The notes beneath the pieces were generated by a model that made no database searches, was not told the origin of the DNA, and worked only from the letters and a program-made list of their open reading frames with translations. The position numbers and the translations under genes are program-made. Shown here one piece after another: positions 1 through 61,731 of a stretch of DNA of 61,731 bases. The DNA lies in NCBI GenBank assembly GCA_944323365.1, contig CALUSG010000058.1:1-61731 (forward strand). The letters are read 5' to 3'. This DNA comes from Candidatus Gastranaerophilales bacterium (GTDB lineage Bacteria; Cyanobacteriota; Vampirovibrionia; Gastranaerophilales; Gastranaerophilaceae). Each line of letters opens with the position of its first letter. Position 1 is the stretch's first letter.

Positions 1-81
1 GTTATGCTGGAAAGCGGTGAGCATATAATAGAACCCGGCGAACTTGATGAAGATGAAGATTGGGAAAATATTTGCCCTTAA
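1..81 (+). CDS. 3' end of an unrecognised gene (partial)
   Basis: The frame is open from the first base of the window and ends at a TAA at 79-81, giving the last 26 residues of a protein. The tail is acidic (GELDEDEDWENICP). The start lies outside the window. A clear Shine-Dalgarno for the next ORF (CGGAGG) follows about 30 bases later, so the two may have been co-transcribed. No family can be assigned from this fragment. Confidence 0.55.
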   Translation, partial: VMLESGEHIIEPGELDEDEDWENICP

Positions 82-123
82 TTAATATTTTATGTATAAT
101 TAAATAAAATCGGAGGATACTAA

Positions 124-198
124 ATGGCTGTAAAAGTAGACATATCAAGAGTTTTGGTAATAACGACCAACGGGGGGGGGCGACCCTTCAAGGCTTAA
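124..198 (+). pseudogene. Short ORF closed by a G9 tract; broken or phase-variable gene
   Basis: An ATG at 124 sits 7 bases behind a strong Shine-Dalgarno (CGGAGG). It opens a frame that starts MAVKVDISRVLVITTNGGG and hits TAA 6 codons after a run of nine G. If the run had 7 or 10 G, the frame would continue without a stop into the prepilin frame downstream (next residues ATLQGLIDKALRGV). With 8 G it stops at about 265. The upstream part therefore looks like a real gene start that is out of frame as written. It could be a contingency locus, a decayed gene, or a homopolymer or assembly error. The product is not recognised. Confidence 0.4.
172..180 (+). repeat. Homopolymeric G9 tract
   Basis: Nine consecutive G (172-180, preceded by C and followed by C) lie inside the short ORF at 124. 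A G run of this length is exceptional in such an AT-rich sequence and is a typical slippage site. Confidence 0.85.
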
Positions 199-261
199 TA
201 GACAAGGCTTTGAGAGGTGTGCAGAGATTAAATACTGCTATAGATTTGGAATTAAGGGGAG

Positions 262-290
262 TTGACTGCAAACATAAGATAAACTATAAT
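262..290 (+). promoter_or_regulatory. Promoter of the prepilin gene, leaderless type
   Basis: TTGACT at 262-267, a 17-base spacer, and TATAAT at 285-290. The prepilin ATG follows exactly 6 bases after the -10 box, so the predicted transcript would start at or next to the A of the ATG. No Shine-Dalgarno is seen just before that ATG. Confidence 0.7.
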
Positions 291-296
291 TCTAGT

Positions 297-1046
297 ATGA
301 AGAATTATAGTAAGAGAAAAAGAGCATTTACGTTAGCAGAAGTATTAATAACGTTAGGAATAATAGGGGTAGTTGCAGCATTAACTATTCCAACGCTGAT
401 AAATAATTATAATAAACGGCAGACCTTGTCGAAATTAAAACAGTCGTATTCAATCTTGTCACAGGCATTGACAATGGCCCAGGTAAAAGAAGGTGATCCG
501 ACAACGTGGGAAGTAGCCGGGATATATGGAACACCGACAGATGATCCTAATTTTAATAAAGAAGATGTAATAACAAAATTTGCTACAAAATATTTAATAC
601 CATATATAAAAGTATCAAAAGATTATGGATATACATCATTATCTAGAATAAATTATGATGGTTATTATACACCTTTAAGCGGAACAAAATCTTCTAGTGC
701 TGGTAGTTACGGCTATATAATTTTATTATCAAATAATGTATTAATAAGAAATGGATTAGGAGATGCGTGCGTAGATAGATATGATGATGGAACATGTAGA
801 AGCCGGGAGTATAGGAATATTTCATTTTTAGTTGATATAAATGGTTTTAGTAAGCCAAATACAATAGGTAAAGATATATTTTCAATGCAGTTTAATATAC
901 CTGACAAACAATTTAAATTTCATAATTATGGAGCATCAAGATTAAGTACATTAAATAGCTGTAAAACTGATGATGGTTCACAGTATTGCGGACAGCTTAT
1001 ATATCTTGACGGCTGGCAGATAAAAGATGATTATCCTTGGTTTTAG
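297..1046 (+). CDS. Type IV pilin-like / type II secretion-like prepilin
   Basis: A 249-residue protein starting MKNYSKRKRAFTLAEVLITL. A short basic leader is followed by the FTLAEV methylation/cleavage site and a single hydrophobic helix (about residues 11-32), then a polar, Tyr/Ser-rich globular domain with four or more Cys near the C-terminus that could form disulfides. This is the classic prepilin layout. The residue before the cleavage site is Ala, where most type IV prepilins have Gly. A TTG at 210 would give a longer frame, but the ATG at 297 is preferred because it begins the basic leader and lies 6 bases behind a near-consensus promoter. Processing would be by the PilD encoded at 29624. 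Which filament it belongs to is unknown. Confidence 0.85.
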   Translation: MKNYSKRKRAFTLAEVLITLGIIGVVAALTIPTLINNYNKRQTLSKLKQSYSILSQALTMAQVKEGDPTTWEVAGIYGTPTDDPNFNKEDVITKFATKYLIPYIKVSKDYGYTSLSRINYDGYYTPLSGTKSSSAGSYGYIILLSNNVLIRNGLGDACVDRYDDGTCRSREYRNISFLVDINGFSKPNTIGKDIFSMQFNIPDKQFKFHNYGASRLSTLNSCKTDDGSQYCGQLIYLDGWQIKDDYPWF

Positions 1047-1048
1047 GA

Positions 1049-2164
1049 TTATTTGTAAAGCTCTGCGTATTTTGGATTTACTGCAAGCCATTTGAAGCCT
1101 TGTTCTACATCAGGCAAATCTATTACAAATGTTCCGCCGTATCTGCCTCGTGAAAATGCTAAATATCCTTCTTTGGCTAAATTATGAAAGGCTTTTCTTA
1201 TTGTATTAGGACTTAAGTCCATTTGCTGTGATAATTCGGAAATTGATGGCAGCTTTGAACCTATTTCATAATTTTCGGCTATCATTTTCTTTAATGTATT
1301 TTGAGTTTTTTCGTAGTAATAAAAAGCAGCGTCTTGTGCCGGTGCAAAAATCGACATCTCTTGATTTCCTGAAATTTCATCAGGCATCTTTATTACTGTT
1401 GTTCCGTATCTGCCGCGACGGCAAAGTAATATCCCGTCATCTACCAATGCTTGTAGTGCATCATGAACAGTTTTTATACTTACATTTAGCTCTTTTACTA
1501 AAACTGAATGAGGCGGAATTCGGTCACCTACTTTTAAGTTATCGCTTATATATTTTCTTAAATCTTTTTGAATTTTTGAAACAAGAGTTTCATTAGTGTT
1601 TGTTTCGTCAATTATAAAATCAGTATTCTTTAATATCCAGCCTGTTTCTTTGGAACTTTTATATTTATGCTTTATATGACCTTCAAAACATAAATATTCC
1701 AGTGCAAGTCTTGTCGTGTTCGCAGAGCATCCTATTGCCTGTGCCAGCTTTCTTGAAGACGGAAGCTGGGCGTTCGGCTTTATTTCGTTTTTTAAAATGT
1801 ATTTTTTTATCTCTTCTATTGCTATTTCTCGTTTTGAGGTTAACTTGCGAAGGGTTGAAGATTTTTTCTTATAATCTCTTATTATTGTTCCAATACATTG
1901 TTTTGATTCAACATAGCCTAAATCTTCAACATATCTTAATGCATTTTGTATTGTACCTATACTTACTCCCAATGCATATGCAAATTCAGCTTTGGACGGT
2001 AATAAAGAATTTACTGCCTTCAAATCATCTTTTATCCAGTTAATTATCCATTTCCCTATTGCTATTGATTTTGTCTCTTTTATGTTCTTTAAATCAGGCA
2101 AATCTAACTGTATATCAGATATTTTAATACGTTTTAAATCAGCTTTTTGAATAAGTTTTTGCAT
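1049..2164 (-). CDS. Regulator with four tandem GntR-type winged-helix domains
   Basis: A 371-residue protein made almost wholly of GntR-like winged helix-turn-helix units, at about residues 33-97, 111-165, 194-259 and 284-349. Each has the pattern of a helix, then LPS/IPP-type turn, recognition-helix region and wing. Units 3 and 4 share a nearly identical wing (RGRYGTTVI and RGRYGGTFVI followed by PD), which shows internal duplication. No FadR, UTRA, aminotransferase or other effector domain is visible. Normal GntR proteins have one winged helix plus an effector domain, so this architecture is unusual. AAGG lies 7 bases before the ATG. It converges on the prepilin gene with a 2-base gap. DNA binding is well supported; target and ligand are unknown. 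Confidence 0.75.
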   Translation of the reverse strand: MQKLIQKADLKRIKISDIQLDLPDLKNIKETKSIAIGKWIINWIKDDLKAVNSLLPSKAEFAYALGVSIGTIQNALRYVEDLGYVESKQCIGTIIRDYKKKSSTLRKLTSKREIAIEEIKKYILKNEIKPNAQLPSSRKLAQAIGCSANTTRLALEYLCFEGHIKHKYKSSKETGWILKNTDFIIDETNTNETLVSKIQKDLRKYISDNLKVGDRIPPHSVLVKELNVSIKTVHDALQALVDDGILLCRRGRYGTTVIKMPDEISGNQEMSIFAPAQDAAFYYYEKTQNTLKKMIAENYEIGSKLPSISELSQQMDLSPNTIRKAFHNLAKEGYLAFSRGRYGGTFVIDLPDVEQGFKWLAVNPKYAELYK

Positions 2165-2199
2165 ACACTAACCTTGTTTAATTTTACACTATGTATAAA

Positions 2200-2227
2200 A
2201 AAACAGCAATATATATTTTGCTGTTTT
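2200..2227 (-). terminator. Rho-independent terminator of the ribbon-helix-helix gene
   Basis: A 10-bp perfect stem (AAAACAGCAA / TTGCTGTTTT) with an 8-base loop, followed on the minus strand by a T run. It lies between the stop of the RHH gene and the start of the GntR-type gene. Confidence 0.7.
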
Positions 2228-2251
2228 ATTAAAAAAAATTTACAATAAGTG

Positions 2252-2440
2252 CTACTGCAGCAAGGATTCCAAAAGTTCCGCATTACGTCCGGCAGCGGTT
2301 GATTCACGTACTTTTTGTTTGTAAATGTAAGTACGTAAAGCCTCTCGGATTAACTCACTTCTTGAACGATTTTCTCCATCAGCAACCTGGTCAATCTTGT
2401 TTAAAAATTCCTCGGGCATTGAAATTAGTACTCGTGCCAT
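2252..2440 (-). CDS. Ribbon-helix-helix (CopG-type) DNA-binding protein
   Basis: A 62-residue protein starting MARVLISMPEEFLNKIDQVA, then GENRSRSELIREALR. The short beta strand followed by two helices with the SRSELIREAL signature is typical of CopG/Arc/MetJ-type repressors and antitoxins. Shine-Dalgarno AAGGAG lies before the ATG, and it has its own terminator. No toxin-like partner is adjacent, so a free-standing regulator is more likely than an antitoxin. Confidence 0.8.
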   Translation of the reverse strand: MARVLISMPEEFLNKIDQVADGENRSRSELIREALRTYIYKQKVRESTAAGRNAELLESLLQ

Positions 2441-2653
2441 ATATTCTCCTTTTTCATATTACGCTTATATATTATTAAAAACATTTTTCATGAAAAAAGT
2501 GCTATTTTTTATATAATAAATATATTAATTTTTTAAGAATGTTGATATAATTGACTTTCAGGCTTATTTATTTTGTTACAATACTTAATGCAAAAAACAT
2601 TAGTTGAATTGCGGGCATGTTTATGGTATTTATTGGGAAAAAAGGAAGGGAAA

Positions 2654-4117
2654 ATGACAGAAGTTAGAGTTAGAATTGCACCGTCCCCGAGTGGAAATCT
2701 TCATATAGGTACTGCGAGAACGGCTTTATTTAATTATTTGTTCGCTAAAAAAAATAACGGAAAATTTGTTTTAAGAATTGAGGATACTGATGCAGAGCGA
2801 ACAAGTCAGGCTTATATTGACAATATTTTTGACAGTTTAAAAGCTTTAGGCTTAAATTGGGATGAAGGCCCGGATGTAGGAGGCCCTTACGGTCCTTATA
2901 CTCAGTCAGAAAGATTTGATATTTATCCGAAATACGCTCAAATACTATTAGAAAAAGGTTTTGCTTATGAGTGCTTTTGTACTCCTGAAGAATTGGAACA
3001 GGAAAAAGAAGAGGCTGCCAAAAATAAAAAACCTTATGTATATACTAAAAAGTGCGAAAATTTAACAGAAGAACAAAAAGCTAAATTACGTGCCGAAGGA
3101 AGAAAACCTGCTATTAGGTTTAATATCCAAAAAGCACAAAAAGCTTTCCATGATTCTTCTATGTTAATTTTTGATGACCTTGTCAAAGGTGAATTGCATA
3201 TGAATACTGATTTGCTAGGAGATTTTGTTATTATGAAATCTAATGGCACTCCGACTTATAACTTTGCGGTAGTTATTGATGATATGTTAATGAAAATATC
3301 TCATGTTATTCGTGGAGAAGATCATATTTCTAATACTTTTAAACAAATACTTATTTTCGAAGCTCTAGGTGCTGAAGTTCCACGTTTCGGACATTTGGGT
3401 ATGATTTTAGCCCCTGATAGAAGTAAACTTTCTAAACGCCACGGAGCTACTGCAGTTTCTGAATTCGTTGAAAAAGGATACTTGACCGATGCATTGATTA
3501 ACTTTGTTGCACTGCTGGGTTGGTCACCTTCTGACGGTCAGGAAATTAAATCTGTTGATCAAATCGCTCAGGATTTCAGAATTGGCGAGATATCTTCTTC
3601 AAATTCTATATTTGAGTATGATAAGTTGAACTGGATGAACAGCCATTATATCAAAATGCTTGAAATTGAAGATTTGAAGGAAAGATTAAAACCATATTTA
3701 ACTAAATACGATTTGTCTGAATTAACAGATGCTCAGTATACCCGTATGGTCGAAATTACACGTGAACCATTGACTTTATTGTCTGATATTACTGATGCAG
3801 TACCATATTTCTTTGGTTTGGATGTTGAAATCGAACCGGATGTTCAAACTGAAGTTCTTGATACTGATGTGTCCCAAAATGTTTTGAAAGAATTTGTAAA
3901 ACAAGCTGAAAACTGGGATTTTTCAGAAGAAAATTTACATGAAAAACTCGAAGCTTTTCGTGGTGAATTTAAAGAAAAAGGTATCAAGCCTAAAGTTACT
4001 ATGTGGGCAATAAGAGCTGCTGTGACAGGCCGTACACGTGGTGCCGATATGACAGCTATTCTTGCTATTCTTGGTAAAGAACGTTCTATGCATAGAATTA
4101 AAAAAGCTATTAAATAG
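2654..4117 (+). CDS. gltX: Glutamate--tRNA ligase
   Basis: A 487-residue class I aminoacyl-tRNA synthetase that charges tRNA-Glu. The N-terminus has the HIGH-type signature APSPSGNLHIGTARTALFNY, and the KMSKS-type loop is SKLSKRHGA; length fits the family. The frame is open further upstream to a TTG at 2573, but the ATG at 2654 has GGAAGGG just before it and gives the normal family start. A terminator follows directly. Whether it also charges tRNA-Gln is not visible, but gatC is present at 28441, which fits a transamidation route for Gln-tRNA. Confidence 0.97.
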   Translation: MTEVRVRIAPSPSGNLHIGTARTALFNYLFAKKNNGKFVLRIEDTDAERTSQAYIDNIFDSLKALGLNWDEGPDVGGPYGPYTQSERFDIYPKYAQILLEKGFAYECFCTPEELEQEKEEAAKNKKPYVYTKKCENLTEEQKAKLRAEGRKPAIRFNIQKAQKAFHDSSMLIFDDLVKGELHMNTDLLGDFVIMKSNGTPTYNFAVVIDDMLMKISHVIRGEDHISNTFKQILIFEALGAEVPRFGHLGMILAPDRSKLSKRHGATAVSEFVEKGYLTDALINFVALLGWSPSDGQEIKSVDQIAQDFRIGEISSSNSIFEYDKLNWMNSHYIKMLEIEDLKERLKPYLTKYDLSELTDAQYTRMVEITREPLTLLSDITDAVPYFFGLDVEIEPDVQTEVLDTDVSQNVLKEFVKQAENWDFSEENLHEKLEAFRGEFKEKGIKPKVTMWAIRAAVTGRTRGADMTAILAILGKERSMHRIKKAIK

Positions 4118-4140
4118 TTTTTGTAAATTATTGTTAATAA

Positions 4141-4175
4141 AATCCCTGAAGTATTAAAGACTTTAGGGATTTTTT
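4141..4175 (+). terminator. Rho-independent terminator of gltX
   Basis: A 12-bp stem with one G-T pair (AATCCCTGAAGT / ACTTTAGGGATT), a 7-base loop and a T run at 4170-4175, 24 bases after the gltX stop. Confidence 0.85.
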
Positions 4176-4203
4176 CCGTAAATATAAAAAAACGGAGGTT
4201 TAT

Positions 4204-4413
4204 ATGAACTTGGAGAATAAGATTACAAGAGAGACTACTTACCAGGAAGTTATGGATTTTTTGAACTCATTTGACGATGTTGACGGTATGTTGCTGGATT
4301 TTTTGGAAGATTCTAAACCTGAAATTAGGGTTATTAGTGCTAATAATGAAACATCATATAATTATGACGATCTTTTGAGGATATTTGATGAGGCGGGTTT
4401 AGCCGGTTTATAA
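4204..4413 (+). CDS. Small acidic protein of unknown function
   Basis: 69 residues, strong Shine-Dalgarno CGGAGG, its own downstream terminator. Acidic and helical-looking, ending in SYNYDDLLRIFDEAGLAGL. The last 20 residues resemble the end of the next small protein (TYTYDKFIEIYDNYGLGGF), so the two may be distant paralogues. No known domain or membrane segment recognised. Confidence 0.65.
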   Translation: MNLENKITRETTYQEVMDFLNSFDDVDGMLLDFLEDSKPEIRVISANNETSYNYDDLLRIFDEAGLAGL

Positions 4414-4440
4414 AAAATATTAAATATTGTAAAGAAAAAG

Positions 4441-4474
4441 ACTGCTGCAGATTAAAGTTTTGCAGCAGTTTTGT
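4441..4474 (+). terminator. Rho-independent terminator
   Basis: A perfect 9-bp stem ACTGCTGCA / TGCAGCAGT (4441-4449 and 4461-4469) with an 11-base loop and a short T run, 28 bases after the stop of the 69-residue protein. Confidence 0.75.
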
Positions 4475-4517
4475 CGTATATATATCTGTTACTGCATCAA
4501 TAGGATATTAAGAGAAA

Positions 4518-4763
4518 ATGGAGTTTAGAAAAAATATACTTTTAATGCTCATGAATTGTATTGACCATCCTTCAAAAGATGAAATTAATACAGATGAAGA
4601 AATGGATCATGTTTTGGCACGGCTGCAAAATAAAAGAATGGCTGAAATAAAACAGATTATACAAATTATTGACCCGAACGACAGCAGCAAAGTTACCACT
4701 TATACTTACGATAAATTTATTGAAATTTACGATAATTACGGGCTTGGCGGTTTTATTTTTTAA
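4518..4763 (+). CDS. Small protein of unknown function, related at its C-terminus to the previous one
   Basis: 81 residues. Charged and helical, with the C-terminal pattern T-Y-x-Y-D-x4-I-x-D-x2-G-L-x-G shared with the 69-residue protein upstream. A weak purine-rich stretch (AAGAGAAA) precedes the ATG. The promoter of rsmH overlaps its 3' end, so the two genes are probably separate transcription units. Not recognised. Confidence 0.55.
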   Translation: MEFRKNILLMLMNCIDHPSKDEINTDEEMDHVLARLQNKRMAEIKQIIQIIDPNDSSKVTTYTYDKFIEIYDNYGLGGFIF

Positions 4764-4772
4764 TGCTAAAAT
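4744..4772 (+). promoter_or_regulatory. Promoter of rsmH, leaderless type
   Basis: TTGGCG at 4744-4749, 17-base spacer, extended -10 TGC-TAAAAT (hexamer 4767-4772). The rsmH ATG follows 6 bases later with no Shine-Dalgarno. Confidence 0.55.
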
Positions 4773-4778
4773 CATTTT

Positions 4779-5726
4779 ATGGAAGTATTTAACCACTATA
4801 CAGTTATGAAAAATGAAGCTGTCAACGCTTTGGAATGTAAAGACGGACTTATTTATGTTGATTGTACTTTGGGCGGAGGCGGACATAGTGAGCTTATATT
4901 GCAAAAAATCTCACCAACAGGCAGACTAATTGCTTTTGATGTTGATGACGATGCTATCAAAGCCGCAACAGATAAACTAAAAAATTATAATAACTTAACA
5001 ATCGTTAAGGATTCTTATGTTAATATTAAAAAAGTTTTACAAAACCTTGGTATCGAAACAATTACAGGCGGCGTACTTTTTGATTTGGGAGCTTCCTATC
5101 ATCAGTTAACAAAAGCAGAACGAGGGTTTTCTTTTTTAAAAGATGCCCCTTTGGATATGAGATTCGATAAAGAGGCTGAGTTTACGGCTTATGATGTCAT
5201 AAACGGCTACAGAGAAGATGAGCTGGTTAAAATATTTTCAGAATACGGCGAGGAACGTTTTTCTAAAAGAATTGCAAGGGCTATTGTAGAAAAAAGAAAG
5301 TCGAAAAAAATTCAGACAACATTAGAATTGTCAGATATAATTTTGTCATCAACTCCAAGGATAAAATCGTCTGTTCATCCTGCTACACGTGTGTTTCAGG
5401 CAGTAAGGATTGAGGTCAATCATGAGTTACAAAATGTTAAAAATACATTAAATGATGTGTTGGATTTATTGGAGTTTGGTGCTATAATAAGTGTAATAAG
5501 TTTTCATTCTCTTGAAGACAGGATTGTGAAAAACTTATTCAAATATCACTCGCAGAAATGCCACTGTGATAAAAACCAATTAATCTGCAATTGTCCGCCG
5601 CCGATATTGGAGCTGGTCAATAAAAAACCAATTACGGCAAGTGCGGAGGAGATACGGGAAAACCCGCCTTCAAGAAGTGCTAAGCTCAGAGTTGCAAGAT
5701 GTGTACGTGGGGGTAGAAAAAGTTGA
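4779..5726 (+). CDS. rsmH: 16S rRNA (cytosine(1402)-N(4))-methyltransferase
   Basis: A 315-residue SAM-dependent methyltransferase that modifies C1402 of 16S rRNA near the ribosomal P site. The SAM-binding loop is VDCTLGGGGHSELIL near the N-terminus, and SFHSLEDRIVK and the C-terminal NPPSRSAKLRVAR are family hallmarks. It overlaps the following ftsL-like gene by 4 bases (TTGA), as expected for the mraW-ftsL order of division clusters, but no other division-cluster gene follows. Confidence 0.96.
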   Translation: MEVFNHYTVMKNEAVNALECKDGLIYVDCTLGGGGHSELILQKISPTGRLIAFDVDDDAIKAATDKLKNYNNLTIVKDSYVNIKKVLQNLGIETITGGVLFDLGASYHQLTKAERGFSFLKDAPLDMRFDKEAEFTAYDVINGYREDELVKIFSEYGEERFSKRIARAIVEKRKSKKIQTTLELSDIILSSTPRIKSSVHPATRVFQAVRIEVNHELQNVKNTLNDVLDLLEFGAIISVISFHSLEDRIVKNLFKYHSQKCHCDKNQLICNCPPPILELVNKKPITASAEEIRENPPSRSAKLRVARCVRGGRKS

Positions 5727-6196
5727 GTATAGCTAGAGCACAAAGTTTAAATTATTCTTATCAGTTGGGGACAGGTAGTGATTACAAAGAAGAATATGTC
5801 CAAAACCCTATAGAAGAAACACCGGTTATAGAAGGTTATTTTTATAAAGAAAGTACGGTGAAAGATATGGCGATAAGAAAAGTTAATAAATCTTTATGCG
5901 GGCTTTTAATGATGGCTGTTTTGACCACCTTTGTAAGTTATTATTTTACAATGTGTAGTGAATTGACTCTTAATACTCTAAACCGTCAAATCATTACTCT
6001 TAATGATGAAAATGCCGAGTTGCAAAATAATTTGGACAGACTTAAGTCTTTTAATAATGTTGATACAAAAATGATGCAGTATAATTTGTTGCAGAAAGCC
6101 GAAAAAGTTATAGAAGTTCCGGCCGTTGCTGCATCTGATAAAATTGATACTAAAAAAATCGTTTCTGCTCCGTTTAAATGGGCTATTGGTTATTAA
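5723..6196 (+). CDS. ftsL: FtsL-like cell division protein
   Basis: 157 residues with a cytoplasmic N-terminus of about 50 residues, one membrane helix (about 55-75) and an extracytoplasmic coiled coil (residues about 80-112, rich in Leu/Asn/Glu) of the leucine-zipper type. The layout and the position right after rsmH match FtsL, a partner of FtsB/FtsQ in the divisome. Sequence alone is too divergent to prove it. The start is a TTG inside the rsmH stop codon, implying translational coupling. The 3' end overlaps the convergent GT8 gene by 14 bases. Confidence 0.65.
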   Translation: MSIARAQSLNYSYQLGTGSDYKEEYVQNPIEETPVIEGYFYKESTVKDMAIRKVNKSLCGLLMMAVLTTFVSYYFTMCSELTLNTLNRQIITLNDENAELQNNLDRLKSFNNVDTKMMQYNLLQKAEKVIEVPAVAASDKIDTKKIVSAPFKWAIGY

Positions 6197-7112
6197 GATT
6201 AAATTTAATTCCTAGTAAAATCAGGTATTTTATGCCGTTTTGTTTTTCGATTGAAAATATATTATGCAGTACTTTACCAATTAGTAATAAAGGTATGTTT
6301 AACCATAATTTTATGGTGTAGGGAATTATGTATGATTTATATTCAGTGAGTTTGAGATATTTAAAATATTCGTTTTTTGCATATTGTTTAAAATCGCTGT
6401 GCCATGGTTTATGTTTACCTACGTAGTGAATAATTTTTGCTTGTGGAAGTAGTGTTACAAAATTCTTAGAGCTTTCGTATTTTGATATTTGAACATTCCA
6501 GGTCTTATCAAGTTTAATAATTTTGTCTTGTAAAGCAGAGTTCAGAATGTCTTGGTCATGCAAAACTATTTTGTTTTCGTTTTGCTTCATCCAGTCAAAT
6601 AATTTTTTAGTAATGTTGTTTTCTCTCCATTTTTTAAGATTTAACAAAATAACCCCGGCGTTACAATATGTTTCAAGCCCGAGTCTTGCCGTGTTGTTGC
6701 CCTCTTCACAATCCGAAACCCCTGCAAAGTATGCGTTTGTTATATCAGTTTCAAATAATTCTTTTAGACTTGATTTTACAATTAAATCTACATCTAAATA
6801 CAGGAGCTTGTCTTCGTTACAAATTTCTGCCAAAATCAGTCTGTAATATGTGGCAAGTGTAACATGGTTTTTCTTGCCGACAGGACAATCTTTGAATAAG
6901 TTATTATCAATATTTAAAAATTTAATCTCAAATTGAAAATTTTGCTTTAAACTAAGGATTTTGTTTTTATTTAAATCTGTTATTCCGCCATCTAAAATAT
7001 ATGCAATAACATCATCCTCAGGAGATTTATTTGAAAGAATCGATGCTAAAGTTACACAAAGATGCTGTGCGTAATTATTGTCTGAAGATAAGCATATTGC
7101 GATTTTTGTCAT
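6183..7112 (-). CDS. Family 8 glycosyltransferase
   Basis: 309 residues. The N-terminal nucleotide-sugar domain MTKIAICLSSDNNYAQHL and the metal-binding DxD motif in LLYLDVDLIV (residues 107-109) identify a GT8 (LgtC/GspA-like) retaining glycosyltransferase, usually using UDP-galactose or UDP-glucose in surface-glycan synthesis. GT8 hallmark CNAGVILLNLKKW and a C-terminal HYVGKHKPWH are present. It follows the GT2 gene on the same strand after only 3 bases, so they form an operon. Confidence 0.9.
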   Translation of the reverse strand: MTKIAICLSSDNNYAQHLCVTLASILSNKSPEDDVIAYILDGGITDLNKNKILSLKQNFQFEIKFLNIDNNLFKDCPVGKKNHVTLATYYRLILAEICNEDKLLYLDVDLIVKSSLKELFETDITNAYFAGVSDCEEGNNTARLGLETYCNAGVILLNLKKWRENNITKKLFDWMKQNENKIVLHDQDILNSALQDKIIKLDKTWNVQISKYESSKNFVTLLPQAKIIHYVGKHKPWHSDFKQYAKNEYFKYLKLTEYKSYIIPYTIKLWLNIPLLLIGKVLHNIFSIEKQNGIKYLILLGIKFNLNNQ

Positions 7113-7115
7113 TTT

Positions 7116-7946
7116 CTACCCCAGTGGAATTATATTGAAAAGTAATACCCGTTTTGACTTTATACTTTCTTGTATTGTAGCATAATTTATGCCGAATAAT
7201 ATGTATTTTTTTAAATTTGCCCAGTATGTTCTATCTTTTATATTTATATTATGTTGCTTGAAAAAATCAAGTATCTCACGTTTACTTTTTTGTTTATCTA
7301 AATATTTCTGTTTATTCATAGTTTTAACAGTAGAACATGGGTTTTGAAAATAGTAATAAAACACATTTGGAACAGTAACCAATTTATTTGAAGCATGAAG
7401 TGTACGTATAGTGAATGGGCCGTCTTCAAAATACATGCCTTCATTAAAACGAATATTATTGAGAATTTCTTTTTTATAAATTTTATTCCAAATACATCCT
7501 TCTTTTAATGCGTTTGATATTTTAATTTTATCTTCAGTAGAGTAGTATAGTTGTTCACTGGAGATATTAAGCCTGATTTTGTTTTTGTTTGGGCCTGTTC
7601 TTATAAAATCAGACATTGCAATATCAGCATTATACTTTTTTGCTGTATTATAAAGCGTTTCAAAATAGTTTAAATCTATCCAATCATCACTGTCAACAAA
7701 TCCTATATATTCTCCCTGTGCAATTTCAAGTCCTTTATTTCTTGCAGAAGATTGTCCGCCGTTTTCTTTGTTGATAAGTTTTACATTACTATATGTTTTG
7801 ATAATTTCAGCAGAATTATCAGTAGAACCGTCATTGACGCATATTATTTCAATATCTTTTAGTGTTTGGTTAATTAAACTGTCAAGACATTTGTGTAGAT
7901 ATTTTTCACAGTTATAAACAGGTATAATAACGCTTAGTTTGGGCAT
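7116..7946 (-). CDS. Family 2 glycosyltransferase
   Basis: 276 residues from the ATG at 7946, which has CAGGAG at the right distance; a longer open frame upstream lacks support. The N-terminus MPKLSVIIPVYNCEKYLHKC and the motifs VNDGSTDNS, GGQSSARNKGL and FVDSDDWID are those of GT-A fold inverting transferases that add sugars to surface polysaccharide. A TATAAT-type -10 lies on the minus strand about 15 bases before the Shine-Dalgarno. Operon with the GT8 gene; divergent from the HD-GYP-like gene at 8066. Acceptor and sugar unknown. Confidence 0.92.
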   Translation of the reverse strand: MPKLSVIIPVYNCEKYLHKCLDSLINQTLKDIEIICVNDGSTDNSAEIIKTYSNVKLINKENGGQSSARNKGLEIAQGEYIGFVDSDDWIDLNYFETLYNTAKKYNADIAMSDFIRTGPNKNKIRLNISSEQLYYSTEDKIKISNALKEGCIWNKIYKKEILNNIRFNEGMYFEDGPFTIRTLHASNKLVTVPNVFYYYFQNPCSTVKTMNKQKYLDKQKSKREILDFFKQHNINIKDRTYWANLKKYILFGINYATIQESIKSKRVLLFNIIPLG

Positions 7947-8065
7947 TTCCATCTCCTGATTTTTATTATACCATACTAAAGTAGGAAATTTTAAAAAAAA
8001 TATTAAAGTTTTAATAAAATTATACCGTATATATAAATAAAGGTATGTAAAGAAGGATAATTTAA

Positions 8066-9289
8066 ATGAAGAAAGATGAAATAAACAACGGTGTATCTCT
8101 GTTTGCACAATCAGAATATTTGTTAGACAGTGATCCCTTGGAAGAAATTTTTGCTTTAAATTTAGGAGATTTTGTAGCAGAACATCTTATATCCGAAGAT
8201 CTTGCGAAAAAAATAGGTTCAAAAGACAAAAGAGCCGCACTTAAAAATCAGTTAAAAGAGCTTATTTCTATATATTCATCGCAAAATACCCTGAGTGTTT
8301 TAAGCACGGGAAATAGTGATGCAATTTATTCATCAATAGCAAAAACGGTAATGCAAATGGTAGATGCCGCTTTATGCAGAATATATTTGTTAAAAGACAA
8401 TCAGATGATGCTTGTAGGTTCTTCAAACGGCGATATGGGGCATGAACTTTGCGTAGACTTTACAGGTAAGGATTTTGCATATGAAGATGAAACGACATAT
8501 GTTCCAATGCGTTCAGTAGCCGGGATTTTAGGTGTTATAGGAATTCAAACAATTGATAACGCACCTTTGAAAAAAGAATATTTAAAACTTTTAATTGGTA
8601 TTGCAAAGCTTTTTGCCTCATCATTGAAAATGCAGTCATTGATTGACGAAACTAATAAAATTTTAGCGGATGATAGTGCAAATATTACTGATATGCAGCA
8701 CATAAGAGCGGAATTAACAGCTTTAATCGGAGATTTGTGCGATTATCAGCAAAATTTCGTTGAAGAACTGGCAAAAGCCGTAGACAGAAAAGGCCAGTAT
8801 AAAGTTTCTCATTCTCAAAATACGGCAAATCTTGCCCGTTTAATCTGTAAAGAATTGGGCTTGAATGAAAAAACAACGGATTTGATATACTATGCAGGCA
8901 TGCTTCAAAATATCGGTAAAATTACTCTGCCTGAAAGAATTTTTGCAAATAATGGCAAGCTGTCAAAAGAAGAATTAAAAGAAATACAAGAACATATAAA
9001 AACAGGCGTAAATCTTTTGATGAATATAAACTTTTTATCAGAAGTCGTGCCTTATGTAAACTATCAAACAGAACGTTATGACGGTACAGGAAAGCCTGAA
9101 GGCCTAAAAGGTCAATCAATTCCTTTAGGGTCAAGAATTATTGCTGTTGCGGATGCATTTACCGCAATGACATCAGATAGGCCATACAGGAAAGCAATGC
9201 CTGTATCTGAAGCAATAAATATTATGAGTAATGATACCAAATGGGATCCTGTTGTTATTGAGGCCTTAAAGCAGGCTGTTAAAGCGTAA
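8066..9289 (+). CDS. GAF-like plus degenerate HD-GYP domain protein
   Basis: 407 residues. An N-terminal unknown region (1-75), a GAF-like region (about 80-195) and an HD-GYP domain (about 235-400). The HD-GYP fold signature is recognisable (VSHSQNTANLARL, LPERIF, ERYDGTGKPEGL, IIAVADAFTAMTSDRPYR), but key metal ligands are changed: the HD pair is Q281-N282 (GMLQNIGKI for the usual LHDIGKI), the HH(H/E) stretch is YQT, and GYP is GKP. It is probably not an active cyclic-di-GMP phosphodiesterase and may act as a sensor or scaffold. Start supported by GAAGGA. Divergent from glycosyltransferase genes. Confidence 0.8.
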   Translation: MKKDEINNGVSLFAQSEYLLDSDPLEEIFALNLGDFVAEHLISEDLAKKIGSKDKRAALKNQLKELISIYSSQNTLSVLSTGNSDAIYSSIAKTVMQMVDAALCRIYLLKDNQMMLVGSSNGDMGHELCVDFTGKDFAYEDETTYVPMRSVAGILGVIGIQTIDNAPLKKEYLKLLIGIAKLFASSLKMQSLIDETNKILADDSANITDMQHIRAELTALIGDLCDYQQNFVEELAKAVDRKGQYKVSHSQNTANLARLICKELGLNEKTTDLIYYAGMLQNIGKITLPERIFANNGKLSKEELKEIQEHIKTGVNLLMNINFLSEVVPYVNYQTERYDGTGKPEGLKGQSIPLGSRIIAVADAFTAMTSDRPYRKAMPVSEAINIMSNDTKWDPVVIEALKQAVKA

Positions 9290-9575
9290 CTATACTAAAC
9301 GCTACAACTTCCGCAATATTTATGTTTAACCAGTCATATTTGAAACAAATATAATCATTGCATTCACAGTCATCATGATTACAGGTACAGTAATCCTCAA
9401 GTCTGCATACGGTTACATCTCTTAACGCTATTATGCAGTCATGGCAGTCTGCACATTTACCTTGAAATTCATGGATAGTTCCATCAATTTTTAGATGATT
9501 AGTGAAAATAACTATATTTTCAGCTGCGTTTTCTTTCATTATATTTTGTATTGCATCACTAAGATTTTTTGTCAT
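9279..9575 (-). CDS. Cysteine-rich small protein of unknown function
   Basis: 98 residues with ten Cys, most of them within about residues 40-77, in patterns such as CADCHDC and CTCNHDDCEC, mixed with His and Asp. This suggests metal (zinc or iron-sulfur) binding. Strong Shine-Dalgarno (AGGAGG). The 3' end overlaps the convergent HD-GYP-like gene by 11 bases. No family recognised. Confidence 0.6.
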   Translation of the reverse strand: MTKNLSDAIQNIMKENAAENIVIFTNHLKIDGTIHEFQGKCADCHDCIIALRDVTVCRLEDYCTCNHDDCECNDYICFKYDWLNINIAEVVAFSIVTL

Positions 9576-9632
9576 AATTTACCTCCTAAATGAGTATAAA
9601 TTATGTTTTGAAAATACTTATTCCCCAAATAA

Positions 9633-9842
9633 TTAATTCTTATGTCTAAAAAAATTAATGTCTTTTAAATCTTTTCTATTGACCACCAGTCCGCAATTAC
9701 GGCACGAAAGAATTTCGCCTGTGCTGTCAATCGGCATAAATATATGTTCGCAGGGTGTTGGTTCCTCTTCATCAAAAGTTTCATATGTTGATTGATTTTT
9801 TTTCTTTTTTAATTTATTAAATATCAGTTCAATAAAATACAT
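9633..9842 (-). CDS. Small zinc-ribbon-like protein
   Basis: 69 residues. It has a basic, hydrophobic N-terminus, then CEHIF, a 10-12 residue gap, and LSCRNCGLVV, which looks like half of a zinc ribbon plus extra Cys/His ligands. Its ATG overlaps the cdd stop (TAATG), so it is translationally coupled to cdd. Function unknown. Confidence 0.6.
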   Translation of the reverse strand: MYFIELIFNKLKKKKNQSTYETFDEEEPTPCEHIFMPIDSTGEILSCRNCGLVVNRKDLKDINFFRHKN

Positions 9843-10225
9843 TAAAGATTAAACCCGCCCGGTAAAAGTTCTTCTATCGTAAAAATTTTAAGTTCATCGT
9901 TATCTTTTAAAATAATATCAATACCGTTGTCTGATTGAAATTCATAAAGCACTTGTCTGCAAGCCCCGCAAGGGTAGCAAAGATTCATTTTGGGAGAAAA
10001 AATTGCTATGGCTTTAATTTTTTTTTCGCCATCAGCTATTGCTGATCCAACAGCATTTCTTTCAGCACAAATTGTCAGACCGAAACTGGAATTTTCGAAA
10101 TTACAACCTGTATAGATCTTATTATTTTCTGTTAAAACACAAGCACCTACAGGAAATTTCGAATATGGAATGTAAGCGTTTTTTGCTACTTCTTCTGCTT
10201 TTTCCATCAATAATTTATATTCCAT
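9842..10225 (-). CDS. cdd: Cytidine deaminase
   Basis: 127 residues. Deaminates cytidine and deoxycytidine in pyrimidine salvage. The zinc site is complete: CAERNAVGSAI (catalytic Glu) and PCGACRQVL. YIPYSKFPVGA and GCNFENSS are substrate-binding segments of homotetrameric Cdd. AAAGGAG precedes the ATG. First gene of a two-gene operon with the zinc-ribbon-like protein. Confidence 0.96.
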   Translation of the reverse strand: MEYKLLMEKAEEVAKNAYIPYSKFPVGACVLTENNKIYTGCNFENSSFGLTICAERNAVGSAIADGEKKIKAIAIFSPKMNLCYPCGACRQVLYEFQSDNGIDIILKDNDELKIFTIEELLPGGFNL

Positions 10226-10292
10226 AATTTTCTCCTTTAATAGATATTTTAGTGCATTTTTTTCGAAATATTATCCTTTAGTCGAATGATTG

Positions 10293-10301
10293 TGCTATAA
10301 T
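10293..10301 (+). promoter_or_regulatory. Extended -10 element, leaderless type
   Basis: TGC-TATAAT (hexamer 10296-10301) lies exactly 6 bases before the ATG at 10308; there is no Shine-Dalgarno. No good -35 is seen, as is common with extended -10 promoters. Confidence 0.55.
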
Positions 10302-10307
10302 TTTGTT

Positions 10308-11102
10308 ATGAAATTATTGCAAAAGATAATAGTTTTATTATGTTTGTTCTTTGGCAATTGTGTGAGTGCTGAAACCTTTAGTGTTTTAGTTCTACCGGTT
10401 GATTTGTTTTCCGTTTGCGAAAATTATTATTGTTTTCCTGAACCTTCGGAAATTTTGGCGGCTGATACAATTAACTATTTCAATAAAAGCGGTAAAGTTT
10501 CTGCTTTTGATTTATATTCGGTAAGGAAAAAATTGATAGATAATCCGTCGATGAAAAATGCAGCTATGCTGGCATTAAAAAAATATAAGAATACAAATAC
10601 TGTAGAATTTGTTCAATTAAAACAGCTGGCAAAGTTTTTCGACACTAAATCTATATTAATGATTTCGTCAGATGTGGTAAGCGGAGCATATAGAAGAAGT
10701 GTTTGGGAAGTCTTGGAAGTATCAAGTGTATTTGAGATATATAATACGTATAATTTGGAAACCCGTGCGGTTTTAACCGATAATGTAAACGATATTATAA
10801 TGTGGAGCGGCAAATATAGTAAAAGTTTGGGAGATAATGAAACCAGGTTTTGGGCATTGAGTACTTCACAGGCTCTTTCGCAGCTGGAAAAGCTGAAACT
10901 TTATTCAAAACAAATTATGGCAAAAAATATAGCCGAACAAATTGTTTTAAGATTTTATCCAAAAACAATGAAACCTGTTATTCCTAAACAAAAAACGGAA
11001 ACTACTGATTTTAGACCGAGCCCGTTAAACAATAATGGCGTAAAACTGCTTGATGATGATGAGTATGGCGAAATTCATACAGAAGCAATTTTTGATTTTT
11101 AA
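10308..11102 (+). CDS. Exported protein of unknown function
   Basis: 264 residues from the ATG at 10308. A clear Sec signal peptide (MKLLQKIIVLLCLFFG, then NCVSA, cleaved before ETF) is followed by a domain with an alternating beta/alpha look (FSVLVLPVDLF, ILMISSDVV) and a Lys/Pro-rich tail. It resembles in layout periplasmic or outer-membrane-associated proteins of the TolB-N/CsgG kind, but identity cannot be shown. Convergent with the next gene, overlapping by 4 bases. Confidence 0.7.
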   Translation: MKLLQKIIVLLCLFFGNCVSAETFSVLVLPVDLFSVCENYYCFPEPSEILAADTINYFNKSGKVSAFDLYSVRKKLIDNPSMKNAAMLALKKYKNTNTVEFVQLKQLAKFFDTKSILMISSDVVSGAYRRSVWEVLEVSSVFEIYNTYNLETRAVLTDNVNDIIMWSGKYSKSLGDNETRFWALSTSQALSQLEKLKLYSKQIMAKNIAEQIVLRFYPKTMKPVIPKQKTETTDFRPSPLNNNGVKLLDDDEYGEIHTEAIFDF

Positions 11103-11374
11103 TCTTTAGTAAGCGGATTGTTTTGTTTGGTTTGAGGCAGGTTATTATTCTGCTGGTTGATAATACGTTCGTTAAATGAATTGTTTTGAGGGTTTGCCGG
11201 GGATTTGTAGTCAGGTTTTTTCTCTCTTGTGTTTTCAATCATATCTTGTTTTACTTCAACCTGTGCCGGAGTTTTTACAGCAATGCTTTCAAGTTCATTT
11301 AATCTATTGGTAGCATCAAGTGTTGCCAAAATAAGTACTACAAATATTGATAAAAATATGAAAAAATTTCTCAT
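11099..11374 (-). CDS. Small membrane-anchored or exported protein
   Basis: 91 residues. One hydrophobic N-terminal helix (NFFIFLSIFVVLILATL) acts as a signal anchor or signal peptide; the rest is polar, Asn/Gln/Pro-rich and probably disordered. Shine-Dalgarno AAGGAG before the ATG. Not recognised. Confidence 0.6.
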   Translation of the reverse strand: MRNFFIFLSIFVVLILATLDATNRLNELESIAVKTPAQVEVKQDMIENTREKKPDYKSPANPQNNSFNERIINQQNNNLPQTKQNNPLTKD

Positions 11375-11494
11375 GTATAACTCCTTTTTGTCATAATTTT
11401 ATCAGGCACTAAATAAATTCATATCAGCTATGTGTTTAATACTTGCACAAATATATTATAAATGTTAAAATAATAAAAAGAGAGGAAATATCAT

Positions 11495-11662
11495 ATGGCA
11501 AGATTAATCAGACCAACCTGGGCAATAAGATGTGTACAATCAGGATGCAGAACACTTTTTGAAGTAGCCCAATTAGAAGAAGGTAAACAACAAGAAGTTG
11601 TATGCCCGAACTGCGGCGAACATTATGTTTATCCTATTTTGAAAGAGAATGAAGAAAATTAG
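11495..11662 (+). CDS. Small zinc-ribbon protein (55 residues)
   Basis: Starts MARLIRPTWAIRCVQSGCRT and has a CVQSGC knuckle paired with VVCPNCGEHY, a clear two-knuckle zinc ribbon. GAGAGGAAA lies before the ATG. The stop is 5 bases before the radical SAM gene, so the two are probably co-transcribed. The function of such mini zinc ribbons is unknown. Confidence 0.75.
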   Translation: MARLIRPTWAIRCVQSGCRTLFEVAQLEEGKQQEVVCPNCGEHYVYPILKENEEN

Positions 11663-11667
11663 TCAAA

Positions 11668-12627
11668 ATGTTCAACAATACTGATAAACGCTATAATCAG
11701 TACAGTGCTCATTTGAAGAATAAATTTGGTGCTAAAGTTTATAAAATAACTATAGATGCCGGATTTTCTTGTCCAAACAGAGATGGAAAAATATCAACAG
11801 GCGGCTGTATTTTTTGCGATGAGGGCGGCAGCTTTTCTCAGGCACATTCAAATTTGTTATCTGTAGATGAACAGATTTCTGCCGGAATCAGCACTTTATC
11901 TGAACGCTTTAAAGCCCAAAAGTTTATGTCATACTTCCAGGCATATTCAAATACTTACAGGCCTGTTAATGAGCTGGAAAAAATATATAACTCTGCCTTA
12001 AACCATAAAGATATTGTAGGTATTTCCATTGGAACAAGACCTGATTGTATAGATAATGATAAATTGGACTTAATCTCATCATACAAAGACGATTACTATA
12101 CCTGGATTGAATATGGCCTGCAATCGGTTCACGATAAAACTTTAAAAAGAATAAACAGAGGGCATGATTTCGATTGTTTTCTTAAAGCTTATGAAAAAAC
12201 AAAATCTAAAGGGATAAATGTCTGTGTACATGTGATATTAGGTTTGTGGGAAACTCATGATGAAATGATGCAGACAGCACAAAAACTTGCACAGTTAGAT
12301 GTGGATGGTGTTAAAATCCATATGTTATGTGCCCTGAAAAATACTAAACTCGCTAACCTATATAGTGCAGGTGAAATAGATTTTATGAGCGAAGATGAAT
12401 ATGTCCAAACGGTTTGTGATTTTTTGGAATATTTACCCGAAAGATGTACAATTCATCGTCTTGCAGGTAACGGACTTAAAAAAAATTTGATAGCCCCAAG
12501 ATGGCTCGGAGCTAAGCTTGATTGTCTTAATAAAATAGATAGAGAATTTATTAAGAGAAATTCATATCAAGGGATTAAACAGGTTTACAAATCGCATCTA
12601 ATGTGTAATAATGAGTTTGAAGCTTAG
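11668..12627 (+). CDS. Radical SAM protein, YhcC/TIGR01212 type
   Basis: 319 residues. The cluster-binding Cys triad is in DAGFSCPNRDGKISTGGCIF followed by C, the pattern of the YhcC-like group of radical SAM proteins. IEYGLQSVHDKTLKRINRGH and VHVILGLWETHDEM are family segments, and HMLCALKNTKLANLY lies in the C-terminal part. The reaction is not established for this family. The start is the only in-frame ATG near the family start; translational coupling to the 55-residue protein is likely. Confidence 0.9.
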   Translation: MFNNTDKRYNQYSAHLKNKFGAKVYKITIDAGFSCPNRDGKISTGGCIFCDEGGSFSQAHSNLLSVDEQISAGISTLSERFKAQKFMSYFQAYSNTYRPVNELEKIYNSALNHKDIVGISIGTRPDCIDNDKLDLISSYKDDYYTWIEYGLQSVHDKTLKRINRGHDFDCFLKAYEKTKSKGINVCVHVILGLWETHDEMMQTAQKLAQLDVDGVKIHMLCALKNTKLANLYSAGEIDFMSEDEYVQTVCDFLEYLPERCTIHRLAGNGLKKNLIAPRWLGAKLDCLNKIDREFIKRNSYQGIKQVYKSHLMCNNEFEA

Positions 12628-12713
12628 TGCTTGTAAATTTTTGTTAAAGTGATAATTTTTGGATAGCAAAAAATAAGCTTTAGGAATATTAAATTTATAG
12701 AACAGGAGAAAAT

Positions 12714-13343
12714 ATGTTATCAATACAATCTGTAAATTCAAATCCTGCATTCGGCAGACGATACAGTAGAATTATTGAAGATATTTCATTCGAAAATATT
12801 CCACAAAATGTGAGTATAGATGATATTTATTCAAAAGAACAGTTTAAAGAAGATAAATCACGACTTGAAGGTCAGTTGGATGAATTAAATGCCGTAATAG
12901 ATAATGTAAATGTTCCAAAACCGGTTCGTGCATTTGGTAAAGTTGTATCGATAGGTATAGGAGCTGCATTAGGATTTGTCAGTATGAAATTTGGTGCACA
13001 GGGTGTTACCAAGTTATTGAAAAAAGGTTACAATGCTTTAAGTAAATTCGCACAAAAACCTATTTTAAAACCATTATTAAAAGCTAAAGAATTTGTCGGC
13101 AAAAAAGTAAACCAGCTTGTAACAAATTTAAGTAACTTCGGCCATAAACATAAGTTGAGTAATAAATTTATGAATGGTTGTGATAAATTAAAAAATAATT
13201 TTAAAGAAACAAAAGTTTATAACAAGCTTTCAAATATAACAAAAGAAAATGTCGAAAAAGGTGTAGTTAATCTTTTTGGCGTAAGCGGCGGTGTAACAGG
13301 CGGTATTACAGCTTTAGAAGGTGTAACGTCAAAAAAGGAATAA
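12714..13343 (+). CDS. Unknown protein with N-terminal NPAFGRR tag and a Gly-rich hydrophobic helix
   Basis: 209 residues. The N-terminus has SNPAFGRRYS within the first 20 residues, like the short F-x-G motif of several other unknown proteins here. Then come a charged helical region, a hydrophobic Gly/Ala helix (residues about 77-97) and a Lys-rich middle part, ending in a second Gly-rich stretch. No signal peptide. CAGGAG before the ATG. The next tagged protein starts 3 bases after its stop, so they form a two-gene operon. Not recognised. Confidence 0.65.
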   Translation: MLSIQSVNSNPAFGRRYSRIIEDISFENIPQNVSIDDIYSKEQFKEDKSRLEGQLDELNAVIDNVNVPKPVRAFGKVVSIGIGAALGFVSMKFGAQGVTKLLKKGYNALSKFAQKPILKPLLKAKEFVGKKVNQLVTNLSNFGHKHKLSNKFMNGCDKLKNNFKETKVYNKLSNITKENVEKGVVNLFGVSGGVTGGITALEGVTSKKE

Positions 13344-13346
13344 AAA

Positions 13347-13793
13347 ATGAGTTTAACAGTTAATCCAACAATTTCATTTAAAGGTAATAATGATGACAAA
13401 CGAGTATCAGCATCTGAAGTAGGTGTTGCAACAGGTGCAACTGTTGGTGGTGCAAAATACAGTGTTAACGCATTTAAACGCTTTAAATTAGGAAATACCC
13501 GTGATATTGTAAATTTATCAAATAAAACTGTTCAGGAGATTAAAGAAGCTGCAAATGCAGGAGTCAAAGTAAAATCTCTTTGGGGACGTATTGCAGTAAA
13601 TGCAAAAAAATATAAAAATGCTATAATAGAATTTGCTCAAAAATCAAGATTAGGAAAGAGATTAAAACCGGTATTTGAGAGCAAAGCGTTTGCAAAAGTT
13701 TCAGGAGCTATTGGCGGTTTGGGTGCTTTATTTGTATTCATTTCCGGTATAGGTGAAATGGGTAAAACATTTGGCAAACTGGCTGAAGATTAA
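13347..13793 (+). CDS. Unknown protein with N-terminal ISFKGNN tag
   Basis: 148 residues. The N-terminus MSLTVNPTISFKGNNDDKR carries the short motif seen in neighbours. It has two Gly-rich hydrophobic segments (VGVATGATVGGAK near 27 and ISGIGEMGKTF near the end, preceded by GAIGGLGALFVF), and a basic Lys/Arg-rich middle. Second gene of the pair. Not recognised; may interact with membrane. Confidence 0.65.
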   Translation: MSLTVNPTISFKGNNDDKRVSASEVGVATGATVGGAKYSVNAFKRFKLGNTRDIVNLSNKTVQEIKEAANAGVKVKSLWGRIAVNAKKYKNAIIEFAQKSRLGKRLKPVFESKAFAKVSGAIGGLGALFVFISGIGEMGKTFGKLAED

Positions 13794-13800
13794 AATTGTA

Positions 13801-13829
13801 TTGTTAAATTTATAAAATCGTGCTAAACT
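13801..13829 (+). promoter_or_regulatory. Promoter of folP, leaderless type
   Basis: TTGTTA at 13801-13806, 17-base spacer, extended -10 TGC-TAAACT (hexamer 13824-13829), then 6 bases to the folP ATG. No Shine-Dalgarno. Confidence 0.55.
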
Positions 13830-13835
13830 TCGGTT

Positions 13836-14972
13836 ATGCACGATTTTATTTTAAAGGAAATTATATCAGATAATTTGGAAAAAGAGCTTTCAGACATAGG
13901 GTTTGACAGCTCATATATACATAAAGCTTGTGATAAGTTGGTATATAAAAACATAAAAATTTATAATTTGACTCCTGCACAGGCAAATATATTGAAGCAG
14001 ACAGCAATTTCAACAGGTGCGGATTGTGCAACACACAGAGAAACTATTACCGGAAAAGCGGATAAGTCTGATTGTATATTGGGCGGGAGTATTTCTCAGT
14101 TGGAGAAAATATCTAAAAAGTTATCTTTACAGCCGTTTGGACTTAAGATTTTAGGAGAAAAACTTAGCGGGTTCTGTAAAATTGTTAAAAACAATAAAAC
14201 TCAAGTTGTAGGTATTTTGAATCTTACAACAAATTCATTTTCGGATGGCGGAGAGTTTTATGAATTTGACAGAGCAATAGAACATTTAGCAATGATGATA
14301 CAAGACGGGGCAGATATTATTGATATAGGAGCAGAATCAACAAAACCTTATTCTACGCCTGTTACAGCTGAAAAGCAATTAGAAAAATTATTGCCGATTT
14401 TGGAGTATGTGAATAAAAATAATATTAAAACTCCAATAAGTATTGATACAAGAAGTTCATTGGTAGCGGAAGAATGTTTAAAACTTGGAGTATCAATAAT
14501 AAATGACGTTTCGGGGGTTGATTATGATAGTCTTATGGCTGATGTTATTGCAAAATATAATGCAAAAGTTATTATCCAACATTCAAAAGGTACACCTGAA
14601 AATATGCAGGACAAGCCGGTTTATGAAAATCTTATGGATGAAATTTATTTGGGCTTGAAAAATAAAATTGATTTTGCGATTTCAAAAGGTATAAAACGTG
14701 AAAATATCATAATAGACCCGGGAATAGGTTTTGGTAAAAGTCGTGAAAATAATTTTGAAATAATAGCAAGAATAGAAGAATTGTACGGCTTGGAATGCCC
14801 CGTAATGCTTGGCATTTCTCGTAAAAGCCTGTTGAATATGAAAGACGAAGATAATTTGACTAAAGATATTTTTACAACCGCATTAAACACTTTAGCAGTG
14901 GATAAAAAAGTAGATTTTATCCGTGTGCATAATGTAAAATTAAGTAAAATGCTGATAAATTTATTAGGCTAA
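13836..14972 (+). CDS. folP: Dihydropteroate synthase with an N-terminal extension
   Basis: 378 residues. Condenses pterin pyrophosphate with para-aminobenzoate in folate synthesis. The DHPS core starts near residue 123 (VGILNLTTNSFSDGG), with DIGAESTKP, SIDTRSS, INDVSG and DPGIGFGK following in order. About 115 residues precede the core, longer than the E. coli type; similar extended forms are known in some other bacteria. The extension has no recognised activity. Convergent with apt (4-base gap). Confidence 0.95.
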   Translation: MHDFILKEIISDNLEKELSDIGFDSSYIHKACDKLVYKNIKIYNLTPAQANILKQTAISTGADCATHRETITGKADKSDCILGGSISQLEKISKKLSLQPFGLKILGEKLSGFCKIVKNNKTQVVGILNLTTNSFSDGGEFYEFDRAIEHLAMMIQDGADIIDIGAESTKPYSTPVTAEKQLEKLLPILEYVNKNNIKTPISIDTRSSLVAEECLKLGVSIINDVSGVDYDSLMADVIAKYNAKVIIQHSKGTPENMQDKPVYENLMDEIYLGLKNKIDFAISKGIKRENIIIDPGIGFGKSRENNFEIIARIEELYGLECPVMLGISRKSLLNMKDEDNLTKDIFTTALNTLAVDKKVDFIRVHNVKLSKMLINLLG

Positions 14973-14976
14973 GCCA

Positions 14977-15507
14977 TTAATATTTGAGCATAGAGATGAC
15001 TTTTAAATCTTTATCGAATTTTTCTCTGCCTTTTAAATCTTCTAATTCAATCAAAAAAGCAATACCGATGAGGTTTCCGCCGGTTTTGTTGATAAGTTTG
15101 CAGGCAGCTTCTGCTGTTCCGCCTGTAGCTAATAAATCATCAACAATTAAAACATTAGCTCCTTTTTCTATTGCATCTGTATGTACTTCAATTTTATCAG
15201 TACCGTATTCGAGCTGGTATTCTTGACTTATTGTTTCAGCAGGAAGTTTATTTGGTTTTCTGATAGGTACAAACCCTGCATTAAGTTTATATGCCATAGG
15301 CATTCCGAATATAAATCCACGACTTTCTATACCGGCTATGTAATCTATTTTTTCATCTTTAAATTGATCACAAAGATAGTCTATCATTTCTTTTAATGTT
15401 TCGGGATCTTTTAATGCAGTTGTTATATCCCTAAATATTATGCCTTTTTTCGGAAAATCTTTTACTGATCTTATTTTGCTTTTTACATTTGCAACTGTGT
15501 TTATCAT
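14977..15507 (-). CDS. apt: Adenine phosphoribosyltransferase
   Basis: 176 residues. Converts adenine and PRPP to AMP. KDFPKKGIIFRDITTALKDP, IAGIESRGFIFG and the PRPP loop VLIVDDLLATGGTA are diagnostic; length normal. Shine-Dalgarno AGGAG before the ATG. It lies 11 bases after the glycosyltransferase gene on the same strand, so they are likely co-transcribed, without an obvious functional link. Confidence 0.96.
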   Translation of the reverse strand: MINTVANVKSKIRSVKDFPKKGIIFRDITTALKDPETLKEMIDYLCDQFKDEKIDYIAGIESRGFIFGMPMAYKLNAGFVPIRKPNKLPAETISQEYQLEYGTDKIEVHTDAIEKGANVLIVDDLLATGGTAEAACKLINKTGGNLIGIAFLIELEDLKGREKFDKDLKVISMLKY

Positions 15508-15518
15508 TTATATTTCTC

Positions 15519-16892
15519 CTATTTCGTTAATAATAACCGTTTTAATTCTTCCTTAGCGTTTTTAATCTTTTGTTTAGCTCTTTGAATGGCATGTTCGTGT
15601 TGAACAAGTCCGTGAGCGGTTTTCCCCCAATTCATGTCTTTTTTCATGAATAAAATTTTAAATCCTATAAATAAAACCAGCGGAAACCATATTATTAAGA
15701 GGTAAATAGATGTTTCAAATGCCTGGTTAAAAGCATCCAGTCTTGATAAATTGTCATATCGTCTTAAACTGTATCTTGCAGCTACAAAAAATCCTATTCC
15801 TATAATACAGCTTATTATGATAGATGAGTATAGCATGTGCGGAGAGGCGTCTTTTGCAAGTACTTTAAACCCTCTTATTAAAATTTCCATTAAAAGCCAT
15901 GCCGGCATGATAAATTCCGATATATAAGCAATTAAATCTAAACTTACTCTTAAAGGCATGTCTTTTGATGTTAAAATATCACCGGCATATTCCAAATAAC
16001 GTCTTATTGTACCTTCAAGCCAGCGTCTTCTCTGTCTGTATAAAGGCCAAAGATACATAATTCCTTCTTCATAGACTATTGCATCTTTACAAAACCTAAC
16101 GTCCCAGCCTTTAATATGCAAACGTGTAGACATGTCCAAATCATCAGTAATTGTATAATTATTCCATCCTCCAATGTCTTCAAGAGCGGTTCTTTTAATA
16201 AGTTCGCCGTTACCTCTCAATTCGACAGCTCCTTTGACGGAATCTCGACCTACCTGGAAATGTGTGTCCATTGTCATTTCATTATTTTGACATCTAGTTA
16301 AAATATTTACATCTTTGTTGCGGATAACTTTTCTTGCCTGAACAGCTCCGACATCTTTTGGTTCCAGGTTAGGGATTAATTTTTTTAGAAAATCTTTTTC
16401 AACTCTGGCATCGGCATCAAATACCAAAATTGCTTCGCCCTTTGCATATTTTAACGCATCGTTTAATACTGCGGATTTTCCGGGAAAAGCGTCTTTTGGT
16501 CTGATAAATGCTATGATTTTATCGTATTTCTTTTCTAAATCTTTTATAACAGAGGCTGTATTATCCGTACTTCTGTCGTCTATTACGATTACTTCAAACG
16601 GCTCATAATCCAGTTGTAAAATGTTTTCAACTGTTTGGGTAATAACGCTTTCTTCATTGTGTGCCGGTATCATTATTGATACAAAAGGTCTATAGTTTTC
16701 ATTAATTATTTGAGGATATTTTTGCAGCTTACGGTTCTTAATTTTATATGCTAGATTTGTAAACAACGCATACAAAGCCATTGCTGTAATTAAGAACGCA
16801 AGCCCCCATACAGTGTTAAAATAACTTTGGAATATGTAAATAAATACTCCCAGCCCAAAAACTATTACAAATAATAGTACTCTTTCCTTCAT
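15519..16892 (-). CDS. Membrane glycosyltransferase, family 2 (BcsA/PgaC-like)
   Basis: 457 residues. Two N-terminal membrane helices (about 4-45), a cytoplasmic GT2 catalytic domain, then 3-4 C-terminal helices. Catalytic motifs run VSIMIPAHNEE, DDRSTDN, FDADARV, ITDDLD and RQRRRWLEG, matching processive synthases with a Q/RxxRW motif such as those for poly-N-acetylglucosamine, hyaluronan or cellulose. No PilZ domain is visible. The product polymer cannot be told. A TACAAT hexamer lies 7 bases before the ATG, with no Shine-Dalgarno. Confidence 0.85.
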   Translation of the reverse strand: MKERVLLFVIVFGLGVFIYIFQSYFNTVWGLAFLITAMALYALFTNLAYKIKNRKLQKYPQIINENYRPFVSIMIPAHNEESVITQTVENILQLDYEPFEVIVIDDRSTDNTASVIKDLEKKYDKIIAFIRPKDAFPGKSAVLNDALKYAKGEAILVFDADARVEKDFLKKLIPNLEPKDVGAVQARKVIRNKDVNILTRCQNNEMTMDTHFQVGRDSVKGAVELRGNGELIKRTALEDIGGWNNYTITDDLDMSTRLHIKGWDVRFCKDAIVYEEGIMYLWPLYRQRRRWLEGTIRRYLEYAGDILTSKDMPLRVSLDLIAYISEFIMPAWLLMEILIRGFKVLAKDASPHMLYSSIIISCIIGIGFFVAARYSLRRYDNLSRLDAFNQAFETSIYLLIIWFPLVLFIGFKILFMKKDMNWGKTAHGLVQHEHAIQRAKQKIKNAKEELKRLLLTK

Positions 16893-16972
16893 AATTAATA
16901 TTGTATCAAAAACTTTAGAAAATAACTTGAATTTTTTGTATTTATTACTTTTTGTATACTATTGTAAAGTAG

Positions 16973-17000
16973 TTGCATAATGAAATACTTCCAGTATAAT
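16973..17000 (+). promoter_or_regulatory. Promoter of the HU gene
   Basis: TTGCAT at 16973-16978, 16-base spacer, TATAAT at 16995-17000. This gives a 5' leader of about 27 bases containing AAAGGAG before the ATG at 17033. Confidence 0.65.
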
Positions 17001-17032
17001 TAGCATGTACACAAAGTAAAGGAGTTTTATTT

Positions 17033-17311
17033 ATGAACAAAGAAGAATTAGTACAAGAAATTGCAAAAAAAGCTAACGTTACACAAAAAGAAGCTTCAGA
17101 AGTTTTAAGTGCTTGGGTTGATACAATCCAAAAAACAGTATCTAAAGGTAAAAAAGTAACATTAGTTGGTTTTGGAACATTTGAACCACGTAAAAGAGCT
17201 GCTAGAATTGGCAGAAATCCTCAAACTGGTAAAGAGCTTAAAATTGCTGCAAAAACTGTTCCGGCATTTTCAGCAGGTAAAAAATTCAAAGAAGCTGTTA
17301 ACAAAAAATAG
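17033..17311 (+). CDS. hup: HU family nucleoid protein
   Basis: 92 residues. MNKEELVQEIAKKANVTQKE, the hinge GFGTFEPRKRAAR and GRNPQTGKELKI are typical of HU, a dimeric DNA-bending protein. Strong AAAGGAG Shine-Dalgarno, own promoter and terminator, so a monocistronic, highly expressed gene. Confidence 0.96.
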   Translation: MNKEELVQEIAKKANVTQKEASEVLSAWVDTIQKTVSKGKKVTLVGFGTFEPRKRAARIGRNPQTGKELKIAAKTVPAFSAGKKFKEAVNKK

Positions 17312-17316
17312 TTTCA

Positions 17317-17352
17317 CAAAAAGAGCGACTCTATATGGGCCGCTCTTTTTTT
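17317..17352. terminator. Bidirectional terminator between hup and accC
   Basis: Stem AAGAGCG / CGCTCTT (17321-17327 and 17341-17347) flanked by A-rich sequence on the left and nine or more T on the right, so it can work for hup (plus) and for accC (minus). Confidence 0.8.
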
Positions 17353-17377
17353 TTATTAATTTTTTTGGGGAAAATTT

Positions 17378-18730
17378 TTATTTTTTCCCTTTTCTTTTGT
17401 AATAATCTTCAATAAATCCGGTGTTAAAGTTTCCGCTGATGAACACTTCGTCTTCAACAATATCCTGATGGAACGGAATAGTTGTTTCAATACCGGTAAC
17501 TACATATTCTTTTAAGGCTCTATACATTCTTCTACGGGCTTCATTACGAGTTCTTCCCCAGCAGATTAACTTCCCTATCATAGAATCGTAGTAAGGCGGG
17601 ATTGAATAATCCTGATAAACATGTGAATCAACTCTAACACCGAAACCACCCGGTGTTACATAACCTGTAATTTGTCCGGGATTTGGCATAAAATCTTTTT
17701 CAGGATTTTCTGCATTAATTCGGCATTCTATAGCATGGCCTCTCAAAACAATTTCGTCTTGAGTAAAATCAAGTTTTTCACCTGCCGCAACCATAATTTG
17801 TTCACGTACCAAATCAACATTTGAAATCATTTCAGTTACGCAATGTTCAACTTGGATACGAGTATTCATTTCCATAAAATACCATTTACCGTCATGGTCA
17901 AGTAAAAATTCACAAGTTCCTGCACCTTCATAATTAATAGCTTTAGCGGCCCGAACAGCAGCAGCTCCCATTTCACGTCTTGTTTCTTCGTTAATAGCCG
18001 GAGAAGGAGCTTCTTCTATTAATTTTTGGTGACGACGCTGAATTGAACAGTCACGTTCCCCTAAATGAACCACGTTTCCGTATTGATCTGCAAGGATTTG
18101 TACTTCAATGTGGCGAGGATTTTCAAGATATTTTTCAGCATAAACATCAGGGTTGCCAAAGAAATTTTGAGCCTCTGATTGACATAAGTTCATGTTAGTT
18201 TCGACTTCGTCATCATTTCTTACAATTCTCATGCCTTTACCGCCGCCGCCTGCTGTTGCTTTTAGAATAATTGGATAGCCTGCTTGTTTTGCAAATGCTT
18301 TTACTTCTTCAGCAGTTTTTAAAATACCTGTTCCTGGAGTTACCGGAACATTATTTTCAATCATTGTTTTGCGTGCAGTGGCTTTGTCACCCATTTTGTG
18401 CATAGCTTCAGGTGTAGGACCAATAAATTTTATATTATGTTTTGCACAAATTTCAGCAAAATCAGCTCTTTCAGACATAAATCCGTATCCCGGGTGAATA
18501 GCATCAGCACCTGATACTAGAGCCGCCGAAATTATTGCGGGAATACTCAAATAACTTTGAGCACTGGCTGCTGGTCCTATGCAATATGCTTCTGTAGCCA
18601 GTCTTACGTGTAAAGAATTTGCATCAGCCTGGGAATATATTGCAACTGTCGGAATACCTATTTCTCTGCAGGCTCTTATAATTCTCACCGCAATTTCGCC
18701 ACGGTTTGCTATTAATACTTTTCTAAACAT
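17378..18730 (-). CDS. accC: Acetyl-CoA carboxylase, biotin carboxylase subunit
   Basis: 450 residues from [20 protein letters not shown]; a longer open frame upstream is not needed. ATP-dependent carboxylation of the biotin carried by AccB, first step of fatty acid synthesis. The ATP-grasp loop [29 protein letters not shown] and MNTRIQVEH are all present. Follows accB by 45 bases in the efp-accB-accC operon. AccA and AccD are not in the window. Confidence 0.97.
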
Positions 18731-18775
18731 ATCCTTTTCCTTAACAAATAAGTGAGATTTATATCTCACTTATTA

Positions 18776-19213
18776 CTATTCTATATACATTAAAACTTGT
18801 CCAAATTCCACCGGCTGACCGTCTTCTACGCAAATTTCAATAACTTTGCCGGAAACTTCGGATTCTATTTCATTCATTAATTTCATAGCTTCAACAATGC
18901 AGACAACATCGCCTTTAGAAACAGTTTGACCTACTTCAACAAACGGTTTTGCATCAGGTGAAGGTGCTTTATAAAAAGTACCAACCATCGGAGATGTTAC
19001 GGGCTGACCTTTTTTAACTTCTTCTTGTTTTGCGGCAGGTTGAGCTGCAGGCTGTTGTACAACAGGAGCTGCCGGAAGTGCTGCTACCGGACCGGCTAAC
19101 AATTCTCTTCTGACTGTTATTGCTTGATTACCGTCTTCCAGAGAAATTTCTGTTAAACCTTTTGCCTCAATAATCTCTGCTAATTTTTCTATATATTCTG
19201 TATCAAATTTCAT
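18776..19213 (-). CDS. accB: Biotin carboxyl carrier protein
   Basis: 145 residues. An N-terminal helix region, an Ala/Pro/Gln-rich flexible linker (about 43-70) and a C-terminal biotinyl domain with the modification site [11 protein letters not shown] (Lys in AMKL). Pairs with AccC downstream. It starts 16 bases after efp, the same order as in cyanobacteria. Confidence 0.97.
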
Positions 19214-19229
19214 ATTTGAGCCTTTCTTT

Positions 19230-19787
19230 TTAGCATCTGTCTAAATATTCATTTGTTCTAGTATCAACACGGATTTTGTCGCCGTTAGAGATAAAGAACG
19301 GAACGTTAACAACTGCACCTGTTTCAAGTGTAGCAGGTTTAGTACCGCCTTGAGCGGTATTTCCTTTTTCAGAAGGCGGAGTGTCAACAACTTCCAGCTC
19401 AACGTGTGCCGGAATATCAACGCCTATAATTCTAGAACCGTGCATTAATACTTGTACTATCATATTTTCTTTCAAGTATTTAACGCCGTCGCCTACTTGA
19501 GATTCATTTAATTGTAATTGTTCGTATGATTCCATATCCATCATAACGAATTCTTTGCCTTCTTTATATAAATATTGCATTTCACGTCTGTCAAGCATAG
19601 CTTTTGCAACTTTTTCACCGGCTCTGAAAGTTTTTTCAACAACCTGTCCTGTTTCAACGTTTTTAAGTTTTGATCTAACAAAAGCTGCACCTTTACCCGG
19701 CTTAACGTGCAAGAACTCAACCACTGACCATAGACCGTTGTCCAGCTCAAGTGTCAAGCCTGTTTTTAAGTCGTTTACTGAAATCAT
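19230..19787 (-). CDS. efp: Elongation factor P
   Basis: 185 residues from [27 protein letters not shown] precedes this ATG, so the longer open frame upstream is not used. Three beta-barrel domains; the tip loop carrying the modifiable residue is KPGKGAAFV (Lys type). Rescues ribosomes stalled at proline runs. First gene of the efp-accB-accC operon. Confidence 0.97.
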
Positions 19788-19907
19788 CGTTTTTTCCCCT
19801 TTTACTAAATTATCTTTCTTGATGATAACATAAAAATATAAAATTTCAAAGTGACTTAACAAAATGATATATTTGTCTGTAAGTTTTTATGATAAAATTA
19901 ATTTGAA

Positions 19908-20903
19908 ATGGCTAAAGGGCAGATTTATAAGATACATTCAGATTTTTATTACGTTGATGACGGCATAAAGTTTTGCGAATGCAAAATACGTGAAGTATTA
20001 AAAAAGCAGAAGCAAAAAATATTAACCGGAGATTATGTTGAATTTGACAGCGGGTATATTACTCAAATTTATCCGCGAAAAAATTTTATTACCCGTCCGA
20101 GTGCCGCAAATTTAGATCAGGTAATAGTTGTATCTGCTTTAAAAGAGCCGGATTTGGATTTTAAGCAGCTGAATCGATATTTGGCATTGGCTAAATATTA
20201 TAAAATAGATGCTGTTTTATGTTTCAATAAGGATGATTTATGCAGGGATAAGGCATTGGAAGACGAGATTATGCGTATATATAAACCATTGGGATATAAA
20301 ATAGTTTTTACATCGGCAAAAGAACATCAGGGACTTAATGAATTTGCTAAACTTTTAACTAATAAAATGAGTGTACTGTGCGGTACGTCAGGAGCCGGAA
20401 AAACCAGTTTGATTAATGCTTTAAATCCAAATTTAAACTTGCGGACAAAGCACGTAAGTGATAAACTCCGGCGTGGAACTCATACAACACGCCATTGCGA
20501 AATTGTCAAAATTAATGAAAATTCTAAAATAGTTGATACGCCCGGGTTTAGTAATGTAAAATTTGATTTTTTGATGCCAAAAGATGTGGATTTGCTTTTT
20601 GATGATATAGCCTGCTATAGCGAAAAATGTAAATACAGTGACTGCCTGCATATTAACGAAGACGGCTGTAATGTTTTAAAAAATCTTGATAAAATAGATT
20701 CATCAAGATATGAAAGTTATTTGGACTTTGTTAAGGAAGCAAAAGTTTATAAAGAAAAAATTAAATATGAGGGTAAAAAGCAGGAAACATCTAAAAAAAT
20801 AGTACATAACAAACATATTGCAAAAATTAGTGATAAAAAAAGACAAAGTGCAAGAAATAATTTGAAACAATTTGTATATAAGGAAATAGAAAACGATGAA
20901 TAA
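19908..20903 (+). CDS. rsgA: Ribosome small subunit-dependent GTPase A
   Basis: 331 residues. OB-fold N-terminus, circularly permuted GTPase (NKDD, then CGTSGAGKTSLINAL, then DTPGFSN) and a zinc-binding C-terminal knuckle (CYSEKCKYSDCLH then C). Checks 30S maturation. It has about 45 extra Lys-rich residues at the C-terminus compared with common forms. TAAAAT lies 9 bases before the ATG with no Shine-Dalgarno, so the leader is very short. Overlaps the next gene by 8 bases. Confidence 0.95.
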   Translation: MAKGQIYKIHSDFYYVDDGIKFCECKIREVLKKQKQKILTGDYVEFDSGYITQIYPRKNFITRPSAANLDQVIVVSALKEPDLDFKQLNRYLALAKYYKIDAVLCFNKDDLCRDKALEDEIMRIYKPLGYKIVFTSAKEHQGLNEFAKLLTNKMSVLCGTSGAGKTSLINALNPNLNLRTKHVSDKLRRGTHTTRHCEIVKINENSKIVDTPGFSNVKFDFLMPKDVDLLFDDIACYSEKCKYSDCLHINEDGCNVLKNLDKIDSSRYESYLDFVKEAKVYKEKIKYEGKKQETSKKIVHNKHIAKISDKKRQSARNNLKQFVYKEIENDE

Positions 20904-21750
20904 CATGATTAATTTGGTCAATGAAAACCTGGAAAAGTATATGGAAATTGTGTATCCTGAAGATTTATTTAAATCAATGAGATATACTGTTCTTTTGCCC
21001 GGTAAAAGGTTAAGACCTGTTATGTGTTTGGAAACATGCCGTATGAAAGGCGGTAATATAGAGGATGCAATGCCGACTGCTTGTGCTATAGAGATGCTGC
21101 ATGCTCAAACATTAATTCATGACGATTTACCTTGTATGGATAATGATGATTACAGACGCGGGAAACTTTCAAATCATAAAGTTTTTGGCGAGGCTGTTGC
21201 GGTTTTAGCTGGTGATGCACTTTTAACTTTTGCCCCGCAGGTTATTGCTAAATTTTCTCAAAATCTTTCTCCTCAAACTGTTTTAAGAGTTTTGAACGAA
21301 TATTTTACATATGCCGGAGCTTATGGAGTTATAGCAGGACAGGTGATTGATATTGAAAGTGAAAAAGGAAATGTTTCAGGTGATAAAAAATCTGTTTTAG
21401 AATATATTCATACTCATAAAACAGCCGATTTGTTTAAACTTTCAATGAGAACAGGGGCTATAATTGCAGGAGAAGATGATTTGGAAGATGTAACTCAATT
21501 TGCTCAGACTCTCGGGTTTGCTTTCCAAATCGCTGATGATATTCTTGATGAAATTTCAACATTTGAAGAAATGGGTAAAACTATCGGTAAAGATAAAACT
21601 GCTGAAAAGCTGACATACGTAAGCCTTTACGGATTGGATAATGCAAAATGTAAACTGGCTTGCCTTCTTGATGAATGTTATGATAAAATTCAAGAGTCAC
21701 GCATTTTTAAAGAAATTATTGACGGTATAAAAAAGAGAGTAGGAATCTAA
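20896..21750 (+). CDS. ispA: Polyprenyl (farnesyl/geranylgeranyl) diphosphate synthase
   Basis: 284 residues. LLPGKRLRPVM, the first Asp-rich motif LIHDDLPCMDNDD, GDALLT and the second motif FQIADDILDE define a trans-isoprenyl diphosphate synthase of short-chain length. Exact chain length cannot be read safely. Translated from inside the end of rsgA; overlaps the next gene by one base (TAATG). Confidence 0.92.
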   Translation: MNNMINLVNENLEKYMEIVYPEDLFKSMRYTVLLPGKRLRPVMCLETCRMKGGNIEDAMPTACAIEMLHAQTLIHDDLPCMDNDDYRRGKLSNHKVFGEAVAVLAGDALLTFAPQVIAKFSQNLSPQTVLRVLNEYFTYAGAYGVIAGQVIDIESEKGNVSGDKKSVLEYIHTHKTADLFKLSMRTGAIIAGEDDLEDVTQFAQTLGFAFQIADDILDEISTFEEMGKTIGKDKTAEKLTYVSLYGLDNAKCKLACLLDECYDKIQESRIFKEIIDGIKKRVGI

Positions 21751-22217
21751 TGAATATTATTAACACCGGTTATGAGGCATTATTGAGCGGAATTATTGCA
21801 GCTTTTTTGGCACAGGTAATAAAATTTTGCTTGTTTACAATAAAAAATAAAAAAATTAATTTTAAAATTTTCACGACAACCGGCGGTATGCCGAGTTCTC
21901 ATTCTGCAGGAGTTATGGGCTTGAGTGCTTCAGTAGGAATAATTGCAGGATTCAGCTCTTTAATTTTTGCAGTAGCATTGGGCTATGCACTTATTGTTAT
22001 GTATGATGCTGCCGGACTTAGACGTGCGGCAGGCAAAACAGCAGCCTGTCTTAACCGTATGATGGACGATTTTTATAAGCATGATTTGCAGGCTGTTGGC
22101 GGAAAACTTAAAGAACTCCTCGGACATACTCCGCTTGAGGTCGTTGCAGGAGCTTTGTTCGGCATTTTATTCGCTTTCGCTTTTCATGCGTTTCTTTTAA
22201 ATTATATGCTTGCATAA
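21750..22217 (+). CDS. Divergent PAP2 (DUF212/YuiD-like) membrane protein
   Basis: 155 residues with three or four hydrophobic segments and the motif TTTGGMPSSHSAGVMGL, a PAP2-like phosphatase signature, and MYDAAGLRRAAGKTA. The family is related to vanadium haloperoxidase/lipid phosphatase folds; its substrate is unknown. Directly coupled to the prenyl synthase, which hints at work on polyprenyl phosphates (inference). Confidence 0.85.
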   Translation: MNIINTGYEALLSGIIAAFLAQVIKFCLFTIKNKKINFKIFTTTGGMPSSHSAGVMGLSASVGIIAGFSSLIFAVALGYALIVMYDAAGLRRAAGKTAACLNRMMDDFYKHDLQAVGGKLKELLGHTPLEVVAGALFGILFAFAFHAFLLNYMLA

Positions 22218-22266
22218 TAAAAATCTTTGTGTATAATATAAATTATTAAGGGTTTATAGTATAAAC
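22210..22266 (+). promoter_or_regulatory. Promoter and palindromic operator candidate of the SNF2 gene
   Basis: TTGCAT (22210-22215), 16-base spacer, TATAAT (22232-22237). The predicted start is followed by a perfect 15-base palindrome GTTTATA-G-TATAAAC (22252-22266), placed where a repressor could block RNA polymerase or where a weak RNA hairpin could form. The -35 box overlaps the stop of the previous gene. Confidence 0.5.
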
Positions 22267-22300
22267 TATATCCGCTAAACAGGAAGATTAAACTCCCGAT

Positions 22301-25300
22301 ATGGAATTCAATTATAAGTATATAAAAGAGCGTGCAAGTGCCGGTAGTTGGCGACGTGGCTATGAATATCATTTAAAAGACATGGTATTTGATACATACC
22401 CTGAGAAAAATTTTTACATGGGAAAAGTCAAGGGGAATTTTCAAGACCATTACAATACTGATTTGATTTTTAAGAAAAATGGTGTAACTGCCCGCTGTAA
22501 TTGCCCGCTAAAAGAAGAATGGTGTAAGCATGCTGTTGCCGTGGCATTGAAGGCAATTGATGAACATGCTTATGAGGACTGGCTTGAAACTAAATTCGGT
22601 ATTGAAACTGATTTCCCTGATGAAAATACTGCTTTGACTGAGCCGCCTAAAGGTAATTATATTTTCCATTTTAACCCTAAAAGAAAAGCCAACTTCTTTT
22701 CTATACTTGTTATGTCACGTGAAACCGGCAAGGTTGTCCGGCAAATCGAACCTATTTTAAGAAATCTTATCGAAGCACAAAAACAAGATAAAAATTTTGA
22801 ACTTAATAATACTCAAAAAGTCGAAATTAATATTTTAAAAGAACTTTTAAAAATTTCCAGACAAGACAAAAAGGCAGGATGGTATGATATTCCGATTACA
22901 AAATTCGGACCTATGTTTACGCTTTTGTCTTTTGCGGATGAAGTTTTAGATGAAAAAACAAAACAAAGATTAAAGTTTACCGACAAAGAATGGCAGCTTG
23001 TTTTATATGTAAACAGCTCTCAAGCCGGTACTATTATGCTGTCCTTGGAATGGCAAAGACCGGATAAAGACGACGTTTATCCGTTTGAGGAAGTCCGCTA
23101 CTTTTCAAGACATTTGAAATGGGGCAGGTACAAAAATATCATTTTCCCTACAAATATTGCAATGCAGTCTATTCCTCAAAATCTTTTAAAATCAACATTT
23201 ACTGATTTAAAAGATGCGGAAGGCGGCAAGTTTATTTATGAAGAACTGCCAAAACTCCGTGAGATTATGGATGTTAGAATAGCGGAAAATATTTCAAAAT
23301 TAATGCTTGAAGAACGTCCTCCGTTAAATATTGTAACCATGGGAATTGATTATGATCAGTCGCTAAAAGCAGCGTTAGAGTTTGAATATGACGGGGTAAG
23401 AGTACCATTTTCAAAATCTGCCGGCGAAAAATCTCCTTATATTACTATTAAAAAACCTGATGAGGATTTGATTTACTGGGTTAAACGTAACTATAAACAC
23501 GAAATAGAAGCGTACAATATGCTTTTGGCCTGTAAATTTGTGCCTATGCAGACTAATAATTTGGCATTAGAAAAAGAAAATGCAATAGATTTTTACAATT
23601 ATTATATCAAGCAGGCCGGTGAGGGCTGGAAATTTATTGAAAAAGATGATATGAACTTTTTCAAAATTCTTGATGATCCGTTCAAACTTTGTGCAGAAAT
23701 TAAATTTAGCGAAGAAGTTCAAGACAGTTTTGAGGTGCACATTTTGGGCAAAGTCGGCGAAGAAATAATAAATTTTGACGATATTTATGAAACAATTCAA
23801 AGCGGCGAAAAATATGCAAGAATAAGGAGCTTAGGTTTTGTTGAATATCCTGCTCAAAATATTTACGCAATGATGAGAGCGTTCAATTCTTTTGATGTAT
23901 ATAGAACGCCTGATAACAGATTTACTGTAAAAACATACCGTGCAGGATTGATTAATGAACTTAAAAACCTCGGAGTTGAGCTTATATTAAGCGAAGATTT
24001 TGAGAGATTCTGGCAGCAGATGTCAACATTCTCAACCTCAGAAGATTTAAAACTTCCCGAAGGCATACACGCAGAATTTCGTGAATACCAAACAAAAGGT
24101 TTTGGTTGGTTATGGTTTATGTATAAATACGGATTAAACGGAATTTTAGCGGATGATATGGGGCTTGGTAAGACATTACAGGCATTGACGGCAGTGCAAA
24201 AAGCCAAAGAAGAAGACGGCCTTATGCCAACGCTCGTTATTTGTCCTACAACTGTTGTGTTTAACTGGGAAGCTGAAATCCAAAAATTCGCTCCTACATT
24301 GAGCTGTTTGAAACTTGCAGGTGTAGAACGAAAACAGATGTTTAAAGAAATTCCAAATTATGATGTAGTTATTACAAGTTATGCTCTTGTAAGACGTGAT
24401 GTTGAAAAATTAAAAAATATCAACTTTAGATACATAATTTTGGATGAATCACAAAATATTAAAAATGCTATGTCGCAAACGGCTCAAGCGGTTAAGAAAC
24501 TTCAATCGCAGCATAAATTGGCACTTTCAGGTACTCCGATTGAAAATAAGCTTGAAGAATTATGGTCTGTATTTGACTTTTTGATGCCGGGATTTTTGTT
24601 CAGCATGGCAGATTTTAATTACAGATATGTGAACCCGATTATGGAAAGACAGGATAAAACGGTTGAAAAACGTTTAAAATTACAGATTTATCCGTTTATT
24701 TTACGTCGTATGAAACGTGATGTTGCTAAAGACTTGCCGGATAAAGTAGAAAACATTGCTTACTGTGAGCTTACAGATGAGCAAAGAGATTTTTATCTTC
24801 AAGTTTTGGACAGTACAAAAGAAGAATTATTCAAAAGTATCGAACAAAATGGTTTGGAAAAAAGCAGGCTTTCTATTTTCTCAGCATTGCTCAGATTACG
24901 TCAAATATGCTGTCACCCAAGGCTTTATGATAAAGAAAACGTTAAAAACATTATATCATCAGGCAAGTTTGAAAAACTTAAATCTATGCTTGAAGAAATT
25001 ATCTCAGAAGGTCATAGAGTACTGTTATTCAGCCAATTTGTTGACATGCTTGATATCGTAAAAGCCTGGCTTGAACGTGAAGGCATTGACTATGAATATT
25101 TGACAGGAAAAACAAAAGATCGTCAGGCTGCTGTTGAAAGATTTAATTCAACACCGTCAATTCCTATATTCTTGATAAGTTTGAAAGCCGGCGGAACAGG
25201 TTTGAACTTGACCGGAGCTGATTACGTAATTCATTATGACCCTTGGTGGAACCCTGCTGTCGAAGATCAGGCTACTGACAGAGCTTATCGTATTGGTCAA

Positions 25301-25471
25301 ACTAAAAAAGTCTTTGTATACAGGCTTATTACCAAAAATACTGTTGAAGAAAAAATTCAAAAGCTTAAAACTATCAAACGTAATCTTGTAGACAGTGTAA
25401 TCTCTGTTGACAGAAATATTACTAAATCACTTACTATGGACGATTTGAAAGAAATTTTCTCAGTTGATTAG
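22301..25471 (+). CDS. SWIM zinc-finger SNF2-family helicase
   Basis: 1056 residues. An N-terminal SWIM finger (CNCPLKEEWCKH, about residue 66-77), a long middle domain, and a SNF2/Swi2 ATPase: Walker A DDMGLGKTLQAL near 616, LDESQ, SGTPIEN, LFSQFVDMLD, and motif VI DRAYRIGQTKKVFVYRL. Related to bacterial RapA-like/HepA-like proteins that move along DNA or act on RNA polymerase; the exact role is unknown. Own promoter with a palindrome downstream. Convergent with the MFS gene, 1-base gap. Confidence 0.92.
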   Translation: MEFNYKYIKERASAGSWRRGYEYHLKDMVFDTYPEKNFYMGKVKGNFQDHYNTDLIFKKNGVTARCNCPLKEEWCKHAVAVALKAIDEHAYEDWLETKFGIETDFPDENTALTEPPKGNYIFHFNPKRKANFFSILVMSRETGKVVRQIEPILRNLIEAQKQDKNFELNNTQKVEINILKELLKISRQDKKAGWYDIPITKFGPMFTLLSFADEVLDEKTKQRLKFTDKEWQLVLYVNSSQAGTIMLSLEWQRPDKDDVYPFEEVRYFSRHLKWGRYKNIIFPTNIAMQSIPQNLLKSTFTDLKDAEGGKFIYEELPKLREIMDVRIAENISKLMLEERPPLNIVTMGIDYDQSLKAALEFEYDGVRVPFSKSAGEKSPYITIKKPDEDLIYWVKRNYKHEIEAYNMLLACKFVPMQTNNLALEKENAIDFYNYYIKQAGEGWKFIEKDDMNFFKILDDPFKLCAEIKFSEEVQDSFEVHILGKVGEEIINFDDIYETIQSGEKYARIRSLGFVEYPAQNIYAMMRAFNSFDVYRTPDNRFTVKTYRAGLINELKNLGVELILSEDFERFWQQMSTFSTSEDLKLPEGIHAEFREYQTKGFGWLWFMYKYGLNGILADDMGLGKTLQALTAVQKAKEEDGLMPTLVICPTTVVFNWEAEIQKFAPTLSCLKLAGVERKQMFKEIPNYDVVITSYALVRRDVEKLKNINFRYIILDESQNIKNAMSQTAQAVKKLQSQHKLALSGTPIENKLEELWSVFDFLMPGFLFSMADFNYRYVNPIMERQDKTVEKRLKLQIYPFILRRMKRDVAKDLPDKVENIAYCELTDEQRDFYLQVLDSTKEELFKSIEQNGLEKSRLSIFSALLRLRQICCHPRLYDKENVKNIISSGKFEKLKSMLEEIISEGHRVLLFSQFVDMLDIVKAWLEREGIDYEYLTGKTKDRQAAVERFNSTPSIPIFLISLKAGGTGLNLTGADYVIHYDPWWNPAVEDQATDRAYRIGQTKKVFVYRLITKNTVEEKIQKLKTIKRNLVDSVISVDRNITKSLTMDDLKEIFSVD

Positions 25472-25472
25472 T

Positions 25473-26816
25473 TTATTCTTTTACTGAATAAGTGATTAAA
25501 GCCGCAATAGACAAACATACAGCTCCGACTATAAAGGCATATTCCCAGTGATAGTTGACTAAGTTTTCACCTGCAGTAAAAATACATTTTGAAATAAACC
25601 AGGCAACAAGAGTACATACGAATACCTGCGGACCTGCTATAAAAATATTGAATATTCCCATAACAGAACCTTCCGTCCCTTTTTTAATATATCGTGACAG
25701 CATTGCAAAAGGCAATGCACAAATACTTGCCCAGCCTATACCGGCCAATCCCATTAAAAACATTACTGAATTAATACTTTTTGCAAATGCCATGCCTAAA
25801 TATGCCAAAATCATTGTTATAAGTGAAATGATATGTACTTTTTTATTCCCGTATTTACCTGCTAAAATTCCGATTGGTATGGCTACCAAAAAACAAATTA
25901 AGTTGAATATAGCAAAACATACTGATGAAAAGTTTGTCCCCTGAACAACAGTGTCTTCATATAAAACCTTTACGCTTTCTGCGGCGGTTGTTAAATCAGG
26001 CACTTGAAATAAAGTGTGTACTGAATACTGGGTAAAAAATATCAGCATACACATTGTTCCTATCCAGGTAAAAAATTGCATAATACATATTTTTGAAACT
26101 TCAGGAGATAATGCAAAAAATTCTTTGAGAGCAGTCCAAAAATTTTGTTTATCTGCCGTGTTTTTTTCAATTTTTAAATTAGGTTCCTTAATCCAAAAAC
26201 AAGTCCATAACATGCCTAAAGTAAATGCCAGTGCAGCCATAATAAATTGGGCCGTAATAGACATTTGATAATGAAACGCCCAGTTTAAAAACGGTGCAGT
26301 ACCCGCAGCAACAACAGAACCTAAACCAATAGCAAGACTTATATATGAATTAGCAACAGAATGTTGTTCGCCAGGAACGACATCAGGGATTAATGCTCTA
26401 TAAGGCCCCTGTGCAACATTAATACATGCATCTATAATCCATATCATGATTGCAGCGACAAATAAACCTGCCCATATCGGAAATTCAATACCTGTAAGGC
26501 TTTCTAAGTAAATGGCAACATTTTGTGAATTAGGAAAAATCCAGAGAGCGATACTTGCGATAATAGCCCCGCCTAAAAGATAAGGCCGTCTTCTGCCAAA
26601 TGGAGAAACAGTATTATCACTTAATGCTCCGACTAAAGGTTGTACCACCATACCGGTAAATGGCCCTGCCAGCCATATTAATCCGTATAAAAAAGGCGAT
26701 GCTCCTAAGCTTTCAGTCACAGGACCCGATAAAATAATCCTCATCTGCCAGGCAAATTGAAGCCCAAAAAAGCCTAACGCAAAATTTAAAAATTGTACGG
26801 TATTAAATCTCTTCAA
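25473..26816 (-). CDS. MFS transporter, SLC45/sucrose-transporter-like
   Basis: 447 residues, about 12 membrane helices. The signatures GPFTGMVVQPLVGALSDN and FGRRRPYLLGG are those of MFS proteins related to SLC45/plant sucrose carriers or GPH-type sugar:cation symporters. WIIDACINVAQGPYRALIPD is another family segment. Substrate not known; a sugar or glycoside is the best guess. Starts 15 bases after pyrG, probably co-transcribed. Confidence 0.85.
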   Translation of the reverse strand: MKRFNTVQFLNFALGFFGLQFAWQMRIILSGPVTESLGASPFLYGLIWLAGPFTGMVVQPLVGALSDNTVSPFGRRRPYLLGGAIIASIALWIFPNSQNVAIYLESLTGIEFPIWAGLFVAAIMIWIIDACINVAQGPYRALIPDVVPGEQHSVANSYISLAIGLGSVVAAGTAPFLNWAFHYQMSITAQFIMAALAFTLGMLWTCFWIKEPNLKIEKNTADKQNFWTALKEFFALSPEVSKICIMQFFTWIGTMCMLIFFTQYSVHTLFQVPDLTTAAESVKVLYEDTVVQGTNFSSVCFAIFNLICFLVAIPIGILAGKYGNKKVHIISLITMILAYLGMAFAKSINSVMFLMGLAGIGWASICALPFAMLSRYIKKGTEGSVMGIFNIFIAGPQVFVCTLVAWFISKCIFTAGENLVNYHWEYAFIVGAVCLSIAALITYSVKE

Positions 26817-26830
26817 AATTAATTCTCCAA

Positions 26831-28432
26831 CTAAATTCTCTTTACTGCTGCATCAATCAAACCCTTGAATAACGGGTGAGGTCTATCAGGTCTTGATTTA
26901 AATTCAGGATGGAATTGTGAAGCAACAAACCAGTCAAGTTTTGGAAGTTCAACTACTTCGGCAAGCATGCCATCAGGTGACATACCTGAAAATACAAGCC
27001 CTGCATCAGATATTTGCTTAATATATTCATTATTAACTTCGTATCTGTGTCGGTGGCGTTCTGAAATTTTTTCTTTTCCGTAAGCTTTTTGTGCAACAGA
27101 ACCTTTTTTTAATATGCAATCATAAGCCCCGAGCCGCATTGTTCCGCCATAACCTTTTACGTTCTTTTGTTCGAGCATTAAGTCAATAACCGGATATTGT
27201 GCATTTTCATCAAATTCAGCCGAATTTGCTCCCTTTAAACCGGCAACATTTCGGGCATACTCTATTACTGCACACTGCATTCCTAAGCATAATCCTAAAA
27301 ACGGTAAATTATGCTCACGTGCATATTTGATAGCATTAAGCTTGCCCTCAATACCTCTAACTCCAAATCCGCCCGGAACTACAAGGGCTTGTACGTCACT
27401 CAATAGTTCTTTGCAACGTTTTTCATCTATACATTCTTCTGAATTTATCCATTTTATCTCAACAGCCGCTTCATTTGAATATCCGGCATGCTTTAAGGCC
27501 TCTACTACCGAAATATATGCGTCCGAAAGTTTTGTATATTTACCGGCTATTGCTACTTTTATCGTCTTTTTAGGGTTTTTAATCCGTTCAACAAGTCTTT
27601 CCCAGCCTTTTAATTCAGGCTTTTTCAGAGGTACTTGCAGCATTTTTAAGATTACATCAGCCATGTTCTGTTCTTCAAGTGCTAGTGGAACTTCATAAAT
27701 ACTTTTCATATCACGACATTCTATAACGGCATCTTTTGGTACTGAACAGAATAGTGCCAGTTTTTCTTTTTCTGTTTTTGGAATGGCACGTGTTGTGCGG
27801 CAAACTAAAATTTCAGGCTGTATGCCGTAGCTTCTTAAAACACTTACACTATGTTGTGAAGGCTTTGTCTTTAATTCACCCGATGTCGGTAAGTACGGCA
27901 AAAGAGTACAATGTATTGAAATAGCATTACCTATTCCGGCTTCAGATTTAAATTGTCTTATTGCTTCTATGAACGGTAAACTTTCAATATCACCTATTGT
28001 TCCGCCTATTTCTATAAGCTGAAAATCAGGATTGAATTGTTTTGTAGCTCCGGCTATCCTGGATTTAATTTCGTTTGTTATGTGCGGAATTACTTGAACT
28101 GTCGCTCCTAAATAGTCGCCTTTACGCTCTTTTTCTATAACCCTTTGATATACACTGCCTGATGTTACGTTATTAAATTTTCCTAAATTGGTGTCGGTAA
28201 AACGTTCGTAATGCCCTAAATCCAAATCCGTTTCAGCTCCGTCATCAGTAACAAATACCTCTCCATGCTGAAAAGGACTCATTGTACCCGGATCAACATT
28301 TATGTATGGATCAAATTTTTGGTTTATTACGGAAAAACCTCTTGCTCTAAGTAATTTCCCTAATGATGCAGCTATTATGCCTTTGCCTAAAGAGCTTACT
28401 ACCCCTCCAGTTATAAATATGTATTTTGTCAT
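26831..28432 (-). CDS. pyrG: CTP synthase
   Basis: 533 residues. Makes CTP from UTP, ATP and glutamine. The N-terminal synthetase domain opens [18 protein letters not shown]; the C-terminal class I glutaminase has the nucleophile in [12 protein letters not shown] and His/Glu in FHPEF. AGGGG lies before the ATG. Follows gatC by 8 bases. Confidence 0.98.
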
Positions 28433-28440
28433 CTTTTCCC

Positions 28441-28722
28441 CTAATTTATTTTTGGCACTTTAAAAAATCCGTTTTCTTCATCGGGTGCATTTGCCATTAA
28501 TTCTTCTTTAGTCTGTTCATATACAACTTTGTCCTCACGCATTACGTTTACAAAATCTACAGCGTGTGACATCGGTTTTACGTTTGTTGTATCTACTTCA
28601 TTCATCTGATCAACATATTTTAATACATCGCCAAGCTGCTTTGTATAAAGTTCTTTTTCTTCTTCTGTTAATTCCAAACGTGCCAGTTTTGCTACGTGTT
28701 CAACATCTTTTATTGTTATCAT
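28441..28722 (-). CDS. gatC: Asp/Glu-tRNA amidotransferase subunit C
   Basis: 93 residues from [25 protein letters not shown] precedes this ATG. Small subunit of GatCAB, which turns Glu-tRNA-Gln into Gln-tRNA-Gln. [19 protein letters not shown] and the C-terminal FKVPKI are family features. GatA and GatB are elsewhere. Operon gatC-pyrG-MFS. Confidence 0.95.
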
Positions 28723-28813
28723 TATTTTGCTCCTATAAAAAAATTGTATCATAAAAAATTATCATGCCGACAATTATTACGTAAAATTAAAATTTAGATA
28801 TTAAATAAAAATA

Positions 28814-28840
28814 TGCTATAATTATGACATGAGAGAGTAA
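28814..28840 (+). promoter_or_regulatory. Extended -10 element and three-codon leader ORF of the sigma gene
   Basis: TGC-TATAAT (hexamer 28817-28822) is followed after exactly 6 bases by ATG AGA GAG TAA (28829-28840), a three-codon ORF. The sigma-factor ATG comes 4 bases after its stop, in the same frame. The GAGAG of the mini-ORF is also the only Shine-Dalgarno-like stretch, so it may act as an ordinary ribosome site or as a coupled mini-ORF. Confidence 0.45.
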
Positions 28841-28843
28841 TCA

Positions 28844-29620
28844 ATGAATACGACTTACGAAAAATTGGACAGTTTAATAGCATCCTACAAAGATTGCAAA
28901 GATGATAAAAAGAAGCGTATGCTTGTGCTTAAAATTGTTGAGGAGGCAATGACTTTAGTAAAAAAAATTGCTAATACTATTGCAATGCAATCAGGCGTTA
29001 ACAATGAGGATTTAATTCAGGTCGGATCTCTCGGCTTAATCAAATCTATCGAAGCTTACAAAACTAATATGAATACCCGTTTTAGAACTTATGCTACATA
29101 TTTTATAAAGGGTGAAATAAAACACTATCTGCGTGATAAGGCTACTATAATAAAGGCCCCGAGAGAATTGCAGGAACTTGTGTTTAAAATTTCATCTGCA
29201 ATTAAAAAATTTAATGAGCAGGGTATTGAATCACCTACGGCACAGGATATTTCAGGTGTGCTGGGTATTGCTCCCGAAAAAGTTGAGGAAGTTATGAATA
29301 TTGATAAATATAAAAATACACTTTCTCTTGATCAGTATTTTAAAGGCGAAGATGAAGATTTTTCTCTTTTGGATAAGATTCCTGCGGGTGATTATAAGGA
29401 ATTTATGAGAGCTTATGAAAATAAGTTAATGCTTGCGTCCGTAATTAAAAAACTTACGCCTGAATTAAGACAGATTATAGAATTGAGCTACTATGAAGAT
29501 TTAAACCAGCGTGAAATAGCTGAAAGACTTAATATTTCACAAATGCAAGTGTCAAGGAGATTGAAAAAAGCTTTAAATAAGATGTATGAATTAATTAAAA
29601 CCAGTGAAGAAAAGGAGTAA
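28844..29620 (+). CDS. Sigma-70 family alternative sigma factor (group 3, SigF-like)
   Basis: 258 residues. Region 2 is seen in NNEDLIQVGSLGLIKSIEAY and RFRTYATYFIKGEIKHYLRD; region 3 in the middle; region 4 in LTPELRQIIELSYYEDLNQ with the HTH EIAERLNISQMQVSRRLKKA. It lacks region 1.1. The pattern is that of SigB/SigF/SigG-type factors. Its stop is 3 bases before pilD, so one operon. In cyanobacteria SigF is tied to pilus gene expression, which makes a role in pilus control a reasonable inference. Confidence 0.92.
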   Translation: MNTTYEKLDSLIASYKDCKDDKKKRMLVLKIVEEAMTLVKKIANTIAMQSGVNNEDLIQVGSLGLIKSIEAYKTNMNTRFRTYATYFIKGEIKHYLRDKATIIKAPRELQELVFKISSAIKKFNEQGIESPTAQDISGVLGIAPEKVEEVMNIDKYKNTLSLDQYFKGEDEDFSLLDKIPAGDYKEFMRAYENKLMLASVIKKLTPELRQIIELSYYEDLNQREIAERLNISQMQVSRRLKKALNKMYELIKTSEEKE

Positions 29621-29623
29621 AAT

Positions 29624-30604
29624 ATGCTGATAGCAATACTGTTGTTTGTATTTATAATCGGAATTTGTATAGGAAGTTTTTTGAATGTTGTAGTATTAAG
29701 AGCGTTATGTAATGAATCAATAATTTCGCCGCCGTCTAAGTGCCCGAAATGTGAACATAAACTTTATTGGTGGCATAATATTCCAATATTGTCGTATGTT
29801 ATTTTAAGGGGTAAGTGCGGTTTTTGCGGTGAAAAGATTAGTGTTCAATATCCTGTAGTTGAATTTTTAACAGGTTTGATGTTTGTCCTGGCAATATTAA
29901 AGTATGGAACTACCTGGGATACACTTTTTGCCTGGATTATAGGTAGTTTGTTTATTGTGATAGCCGCAACTGATTGGAAAGAAAAAGTTGTATTTGATGT
30001 CCATACATATGCTTTAATTGCTGTGGGTATTGTTTATGCCGTTGTGGTAACAGCGTTAAATGTATATTTGAGCTACAAGTTATTGGGCGGATGGAATTTT
30101 TCAACAGAATGGTTAATCGGAAATTCAGTAACAAATTCATTATTAGGCTTAATTTTAGGATTTGTAATTTTGGAAGTTGTTGCCAGACTGGGGTATTTAT
30201 TTGCTGGAACAAGAGCATTCGGAGAAGGTGATTCCTTAATTGCAGCAGGATTGGGAGCTGTTTTTGGCTGGAAATCACTTTTGTTAGCTTTAGTTTTAAG
30301 CTTAATTATTCAGGCAATTATAACACTTCCTGTATTTATCAGAAAAGAAATTATAAACAGAAATTGGATGACAGTAATTTCTTTGACAGCATTTATAGTT
30401 TATACAATAGCCTTTATAATGGCTCAACAATTAGGATGGCTTTCTAATAAAATTGCTTATGCAGCAAGTGCCATTGTTTTGGCTGTAATAGGTATATTTA
30501 CATGCAGGGAAATTTTAATCGGAATAAAAAATCCCGAAAACAGAACATATCTTCCGTTCGGCCCGGCTATGATACTTGCTGGTTTTGTAATCCTGCTATT
30601 GTAA
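29624..30604 (+). CDS. pilD: Prepilin peptidase / N-methyltransferase
   Basis: 326 residues, about eight membrane helices. The N-terminal methylase part starts with IGICIGSFLNVVVLRA and contains two CxxC pairs (CPKCEHK and CGFCGEK). The aspartyl protease residues lie in TDWKEKVVFD and FGEGD. Cleaves and N-methylates prepilins such as the one at 297. Located directly after the sigma-factor gene; GAAAAGGAG precedes the ATG. Confidence 0.96.
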   Translation: MLIAILLFVFIIGICIGSFLNVVVLRALCNESIISPPSKCPKCEHKLYWWHNIPILSYVILRGKCGFCGEKISVQYPVVEFLTGLMFVLAILKYGTTWDTLFAWIIGSLFIVIAATDWKEKVVFDVHTYALIAVGIVYAVVVTALNVYLSYKLLGGWNFSTEWLIGNSVTNSLLGLILGFVILEVVARLGYLFAGTRAFGEGDSLIAAGLGAVFGWKSLLLALVLSLIIQAIITLPVFIRKEIINRNWMTVISLTAFIVYTIAFIMAQQLGWLSNKIAYAASAIVLAVIGIFTCREILIGIKNPENRTYLPFGPAMILAGFVILLL

Positions 30605-30640
30605 AAATTTGTTCACAATTCAAAACTGTAAAGCAATAAG

Positions 30641-30681
30641 CCACACTAAAAATACTTTATATAAGAAGTAGAAAAGTGTGG
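30641..30681 (+). promoter_or_regulatory. Inverted repeat just before the HD-GYP-type gene
   Basis: CCACACT (30641-30647) is complementary to AGTGTGG (30675-30681), and inside it TACTT pairs with AAGTA. The outer arm ends 3 bases before the ATG at 30685 and covers the ribosome-binding region. It could be an RNA hairpin that lowers translation, or a protein-binding site. There is no T run, so it is not a terminator. Confidence 0.4.
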
Positions 30682-30684
30682 GAA

Positions 30685-31470
30685 ATGGGAATAAATTTTA
30701 GCAATCCGCTTGGTGTGGGCGGTATAAGTGTGAATATGCCGGTATCCCGTTTTGGATTTACGGGAACGTCAAATACGGACAGATTTGAAAGTACATCTGT
30801 CAGCCGCTTTGCTAATGAAAATTATATTAAAAATGCTATTGAATTAAATCCGAATATTAAGACTATATTAAAAGAAATGAATGCTCCGGTAAAACTGAAT
30901 TTAAAAGAGCTCGAAGAGCTTAATCAAACCCATGCAAAAGATACTCAAAATGTTGCAGGCGGAATAATTACAAATTTGCCTAAAGGTTTAAGAATTTACG
31001 TTGATGTAAAAGCCGTGAAAGACGCTGCATATCTGCATGATATCGGTAAAGTGCTAATTCCTTCGGATATTTTAAATAAAAATGCAGCATTAGATAATTC
31101 AGAAAAAGAAATAATGCATAGACACAGCGAGTTAGGATATGAAATTTTAAAAAATTCAGGATTGGATGAAAAAACTTTAAGGTTAATAAAATATCATCAC
31201 CAAAACCCGAGCCATTCAGGGTATCCGGCTGTTCCTAAGGACTTTTTTGCGGATTTAAATTTGCAAATTTTAACAGCGGCTGATAAATATTCCGCATTAA
31301 CCGAACAACGTGTCTACAAGGCCCCTATGAGTTCGCAAAAGGCTCTTGCTGTTATATATCAAGATGTAAAAAAAGGTAATATCCACCCGTTTGTATTTAA
31401 AGCGTTAAGGGATTATGCTGAAAATTCTGTCAAAAATCCTACGCAACAATCAGATGTTTTTGTTGTATAA
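30685..31470 (+). CDS. HD-GYP-type phosphohydrolase with an N-terminal F-x-G tag
   Basis: 261 residues from the ATG at 30685 (a GTG 9 bases upstream is possible). The HD domain has intact ligands: LHDIGKVLIPSDIL (H118, D119), MHRHSELGYEIL, HHQNPSHSGYP (H171, H172, GYP) and TAADKYSALTEQRVYK. Such domains hydrolyse cyclic-di-GMP. About 110 residues precede it, with VSRFGFTGTSN near residue 20-30, like the short motif of other unknown proteins in the window. No signal peptide. Follows pilD by 80 bases, suggesting a link to pili or surface life. Confidence 0.85.
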   Translation: MGINFSNPLGVGGISVNMPVSRFGFTGTSNTDRFESTSVSRFANENYIKNAIELNPNIKTILKEMNAPVKLNLKELEELNQTHAKDTQNVAGGIITNLPKGLRIYVDVKAVKDAAYLHDIGKVLIPSDILNKNAALDNSEKEIMHRHSELGYEILKNSGLDEKTLRLIKYHHQNPSHSGYPAVPKDFFADLNLQILTAADKYSALTEQRVYKAPMSSQKALAVIYQDVKKGNIHPFVFKALRDYAENSVKNPTQQSDVFVV

Positions 31471-31471
31471 T
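31466..31471 (+). promoter_or_regulatory. -10 element, leaderless type, for the AGCS symporter
   Basis: TATAAT lies exactly 6 bases before the ATG at 31478 and overlaps the stop codon of the preceding gene. No Shine-Dalgarno and no clear -35. Confidence 0.45.
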
Positions 31472-31477
31472 TAAAGA

Positions 31478-32944
31478 ATGAATTTAGACAGTCTTATTGA
31501 CAGCTTATTATCGCCTATAGCTGATAGAATATCAAATATAATATTTTACTCCGTAACAATAAATGGCGTTAAAATCGAACTTTTAGTTGCGTTATTAATG
31601 ATTGCGGCTTTGTATTTTACGTTTAGAATGCGTTTTATTGGTTTATGGGGATTTAAGCACGGCTTAAATTTAATTTTAAATAAATATAAGCATACAGATA
31701 TATTGAAAAAAGAGAAAAAGGGCGAGGTATCATCATTTCAAGCCTTGACAGCAACTATATCGGCATCTGCCGGTATCGGGAATGTTGCAGGTTCAGCCGC
31801 AGCGGTGTCAATAGGCGGGCCGGGAGTAATTTTTTGGATGGTAATTGCAGGCCTTTTTTCTATGGCATTGAAGTTTGCAGAAGTACTTTTAGGAATAAAA
31901 TTCAGACAAATTAATAAAGACGGGACTGTTGCAGGCGGCCCTATGTATTATATTTTGAATGGCTTGAAAGCTCCGTGGATAAAACCTTTTGCCCCATATT
32001 TGGCTAAAATTTATGCGATTTGCTGTATTTTTGCTATGATTGGCGGCTGGAATTTATTCCAAATAAATGCAATGACAGCTCAAATTACTGAAGTTACAGG
32101 CGGAGATAACAGTTTTTTTGCTCATCAAAGCTGGCTTTTGGGGCTAATTGTTGCGGTTATTACTTATTTTACAATTATTGGCGGTATTAAAGCTATTGGA
32201 AAGTTTACCTCTAAAGTTACGCCTGTAATGTGCAGCTTGTATGTGCTTTCAGCATTTGTAATCTGTTTAATCAATGCTGTTCATATCCCTGAAACTATTT
32301 TGTTGATAGTTAAAGAGGCCTTTAAACCTCAAGCAGTTGCCGGAGGAATGTTCGGATGTATGTTATGGGGCTTTAGAAGAGCAATGTTTGCTAATGAAGC
32401 GGGACTTGGTACTGCTCCTATTGCTTTTTCGGCTGTCAAAACTAGTAAACCCGCTGCTCAAGCATTTATTGCTATGCTGCAACCGTTTGTCGATACTGTT
32501 ATTGTCGGTTCTGCTACTGCTTTTGTTATTGTTGTATCCGGTGTCTATAAGTATTCAAACGGGTTGGCTGGTATTGAGCTTACGTCCAAGGCTTTTGAAA
32601 CAGTTTGTCCGTTTTTCCCTGTTTTATTAACTTTTATGGCTAGCTGTTTTGTCTTATCTACTATGCTGTGCGGATCTTATTACGGAATTAAAAGCTGGAA
32701 TTTTTTATTTGGTAATTCAAGATTGACAACTGGAGTTTTTCAGGTAATATATTGTTTATTCATAGTAGTTGGTTCTGCAATGAATTTTAAAAGTATTATC
32801 AATTTATCAGATGCGTTTACTTTGTTTTTAGCAGTACCAAATTTGATCGCCGTATTTTTGTTATCAAATGTTATTATGAAAGAGCTGAAACGTTATTGTA
32901 GAAAATATAAAGTTGGAACAATATTTATTAAAGAGGAGAGTTGA
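31478..32944 (+). CDS. Alanine/glycine:cation symporter (AGCS family)
   Basis: 488 residues, about 10-11 membrane helices. FQALTATISASAGIGNVAG, GGPGVIFWMVIAGLF, GGPMYYI and ANEAGLGTAPIA are AGCS signatures. Imports alanine, glycine or related amino acids with Na+ or H+. The stop overlaps the region of the uracil-DNA glycosylase start, so co-transcription is likely. Confidence 0.94.
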   Translation: MNLDSLIDSLLSPIADRISNIIFYSVTINGVKIELLVALLMIAALYFTFRMRFIGLWGFKHGLNLILNKYKHTDILKKEKKGEVSSFQALTATISASAGIGNVAGSAAAVSIGGPGVIFWMVIAGLFSMALKFAEVLLGIKFRQINKDGTVAGGPMYYILNGLKAPWIKPFAPYLAKIYAICCIFAMIGGWNLFQINAMTAQITEVTGGDNSFFAHQSWLLGLIVAVITYFTIIGGIKAIGKFTSKVTPVMCSLYVLSAFVICLINAVHIPETILLIVKEAFKPQAVAGGMFGCMLWGFRRAMFANEAGLGTAPIAFSAVKTSKPAAQAFIAMLQPFVDTVIVGSATAFVIVVSGVYKYSNGLAGIELTSKAFETVCPFFPVLLTFMASCFVLSTMLCGSYYGIKSWNFLFGNSRLTTGVFQVIYCLFIVVGSAMNFKSIINLSDAFTLFLAVPNLIAVFLLSNVIMKELKRYCRKYKVGTIFIKEES

Positions 32945-32946
32945 AT

Positions 32947-33570
32947 ATGAAAAAAGAATGTCTGAACATTGTGGAATCAAAATGCAGAGCTTGTAAGTCC
33001 TGTGCATTATCAAAAACACGCCATAATGTTGTATTTGCAGACGGAAACCCCGAAAGTGCAAGTATAGTTTTTATTGGTGAAGCCCCCGGAGAAATGGAAG
33101 ATTTAGAAGGTAAACCATTTGTTGGTCGTGCCGGTGAATTGTTAAATGAATTCCTTGCTGAGGCCGGAATTTCACGTGAGGATGATTTGTATATCATTAA
33201 TACTGTTAAGTGCAGACCTCCGGAAAATCGTATTCCAACTGATGCTGAAAAAACTGCCTGCGAAAAGTTTTTGAATGCTCAAATTGATATTATGAACCCT
33301 AAAGCTATTGTATTTTGCGGGGCAACTGCTTTAAAATCTTTTTGGCCCGATCAAAAAGTCCAAATCTCTAAAATTAGAGGCAACTGGTTTAACGTTACTA
33401 TAAACGGTAAAGAATATAAGGCTATGGCTATATTCCACCCGTCTTATTTGTTAAGAAATCATTCTATGCAGGATGGTTCTCCTAGAAGACTTATGCAGCA
33501 AGATTTAATTGAGATAAGAAATACTATTTTGTCGGATAGAATTCCTGCTCAAGAATTTGCTATGGTTTAG
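32947..33570 (+). CDS. Uracil-DNA glycosylase, family 4
   Basis: 207 residues. Iron-sulfur cluster Cys are in CRACKSCALS and KCRPP, and near FCGATAL. VFIGEAPGEMEDLEGKPFVG is the uracil-binding motif and IFHPSYLLRN holds the second motif. Removes uracil from DNA. The ATG at 32947 has GAGGAG 7 bases before it; a TTG at 32941 is a poorer choice. Confidence 0.94.
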   Translation: MKKECLNIVESKCRACKSCALSKTRHNVVFADGNPESASIVFIGEAPGEMEDLEGKPFVGRAGELLNEFLAEAGISREDDLYIINTVKCRPPENRIPTDAEKTACEKFLNAQIDIMNPKAIVFCGATALKSFWPDQKVQISKIRGNWFNVTINGKEYKAMAIFHPSYLLRNHSMQDGSPRRLMQQDLIEIRNTILSDRIPAQEFAMV

Positions 33571-33577
33571 AATATTT

Positions 33578-33607
33578 GGCGGATTTTTATATTATTAAAA
33601 ATCCGTC
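33578..33607. terminator. Bidirectional terminator
   Basis: Stem GGCGGATTTTTA / TAAAAATCCGTC with one G-T pair, short loop and T run on the right. Serves the glycosylase gene and, on the minus strand, the unknown gene whose stop it overlaps. Confidence 0.7.
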
Positions 33608-34373
33608 AATTTTTTAGCATAATTTTATCTTTTTCTGTAAGATTTTTGTACATATTATTGAAAAAATCTGATAAATAATTGTTGTTTAACACTGTTTTTT
33701 TGCCTGACCAATTTGGATTAAACATTGTATTTAGTGCTAAAATGTTGGGCGTTCTATATTCACCAAATTCACAGCTAATATAAAAATGGCCTTCGTTCAT
33801 TTTTTTAATTAGTTTAGCAAATCCTTGCAGAAATTCCTGGCGTTCGTTTTGAATTTTTTCTTTGTATTGTTCTAAAAATTTATCAAAATCAGCTTTTGTC
33901 AGGGATAATTCGGAAAGCTCTTTAGTTTTCTTTTTTATTAATTCGTCATCTGAATGGAAAATCGGGTTCTGCCAATAATCATCCTCGACTTTGTAGACAA
34001 AATAGTCTAAGTTCTTTTCTTGACAGGCTTTTTCTAATTTGTCATAACCTTGCAAATCTATTACGGTATTTATTCCTGAATTTTTTAAAACATCTAAATA
34101 TTCAAGATTTTTTGAAATAGTTGCTCCTTTGTAAGAATCATTACCTATATTTACTAAATTGGGGATGTATACATCATCAATTGTGGCTGTGTCGTATACA
34201 TTACTTTTATAGTCCGGGATTATATTTGTGAGCATGCGGCTTCTTAAAGCTTCTCTTATAGCTTGCCCTCCTAGATAATCATCACCAAAGTGTTTTAATT
34301 CGTCATTAAAGTCTTCAAGGTTTACTGATGTAAAATTGATAATTTTTTTTGGTATGGATGCTAAGATTTTCAC
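33606..34373 (-). CDS. Putative cysteine-based (tyrosine/dual-specificity-like) phosphatase
   Basis: 255 residues, no recognised family overall. A segment reads GINTVIDLQGY, then FVYKVEDDYW, and later GHFYISCEFGEYRTPN. The last fits the C-x5-R(T/S) P-loop of protein tyrosine phosphatases (C201, R207), and the preceding beta strand and the IDL element fit the same fold. The Gly pattern is poorer than in classical PTPs, so activity is uncertain. N-terminus contains KIINFTSVN. It starts 32 bases after the membrane protein gene, so both depend on the upstream attenuator. Confidence 0.5.
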   Translation of the reverse strand: MKILASIPKKIINFTSVNLEDFNDELKHFGDDYLGGQAIREALRSRMLTNIIPDYKSNVYDTATIDDVYIPNLVNIGNDSYKGATISKNLEYLDVLKNSGINTVIDLQGYDKLEKACQEKNLDYFVYKVEDDYWQNPIFHSDDELIKKKTKELSELSLTKADFDKFLEQYKEKIQNERQEFLQGFAKLIKKMNEGHFYISCEFGEYRTPNILALNTMFNPNWSGKKTVLNNNYLSDFFNNMYKNLTEKDKIMLKN

Positions 34374-34405
34374 AAATATTATAAAACTCCTGAAAAATTT
34401 TTTTG

Positions 34406-35608
34406 CTATTCTATTAATCCCGGTTCTAATTTTGAGCCGGTTATAAATTCTCTAAATATAAATTGAGCTTTGGGAAGACAATATGCTAAAAGAAAACTGC
34501 TTAAGGCTATGTTTGCCAAAATCGTAAAAGAACGTAGTTTGATTGATTTATTTGCAGCTTGTATTACGTTATTTTGTGCATATTTTTGAAATTTTTCAAT
34601 ATTATTTTTAAATTTTGCAAGCTCTTTTACATCAACATATGCCCTTGGATCCCGAACATTATTTTTTAGTAGTTTAATTTTATTATATTTTCCGGCAAGT
34701 TTTGTAAAAATTGAATTCGGATTGTTGTCAATAAAATCCAGCAAATCTTGAGCGGAATTTGATTCAGGAAGTTCTAGATTTTTATATTTAATTGAGGCTA
34801 AAAACCTTTTATCGGCAAGCATTTTTGGATCCAAATTAACATCAGTTATTTTGTTGAAAAGTTTTTCGAGTTGATTCGGGGCAACAAAATTCAAGTACAT
34901 CATGCCTGCCATTTTGAAGGCAAGATCAATGGCTTCATTTCTTTTGCGGGCAGTAACTATTCGGCCGACAGCATAACCTCCATCCGTTACGGCCATTTTT
35001 TGTACTGTTGTAAAATTATTTATTGTTGATGTTAAAGAGCTGCCAAATGAGGGCTCTTTCCTAAATTCGTTAAATGATTTTACTCCAAAATTTTTGATTT
35101 CGTTTTTTTTATATTTTTCCATTTTTTTGGCTGTTGAGGCAAATATTAGTTTTGGAATAACAAATCCCATTAATGCTATCGGAATTACTATTGATGATAT
35201 AAATTTTGTGTTCATCATTTTTTCAAAAATCTTTTGATTATTTTTTGCTTTAATCAAATCTTGGACGGCTTCGGGTGCTTTTTGTGCAAAATCTTTTATG
35301 TTTTTGTCAATGTTTTGAAATTTGTCATTCCCAAACAATTTCATGTTAATATCCGCATTTAAGCCTTTTGATTTTTTTATTAAATATTTTCCTATTTTAT
35401 CAATCAAAGGTATTCCGCCAAGCCATACGGCTGATACGGAGTATTCATCTATAAACCGCTCTCGTGCCCCAAGCCATGCTATTTTTTTATCACTTTTGTT
35501 TTGATTATAGGTCATTAAAACTTTTGCCGGTATTTCTATCCCGCAATCTCTTACTAAAAGTGGGTATATGCTTTTGTTATTTCCTATTGCTGATATTATA
35601 TTTAACAT
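34406..35608 (-). CDS. Membrane protein of unknown function
   Basis: 400 residues, Lys/Asn-rich, with at least two clear membrane helices (about 135-157, FISSIVIPIALMGFVIPK, and about 357-378, ILANIALSSFLLAYCLP) and weaker hydrophobic stretches near 228-240. A middle segment has EPSFGSSLTS. No known domain. Strong AAAGGAG Shine-Dalgarno, and directly upstream lies an attenuator-like terminator with a His-rich leader ORF. First structural gene of a two-gene operon. Confidence 0.7.
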   Translation of the reverse strand: MLNIISAIGNNKSIYPLLVRDCGIEIPAKVLMTYNQNKSDKKIAWLGARERFIDEYSVSAVWLGGIPLIDKIGKYLIKKSKGLNADINMKLFGNDKFQNIDKNIKDFAQKAPEAVQDLIKAKNNQKIFEKMMNTKFISSIVIPIALMGFVIPKLIFASTAKKMEKYKKNEIKNFGVKSFNEFRKEPSFGSSLTSTINNFTTVQKMAVTDGGYAVGRIVTARKRNEAIDLAFKMAGMMYLNFVAPNQLEKLFNKITDVNLDPKMLADKRFLASIKYKNLELPESNSAQDLLDFIDNNPNSIFTKLAGKYNKIKLLKNNVRDPRAYVDVKELAKFKNNIEKFQKYAQNNVIQAANKSIKLRSFTILANIALSSFLLAYCLPKAQFIFREFITGSKLEPGLIE

Positions 35609-35617
35609 TTTTTGACT

Positions 35618-35694
35618 CCTTTAAAAAAATAGCTTCCCAAAAATTTTTCGGGAAGCTTTGGTTTATACACAACACCATTTAACACAGCTGCCCG
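35618..35694 (-). promoter_or_regulatory. Attenuator: terminator hairpin with a competing antiterminator arm
   Basis: On the minus strand AGCTTCCC (35657-35650) and GGGAAGCT (35638-35631) form a perfect 8-bp stem followed by ATTTTTTT, a standard terminator, just before the Shine-Dalgarno of the membrane protein gene. An upstream segment CGGGCAGCT (35694-35686), inside the leader ORF, can instead pair with AGCTTCCCG in 8 of 9 positions. The two pairings exclude each other, as in amino-acid operon attenuators. The hairpin could also simply end transcripts of the 132-residue gene upstream. Confidence 0.55.
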
Positions 35695-35741
35695 CTATGT
35701 AAATGATGATGATGTAATTGTAAAGTCAGTATGTTGTTCAT
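35679..35741 (-). CDS. Putative leader peptide with four consecutive His codons
   Basis: A 20-residue ORF, MNNILTLQLHHHHLHSGQLC. Four CAT codons in a row, then one Leu and a fifth His. The ATG lies 8 bases after a predicted -10 box, so it would be translated from near the transcript end. The last codons overlap the antiterminator arm and a terminator follows 21 bases after the stop. By analogy with the his operon leader, a ribosome stalled at His codons would favour antitermination. The controlled genes are not His biosynthesis genes. Confidence 0.5.
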   Translation of the reverse strand: MNNILTLQLHHHHLHSGQLC

Positions 35742-35749
35742 GTTAGTTT

Positions 35750-35777
35750 ATAATATCATAATAATTTTAATTTGCAA
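35750..35777 (-). promoter_or_regulatory. Promoter of the leader-peptide transcript
   Basis: On the minus strand TTGCAA (35777-35772), 16-base spacer, TATTAT (35755-35750). The -35 box touches the stop codon of the 132-residue gene. Matches the TTGCAT-N16-TATAAT boxes of hup and the SNF2 gene. Confidence 0.55.
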
Positions 35778-36176
35778 CTATGCATAATAAATTCTTTTAC
35801 CTTTGTGAGGGAAACTTTTTACCTGTCCTATCAAATCTTGTTCTGCATTTATAATATTTTCTTCTTTTAAAAGTAAAAATTGATCTAAAAGATTTTTATT
35901 GCGATTTACTCCGAGTTCACCGGTTTTATAGTTTGTAAGATGAAAGTTCTCTAAAACCAGTCTTTCGCCTCTTTGTCCTTTTATTTTTGTAATAAATGAT
36001 TTAGGACTTCCCCAGGAAGAAATATTTTTAAGCTGTTCTATAAAATCCATTAAACAGTCATTATTTCTTGCCTGTAAAATAAGTTCTTTTTCAATAACAG
36101 GAATTAGTTTTGCTTTAAAACTTGGATTTAACTGTTTTTTAGGCTGATTGAACGCATAATTTGATGTTATTTGCAT
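35778..36176 (-). CDS. Unknown protein with N-terminal NPSFKAKL tag
   Basis: 132 residues. The N-terminus carries QLNPSFKAKLIP around residue 15-26, like the short motif of other unknown proteins in this window. The rest is a soluble, mixed-charge domain with no signal peptide or membrane helix and no family recognised. Shine-Dalgarno AGGAG before the ATG. On the same strand as the DUF167 gene 45 bases upstream. Confidence 0.65.
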   Translation of the reverse strand: MQITSNYAFNQPKKQLNPSFKAKLIPVIEKELILQARNNDCLMDFIEQLKNISSWGSPKSFITKIKGQRGERLVLENFHLTNYKTGELGVNRNKNLLDQFLLLKEENIINAEQDLIGQVKSFPHKGKRIYYA

Positions 36177-36221
36177 ATAAATTCTCCTATAATTAATTAA
36201 ATCCCATAAAAAATATTTTTG

Positions 36222-36509
36222 CTAGCTGTAAAGGTATTTTTTTACAAATTGTATTTTTTCGTTATCAAATATTTTTATACAGAGGGTTTTTTCTTTTGAG
36301 GTCGAGCCTTTTATAATTTCAAATGAGGTTTTTGGAATTTTTAATTCTTTAGATAAAAATTCAATTAAAGCTTTGTTTGCTTTGCCTTCAACCGGTTGAG
36401 CAGTGAGTTTTATTTTGGGCTGTCCGTCTGTTTTTATTATTTCGTTTTTGCTTGAATTCGGTGAAATTTTTACGCTTAAAATTAATCCGTCTTTTGTTTC
36501 TTTAATCAT
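36222..36509 (-). CDS. DUF167 (YggU-like) family protein
   Basis: 95 residues. LSVKISPNSSKNEI and IKLTAQPVEGKANKALIEFL are the signature of the small DUF167 family, found in nearly all bacterial groups, function unknown. Length normal. Divergent from rel. Confidence 0.9.
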   Translation of the reverse strand: MIKETKDGLILSVKISPNSSKNEIIKTDGQPKIKLTAQPVEGKANKALIEFLSKELKIPKTSFEIIKGSTSKEKTLCIKIFDNEKIQFVKKYLYS

Positions 36510-36569
36510 GGTAATCTTTCTGAATGAATTTGTTTAATTTTACTTGAAAAACTTAAGAAAAATTTGTAT

Positions 36570-36575
36570 TATTAT
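36570..36575 (+). promoter_or_regulatory. -10 element, leaderless type, for rel
   Basis: TATTAT lies exactly 6 bases before the ATG at 36582, within a T/A-rich run; no Shine-Dalgarno. The hexamer repeats in this run, so the exact box is uncertain. Confidence 0.35.
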
Positions 36576-36581
36576 TATACC

Positions 36582-38768
36582 ATGTCTGATGTAGAACTTT
36601 TTGCAGAAATTAAACAAAAATTAACAGAACAAAATAGAAGTGCAGAGGATATTGCTCTTATAGAAAAGGCATATCACTTTGCGAAAAAATTACACGAAGG
36701 TCAATACAGGATATCAGAAGAGCCTTATATAATACACCCTGTTGAAGTCGCAAAGATATTAGTTGATTTAAAAGTAGACACACATACCCTTATAGCCGCA
36801 TTTTTGCATGATATATTAGAGGATACGGAAACAAAGCCTGAGCAGATTAGAGAGCTTTTTGGCGATGATGTTTTAAATCTTGTACAGGGTGTAACAAAAC
36901 TGAGTAAATTACAGTTTAAATCAAAAGAAGAACGCCAGGCAGAAAATTTTAGACGTTTATTCATTGCCATGGCGAATGACATAAGAATAATATTTCTAAA
37001 ATTAGCCGACAGACTGCATAATATGCGGACACTAAATTTTATGGCTGTAAATAAGCAGAAAAAAATAGCACAAGAAACTCTTGATATATTTGCACCGCTG
37101 GCGAACAGACTCGGGATGGGTAAAATTAAGGCTGAACTCGAAGACTTATCATTAAGATATCTTGAACCGGATAAATATTTTGAAATAGCACAGTTAGTTT
37201 CACAAAAAAAAGCCGAACGTGAAATGACTGTTAAACTATTAATCGATAAAATATCTAAAGATGTTAAGGCAGCAGGCATAAATGCTCAAATTACAGGCAG
37301 AGCAAAACACTATTACAGTATTTATTGTAAAATGAAACGTCAAAATATTGCTTTTCATGATTTATATGACATTACGGCTGTTCGTGTAATAGTGGATACC
37401 GAAAAAGAGTGCTATGAAGTTTTGGGATTAATTCATTCACAATTTAAACCTATTCCCGGAAGATTCAAAGACTATATAGCAATGCCGAAAGGTAATTTGT
37501 ATCAATCATTGCATACATCAGTTATAGGCCCACGTTCAAAACCGCTTGAGGTTCAGATAAGAACTTGGGAAATGCATGAAATAGCAGAATACGGGGTTGC
37601 CGCTCACTGGAGATATAAAGAAAAAGGTTCCGAGAAAGCTAATCATGCTTCTGATTTGCAGTTCTCCTGGATGCGTAAAATGGTTGAATATGACAAAGAA
37701 ATGTCAAGTGCTAAAGATTATGTAAATTCTGTTAAGCTTGATTTATTTTCGGATCAGGTATTTGCATTTACACCAAACGGTGATGTCTTAGATTTGCCAA
37801 AAGATGCTACTCCTGTAGATTTTGCATATCGTATTCACAGTGATGTAGGACATAGAACTATCGGAGCTAAAGTTAACGGGCGAATTGCTCAGCTTGATAC
37901 TAAACTTGTTAACGGTGATATAGTAGAAATCCTAACTTCAAAAACTCCTTCCCCACGGCTTGACTGGCTTAACTTCGTCGTAACTAAGCAGGCAGCTCAA
38001 AAAATTAAACAGTGGTTTAAAAAGAATAACCGTGAAGAACACGTCGAAATCGGAAAGTCCAATCTTGAACACGAATTGACTAAAGCTGTATTTGATGAAT
38101 ATACAAAACAAGGTGAATTCGAAAAAATAGCAAAACAAATGAATTATCTTTCTGCTGAAGATTTATTTGCTGCTCTCGGTTATGGTGAAACCACTTTGAA
38201 TAAGATTATAAACAAACTTCAAAAGCCTAAAGAAAAGCCTGTTGAGGATAAATTCCACTCCTATTCCCGTAAAAAATCAGAAAAAGATATAATTGGTCTT
38301 GAAGGTTTGATGTATTCTTTTGCCCGCTGCTGTTCTCCAATTCCGGGAGAGCCTATTGTCGGAGTTGTTACACGTTCAAAAGGTGTTTCTGTGCACAGAA
38401 TTGACTGTAAAACCCTTGAAAATATTGAACCTGAACGATTAATGGATATTAAATGGTCAGGTAATAATACTAACAAAACTTATACGACTACCATAAGAAT
38501 TGAAACTGCCGATAAATTAGGAATGCTTAAAGATATTATTGCAGCGGTATCCGATAATAATACAAATATCATTAATGCTAATGTTAAATCACGAAACAAT
38601 GTCGGTATTATTGAAATAGGCCTTGAACTTGATAATATAGAAACATTAAAAAAGGTTATTAACTCTTTACAATCATTGCCTGATGTTTATAGTGTAAAAC
38701 GTATTCAAACATCCGCTCAAACTGCTTTCCCTAATAAAAAACAAAACTTTAACAAGAAGAAAAAATAA
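36582..38768 (+). CDS. rel: Bifunctional (p)ppGpp synthetase/hydrolase
   Basis: 728 residues from MSDVELFAEIKQKL. Hydrolase HD domain with H76-D77 and E80-D81 in FLHDILEDTE, so hydrolysis is likely active. The synthetase domain has GRFKDYIAMPKGNLYQSLHT. TGS domain begins VFAFTPNGDVLDLPKDATPV; a zinc-finger/RIS region has RCCSPIPGEPIVG; a C-terminal ACT domain follows. Makes and degrades the stringent-response alarmone. The only rel gene in view, as is usual for a single long RSH. Confidence 0.96.
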   Translation: MSDVELFAEIKQKLTEQNRSAEDIALIEKAYHFAKKLHEGQYRISEEPYIIHPVEVAKILVDLKVDTHTLIAAFLHDILEDTETKPEQIRELFGDDVLNLVQGVTKLSKLQFKSKEERQAENFRRLFIAMANDIRIIFLKLADRLHNMRTLNFMAVNKQKKIAQETLDIFAPLANRLGMGKIKAELEDLSLRYLEPDKYFEIAQLVSQKKAEREMTVKLLIDKISKDVKAAGINAQITGRAKHYYSIYCKMKRQNIAFHDLYDITAVRVIVDTEKECYEVLGLIHSQFKPIPGRFKDYIAMPKGNLYQSLHTSVIGPRSKPLEVQIRTWEMHEIAEYGVAAHWRYKEKGSEKANHASDLQFSWMRKMVEYDKEMSSAKDYVNSVKLDLFSDQVFAFTPNGDVLDLPKDATPVDFAYRIHSDVGHRTIGAKVNGRIAQLDTKLVNGDIVEILTSKTPSPRLDWLNFVVTKQAAQKIKQWFKKNNREEHVEIGKSNLEHELTKAVFDEYTKQGEFEKIAKQMNYLSAEDLFAALGYGETTLNKIINKLQKPKEKPVEDKFHSYSRKKSEKDIIGLEGLMYSFARCCSPIPGEPIVGVVTRSKGVSVHRIDCKTLENIEPERLMDIKWSGNNTNKTYTTTIRIETADKLGMLKDIIAAVSDNNTNIINANVKSRNNVGIIEIGLELDNIETLKKVINSLQSLPDVYSVKRIQTSAQTAFPNKKQNFNKKKK

Positions 38769-38784
38769 TAAATATTTGCTTTTG

Positions 38785-38793
38785 TGCTAGTAT
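38785..38793 (+). promoter_or_regulatory. Extended -10 element, leaderless type, for the MATE gene
   Basis: TGC-TAGTAT (hexamer 38788-38793) sits 6 bases before the ATG at 38800. An overlapping TATAAT at 38793-38798 is too close to the ATG to be the box for a leaderless start. No Shine-Dalgarno. Confidence 0.4.
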
Positions 38794-38799
38794 ATAATT

Positions 38800-40146
38800 A
38801 TGCGTTTATCCGAGTTTAAATATTATGCAAAAGAGTTGTTGAATATTGCTCTGCCTATAATTATGGGGAATTTGGGCTTTATTATGATAGGAGCGGGAGA
38901 TGTCTTGATAGCAGGAAGACATTCAACAGATACTCTTGCCGCTATTTCTATTGCTACAGCTATTTCAAACTGTATTATGACGTTCGGAATAGGTTTAATT
39001 GCAAGCGTGTCGCCTTTACTTTCTAATTACAGAGGCGAAAAACATTCAGCAAAAAAATATTTTTTTCCGACAATAAGGTTTGCAATGATTTTGGCCTTTG
39101 TAATTATGATTGCGGTATTGCTTTGTGTACCTCTAATTGATTATTTGAAATTTGAGCCAAAACTTGTTCAGCCGATTAAGGAATATATGATTATTACGGC
39201 GTTTTCAACATTCGGGGCATATTTGCATGCTGCTTTAAAGGAGTTTTTGCAGGCTTTCGAAATTGTATTTCTTCCAAATATTGTAACAGTCTTTTCTGTA
39301 TTTTTAAATTTGGGGCTTAATACGCTTTTGGTATTCGGATGGGGCCCGGTGCCGTCTTTGGGTGCTATAGGGCTTGCTATTGCAAGTTTCGTTGTAAGAT
39401 ATTTTATGGGATTTGTCCTGTTGTGGTATTGCTTTAAATTAATGAAATTCCGCAATTACAAGGAGGATAAAGAATATTTTAAAGGCTTGTTAAAAATAGG
39501 AATGCCTATTTCATTTGCTATTTTGATAGAATTTGTTGCATTTAACTGTGTAGCTGTGATTATGGGACGTGTTTCAGGTGTTTATGCTGCCGCTCAAAAT
39601 TTGGTTTGTACGCTCACTACCGTGTCTTTTATGGTTCCGCTTGCTATATCCAATGCAATTGCCGTTAAGGTCGGTTTTGCAAACGGAGCACAAAATCTTA
39701 TGGAATTGCGACGTTATGCGTATATAGGTTTGGGTATGGCTGTTGGATTTATGGTTTGTAGTTCTATTGTTTTTGCAAGCTTTCCTGAATTCCTTGTCAG
39801 ATTATTTACTGTTGATGATGTCTTGATTAAAATTAGTGTGCCTGTCTTGTATGTACTTTCTATGTTCCAAATATTTGACGGACTTCAGGTTGCTTTGTCA
39901 GGTATATTTAAGGGAATTAAAAAGACTAAAATCGTGATGATAGCTAATTTCATAGGCTACTGGCTTATTTCTATCCCTTTGGGATATACACTTGCTTTTA
40001 AATATAATATGAATATAATGGGATTTTGGTATGGACTTGTCAGTGCTGCTATAATCCTTTGTATGATTATGCTTATTATATTAAGAAAATATATATCTGA
40101 AATGAAGAAAAATCTTGATTTTGTCAGATTTGCTGATGAATATTAG
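38800..40146 (+). CDS. MATE family efflux transporter
   Basis: 448 residues, 12 membrane helices in two similar halves. ALPIIMGNLGFIMIGAGDVL and the later GMPISFAILIEFVAFNCVAV are the paired first helices typical of the NorM/DinF-type MATE exporters that expel cationic drugs or metabolites with Na+ or H+. Substrate unknown. Confidence 0.92.
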   Translation: MRLSEFKYYAKELLNIALPIIMGNLGFIMIGAGDVLIAGRHSTDTLAAISIATAISNCIMTFGIGLIASVSPLLSNYRGEKHSAKKYFFPTIRFAMILAFVIMIAVLLCVPLIDYLKFEPKLVQPIKEYMIITAFSTFGAYLHAALKEFLQAFEIVFLPNIVTVFSVFLNLGLNTLLVFGWGPVPSLGAIGLAIASFVVRYFMGFVLLWYCFKLMKFRNYKEDKEYFKGLLKIGMPISFAILIEFVAFNCVAVIMGRVSGVYAAAQNLVCTLTTVSFMVPLAISNAIAVKVGFANGAQNLMELRRYAYIGLGMAVGFMVCSSIVFASFPEFLVRLFTVDDVLIKISVPVLYVLSMFQIFDGLQVALSGIFKGIKKTKIVMIANFIGYWLISIPLGYTLAFKYNMNIMGFWYGLVSAAIILCMIMLIILRKYISEMKKNLDFVRFADEY

Positions 40147-40163
40147 ATTTTTAGGTTTATTTA

Positions 40164-40172
40164 TGCTATGAT
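40164..40172 (+). promoter_or_regulatory. Extended -10 element of ndk
   Basis: TGC-TATGAT (hexamer 40167-40172). With the usual distance the transcript would begin near 40179 and contain GGAGG (40183-40187) 8 bases before the ATG at 40196. Confidence 0.45.
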
Positions 40173-40195
40173 AGCTCTATATGGAGGCAAATAAC

Positions 40196-40672
40196 ATGGG
40201 TCATAAAGAAGAGAGAACATTTATAGCAATTAAGCCTGATGCAGTGCTTAGAGGGCTTACCAGTACAATTATTAAAAGATTTGAAGATAAGGGATATAAG
40301 ATAATAGGTTTAAAAATGTTAATGGTAACACCCGAACAGGCTGCTAAACATTATGCAGAACACTATGGCAAGCCGTTTTACGGCCAGCTTATTAAATATA
40401 TAACAAGCGGACCGATAGTTGCAATGGTTTTACAAGGTTATAATGTAATAAAAGGGGCAAGACAATTAATGGGAGCAACTGATCCTGCCGAAGCTCAAGT
40501 CGGAACTATTCGTGCGGATTTTGCTCAATTAAAAGAATATAATTCTGTTCACGGATCTGATTGTGCAGAAAGTGCAGAACGTGAAATAGCCATATATTTT
40601 ACGCCTGATGAACTTTGTACGGACTGGAAAAATATGACTGAAATTGTTACTGAAAAGGAAGATCTTGAATAA
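40196..40672 (+). CDS. ndk: Nucleoside diphosphate kinase
   Basis: 158 residues from MGHKEERTFIAIKPDAVLRG. Exchanges phosphate between nucleoside di- and triphosphates. The active-site His is in NSVHGSDCAESAEREI. An earlier in-frame ATG at 40181 is rejected because the GGAGG it contains is the ribosome site for 40196. The tgt ATG follows its stop without a gap. Confidence 0.97.
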   Translation: MGHKEERTFIAIKPDAVLRGLTSTIIKRFEDKGYKIIGLKMLMVTPEQAAKHYAEHYGKPFYGQLIKYITSGPIVAMVLQGYNVIKGARQLMGATDPAEAQVGTIRADFAQLKEYNSVHGSDCAESAEREIAIYFTPDELCTDWKNMTEIVTEKEDLE

Positions 40673-41782
40673 ATGAGTGAATATTTCAGTTATGAATTAG
40701 TCCATGAATGTGCTCAAACCGGTGCCCGTGCAGGAATTTTGACGACCCCGCACGGAAAGATTCTTACACCGATATTTATGCCTGTTGGAACTAATTCTGC
40801 TGTTAAAACACTTACCTCAGAACAAGTTAAAAATACCGGTGCACAAATAATTTTAGCCAATTCATACCATTTATATTTGCGTGCCGGAACCAAACTTATA
40901 AAACAGTTCGGCGGAATACACGGCTGGATGAACTGGAATAAGCCTGTATTGACGGATTCCGGCGGCTTTCAGGTGTTTTCTTTATCCCATTTAAGAAAAA
41001 TTACTGAAGACGGGGTTGAATTTCGTGACCCGAAAGACGGGAAAAAACATTTTATATCTCCTGAAGTTTCTATGGAAATTCAGCAGGATATAGGTGCAGA
41101 TATAATTATGGCATTTGATGAATGTGCTCCGTATCCTTGTGATTATGATACAGCTAAAAAAGCTATGGAACGCACTCATAGATGGCTCGACAGATGTATG
41201 AAAGCTAAAACTAACCCTCATCAAGCACTTTTCCCGATTGTTCAGGGTGCATTTTTTGATGATTTAAGACGTGAAAGTGCAAGCGTAATTTCTTCTTATG
41301 ATGCTCCGGGTTATGCTATTGGAGGGTTGAGCGTCGGTGAATCAAAAGAAATTATGAATCATTTTGTGGCACTTACGGCACCTCTGTTGCCGCAAAATAA
41401 ACCACGTTACCTTATGGGAGTCGGTACCCCCGAAGATTTATTGGATGGTATTAAACGTGGTGTTGATATGTTCGACTGCGTTTTGCCGACAAGAAATGCC
41501 CGTCACGGTTCGTTTTTTACCTGGCATGGCAAACGTAATATTAAAAATAAAGAATTTTATGACGATTCTCGTCCACTTGTTGAAGGCTGTGATTGCTATT
41601 CTTGCCAAAACCATTCCCGTGCTTATATAAGACACTTATGGCGTTGCGGGGAAAGCACTGCGGCAACGCTTTTGTCTATTCATAATATACAATTTCTAAT
41701 AGAATTTTCGCAAAAATGTCGTGAGGCTATTCTTAATGACACATTTGGCGATTTCTATAATGAGCACTATTGTAAATTATAG
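40673..41782 (+). CDS. tgt: tRNA-guanine transglycosylase
   Basis: 369 residues. Inserts the queuine precursor preQ1 at tRNA position 34. The active Asp is in TDSGGFQVFSL (about residue 95), the second Asp in DMFDCVLPTRNARHG, and the zinc site is CDCYSCQNHSRAYIRHL. Translationally coupled to ndk. The 3' end overlaps the convergent tagged protein gene by 6 bases. Confidence 0.97.
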   Translation: MSEYFSYELVHECAQTGARAGILTTPHGKILTPIFMPVGTNSAVKTLTSEQVKNTGAQIILANSYHLYLRAGTKLIKQFGGIHGWMNWNKPVLTDSGGFQVFSLSHLRKITEDGVEFRDPKDGKKHFISPEVSMEIQQDIGADIIMAFDECAPYPCDYDTAKKAMERTHRWLDRCMKAKTNPHQALFPIVQGAFFDDLRRESASVISSYDAPGYAIGGLSVGESKEIMNHFVALTAPLLPQNKPRYLMGVGTPEDLLDGIKRGVDMFDCVLPTRNARHGSFFTWHGKRNIKNKEFYDDSRPLVEGCDCYSCQNHSRAYIRHLWRCGESTAATLLSIHNIQFLIEFSQKCREAILNDTFGDFYNEHYCKL

Positions 41783-42250
41783 ACCTATTGCTGGTCTGTG
41801 CCCTGTTTTTAATTGATGATCAACATTTGCAGTACGCTGATTTGCTCTTAATTTCCCTTTTATTATATGTGCTGAGGCTACTGCAAGTGCTGCAATTCCA
41901 CTGATAACTTTCCCTTTTGTGCCGATACTTTTTAAAGGATGTTTAAATACATTTGTTAATGATTGGCCTTTTCTAAATCCTTTTGGTAATGCTTTAAATA
42001 ACCAAAATCCTGACAGAAAAGCTGCTCCGGTTACTCCGCCAAAGGCGACACCTTTCACTGTTGCTTTTGTCATTTCACTTAATGTTGTAAAGAATTTGGC
42101 AATTTTACTTAAATCTTCTTTAAATCCTGATTTGTTATTTTCAGGTTTTTCTTGTGGAACAGTTGTGTTCGCTATATTATTAGCTGAAAAATTTACATGT
42201 TGCGGTCTGTAATTATAACTGCTTATTGCAGGATTAAACTCTATTGCCAT
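41777..42250 (-). CDS. Unknown protein with N-terminal VNFSANN tag and Gly-rich hydrophobic helices
   Basis: 157 residues. Within the first 30 residues it has HVNFSANNI, like the F-x-G/A motif of others here. Two hydrophobic Gly/Ala segments follow (GVAFGGVTGAAFLSGFWLF and VISGIAALAVASAHIIKG), with basic loops. The layout closely matches the proteins at 12714 and 13347. No signal peptide. AAGGAG before the ATG. Unknown. Confidence 0.65.
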   Translation of the reverse strand: MAIEFNPAISSYNYRPQHVNFSANNIANTTVPQEKPENNKSGFKEDLSKIAKFFTTLSEMTKATVKGVAFGGVTGAAFLSGFWLFKALPKGFRKGQSLTNVFKHPLKSIGTKGKVISGIAALAVASAHIIKGKLRANQRTANVDHQLKTGHRPAIGL

Positions 42251-42325
42251 TTTCTAACTCCTTATTTAATATTAAAACTCGTAATAAATTTTTTTTGATA
42301 TGTTTTCATAAAATTTTTACAAATT

Positions 42326-44893
42326 TTAATTAAAAAGATTTAATTGAGGGATTTGAGGTTCGGTTGAGGAGGTCTTTTTCCGTGTTGAAAGATCGTTTGC
42401 AAAATCCTTTTGCATTTTAGCCATCAAATCCTGAGAACGTTTTATGACGCTTTTAGGTAATCCTGCCATTTTGGCAACTCGAATACCGTAACTTTTGCTT
42501 GTGCCGCCGGGGACTATTTTTCTTAAAAATTCTATTTCACCGTTTTCTTCAGCTACTGTTATCCTGTAGTTCTTTATCTGAGGATACGTTTTTGTCATAA
42601 CGTTTAATTCATGATAGTGTGTTGCGAATATGCAACGAGCTTTTATTTTGGTTGCAATAAATTCCGCAACAGACCAGGCTATTGCAACACCATCATATGT
42701 ACTTGTACCACGTCCTATCTCATCCAGTAAAATAAAGCTTTTTTGGGTAGCTGAATTCAGTATTGAAGCTGTTTCTACCATTTCTACCATAAATGTTGAC
42801 TGTCCCAGTGTTAAGTCGTCTGAAGCTCCAACCCTTGTAAATATTTTATCTACAATGCCTATTTTGGCATAATCCGCAGGTACCCAGGCTCCTATTTGTG
42901 CCAGGATAACTATTAATGCATTCTGCCTCATAAATGTTGATTTTCCGGCCATGTTCGGGCCGGTTAATATCATAAATTGGGTTGTTTCTACTGAATTACT
43001 TTTTAATTCCAAATCGTTTGCCACATATTCACCAAGAGGTAATATTTGTTCCAAGACAGCATGTCTGCCGTTTTTTACTATAAAATCGTCTGAGTCATCT
43101 ACTATTGGCCTTGTGTAATTGTTTTCTACAGCAGTTTGGGCCAGTGATGTATATACATCAACCAATGCTATTGCCTCGGCTATTTCTCTTAATTTGGTCA
43201 CATATTCTTTGGAATATTCTCTAAAATCGCAATATAATTTGTATTCCAGCTCAGTCGATTTAAATTGGGCTGACAATACATCATCTTCATGTTTCTTTAA
43301 TTCTTCTGTAATAAATCTTTCGGCATTCGCCAAAGTTTGTTTTCTGATGTAATTTTTTGGTACAAGTCCTATATTTGTATTCGTAATTTCAATGTAATAA
43401 CCAAAAACTTTATTGAAACCTACTTTTAAAGTTTTAATCCCTGTTCTTTCTCGTTCTTTTTCTTCAAATGCCTTAAGCCATTTTTCTCCGCCGGTTAAAA
43501 GATCCCTTAAATAGTCAAGCTCACCGTTTACGTTCTCTTTTATAAAACCGCCGTCTTTTATTTGTGATGGTGGATCGTTTATTATAGTATTATCTATTAG
43601 GTTCGTAAAACTTATTATTTCTTCTCGATATTCTTCAATATCTTTAAATGGATTATTCTTTAGCGATTTACCGGCATCTAAAAGTTTTGGAAATACTTCT
43701 AACGAGATTTTTAAACTTATAAAATCTTTTGGTGTTGCTGAAGTATTGCTTATACGTGTTGAAAGACGTTGTATATCGTAAATCCTTTCCATTAAATCAG
43801 AAAGATTACGTCTTGTATTCTCTTCTTCTACCAATTCAGTTATGGCATCTTGACGTTTTTTTATATCTTCTACATTTTTAAGCGGCTGGCATATCCAGTT
43901 CCTTAATAATCTTGCCCCCATGTTTGTTTTGGTTTTGTCTATTGCCCATAACAAAGATCCGTATTTATTTTTTTCACGTAAGGTTTCTGTAAGTTCCAAA
44001 TTCCGTCTTGTATTACCGTCTATTATCATATATTCGGTAAGTTCATAGTATTCTATTCTTTCAAATTTAGGCATATTGCCCTTTTGAGTTTCCCAAATAT
44101 AAGATAGTAATGCCCCGCAGGCTACGAAACCTAACTTGCAGTTGTCACGTCTGAATGCCTCGATTGTAGCGGTTTCAAATACTGCTTTAATATTGTTTTC
44201 CGCAAATTCAGGCTCAAATACTGAGGCCGGAATTTTTGTGCAGTAATAATTCTTTGTTATTTCATCAGGCAAGTCGATTTTCTCATCCGGAACAATTTGA
44301 AATGGTTTTATTTCTGCTCTTATTGCCGGTGCTATGATTTCTACGGGCTTAATTCTTGCGAGTTCATTTATTATTAATTCCAAAGGGGCTTGTGTTGTTT
44401 TAAATTCTCCGGTGGAGATATCTGTATATGCAAGTCCGTATTCATCTTTTTTGTTATATATTGCACAAATATAATTATTTGTTTTATTCTCTAGAAAATT
44501 GCTTTCGGTAAGAGTTCCGGCTGTTATAATTCTTGTAATCCCACGTTTTACTAAATGTTTGGATGATTTTGGAATTTCTAACTGTTCACATATCGCAACT
44601 TTTATATTTTTTTGAACCAATTTTTCTAAATATGTATCTGCGGCTTTAACAGGAATTCCTGCCAGTGGAATTCTGCCTAACGGGCCGGCATCTCTGCTTG
44701 TTAATGCTATTTCCAAAACCTTTGACAGCAGTATTGCATCTTCAAAAAATGTTTCGTAAAAATCTCCTAACCTGTATAACAATAACATTTTTGGATTTTC
44801 TTTTTTTATTGCCAAATATTGCTTCATTACAGGCGTTGTATCTTCAGGATCAACTTCCCAACTATTAATATTATTGATTTCTTGTTTTGTCAT
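42326..44893 (-). CDS. mutS: DNA mismatch repair protein MutS
   Basis: 855 residues. N-terminal mismatch-reading Phe-x-Glu is in GDFYETFFEDA; the clamp and lever regions follow; the ATPase has TGPNMAGKSTFMRQ (about 640-655), LLDEIGRGTST and ATHYHEL. Full length for MutS1. No Shine-Dalgarno; TGC-TATAAT lies about 20 bases before the ATG on the minus strand. Divergent from the gene at 44942. Confidence 0.97.
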   Translation of the reverse strand: MTKQEINNINSWEVDPEDTTPVMKQYLAIKKENPKMLLLYRLGDFYETFFEDAILLSKVLEIALTSRDAGPLGRIPLAGIPVKAADTYLEKLVQKNIKVAICEQLEIPKSSKHLVKRGITRIITAGTLTESNFLENKTNNYICAIYNKKDEYGLAYTDISTGEFKTTQAPLELIINELARIKPVEIIAPAIRAEIKPFQIVPDEKIDLPDEITKNYYCTKIPASVFEPEFAENNIKAVFETATIEAFRRDNCKLGFVACGALLSYIWETQKGNMPKFERIEYYELTEYMIIDGNTRRNLELTETLREKNKYGSLLWAIDKTKTNMGARLLRNWICQPLKNVEDIKKRQDAITELVEEENTRRNLSDLMERIYDIQRLSTRISNTSATPKDFISLKISLEVFPKLLDAGKSLKNNPFKDIEEYREEIISFTNLIDNTIINDPPSQIKDGGFIKENVNGELDYLRDLLTGGEKWLKAFEEKERERTGIKTLKVGFNKVFGYYIEITNTNIGLVPKNYIRKQTLANAERFITEELKKHEDDVLSAQFKSTELEYKLYCDFREYSKEYVTKLREIAEAIALVDVYTSLAQTAVENNYTRPIVDDSDDFIVKNGRHAVLEQILPLGEYVANDLELKSNSVETTQFMILTGPNMAGKSTFMRQNALIVILAQIGAWVPADYAKIGIVDKIFTRVGASDDLTLGQSTFMVEMVETASILNSATQKSFILLDEIGRGTSTYDGVAIAWSVAEFIATKIKARCIFATHYHELNVMTKTYPQIKNYRITVAEENGEIEFLRKIVPGGTSKSYGIRVAKMAGLPKSVIKRSQDLMAKMQKDFANDLSTRKKTSSTEPQIPQLNLFN

Positions 44894-44941
44894 AATTATA
44901 ATTATTATTAGTTATTATAGCAGGGAAAAAAGAGGAATTCA

Positions 44942-45541
44942 ATGGGTTGTTTAAAAAATATATTTAGAGCGGTAATATTAACTCTTGCGATTATCGGGTT
45001 TATGTCTTTAGGCGGTCGGGAATTACTGACTAATGTTGTACAAAACTGGCTTTATCCTTCTAAAGATGTCATGCTCGAAAAAGCTAAAAAGATCGGCGAT
45101 TTTTCTAATATTAATGAAGAATTCGAAATAGAAAGTGCTTCAGGAGTTTTAGGTTATAATGCGGTTTTTGCCGAACATAAAGCTTCAGGACAAAAAATGA
45201 TTGTTGTTGATTCAGGTGACAAACCTATTTTGACTCAAGAAGATTTGATGTCTGCTGATGTTGAAGAAAAATTGCAAAAATTAATAACAAATGTTAAGTA
45301 TCAGGCTGTTTCTGTTGAGTATTTGACTATTACCAAACGAGGTATGTTAAATTCTTTTGGCAAATCTTTCCCTTATATTACTTTCGAGGCTAAAGTTAAA
45401 AAACTCCCGATTGGCGATATTAAGGGAATTATTTCTGTGGCTAAAGATTCAAACGGTAAGGAAAAACTCCTTATCTCTGCCTCTGAAAAAGATAAATATT
45501 CTCAATTAATAGCCGAGGAATTCTTTAAAAATGTTAAGTGA
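44942..45541 (+). CDS. Membrane-anchored protein of unknown function
   Basis: 199 residues. An N-terminal hydrophobic segment (AVILTLAIIGFMSLGG) works as anchor or signal, followed by a soluble domain with beta-rich look (MIVVDSG, FPYITFEAKVKKLP, KLLISASEKD). AGAGGAA precedes the ATG. Not recognised. Confidence 0.6.
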   Translation: MGCLKNIFRAVILTLAIIGFMSLGGRELLTNVVQNWLYPSKDVMLEKAKKIGDFSNINEEFEIESASGVLGYNAVFAEHKASGQKMIVVDSGDKPILTQEDLMSADVEEKLQKLITNVKYQAVSVEYLTITKRGMLNSFGKSFPYITFEAKVKKLPIGDIKGIISVAKDSNGKEKLLISASEKDKYSQLIAEEFFKNVK

Positions 45542-45543
45542 CG

Positions 45544-45572
45544 TTGATTAATTTGAAAAAAAAGGGTATAGT
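45544..45572 (+). promoter_or_regulatory. Promoter, leaderless type, of the 68-residue gene
   Basis: TTGATT (45544-45549), 17-base spacer, TATAGT (45567-45572), then 6 bases to the ATG at 45579. No Shine-Dalgarno. Confidence 0.6.
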
Positions 45573-45578
45573 ATTATT

Positions 45579-45785
45579 ATGCGTGATGACGATAGAGAAT
45601 ATGAAAAATTTATTAAATTCTTGGGAAAAGAGTTGTTTTCAATAAATGATATAAGAAAATTTATTGATAATGATTACGTCGCGAATGTTTCGTTTGAGGG
45701 GCCTGATCCTAAACGCAAGAATTATGATAAATATGCCGTAAAACTCGTTGACGGTGATGTTTATTATGTTTATGCTAAGTTTTAA
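45579..45785 (+). CDS. Small protein of unknown function
   Basis: 68 residues, charged, beginning MRDDDREYEKFIKFLGKELF and ending in a beta-hairpin-like KLVDGDVYYVYAKF. Good promoter directly upstream; stop abuts the ricT stop on the other strand. Not recognised. Confidence 0.55.
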   Translation: MRDDDREYEKFIKFLGKELFSINDIRKFIDNDYVANVSFEGPDPKRKNYDKYAVKLVDGDVYYVYAKF

Positions 45786-46712
45786 TTAAATATTTCCGGT
45801 TGAGCTGTTTTTATCATCTTCAAGTTGTTTGATGTCAATGCTCAGGTCATCTTCTTCACCATAAGAAGTATTTAAAGATTGTATGTCAATTTCAACATTA
45901 ACATCAGCATCGACCATTTCAATATCACCTTTTAAAAATTCTTTAACTTTGCCGTCTTCGGTTTTGACTGCAACTTTTCCGCTTAAAAATTGAAGATAGC
46001 AGACTTTTCCTAATCCTTCAGGTGTCATTACTGATGAACCAACAGGCGGCATACCTTTTGCTGCATCTATATAATTTGAATATTCATATGTTAAGCAGCA
46101 TAATAATCTTCCGCAGGTGCCTGAAATTTTCCCGGGGGCTATTGGCATTCCCTGATCTTTTGCCAGTTTTAAATTTATTGTTGCAAATTTTCTTAGAAAA
46201 CTTGAACAGCAAAACGGTCTGCCACATAAACCTACACCATCTAATATTGAGGTTTCATCTCGTACTCCGATATGACGTAAATCTATTCTTACACGGGTAA
46301 ATACCTGGGTTAAATCCTTTAATAATGCCCTGAAATCAACTCGTTCCGGTGCTGTATAATAAAAAGTTATTTTTTTCCTATCAAAGGTTATTCGGCATTG
46401 TACTAAATTCATCACCAGCCCGTGTTGTTTTATTAGTTCTTGACATTTGAAAAATGACGTTACTTCTTCTCGTTTTATTTCGTCCAAAGTTTGCAAATCT
46501 CTTTGGGACAGTACTCTTATTACAGGTAAAGGTTCAGGAGCTGACTCTTGCCATTTTTTTGCAATTTCAGTATTTACCGTAAATACTTTGAGAGCCTCTT
46601 CTCCTTTTTCTGTCCTGACTATTACCATCTGACCATCTTCCAGTGTTATTGTATCAGGCACAGTTATAGGGTAAAATGTATTTTTTATATATCTTACTGC
46701 AAATTTATACAT
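45786..46712 (-). CDS. ricT: PSP1 / RicT-like regulatory protein
   Basis: 308 residues. The PSP1 domain with Cys clusters CGRPFCCSSFL and CGRLLCCLTYE, and RVDFRALLKDLTQVF are characteristic. In Bacillus the homologue forms an iron-sulfur complex with RicA and RicF that adjusts RNase Y; those partners are not nearby. The start overlaps the end of gpsA by 8 bases, so it is the last gene of the operon. Confidence 0.9.
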   Translation of the reverse strand: MYKFAVRYIKNTFYPITVPDTITLEDGQMVIVRTEKGEEALKVFTVNTEIAKKWQESAPEPLPVIRVLSQRDLQTLDEIKREEVTSFFKCQELIKQHGLVMNLVQCRITFDRKKITFYYTAPERVDFRALLKDLTQVFTRVRIDLRHIGVRDETSILDGVGLCGRPFCCSSFLRKFATINLKLAKDQGMPIAPGKISGTCGRLLCCLTYEYSNYIDAAKGMPPVGSSVMTPEGLGKVCYLQFLSGKVAVKTEDGKVKEFLKGDIEMVDADVNVEIDIQSLNTSYGEEDDLSIDIKQLEDDKNSSTGNI

Positions 46713-47706
46713 ATTTTTCTTCTTCTTTTAACTTCCTATTCATTAATTTTTCTAACAATTCTTGAGGTGTTATGTCTGTATATACTGCTTCATATATAGC
46801 GTTTGATACAGGTACATCTATATCAAGCTTTTTGGCAAGTTCACAAATTGCTTTTGAGGTCTTTACGCCTTCTGCAACCGAGCCTAATTCTTTTAGAATA
46901 TCGTCAATTTTTTTGCCCTTGCCAAGCATTGAGCCGACCGTATAATTTCTTGACATCGGACTTGAACACGTTGCGATTAAGTCACCCATACCTGAAAGCC
47001 CGTAAAGAGTTGACGGATTTGCTCCTAATCTTATGCTTACACGTACTATTTCTGCCATGCCTCGTGTTAGTAATGCTCCGGCACAGTTATCTCCTAAATC
47101 CATTGCGTGGGCAAAGCCTGAGGCAATGGCTATTACGTTTTTTAAACTCCCGCCTAATTCTACTCCTATTACATCGTTGTTTGTATATAGTCTGAATTTG
47201 CCGGGAACATTTAATGCTTTTTGTACAAATTCTGCTGTTTTCATGTCTTCGCTTGCTATGCAGGCGGCTGTTGGCTTACCTTGTAATACTTCTTTTGCAA
47301 GGGTTGGGCCTGATAGTATTGCCAGTTTTTGCTCGGGCAGGACATCTTTAATTACTTCACTCATCCTCATTAATGACGGTAATTCAATACCTTTTGAGGC
47401 ATTTACAAGTATTTGTTCGGATTTTATTCCTGATGCCTTTAAGTTCTCGCACACATCACGTGTTCCGGAAGTAGCGACTACGTTTAATATTATATCTGCA
47501 TTGTTTATAGCTTTATTCAAGTCCGATGTTATTTCAACTTTTTCTGAAAGCTGAACTTCTAATGGTCTTGATGTGTGTTTATTCTTTAATAAATCTTCGC
47601 TTAAATCAGATTCTCTTCCCCATACAGTTACTTCTTCAAAATTATTTGTTAATAGCCAGGCCAGTGTCAAACCCCAGCAGCCTGCCCCTATAACCGTTAA
47701 TTTCAT
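46705..47706 (-). CDS. gpsA: Glycerol-3-phosphate dehydrogenase [NAD(P)+]
   Basis: 333 residues. Rossmann loop in VIGAGCWGLTLAWLL, then NASKGIE, SGPTLAKEV, GVELGGSLKNVIAIASG and YGLSGMGDL. Makes sn-glycerol-3-phosphate for phospholipids. It overlaps the murQ stop by 4 bases (ATGA). Confidence 0.97.
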   Translation of the reverse strand: MKLTVIGAGCWGLTLAWLLTNNFEEVTVWGRESDLSEDLLKNKHTSRPLEVQLSEKVEITSDLNKAINNADIILNVVATSGTRDVCENLKASGIKSEQILVNASKGIELPSLMRMSEVIKDVLPEQKLAILSGPTLAKEVLQGKPTAACIASEDMKTAEFVQKALNVPGKFRLYTNNDVIGVELGGSLKNVIAIASGFAHAMDLGDNCAGALLTRGMAEIVRVSIRLGANPSTLYGLSGMGDLIATCSSPMSRNYTVGSMLGKGKKIDDILKELGSVAEGVKTSKAICELAKKLDIDVPVSNAIYEAVYTDITPQELLEKLMNRKLKEEEKYV

Positions 47707-48596
47707 ACCAGCTCCTTAGTGTATATTATTTTCCTTAAAACTCCGCCATGTTTTTTTAATTCTTCTCGTGAATCCTCTATTGTTAAATCTAGCATACTGG
47801 ATACAATTGCTGTTTTTATTTCCCAGTTGCTTTTTAAAAGTGCTGCTAATGCTTCACTGTGACTTATACCGGCTATTTGTGCTACTATACGTATTGCTCT
47901 GTCTTTTAATTTTTCGTTTACTGCTTTTAAATCTATCATAAAATTTTCATAGGTTTTGCCTATTTTTATCATTGAGCCTGTAGAGAGCATATTTAATATC
48001 ATTTTTTGTGCTGTGCCGGCTTTTAGTCTGCTTGAACCCGCAATAACCTCAGGGCCGACTTCTGCACAAATTACGAGGCCTGCTTCCTCTGCAATTTTGC
48101 CATGTGAGTTGCACGTTACTGCTATTGTTTTCGCACCGGCTTCGTCTGCTTGGTGCAATACTCCAAGTAAATATTTCGGGTTGCCGCTTGCTGATATAAC
48201 TACGCATACATCTTTATCTGTCAGTACTTTTGCATCTTCTATTCCAAGTTCATAATTGTCTTCGGCACCTTCTATTGAATATAAAAACGCATCCTTACCG
48301 CCGGCTATTCTCCCTTGTACCATGTCATGCGGCACGCTGAATGTCGGAGGACATTCTGAGGCATCTAATATACCCAGGCGACCTGATGTTCCTGCTCCAA
48401 AATAATATAATCTACCGCCTTTTAAAAATTGTTTCGCTATTAAATCTATTGCTTCGGCTATATGCTCAGCTTCATCTTCTACGGCCAATGCAACAAGTTT
48501 ATCTTCTTCGTTCATTTTTTTGACCATTTCTATAGTTGGCAGAAGATCTATGTCTTTTGTGTTTTCATTCCTGTATTCAGTGATAATTTCACTCAT
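47703..48596 (-). CDS. murQ: N-acetylmuramic acid 6-phosphate etherase
   Basis: 297 residues. SIS-fold enzyme that removes lactate from MurNAc-6-phosphate during peptidoglycan recycling. RLYYFGAGTSGRLGILDASE, PPTFSVP, ISASGNPKYLLG and SSRLKAGTAQKMILNM are diagnostic. The ATG directly follows the ribH stop. No MurNAc PTS or AnmK is in view. Confidence 0.96.
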   Translation of the reverse strand: MSEIITEYRNENTKDIDLLPTIEMVKKMNEEDKLVALAVEDEAEHIAEAIDLIAKQFLKGGRLYYFGAGTSGRLGILDASECPPTFSVPHDMVQGRIAGGKDAFLYSIEGAEDNYELGIEDAKVLTDKDVCVVISASGNPKYLLGVLHQADEAGAKTIAVTCNSHGKIAEEAGLVICAEVGPEVIAGSSRLKAGTAQKMILNMLSTGSMIKIGKTYENFMIDLKAVNEKLKDRAIRIVAQIAGISHSEALAALLKSNWEIKTAIVSSMLDLTIEDSREELKKHGGVLRKIIYTKELV

Positions 48597-49058
48597 TTAA
48601 ACCCCCTTGACTAAATTAGCCATCTCTATTGCTGTTTTTGCAGCATCTGAACCTTTATTACCGGCTTTTGTACCTGCTCTTTCTATTGCTTGTTCAATAT
48701 TATCTGTTGTCAGTACTCCGAAAATTACAGGTATACCTGTTTCAAGTGCTACGTGTGCTACTCCTTTTGATACTTCCGCACTTACATAATCAAAATGGGG
48801 GGTTGAGCCTTTTATTACTGCTCCTAATGTTATTATTGCGTTATATTTGCCTGTTTTTGCAAATTTTTGTGCTGCTAACGGAATTTCAAATGCTCCGGGA
48901 ACTTTTACTATATCTATATCTTCATCCGCAACTCCGTGACGCTTTAGTTCATCAACCGCTCCGGATAGTAGTTTTGAACCGATAAAATCATTGAATCTTG
49001 ATATTATTATACAAAATTTTTCTCCCGCTGTTGTCAGCTTCCCTTCAAATATTTTCAT
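48597..49058 (-). CDS. ribH: 6,7-dimethyl-8-ribityllumazine synthase
   Basis: 153 residues from [27 protein letters not shown] precedes this ATG, so an upstream ATG at 49082 is not used. [33 protein letters not shown] and [11 protein letters not shown] are family motifs. Penultimate step of riboflavin synthesis. Other rib genes are not in the window. Confidence 0.96.
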
Positions 49059-49098
49059 CTTAATATACTCCTTTGCATACATTGTAACTCATTAAGGG

Positions 49099-49794
49099 CT
49101 AATTTACAATAAGCGGGTAGAAAATCTTATAAAAAATATATATTGACGCTAAAATAAGCAAAAATCCGCTTATTTTCATTAATATATCTGAAATCTTATA
49201 AAAATTTTGCCAACTTTTCAGGCGTGAGGTTAAAAATCCTGCTATTATCAGGATTAAGCCCTGACCCAGGGAAAATAAAAACAACATTATTATTGCATTT
49301 ATTATGTTAGCCGAAAGCGATGCAAATGCCATTATTCCCGCAAGGATTGGCGTTGAACACGGCGTACCGACCAGTGCAAATACTCCGCCTAAAATTATAG
49401 GGTAGATATATTTGTGGCTGGCATTGTCTTTGGGCATTTCTTTTATTATTACGGGCATTTCAAAGTCCAAAAAACCTATTAGCTTTAATCCCATTATTAA
49501 TATTATTGACGCTAAAATTAGTGCAAAATATGTGTTCGATACAAATACTTTGCCTGTTAGAGCACAAATTATTCCTATTACTGAAAATACTACTGCTGTT
49601 CCAAGTACAAAAAATATCATTTGTACCAGGGTTTGGGATGGTTTTGCTTCGGAATATCCGCCTATATACCCAATTATTATTGGCAGCATTGATAATGAAC
49701 AAGGGGATATCGATGCTACAAGACCACCTGCAAACGACAAAATAAATAAGATTAATATACTGTTATGTGATGTAAATATGTCTGCATAATCCAT
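49099..49794 (-). CDS. ccdA: CcdA/DsbD-like thiol-disulfide electron carrier (membrane)
   Basis: 231 residues, six membrane helices. The two redox Cys lie in SISPCSLSMLP and GTPCSTPIL, typical of CcdA. Passes electrons from cytoplasmic thioredoxin across the membrane. Its ATG overlaps the stop of the thioredoxin-like gene (TAATG), so the two form a pair. Confidence 0.9.
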   Translation of the reverse strand: MDYADIFTSHNSILILFILSFAGGLVASISPCSLSMLPIIIGYIGGYSEAKPSQTLVQMIFFVLGTAVVFSVIGIICALTGKVFVSNTYFALILASIILIMGLKLIGFLDFEMPVIIKEMPKDNASHKYIYPIILGGVFALVGTPCSTPILAGIMAFASLSANIINAIIMLFLFSLGQGLILIIAGFLTSRLKSWQNFYKISDILMKISGFLLILASIYIFYKIFYPLIVN

Positions 49795-50183
49795 TATTCA
49801 AGACCTTCTAAATATTTATCCATAGCCTCTTTTTCTATTGCTCCTTCAATTCGTTTTACCTGTTTGCCGGTTGAGTCTATTAATATTATTGTTGGAACTA
49901 ACGTTACATTGTATTTCTCTATCTCTGAATTAGTGAATGATGAGCCGTCTTGAACTTGTATTTCCCGTAATATAATTTTTCCATCATATTTCGGAAATAT
50001 TTCTTTAAATACTTCGTTCATTTTTTGACAATCAAGGCACATTGATGATGTGAATTTTACTACCTGCGGCTTATTTGCTGTGTCCTGCGGCTTTGCAGTC
50101 GTTGCCGTCGATTTCGTTAATGCCATATATGCTATAATCGGTACCGCAAAAATTAACAAAACTGCTATCAGATTTTTTTTCAT
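49794..50183 (-). CDS. Exported thioredoxin-like protein
   Basis: 129 residues from MKKNLIAVLLIFAVPIIAYM, a signal anchor or signal peptide; AGGAG precedes it, so the longer frame is not used. The thioredoxin fold has the redox motif SMCLDCQKM and cis-Pro in LVPTIILID. Probably the extracytoplasmic partner of the CcdA downstream. First gene of the operon that ends with ricT. Confidence 0.88.
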   Translation of the reverse strand: MKKNLIAVLLIFAVPIIAYMALTKSTATTAKPQDTANKPQVVKFTSSMCLDCQKMNEVFKEIFPKYDGKIILREIQVQDGSSFTNSEIEKYNVTLVPTIILIDSTGKQVKRIEGAIEKEAMDKYLEGLE

Positions 50184-50349
50184 AGTTGGACTCCTTATAT
50201 TTTCTATCTTAGCATAAAACAAAAACAAAATATCAATAACCCCGGCTGGGGAATGCAACCGGATAATTTATATAAAATTTGATTTATAAATCAAATGTAA
50301 CGAAATGTAAAAATGAATTTAAAAGAGCCTGAAATCCAGTTATAATGCC

Positions 50350-50372
50350 GGTATGGTATGGTATGGTATGGT
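50350..50372 (+). repeat. Tandem pentanucleotide repeat GTATG x4
   Basis: Four perfect copies of GTATG (50351-50370) with partial flanks, just downstream of a TATAAT (50341-50346) and about 95 bases before the LysM gene. Expected to be prone to slippage. The rest of the 208-base gap holds the likely trx promoter on the minus strand and nothing else recognised. Confidence 0.85.
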
Positions 50373-50466
50373 CAAAGTGTGCTTGTAGCAATCTTTTTAA
50401 ACAAATTGTGTTTATAGAGATATAAGCAATGTGAGTTTGACAGTAAACATGAAAGGAATATTTGTT

Positions 50467-51366
50467 ATGAGTGAAAATGCATCTATCAATAGTGTTAATT
50501 TGCAACATGTAAATCATACTCAGTTACCACAAGGGACTGTGACACCTGATAAAAATCTCACTATTGATTTTACAAATGAAAAAAATGGACCTGCGTCTAT
50601 TGCAGGTGCTGAGTTGGAATATACAGGTGCTGCAAAAACACCTGTTGACTTTGAAGATTATGAGGTAAAGAAAGGCGATTCCGTTTGGAAAGTAGCAAAA
50701 GAGGCTATTATGAAAGAAAATGGATGTGTTAAACCATCTGATACTGAAATTATTCAACGTATGCATGAAATTATGAAAGATAATAATTTGCATTTTGAAA
50801 AAGACGGTGTCCTTGTTATTATTCACCCTGGTGATAAATTAAAACTAAGAGTGCCAGGGCAAGAAGCAGATCCGGCAGTCGAAGAACCACCGGCAGCCGA
50901 AGAGCCGCCGGTAAATCAAACTCCGCCGAAAAAAGAAAAAATGTCTGCTGCGGGTAGAATTACATATGAAGAAGCTAATAATGCGAGAATATTAGGTAAT
51001 AATGTGTCCGATTATTTGGTCGGTTATACTTCAGATGCTGAACAGGGGCATGTGAGACGTATTATACAGGAAGATGTTACTGTTGAAAATGTTGCTGATT
51101 TTCTAGCCGGTTACGAACGACATAGAGGTCTTGGAAATCATTTCTTTAAACAATTAGGCTCTGAATATGGATTTAAAGATAAACAAAATCTCATGAGAAA
51201 CGTTGCTGAAAAATTAGGTGAGCACCTGCAATTTAACGGACAAATCGGTTGGGCAAGAGAAGTCGGGGTGATTTTAGAAAATCAGCAGTTTAATTCAGAA
51301 CACATCTCAATACTCGATACAATTGTTGGAGAATATTTGGTGACGATACCTGAGTTAAAATGTTAA
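50467..51366 (+). CDS. LysM domain protein of unknown function
   Basis: 299 residues from the ATG at 50467 (AAAGGA upstream; GTG 50431 and ATG 50449 are weaker). A LysM-like domain runs from YEVKKGDSVWKVAKEAI to VIIHPGDKLKL (about residues 63-120), then a Pro/Glu-rich linker (EEPPAAEEPP) and an unrecognised helical C-terminal domain. No Sec signal peptide is seen, although LysM domains usually bind peptidoglycan. Followed by a strong terminator. Confidence 0.8.
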   Translation: MSENASINSVNLQHVNHTQLPQGTVTPDKNLTIDFTNEKNGPASIAGAELEYTGAAKTPVDFEDYEVKKGDSVWKVAKEAIMKENGCVKPSDTEIIQRMHEIMKDNNLHFEKDGVLVIIHPGDKLKLRVPGQEADPAVEEPPAAEEPPVNQTPPKKEKMSAAGRITYEEANNARILGNNVSDYLVGYTSDAEQGHVRRIIQEDVTVENVADFLAGYERHRGLGNHFFKQLGSEYGFKDKQNLMRNVAEKLGEHLQFNGQIGWAREVGVILENQQFNSEHISILDTIVGEYLVTIPELKC

Positions 51367-51367
51367 A

Positions 51368-51396
51368 AAAAAAAGAGGCGTTTCGCCTCTTTTTTT
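51368..51396. terminator. Bidirectional terminator after the LysM gene
   Basis: Perfect stem AAAAAAAGAGGCG / CGCCTCTTTTTTT with a TTT loop. Works in both directions; on the minus strand it overlaps the stop of the 53-residue gene. Confidence 0.9.
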
Positions 51397-51556
51397 AATC
51401 CTCAGGGATGTAGAAATCTGCTTTTGCCAAAAGTTCCCGCATATGGTCATAACAACAGCTATTGTGACAGATTCTTTGGTATTCTCTGACTATACTTATT
51501 ACATCATCTACGCTCATTTTGATTAATCTTCTTTCTCCATCAATTATTCTTGCCAT
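51395..51556 (-). CDS. Small protein of unknown function (53 residues)
   Basis: Starts MARIIDGERRLIKMSVDDVI and ends KADFYIPED. One cluster of Cys/His (CHNSCCYDH) might bind a metal. AAAGGA lies 6 bases before the ATG, and a terminator overlaps the end, which supports a real gene. Not recognised. Confidence 0.6.
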   Translation of the reverse strand: MARIIDGERRLIKMSVDDVISIVREYQRICHNSCCYDHMRELLAKADFYIPED

Positions 51557-51645
51557 ATTTTTTCCTTTCTATTTTCTATATACGGCAAGTTTATCATTAT
51601 ATCTTTAACAAAATCATCTATTGTATTTAAAAATCTTTGTTATAA

Positions 51646-52707
51646 TTATAATCCGATGTGTTCATTAAGTTTGAAATAATCTATAAGCATTAGTATTGAT
51701 GATATTTCTTCAAAAAATATCGTAATCTGTTTAGGATTATCTAAACGCTTAAAAATACTCCCCATTTCGAATATGTTCTTATTTGTTGATATTGCAAACA
51801 TTATTGAATCATTATAAAATGAACATTTTGCTTTTTTAGAACCAAATGATGTATTCAATTTCGTAAATCTTTCCATAAATGCTGTAGTTATGAGATATCT
51901 CGCCTCTACTTCATCTGCTGAATACACTTTAAAACGTTTTGTAAATACAGGGTCCTCAAGTTTTATTTCTTCCATTTGTTCATTTTGCTTATAAGTTAGG
52001 GCAATTGCTAAAATTGCTATACCAAACATTGCTAATGTTAAATATATTATCATTGTGTCTGCATTTGGTGTAAAAAAGCAATACACTAACAATGGTAAAA
52101 AACAAAATATCATACTCCAAAGTCCCAGGTTGCGTTTTAGTTGATAATCGTTTTTTGTCGCAATAATTGTTTTAGCCTTTATTGGTTTATTTGAGGCTAC
52201 ATTTATAATAACACCTTTAAAAACAGTTTTGACACGTTTGTTTTTACCGGAGCCGGTTTGATGTATAAGATATGTTTCGGAAATCGAGAAAGGAACATCT
52301 TTATAGACTCCTTTGAATGCATCGTCAGAAGACCGGCGATTGAAACTGGCAAATAATTCACTGTTATTTAGCTGCTCATTTGTTATTATATCCGTTTCAG
52401 GCTGCCATTCAACTTCTCCAAATACTTTTGTCATATCGTGCATACAATGGCTTTTAACCTGTTTTATAAATTTTTTATTTATCAAATGCGTAATTAATAT
52501 AATTAAAGCTACCCCAATCGTTATTATTATTGAAGGAGTGGCCATAATCTTTGCTATATAACCTGTAATGCATAATATTACTATATCAATTAATATTACC
52601 AAATGAAATCTTTGCTTTCGTTCTTTTTCAAAGTTCATTAATTTAGGTAATATTTCTTTATGGTATATTTGGTAAAAATTCCGTCTGTAATCTGATAAAT
52701 TAGTCAT
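51646..52707 (-). CDS. DUF3137 family membrane protein
   Basis: 353 residues. Two pairs of membrane helices (about 34-75 and 215-258) and the family-type C-terminal part VYSADEVEARYLITTAFMER. Function unknown. The ATG has no Shine-Dalgarno and follows only a few bases after the terminator of rpoC2 on the same strand, so its mRNA source is unclear. Confidence 0.75.
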   Translation of the reverse strand: MTNLSDYRRNFYQIYHKEILPKLMNFEKERKQRFHLVILIDIVILCITGYIAKIMATPSIIITIGVALIILITHLINKKFIKQVKSHCMHDMTKVFGEVEWQPETDIITNEQLNNSELFASFNRRSSDDAFKGVYKDVPFSISETYLIHQTGSGKNKRVKTVFKGVIINVASNKPIKAKTIIATKNDYQLKRNLGLWSMIFCFLPLLVYCFFTPNADTMIIYLTLAMFGIAILAIALTYKQNEQMEEIKLEDPVFTKRFKVYSADEVEARYLITTAFMERFTKLNTSFGSKKAKCSFYNDSIMFAISTNKNIFEMGSIFKRLDNPKQITIFFEEISSILMLIDYFKLNEHIGL

Positions 52708-52713
52708 AATATA

Positions 52714-52743
52714 TTTAAAAAATGCCTCCCTAAGGAGGCATTT
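52714..52743 (-). terminator. Rho-independent terminator of the rpo operon
   Basis: 10-bp stem AAATGCCTCC / GGAGGCATTT with a 4-base loop and T run on the minus strand, right after the rpoC2 stop. Confidence 0.85.
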
Positions 52744-52746
52744 ACC

Positions 52747-55700
52747 TTATTCTTCGTCGTCTAAATTAAAATCAGGGGCTCCAAACATACCTTCAATTTC
52801 TTCCAAAATTGCGGATGGTTTACGGGCTTGATTTCTTTGGGCAGCAGCACGTTTTCTTGCTTCTCGCTCTTTTTCTTCATTTGCGTTAGACAGATGATGG
52901 AAACCTGTACCTGCCGGGATTAAACGTCCTATGATTACGTTTTCTTTTAATCCTCTCAGCATATCTTTTTTACCATCTACTGCTGCTTCGGTCAGGATTC
53001 TTGTTGTTTCCTGGAATGACGCTGCTGATATAAAGCTTTCGGTATTCAATGATGCTTTTGTTATACCTAATAGCATATATTCACAAGTTGCAGGTGTTTT
53101 TCCTTCTTCTTCCGCTTTTCTATTGATTTCTTCAAATGTTTGAAGTTCAACCAGCTCGCCGGGAAGAAGATTTGTTTCGCCGGCATCTAATATCTTAACC
53201 TTTTTCGTCATTTGTCTTACTATTGTTTCGATATGTTTATCGGCTATTTCTACACCTTGTGAGCGATATACTCGCTGTACTTCGTCTACCAAATACTGTT
53301 GTGCTGCCTCTACTCCGCATAATCTTATTACGTCATGCGGGTTTAATGGACCGCTTGTTAATGGTTGACCTTTCTTTATCTTCTGTTTATCGTGAACGAT
53401 AATATTTGCATCTATTGCGTATTTGATTTCGACTCTGCCGTTTTCATTTACTAGATATAATCTCGGTAAATCTTCATCGGTTTCTATTTCGGCAATACCG
53501 TCTTCTTCGGCTAATATCGCACAGTCTTTTGGCTTACGGCCTTCCAATAGCTCTTCTACTCTCGGTAAACCTTGTACGATGTCGCCTGTTTTTTGTCTTT
53601 CAAATACTAATGTTGCTATCATATCGCCTCTTAATACCAGGGCTCCTGATTCTACCTGCAGCATTGTACCAGGGCTGATTAAGTATGGACGGCCTGTTCT
53701 TACTTTTATTCCGTCTTTTTCTACTGATGTTACCAAGCCTGATACCGGTGATTTCTCGCCGTTTGATGAAATTATTGCATCTGTCTTTATAAAATCACCT
53801 TTTTTCACTGTTGCTTTTGATTTCAAAGTAATTACTTTTTCATATTGTTCGCTTGTTAAAAGTAATCTTCTGTTATCTGTACGGTTTTCATTAATTGCTG
53901 CTACACCATCATTTATTGCTAAAACTTGTGTTTTTGCAATTGGTGTTTTTGGCTTAATTGTTTCGCCGTCTTTTACCAACAGTTCTGTTTGTAAGGCTGA
54001 TAAGAATTTCGCATTTCCTTCATATTCACGACGAACTATTAAGTTTTCCAATACTACAATTCTCAAAATGCCTTTTTCATTTAATTCTACCATTCCTTTT
54101 AAGTGGGATAGGTATCCTTGCATTTGTAATACAAGACTTGTTCTTGTTATTGTTGAACCGTCAAGATTTCTTACTCTTGCTCCGTCTTTGTATTGTAATT
54201 GTGTTACCGGTACTATATCTATTAAATCGTCGGTTGTGTTAAATTTAATTGATACTTCTTTTTGTTTTACTTCTAATACCTGTACTGGTCTTATTAAAAT
54301 TTGTACCGGTTGATTTGATATATTATCTTCATCTAATGATAGACCTGCATCTAATTCTTCATCCAAATCATCAATTTCTATTTCATCTAGTGATGAATCC
54401 ATAATTGTTACGATGGATGTTTCTTTTGCTTTTATTCCATCTGCAATTACTGTTCCTTTTTTAACTACTTCGCCTTCATCTACTTTTAATTCTGATACGC
54501 TTGATAATGTATGAAGTTCTCCGGGTCTTACTGTAATTTCATGGATTATGTCGTTGTATTCCTTAAATTCAACAATACCGTCAATATGACAATATACGTC
54601 TTTTACAACTTCTGTACCTGCTGTTACATAGGCTCCGTTGTCTACCATTTTTAAGGTACTGTCTTTTGATATTTGGTGTATTTCTTCCGGTATAAATACC
54701 ACTGTTCCAGGTTTTGTTATTATTTGATTTTCATCAACTTCTACGTCAACATATCTTATCTCACCTGAACTTGTTACCGCACATTCGTCATCTAATAGTT
54801 CTGCTATTATCATTCCGTTTTCTACGGTTGTATCTACCGGTGCTTTTACTATGTATCTTTCACCTGTTTTATCAACTGTCCATATTTGTTCTTTTTTAGT
54901 CTGTTCAAACTTCGCATTTTCAGGCATTAAAGATGCGATTACAATCGTAATTTCTTTACCTTGTATAATCTTTTTAATCTTTTTGCCTTCAAAATTAACG
55001 TCTTCTATTACCAAATCCTCTCCAAAGCGAACTTCTCCGCCGTGTTCAGATATTGTTAATGTTTCTGCTAATTTTTCACCTTGCTTAATTGTTTGTCCGT
55101 CTTTTACTAAAACTTTTGAACCGCCCGGAAGGTTATATACATCTCCTCCAAGAACCCAAATTACACCTTGTTTGTTTGTTGTTCTTGAAATGTTTCCTTG
55201 TCTGTCTTTCTTTTCGTCTGCTACAAAGTCTTCGTATATAACTTCACCGCTCAAATCTGCGTTGATATCTTTTGTTGCTTTTTCGGTTAAACGTGAGCCG
55301 TCACCTTGTGATGTAGGTTCATATGTTGCTAATGTAAAGCCTTTTTCTACTTGCATTCCGTTTGTGAAAAATACTGTTGAGCCTGCAGGAATGTGATATT
55401 TCTCTGTTCTTTTAGCTCCTTTAACTTCTATGTCTGCTTCATAGTTGGCTACATTTACTATATCACCGTGACGTGTTCTTAATTCTCTTGTTCTAACGTT
55501 TGATATAACTTCACCGGCTGATTTTGCGTCAATGTGTTTCATTGCACCTGAACCTTTAAATACACCGCCGGTGTGGAATGTTCTCATCGTTAACTGTGTT
55601 CCGGGTTCTCCGATTGATTGTGCTGCGATAATACCAATTGCTTCACCTACATCTACCAATTTTTGAGTTGTCATTGCCCAGCCGTAGCATTTTTGGCAAA

Positions 55701-56601
55701 TTCCGTATTCCAGTCCGCAGGTTAATCCTGAACGTACTTTTAATTCCTGTAAATTTAAGTGAGCTATCTTTTTGATATCATCACGGTTTAGAGTAGTGCC
55801 GGATTCTACTAGAACTGTTCCGTCCGTATCTTTTATGTCTTCAGCTATTGTTCGGCCCAAAAGTCTGTCTATTAATGGGACTACTACCGTATCTCCATCT
55901 ACAATCGGTTTCATATTGATTGATTTTGTTGTATGACAGTCTTCTGCTCTAATAATTACATCCTGTGCTACATCTACTAAACGTCTTGTTAAGTAACCTG
56001 AGTCCGCTGTCTTTAACGCTGTATCTACTAGACCTTTACGGGCTCCGTATGATGAAATGATGTATTCTGTTACTGATAAGCCTTCTTTAAAGTTTGATTT
56101 AATCGGCAAGTCAATAATTTGTCCCTGTGCATCTGCCATCAAACCACGCATACCTACTAATTGTGATACCTGTGATAAGTTACCTCTTGCACCTGAAAAT
56201 GCCATCATATAAACAGGATTTAATTTATCAAAGTTTTCTACTACCTGTTCAGTTAATTTTGCTGTAGTTTCTGACCAGGTGTCAATAACTTTTGTATATC
56301 TTTCTACTTCGGTTATTTCACCTTTTAAATATCTGTTTGTTGATTGTTCAATTTCTTTTTCTGCTTCTTGAAGTAGTTCTTTTTTGGCCGGTGGAACCTG
56401 CAAATCCGCTATTGATATTGTTGTACCTGATTTGGTTGCATATTTGTAACCAAGGTTTTTCAATGCGTTAGCTAATTCTGCTGTCTTTGCTCCGCCATAT
56501 TCCAAATACATTTGGGCTAACAAATTGTTTAATGCTTTTTTATCCATTTGTTTGTTTATGTATTCGGGTGTCTTTTTTTCATGAATGTATGTTGTTTCCA
56601 T
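52747..56601 (-). CDS. rpoC2: RNA polymerase beta' subunit, C-terminal part
   Basis: 1284 residues from METTYIHEKKTPEYINKQMD; AAGGGA lies 7 bases before this ATG. Contains the second zinc site (AEDCHTT and TCGLEYGICQKC), the bridge helix (SYGARKGLVDTALKTADSGY) and the trigger loop start GEPGTQLTMRTFHTGG. After that a region of about 650 residues (54 to 56 per cent of the protein) carries repeated sandwich-barrel-hybrid-like units (pattern VKDGQTIKQGEKL and similar) before the trigger loop resumes at KTGDIVQGLPRVEELLEGRK. That matches the cyanobacterial SI3 insertion. Partner of RpoC1. Confidence 0.96.
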   Translation of the reverse strand: METTYIHEKKTPEYINKQMDKKALNNLLAQMYLEYGGAKTAELANALKNLGYKYATKSGTTISIADLQVPPAKKELLQEAEKEIEQSTNRYLKGEITEVERYTKVIDTWSETTAKLTEQVVENFDKLNPVYMMAFSGARGNLSQVSQLVGMRGLMADAQGQIIDLPIKSNFKEGLSVTEYIISSYGARKGLVDTALKTADSGYLTRRLVDVAQDVIIRAEDCHTTKSINMKPIVDGDTVVVPLIDRLLGRTIAEDIKDTDGTVLVESGTTLNRDDIKKIAHLNLQELKVRSGLTCGLEYGICQKCYGWAMTTQKLVDVGEAIGIIAAQSIGEPGTQLTMRTFHTGGVFKGSGAMKHIDAKSAGEVISNVRTRELRTRHGDIVNVANYEADIEVKGAKRTEKYHIPAGSTVFFTNGMQVEKGFTLATYEPTSQGDGSRLTEKATKDINADLSGEVIYEDFVADEKKDRQGNISRTTNKQGVIWVLGGDVYNLPGGSKVLVKDGQTIKQGEKLAETLTISEHGGEVRFGEDLVIEDVNFEGKKIKKIIQGKEITIVIASLMPENAKFEQTKKEQIWTVDKTGERYIVKAPVDTTVENGMIIAELLDDECAVTSSGEIRYVDVEVDENQIITKPGTVVFIPEEIHQISKDSTLKMVDNGAYVTAGTEVVKDVYCHIDGIVEFKEYNDIIHEITVRPGELHTLSSVSELKVDEGEVVKKGTVIADGIKAKETSIVTIMDSSLDEIEIDDLDEELDAGLSLDEDNISNQPVQILIRPVQVLEVKQKEVSIKFNTTDDLIDIVPVTQLQYKDGARVRNLDGSTITRTSLVLQMQGYLSHLKGMVELNEKGILRIVVLENLIVRREYEGNAKFLSALQTELLVKDGETIKPKTPIAKTQVLAINDGVAAINENRTDNRRLLLTSEQYEKVITLKSKATVKKGDFIKTDAIISSNGEKSPVSGLVTSVEKDGIKVRTGRPYLISPGTMLQVESGALVLRGDMIATLVFERQKTGDIVQGLPRVEELLEGRKPKDCAILAEEDGIAEIETDEDLPRLYLVNENGRVEIKYAIDANIIVHDKQKIKKGQPLTSGPLNPHDVIRLCGVEAAQQYLVDEVQRVYRSQGVEIADKHIETIVRQMTKKVKILDAGETNLLPGELVELQTFEEINRKAEEEGKTPATCEYMLLGITKASLNTESFISAASFQETTRILTEAAVDGKKDMLRGLKENVIIGRLIPAGTGFHHLSNANEEKEREARKRAAAQRNQARKPSAILEEIEGMFGAPDFNLDDEE

Positions 56602-56635
56602 TATATATTCCCTTTTCTTTCTAATCAATCGAATT

Positions 56636-58345
56636 TTATGCTAAAGCATTTTTAACTGTTTCGTTAAAAATAATTCTTCCGACTGTAGTTTCCATTCTTT
56701 CACCTTTTTCATTTCTTACAACGATTTTATCGTGTAAGTCGATTACTCCTACTTCCAGTGCTGAAATTGCATCCTGGAAGTTGTAGAAGTATCCTTTAGG
56801 TTCTTGTTCCGGATTCTTCAAGATTGTCAGGTAATACATACCTAGTACCATGTCTTGAGAAGGTGTAATAATCGGTTTTCCGTTTGCCGGTGCCAAAATG
56901 TTGTTTGTTGCAAGCATTAACATTCTTGCTTCTGTTTGTGCTTCTATTGATAAAGGCACGTGTACTGCCATTTGGTCACCGTCAAAGTCTGCGTTGAACG
57001 CTGTACAAACCAGCGGGTGTAGTTGAATTGCACGACCTTCTACAAGTTTCGGTTCAAATGCTTGAATACCTAATCTGTGTAAGGTTGGAGCACGGTTCAA
57101 TAATACCGGATGTCCATCAATTACTTCTTCCAATATATCCCAAACTATTGCTTCGGAACGCTCAATTTTTTTCTTTGCTGATTTAATATTTTGAACGTAT
57201 CCTCTTTCAATAAGTTTATTAACTACAAATGGTTTAAACAATTCGATTGCCATTTCTTTCGGCAAACCGCACTGATTCAAGCTCAATTGCGGACCTACTA
57301 CGATTACTGAACGGCCTGAGTAGTCAACACGTTTACCCAATAAGTTCTGTCTGAATCGACCTTGTTTACCTTCTATTATATTTGACAATGATTTTAATGC
57401 ACGGTTATTCGGACCTACTACTGTTCTGCCTCTGCGACCGTTATCTATCAATGCATCTACAGCTTCCTGCAACATACGTTTTTCGTTTCTTACGATAATT
57501 TCAGGAGCTCCCATTTCCAAAAGTCTTTGTAAACGGTTGTTTCTGTTGATTACCCGTCTGTATAAATCGTTTAGGTCTGATGTCGCAAAACGTCCGCCGT
57601 CTAATTGTACCATTGGTCTTAAATCAGGAGGCGTTACCGGTAATACATCCATTATCATCCAGGTCGGATCTGTTTCTGATGATATTAATGCATCAAGTAA
57701 TCTTAAACGCTTGATTAATTTGCTTTTACGCTGAATTGATGTTACATTGCCGGCAAGTTCTGTTCTTATTTCTTCTGCCAGCTCTTTTATGTTAATTTCT
57801 GACAATAATTCTTTTATTGCTTCTGCACCAATTCCTACTTTTAAGTCAGTTTCTTCGTTTTCTGCAATATAATCTTCGTATTCTTCTTCGCCTAACAGCT
57901 GGAATTTTTTAAATGGGCTTTCGCCGGGTTCTATTACTACGTAATTGTTAAAGTATATTACCTGTTCCAAATCTTTTAGGGTCATATCTAATAATAAGCC
58001 TAAATATGACGGAATACCCTTTAAAAACCATATATGTGAAACAGGAGCTGCCAGTTTAATATGGCCCATTCTGTGACGTCGAACTTTTGAATCTGTTACT
58101 TCAACTCCGCAGCGTTCACATATTATACCTTTATGTCTTACTCTTTTATATTTACCGCAATAGCATTCCCAATCCTTTGTTGGCCCGAAAATCCTTTCAC
58201 AGAATAATCCGTCACGTTCAGGTTTTAAGGTACGGTAATTTATTGTTTCAGGTTTTGTTACTTCTCCGTAGGACCATTTTAATATCCTTTCCGGTGAAGC
58301 TATACTTATTCGTATATAGTCAAAATAATCTATGCTTGTTGACAT
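56636..58345 (-). CDS. rpoC1: RNA polymerase beta' subunit, N-terminal part (gamma)
   Basis: 569 residues. Zinc ribbon [20 protein letters not shown] near residue 60-80 and the catalytic Mg site [14 protein letters not shown] starting near residue 451. Ends shortly after the active-site region, the cyanobacterial split point. AAAGGAG before the ATG. Slightly shorter than the usual cyanobacterial gamma subunit. rpoC2 follows after 34 bases. Confidence 0.97.
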
Positions 58346-58367
58346 TTATTTCTCCTTTTATATTGGT

Positions 58368-58383
58368 GCGGGATTTCTCCCGC
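58368..58383 (-). other. Hairpin between rpoB and rpoC1
   Basis: GCGGGA / TCCCGC with a 4-base loop in the 49-base spacer, upstream of the rpoC1 Shine-Dalgarno. There is no T run, so not a terminator; it may protect or be a cleavage site in the mRNA. Confidence 0.5.
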
Positions 58384-58394
58384 TTTTATTATTT

Positions 58395-61300
58395 CTAAAG
58401 ATCACCGAAAGTAGTCGGTGTTTCAAAGAAGTTGATGTTTAACAACTCTGAATCAATGTCTGATAATGTGCGTTTTGGAGCTGCTTTTCTTAAATCATCC
58501 ATATCGCTCATTAAATCGACTTCTTCACCGTCTTTTTTCGCTACTGTTATATCCAAACCGATACTTTGTAACTCTCTTACAAGTACTTTAAATGATTCAG
58601 GAATACCCGGTCTTGGAATATTATCACCTTTGACGATTGATTCGTAAGCCCGGTTTCTTCCGTTTACGTCATCGGATTTAATTGTTAGCATTTCTTGCAA
58701 TGTATAAGCTGCACCGTATGCTTCCAATGCCCAAACTTCCATTTCTCCGAATCTTTGTCCGCCAAATTGTGCCTTACCGCCTAATGGTTGTTGTGTTACC
58801 AGTGAGTAAGGACCTGTTGAACGTGCGTGGATTTTGTCGTCAACAAGGTGAACAAGTTTAAGGATATATGATAATCCTACGGCTACAGGCTCATCAAACG
58901 GTTCACCTGTTCTGCCGTCTATTAATCTTACTTTTCCGTCTTCTGTTACCCAATCACAGCCGCTTTCTTTGATTCCTTTTATTAATTCGTATTTTGTTGC
59001 GATTTCTGATTGAGCTTCGCCGTACATTTCATCAAATGACGGGGCTTCGTAGTAGTTGCCTGTTAAATACGCTGCCAAACCTAATAATAATTCATATGTT
59101 TGACCTACGTTCATACGTGATGGTACACCCAATGGGTTCAACACGATATCAACAGGTGTTCCGTCAGGCATAAACGGCATATCTTCTTTTGGTAATATTC
59201 TTGATACTATACCTTTGTTTCCGTGACGGCCTGATAGTTTATCTCCAACGGATACTTTACGTTTTTGTGCAATGCAAACTCTGATTACTGTATTTGCTCC
59301 CGGCGGTAATTCATCGCCTTTTTCTCTGTCAAATACCTTAACGTCGATTACACGTCCACCTTCTCCGTGCGGTACTCTTAATGAGTTATCTTTTACATCT
59401 CTTGCTTTTTCCGCAAAGATTGCTCTTAAAAGTTTTTCTTCCGGCGGATGTTCGGATTCACCTTTCGGGGTTACTTTTCCGACTAATATATCGTCTGCAT
59501 AAACTCTTGCACCTATACGAACTATTCCACGTTCATCCAAATGTCTTAATGAATCTTCTGAAACGTTTGGTATCTCTCGTGTGATTTCTTCAGGTCCAAG
59601 TTTTGTTTGTCTTGCATCTATTTCTAATTTTTCAATGTGAATTGATGTGAATATGTCATCATGTACGCATCTTTCCGATAACAAAATAGCGTCTTCAAAG
59701 TTGTAACCTTCCCAAGGCATATACGCTACAATTACGTTTTTACCTAATGAAAGCTCGCCTCCGCAAGTTGATGCACCGTCTGCTATTACATCACCTGCCT
59801 TTACCTTATCGCCTTCATTTACTATCGGACGCTGGTTAATGCAGGTATCCTGGTTACTTCTTACGTATTTCATTAATTGATATACGTGCGGATTGTTTTG
59901 GGTGTCACGAATTACAATTTCTTCACCTACAACTCTTTCTACAACACCGTCAACTTCTGATACAATTACCATACCTGAGTCTTTTGCTGCTCTTGCCTCT
60001 AAACCTGTTCCAACGACCGGTCTTTGAGTTATAAATAATGGTACTGCTTGACGTTGCATGTTTGAGCCCATCAATGCACGGTTTGCGTCATCGTGTTCGA
60101 TGAATGGTATCATTGAGGTCGCAACTGATATTATCTGAATCGGACAAACACCTACATAGTCTACCTTCTTGGATTCTCCCATTGTAAACTCTGAATGATA
60201 ACGTACAGGAACGTATTCGTCTTTAAAGCTTCTGTCTTTATTTAACTGTACATCTGCAGGGGCACAACGGAAGTTTTCGTCTTCATCTGCTGTTAAATAG
60301 TGTACTTCATCTGTTACTACACCATCTTTTACTACAAAGAACGGTGATTCGATAAATCCGTAATCATTAACTTTTGCGTGTGTTGCCAATGATCCTATCA
60401 AACCTGCGTTCGGACCTTCCGGTGTTTCTACTGGACATATACGTCCGTAATGTGACGGGTGGATGTCACGAACTGCAAATCCTGCACGTTCTCTCATTAA
60501 TCCGCCAGGTCCTAATGCTGATATACGTCTTTTATGTGTTAATTCTGCCAATGGGTTTGTTTGATCCATAAATTGTGACAACTGTGAACTTCCAAAAAAT
60601 TCCTTTAATGAGGCTACTAAAGGTTTTGTGTTCAATAAGTTCAACGGTGTTAGCGTTTCTGAATCCTGCAATGTCATTCTTTCTTTTACAATTCTTTCAA
60701 TTCTTGATAGACCTACTCTGAATTGATTTTGTAAAAGTTCGCCCACTGAACGAATTCTTCTGTTTCCTAAGTGGTCGATATCGTCTAATGTTCCTTCATC
60801 ATATGTTAAGTTGATTAAGTATTCAATTGACGCTACGATATCTTGAACTGTCAATGTTCTTTGATTTTTAGGAATATTTAAATTTAATTTCTTATTTAAT
60901 TTATAACGACCTACCCGACCTATATCATATTTTTTCTCGTCAAAGAAACGTGCTTCTAATATTGAACGTCCGCCTTGAGGAGAGGCCGGATCTCCGGGTC
61001 TTAATTTTTTATATACTTCTATTAATGCATCATCTGTTGTTTCTGTTGTATCTTTATCCAATGTCTTTTTCAAAAATTCAAAGTGTGTAAATAAAGATTC
61101 CATTTCAGAAACTGTTATGCCCATTGCTTTTAATAATGTTGTAGCAAGGATTTTTCTGTTTTTGTCTATTTTTACATATATTAAATCATTGCTGTCTGTT
61201 TCTATTTTTAACCATGCACCACGATTAGGTATCATTGTTGCATTATATAAACGTTTTCCGGCAGGAGATATTTCACGTTTGAAATATACACCGGGTGATC

Positions 61301-61712
61301 TTACGATTTGTGATACAATTACACGTTCTGCTCCGTTTACAATAAATGTACCTTTATCGGTCATTGTCGGAATATCTCCGATGTAAACTTCTTGTTCCTT
61401 GATTTCACCGCTGTCACAGTTTACAAGTCTTATCATGACACGTAACTGTTTTGCGTATGTCGCATCATGTATTCTTGCTTCTTCTATTGTATACTTTGCG
61501 TTGTCAAAAGTATAATTTGGTAAGAAGTGTAATTCTAATCTTCCGGTATAGTCTTTAATCGGGCTAAAAGAAAGTAATTCCTCTTTCAAACCTTCTTTTA
61601 AAAACCATTCAAAAGATTTTTTTTGCACTTCAATAAGGTCCGGTAAATCATCCAATCGAGTATGTGGTATACCCATCGGAGTTACTCTTTCTGCGTATTT
61701 TGTCTTAGACAT
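58395..61712 (-). CDS. rpoB: RNA polymerase beta subunit
   Basis: 1105 residues, complete. [20 protein letters not shown] and [20 protein letters not shown] mark the rifampicin region, with the usual Ser/His/Arg layout of a sensitive enzyme, and [15 protein letters not shown] and [14 protein letters not shown]-like [13 protein letters not shown] follow. GAGGT precedes the ATG. First gene of rpoB-rpoC1-rpoC2 in view. Confidence 0.98.
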
Positions 61713-61731
61713 TAAATTACCTCATTCTATG

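Follow-up and report, generated by a model that had tools for sequence, protein, structure and literature searches.

A histidine-codon leader with the layout of an attenuator precedes a gene for a nearly histidine-free orphan protein in Gastranaerophilaceae

Introduction

Attenuation is a textbook mechanism of gene control, and most of the genes known to be under it serve the synthesis, transport or charging of the amino acid being sensed. The hisL leader of the gamma-Proteobacteria (Rfam RF00514) joins a His-codon leader peptide to mutually exclusive antiterminator and terminator helices and follows the logic of a response to charged tRNA-His; the locus that we describe here is alike in this layout and in its inferred response logic but differs in sequence, phylum and target, and most of its members also sequester the Shine-Dalgarno sequence. 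Candidate His attenuators of Firmicutes have three to five consecutive His codons before alternative hairpins, His T-boxes there control His transporters in His auxotrophs, and some attenuators sequester the ribosome-binding site rather than terminate (PMC9413887). Tandem His codons and, as we infer it for ours, histidine-responsive RNA control in auxotrophs are common to those systems and ours; however, the Firmicutes systems target his enzymes or transporters (PMC9413887), whereas the Gastranaerophilales system targets an orphan protein. The His leaders of hisS/hisZ paralogs in bacilli (PMC2965389) are alike in that a short His-rich ORF controls a gene outside the biosynthetic operon, but the target is another one, and by eye we saw no such leader at the Gastranaerophilales hisS loci inspected, hisS being another possible target.

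Two further ideas concern codon and residue choice. In selective isoacceptor charging, leader codons are chosen for their sensitivity to starvation (Elf et al.; PMC1183508), and biosynthetic enzymes show low cognate bias, avoiding the starved residue (PMC4209129). Our loci resemble both cases, having starvation-sensitive leader codons and proteins needed in starvation that avoid the starved residue; those descriptions are trends over biosynthetic enzymes, whereas here the leader codons correspond one for one to the excluded codons, in two classes of paralogous genes that act as each other's controls. We found no earlier description, in the literature searched, of leader codons paired with codons excluded from the gene itself. 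What we describe is a known mechanism in a new phylum-level instance with an unusual target.

Results

The leader locus in the window

The window, i.e., the whole 61,731-nt stretch of DNA analysed, is contig C58 of a 1.70-Mb assembly that is 97% complete, and the features given for it below all lie on its minus strand. The original prediction had proposed an attenuator of the hisL/trpL kind, and each of its elements is present in the DNA. The candidate promoter (35750..35777) comprises TTGCAA (35777-35772), 16 nt and TATTAT (35755-35750) with an extended -10 TG (TGATATTAT), for 9/12 matches. Taken alone this site is weak evidence, as such sites are common by chance (40 were found in a scan vs 27.1 +/- 5.5 expected); in relatives we saw by eye a TTGNAA / TGNTANNAT-like pattern at the same position. 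The predicted 20-residue leader peptide ORF (MNNILTLQLHHHHLHSGQLC*, 35679..35741) has four consecutive CAT codons plus a fifth, the His codons starting at 35714, 35711, 35708, 35705 and 35699. Its ATG almost coincides with the expected start site and has no clear Shine-Dalgarno sequence, and in many relatives AAAGGAAA precedes the ATG.

Beyond the leader is an intrinsic terminator (35623..35657) with a stem of 12 pairs (35657-35631), 8 of them in the G+C-rich part, followed by the T run ATTTTTTT (35630-35623). The antiterminator 5' arm CGGGCAGCT (35686..35694) can pair in 8/9 positions, just as had been proposed, with the 5' arm of the terminator, AGCTTCCCG (35649..35657), which is therefore a shared arm able to pair with 35694-35686 or with the 3' terminator arm. 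In the window this 8/9 pairing alone was not significant, being equalled in 5% of shuffles; the whole leader region folded far better than shuffles (z -5.3). Folding also gave a pause-type attenuation hairpin between the His-codon region and the post-leader segment (CATCATCATTTACATAGC / GCTGTGTTAAATGGTG, approximately 35669..35718), which would form if the ribosome were absent. The Shine-Dalgarno sequence AGGAG of the downstream 400-aa gene (35616..35620) is not sequestered in the window species. At gathering score nothing in the window matched Rfam, RF00514 and T-box included, and a search of six related loci with these two, up to E = 5, was also negative.

Upstream lies a gene of 132 aa (35778..36176), a neighbour only in the window's genus, with its stop codon abutting the candidate promoter. 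Read-through transcripts of that gene would end at the hairpin and promoter-like sites are common by chance, so the hairpin might merely terminate the 132-aa gene and the His codons might be fortuitous, a caution that the original prediction had itself raised and that can be weighed by comparison with other genomes.

Conservation of the leader

We took orthologs of the 400-aa gene from relatives and from the genome collection and removed duplicates, which left 45 upstream regions. Every one of the 45 distinct orthologs had a His-rich leader (3-7 His codons, in frame), vs a comparable ORF upstream of 3/151 other genes of the same loci, and it is this conservation that makes the case for an attenuator strong. 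The leader ORFs end 70-139 nt before the gene and are still present where the proteins have diverged to about 42% identity. Their peptides vary (e.g., LHHHSHSTLG, LHLHHHINLKRL, RHHHNHHHCH, TEHHHLHSNPEGLWILM), both CAT and CAC are used, and the number of His varies by whole codons. A DNA search with the leader sequence returned short weak matches only, three of them ortholog leaders, because the element is too diverged. A ribosome-mediated attenuator calls for a short ORF with tandem codons, and the counts above satisfy this, translation being inferred.

The same counts reject chance as the source of the His codons. In other genera the 132-aa gene is missing upstream while the leader, the alternative helices and the target gene remain, so the hairpin cannot serve only to end that gene, and the helices covary (below). 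As far as comparison of genomes can decide it, terminator-only duty for the 132-aa gene is already refuted by conservation, and we give it practically no credence.

Competing helices

Covariation was assessed on 40 aligned leaders. In the ON helix, which we call C:C', the stretch that immediately follows the His codons, reading CCTGAAAAGGCT across many genera and CCCTCGGG.AGCT in that of the window, is paired to one further downstream (AGCCTTTTCAGG / AGCTTCCCGGGG); 10/12 pairs have changed on both sides, and covariation was 0.425 vs 0.262 +/- 0.011 in shuffles (0/500), with at most 0.21 in a slid control. C' can alternatively pair with a third segment, C'', which is often followed by a T run and is then the terminator. 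CAATTC also has two partners, GAATTG after the leader stop and GAATTGGAG, the Shine-Dalgarno sequence of the gene. The OFF helices (C':C'' and CAATTC:Shine-Dalgarno) had a covariation of 0.272 vs 0.182 +/- 0.010 in shuffles (0/500). The hairpin containing the His codons, P1, showed no covariation beyond shuffles; an analogous helix was kept in 79% of cells in relatives, and P1 carries no weight in our argument. In the window, the helix made by the antiterminator 5' arm is homologous to C:C', and both helices open to the shared arm have covarying homologs. Covariation together with folding of the window thus meets the expectation of an antiterminator and a terminator or Shine-Dalgarno sequestor that share one arm and exclude each other. 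Alignment of related genomes had been set as a test in the original prediction, and the outcome was strongly favourable: relatives have kept the His run as well as the two pairings.

The Shine-Dalgarno sequence GAATTGGAG is sequestered by CAATTC in most relatives, where both transcription and translation appear, as judged from these pairings, to be attenuated. Some genera have no T run, and control there is possible only at translation. The window species and G007 have no CAATTC module and the terminator only, and transcription termination alone is a simplified form of the element.

HHHH-type motifs are able to bind metals and His residues occur in every leader, which raises the question of whether the His-rich nascent peptide itself does the sensing (a metal ion being one candidate) or works as a small protein. 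However, the number of His (3-7), their spacing and the remaining peptide are variable, those residues that are conserved at the C terminus (NLKRL, STLG) track the RNA arm CCTGAAAAGGCT or CCCTCGGG, and the His-free target and the anti-association with hisD, both described below, indicate histidine supply. We therefore consider a role of the peptide as such very improbable.

Predicted folding by ribosome position

Folding was predicted with the RNA cut 13 nt downstream of the stalled codon, a distance that we assumed, and we counted the specific competing helices in place of a simpler Shine-Dalgarno-core accessibility score, which gave mixed results. With the ribosome stalled at His2 the mean was 0.49 for C:C' and 0.34 for the Shine-Dalgarno helix; the corresponding values were 0.00 and 0.79 with the ribosome at the stop codon, and 0.08 and 0.72 with no ribosome, so that on average the predicted folds agree with the proposed switch. 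In the window, RNA made to the end of the terminator 5' arm was predicted to form the antiterminator if the ribosome stood at His2-His4 and none if it stood at the stop. At equilibrium, several relatives (e.g., L005, L021, and L059) showed no predicted switch. The window antiterminator is short, and at equilibrium the terminator wins, which means that transcription timing must matter.

The target gene and its distribution

The target gene (34406..35608) encodes an orphan protein of 400 aa that is helical, probably a membrane protein and without His, and its family is specific to Gastranaerophilaceae. No match passed the cut-offs when this protein was searched by sequence against Pfam, NCBIfam, PADLOC and PDB, and structure searches with its model (pLDDT 79.8, pTM 0.72), Foldseek included, found no credible relative; the best VIA-align Z was 6.8, a measure that is uninformative where helices are long. 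We saw no domain, fold or neighbour that would point to a specific biochemical role, such as that of a histidine transporter. The second gene (33606..34373) encodes 255 aa, has 3 His and is not His-depleted. Its match to Y_phosphatase3 (18.2 bits) was below the cut-off of 22.2, so that by sequence it resembles a tyrosine phosphatase, no more. This phosphatase-like gene lies 35-36 nt after the target in other species of the window's genus and is absent there in other genera, and the genes flanking the target also vary between genera, from which we take the unit to be the leader plus one gene. The locus had been described as a non-biosynthetic operon; non-biosynthetic stands, whereas operon does not, as there is a single target gene with a phosphatase-like follower only in the window's genus.

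A covariance model of the element found exactly one match per genome in 123/239 genomes of the family, and none in the genomes from the rest of the order that we searched. An ortholog of the target lay directly 3' of the match in all 30 loci returned and in 19/20 chosen distant loci, the twentieth match being truncated by a contig end. The model missed the window's genome (G000) and G007 because their leaders are of the terminator-only form.

Link to histidine

Two leaders read by eye together with the 123 covariance matches bring the leader-bearing genomes of the family to 125, while hisD is present in 64/239, and only three genomes (G012, G020, and G027) have both (Fisher p = 6e-21, uncorrected for phylogeny). 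The split between hisD and the leader recurs within genera, six vs six with no overlap in g22, and seven vs five with one overlap in g6. In the window's own genome there was no hisD match, and hisS is present. On this one marker we infer that leader-bearing genomes are mostly histidine auxotrophs, a prediction only. The single hisD of the window's genus (L063, G012:C10:29542-30756) had an E-value of 5e-181, vs about 1e-131 to 1e-153 elsewhere in the family, and sequence similarity of this kind suggests that G012 gained a his operon beside the leader-controlled gene.

The target proteins contain 35 His in 30,043 residues (0.12%), and 46/69 have no His at all; background proteins have 1.69% His and paralogs 0.72% and 0.80%. 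Judged by composition, part of the depletion is inherited, because the whole family is moderately His-poor (0.7-0.8%). The earlier observation that the target is not a His biosynthesis gene is right, but the target is not unrelated to histidine, given the absence of hisD and the nearly His-free protein.

Arginine sister genes and other paralogs

Paralogs at about 28-30% identity, which we call Arg-type, have a short ORF with tandem CGA-CGA or CGA-CGT arginine codons. They are spread across the order, argH-positive genomes included (L073/L147, L126-L145, L146-L157, L191-L198, and L205), and one is in the window's own genome (L073/L147; G000:C6:1827-3218 +; G000:C6:1854). Several have a terminator after the Arg leader, e.g., in L145, where MSKQLRRLANNFKKGLFI* is followed by CAAGACCTTTTATAATAGAAGGTCTTG and a T run. 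The Arg-type coding sequences have 35 CGN vs 476 AGR codons (6.8% CGN), and 36/50 genes are without CGN; the CGN share of Arg codons is 37.5% in His-type genes and 40.4% in the background. A third paralog group (about 500 aa) with no visible leader served as an internal control and showed no codon purging (28.8% CGN). Since Arg-type genes retain His and His-type genes retain CGN, codon exclusion matches the leader in both directions.

A second ORF with CGACGA lies directly upstream of most Arg-type genes (L127, L131, L139, L196, L202 and others; about 653-730 + in L145). Between families its peptide keeps a similar end (...LMNLIWGL*, ...LMNLSWGL*), as though the peptide itself were conserved, and this end could be an arrest sequence. 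Two further paralogs (G000:C62, L176 and L177; about 540-550 aa) had no visible leader and ordinary CGN use. In L056 the His-type gene (at 3307) is preceded in the same direction by an Arg-type paralog, whose ORF ends 372 nt before it, an arrangement that suggests, on sequence grounds, that the two specificities arose by tandem duplication. A divergent member, L195 (G046:C93), carries a small ORF rich in His (MNTLFTQAERHHHHN*) together with a hairpin resembling a terminator, and another His-rich stretch immediately precedes the gene, whose protein has 1 His in 461 residues; L195 is possibly an independent case of a His leader with a His-poor protein.

For the Arg-type paralog an anti-association with biosynthesis was tested with argH and failed; the gene is kept in argH-positive genomes, and the auxotrophy link does not extend to the sister gene.

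These Arg-type results bear on what the switch might report. Shunning CGN (6.8% vs 40% in the background) while using AGA freely is avoidance of one tRNA set, not of an amino acid, and this, like retention in argH-positive genomes, would fit a switch that reports loss of a specific tRNA (e.g., tRNA-His or CGN-reading tRNA-Arg cleaved by an anticodon nuclease that comes from a phage or a competitor), with codon-purged proteins that survive or counter the attack. However, a defence role does not predict that hisD-positive genomes hardly ever have the His-type gene, selective isoacceptor charging under starvation explains the bias without a nuclease (Elf and Ehrenberg, PMC1183508), and PADLOC returned nothing for the 400-aa protein and only a marginal hit for its sister. 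A response to tRNA damage is the main rival, which the hisD anti-association opposes for the His type and not for the Arg type; we hold it to be unlikely, though it cannot be set aside as readily as a role of the peptide.

Discussion

We are rather confident that the element is a charged-tRNA-His attenuator that switches on one gene, for a nearly His-free protein, during histidine starvation, a reading made without expression, start-site, ribosome-profiling or starvation data. The original prediction of attenuation is supported in outline, while actual sensing of charged tRNA-His, ribosome stalling and the direction of switching are inferred. With histidine present, the ribosome would reach the leader stop and cover the antiterminator arm, so that the terminator would form and the gene would be off; in most relatives the Shine-Dalgarno sequence would also be paired with CAATTC. 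With histidine absent, the ribosome would stall at the early His codons, the only state in which the antiterminator 5' arm CGGGCAGCT should be free, and the freed arm would pair with the terminator 5' arm and turn the gene on; in most relatives GAATTG would also remove CAATTC from the Shine-Dalgarno sequence. The nearly His-free helical membrane protein could then be made without histidine. By analogy with the RNA-controlled His transporters of auxotrophic Firmicutes (PMC9413887), we infer that it may aid histidine acquisition or survival without histidine.

Selective charging theory (PMC1183508) would account for leaders built on the first isoacceptor to be exhausted and, if extended, for sister genes that use AGA only. 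We lean, with less assurance, towards a broader proposal: Gastranaerophilales would have a set of paralogous starvation proteins, each under a leader that consists of the codons purged from that protein's own coding sequence (His or CGN), giving a tRNA-specific response that is separate from biosynthesis and that replaces the biosynthetic operon in auxotrophs. This predicts that leader and excluded codons match in further paralogs, and that swapping the leader would swap the signal.

What the proposed attenuator would control is an orphan protein family, retained almost exclusively in genomes that lack the histidine pathway. The coding sequence of the family is without what its leader would sense, which would make the selective-charging idea readable at single-gene resolution and would offer a way into the function of a large family, as yet uncharacterised, of common gut bacteria.
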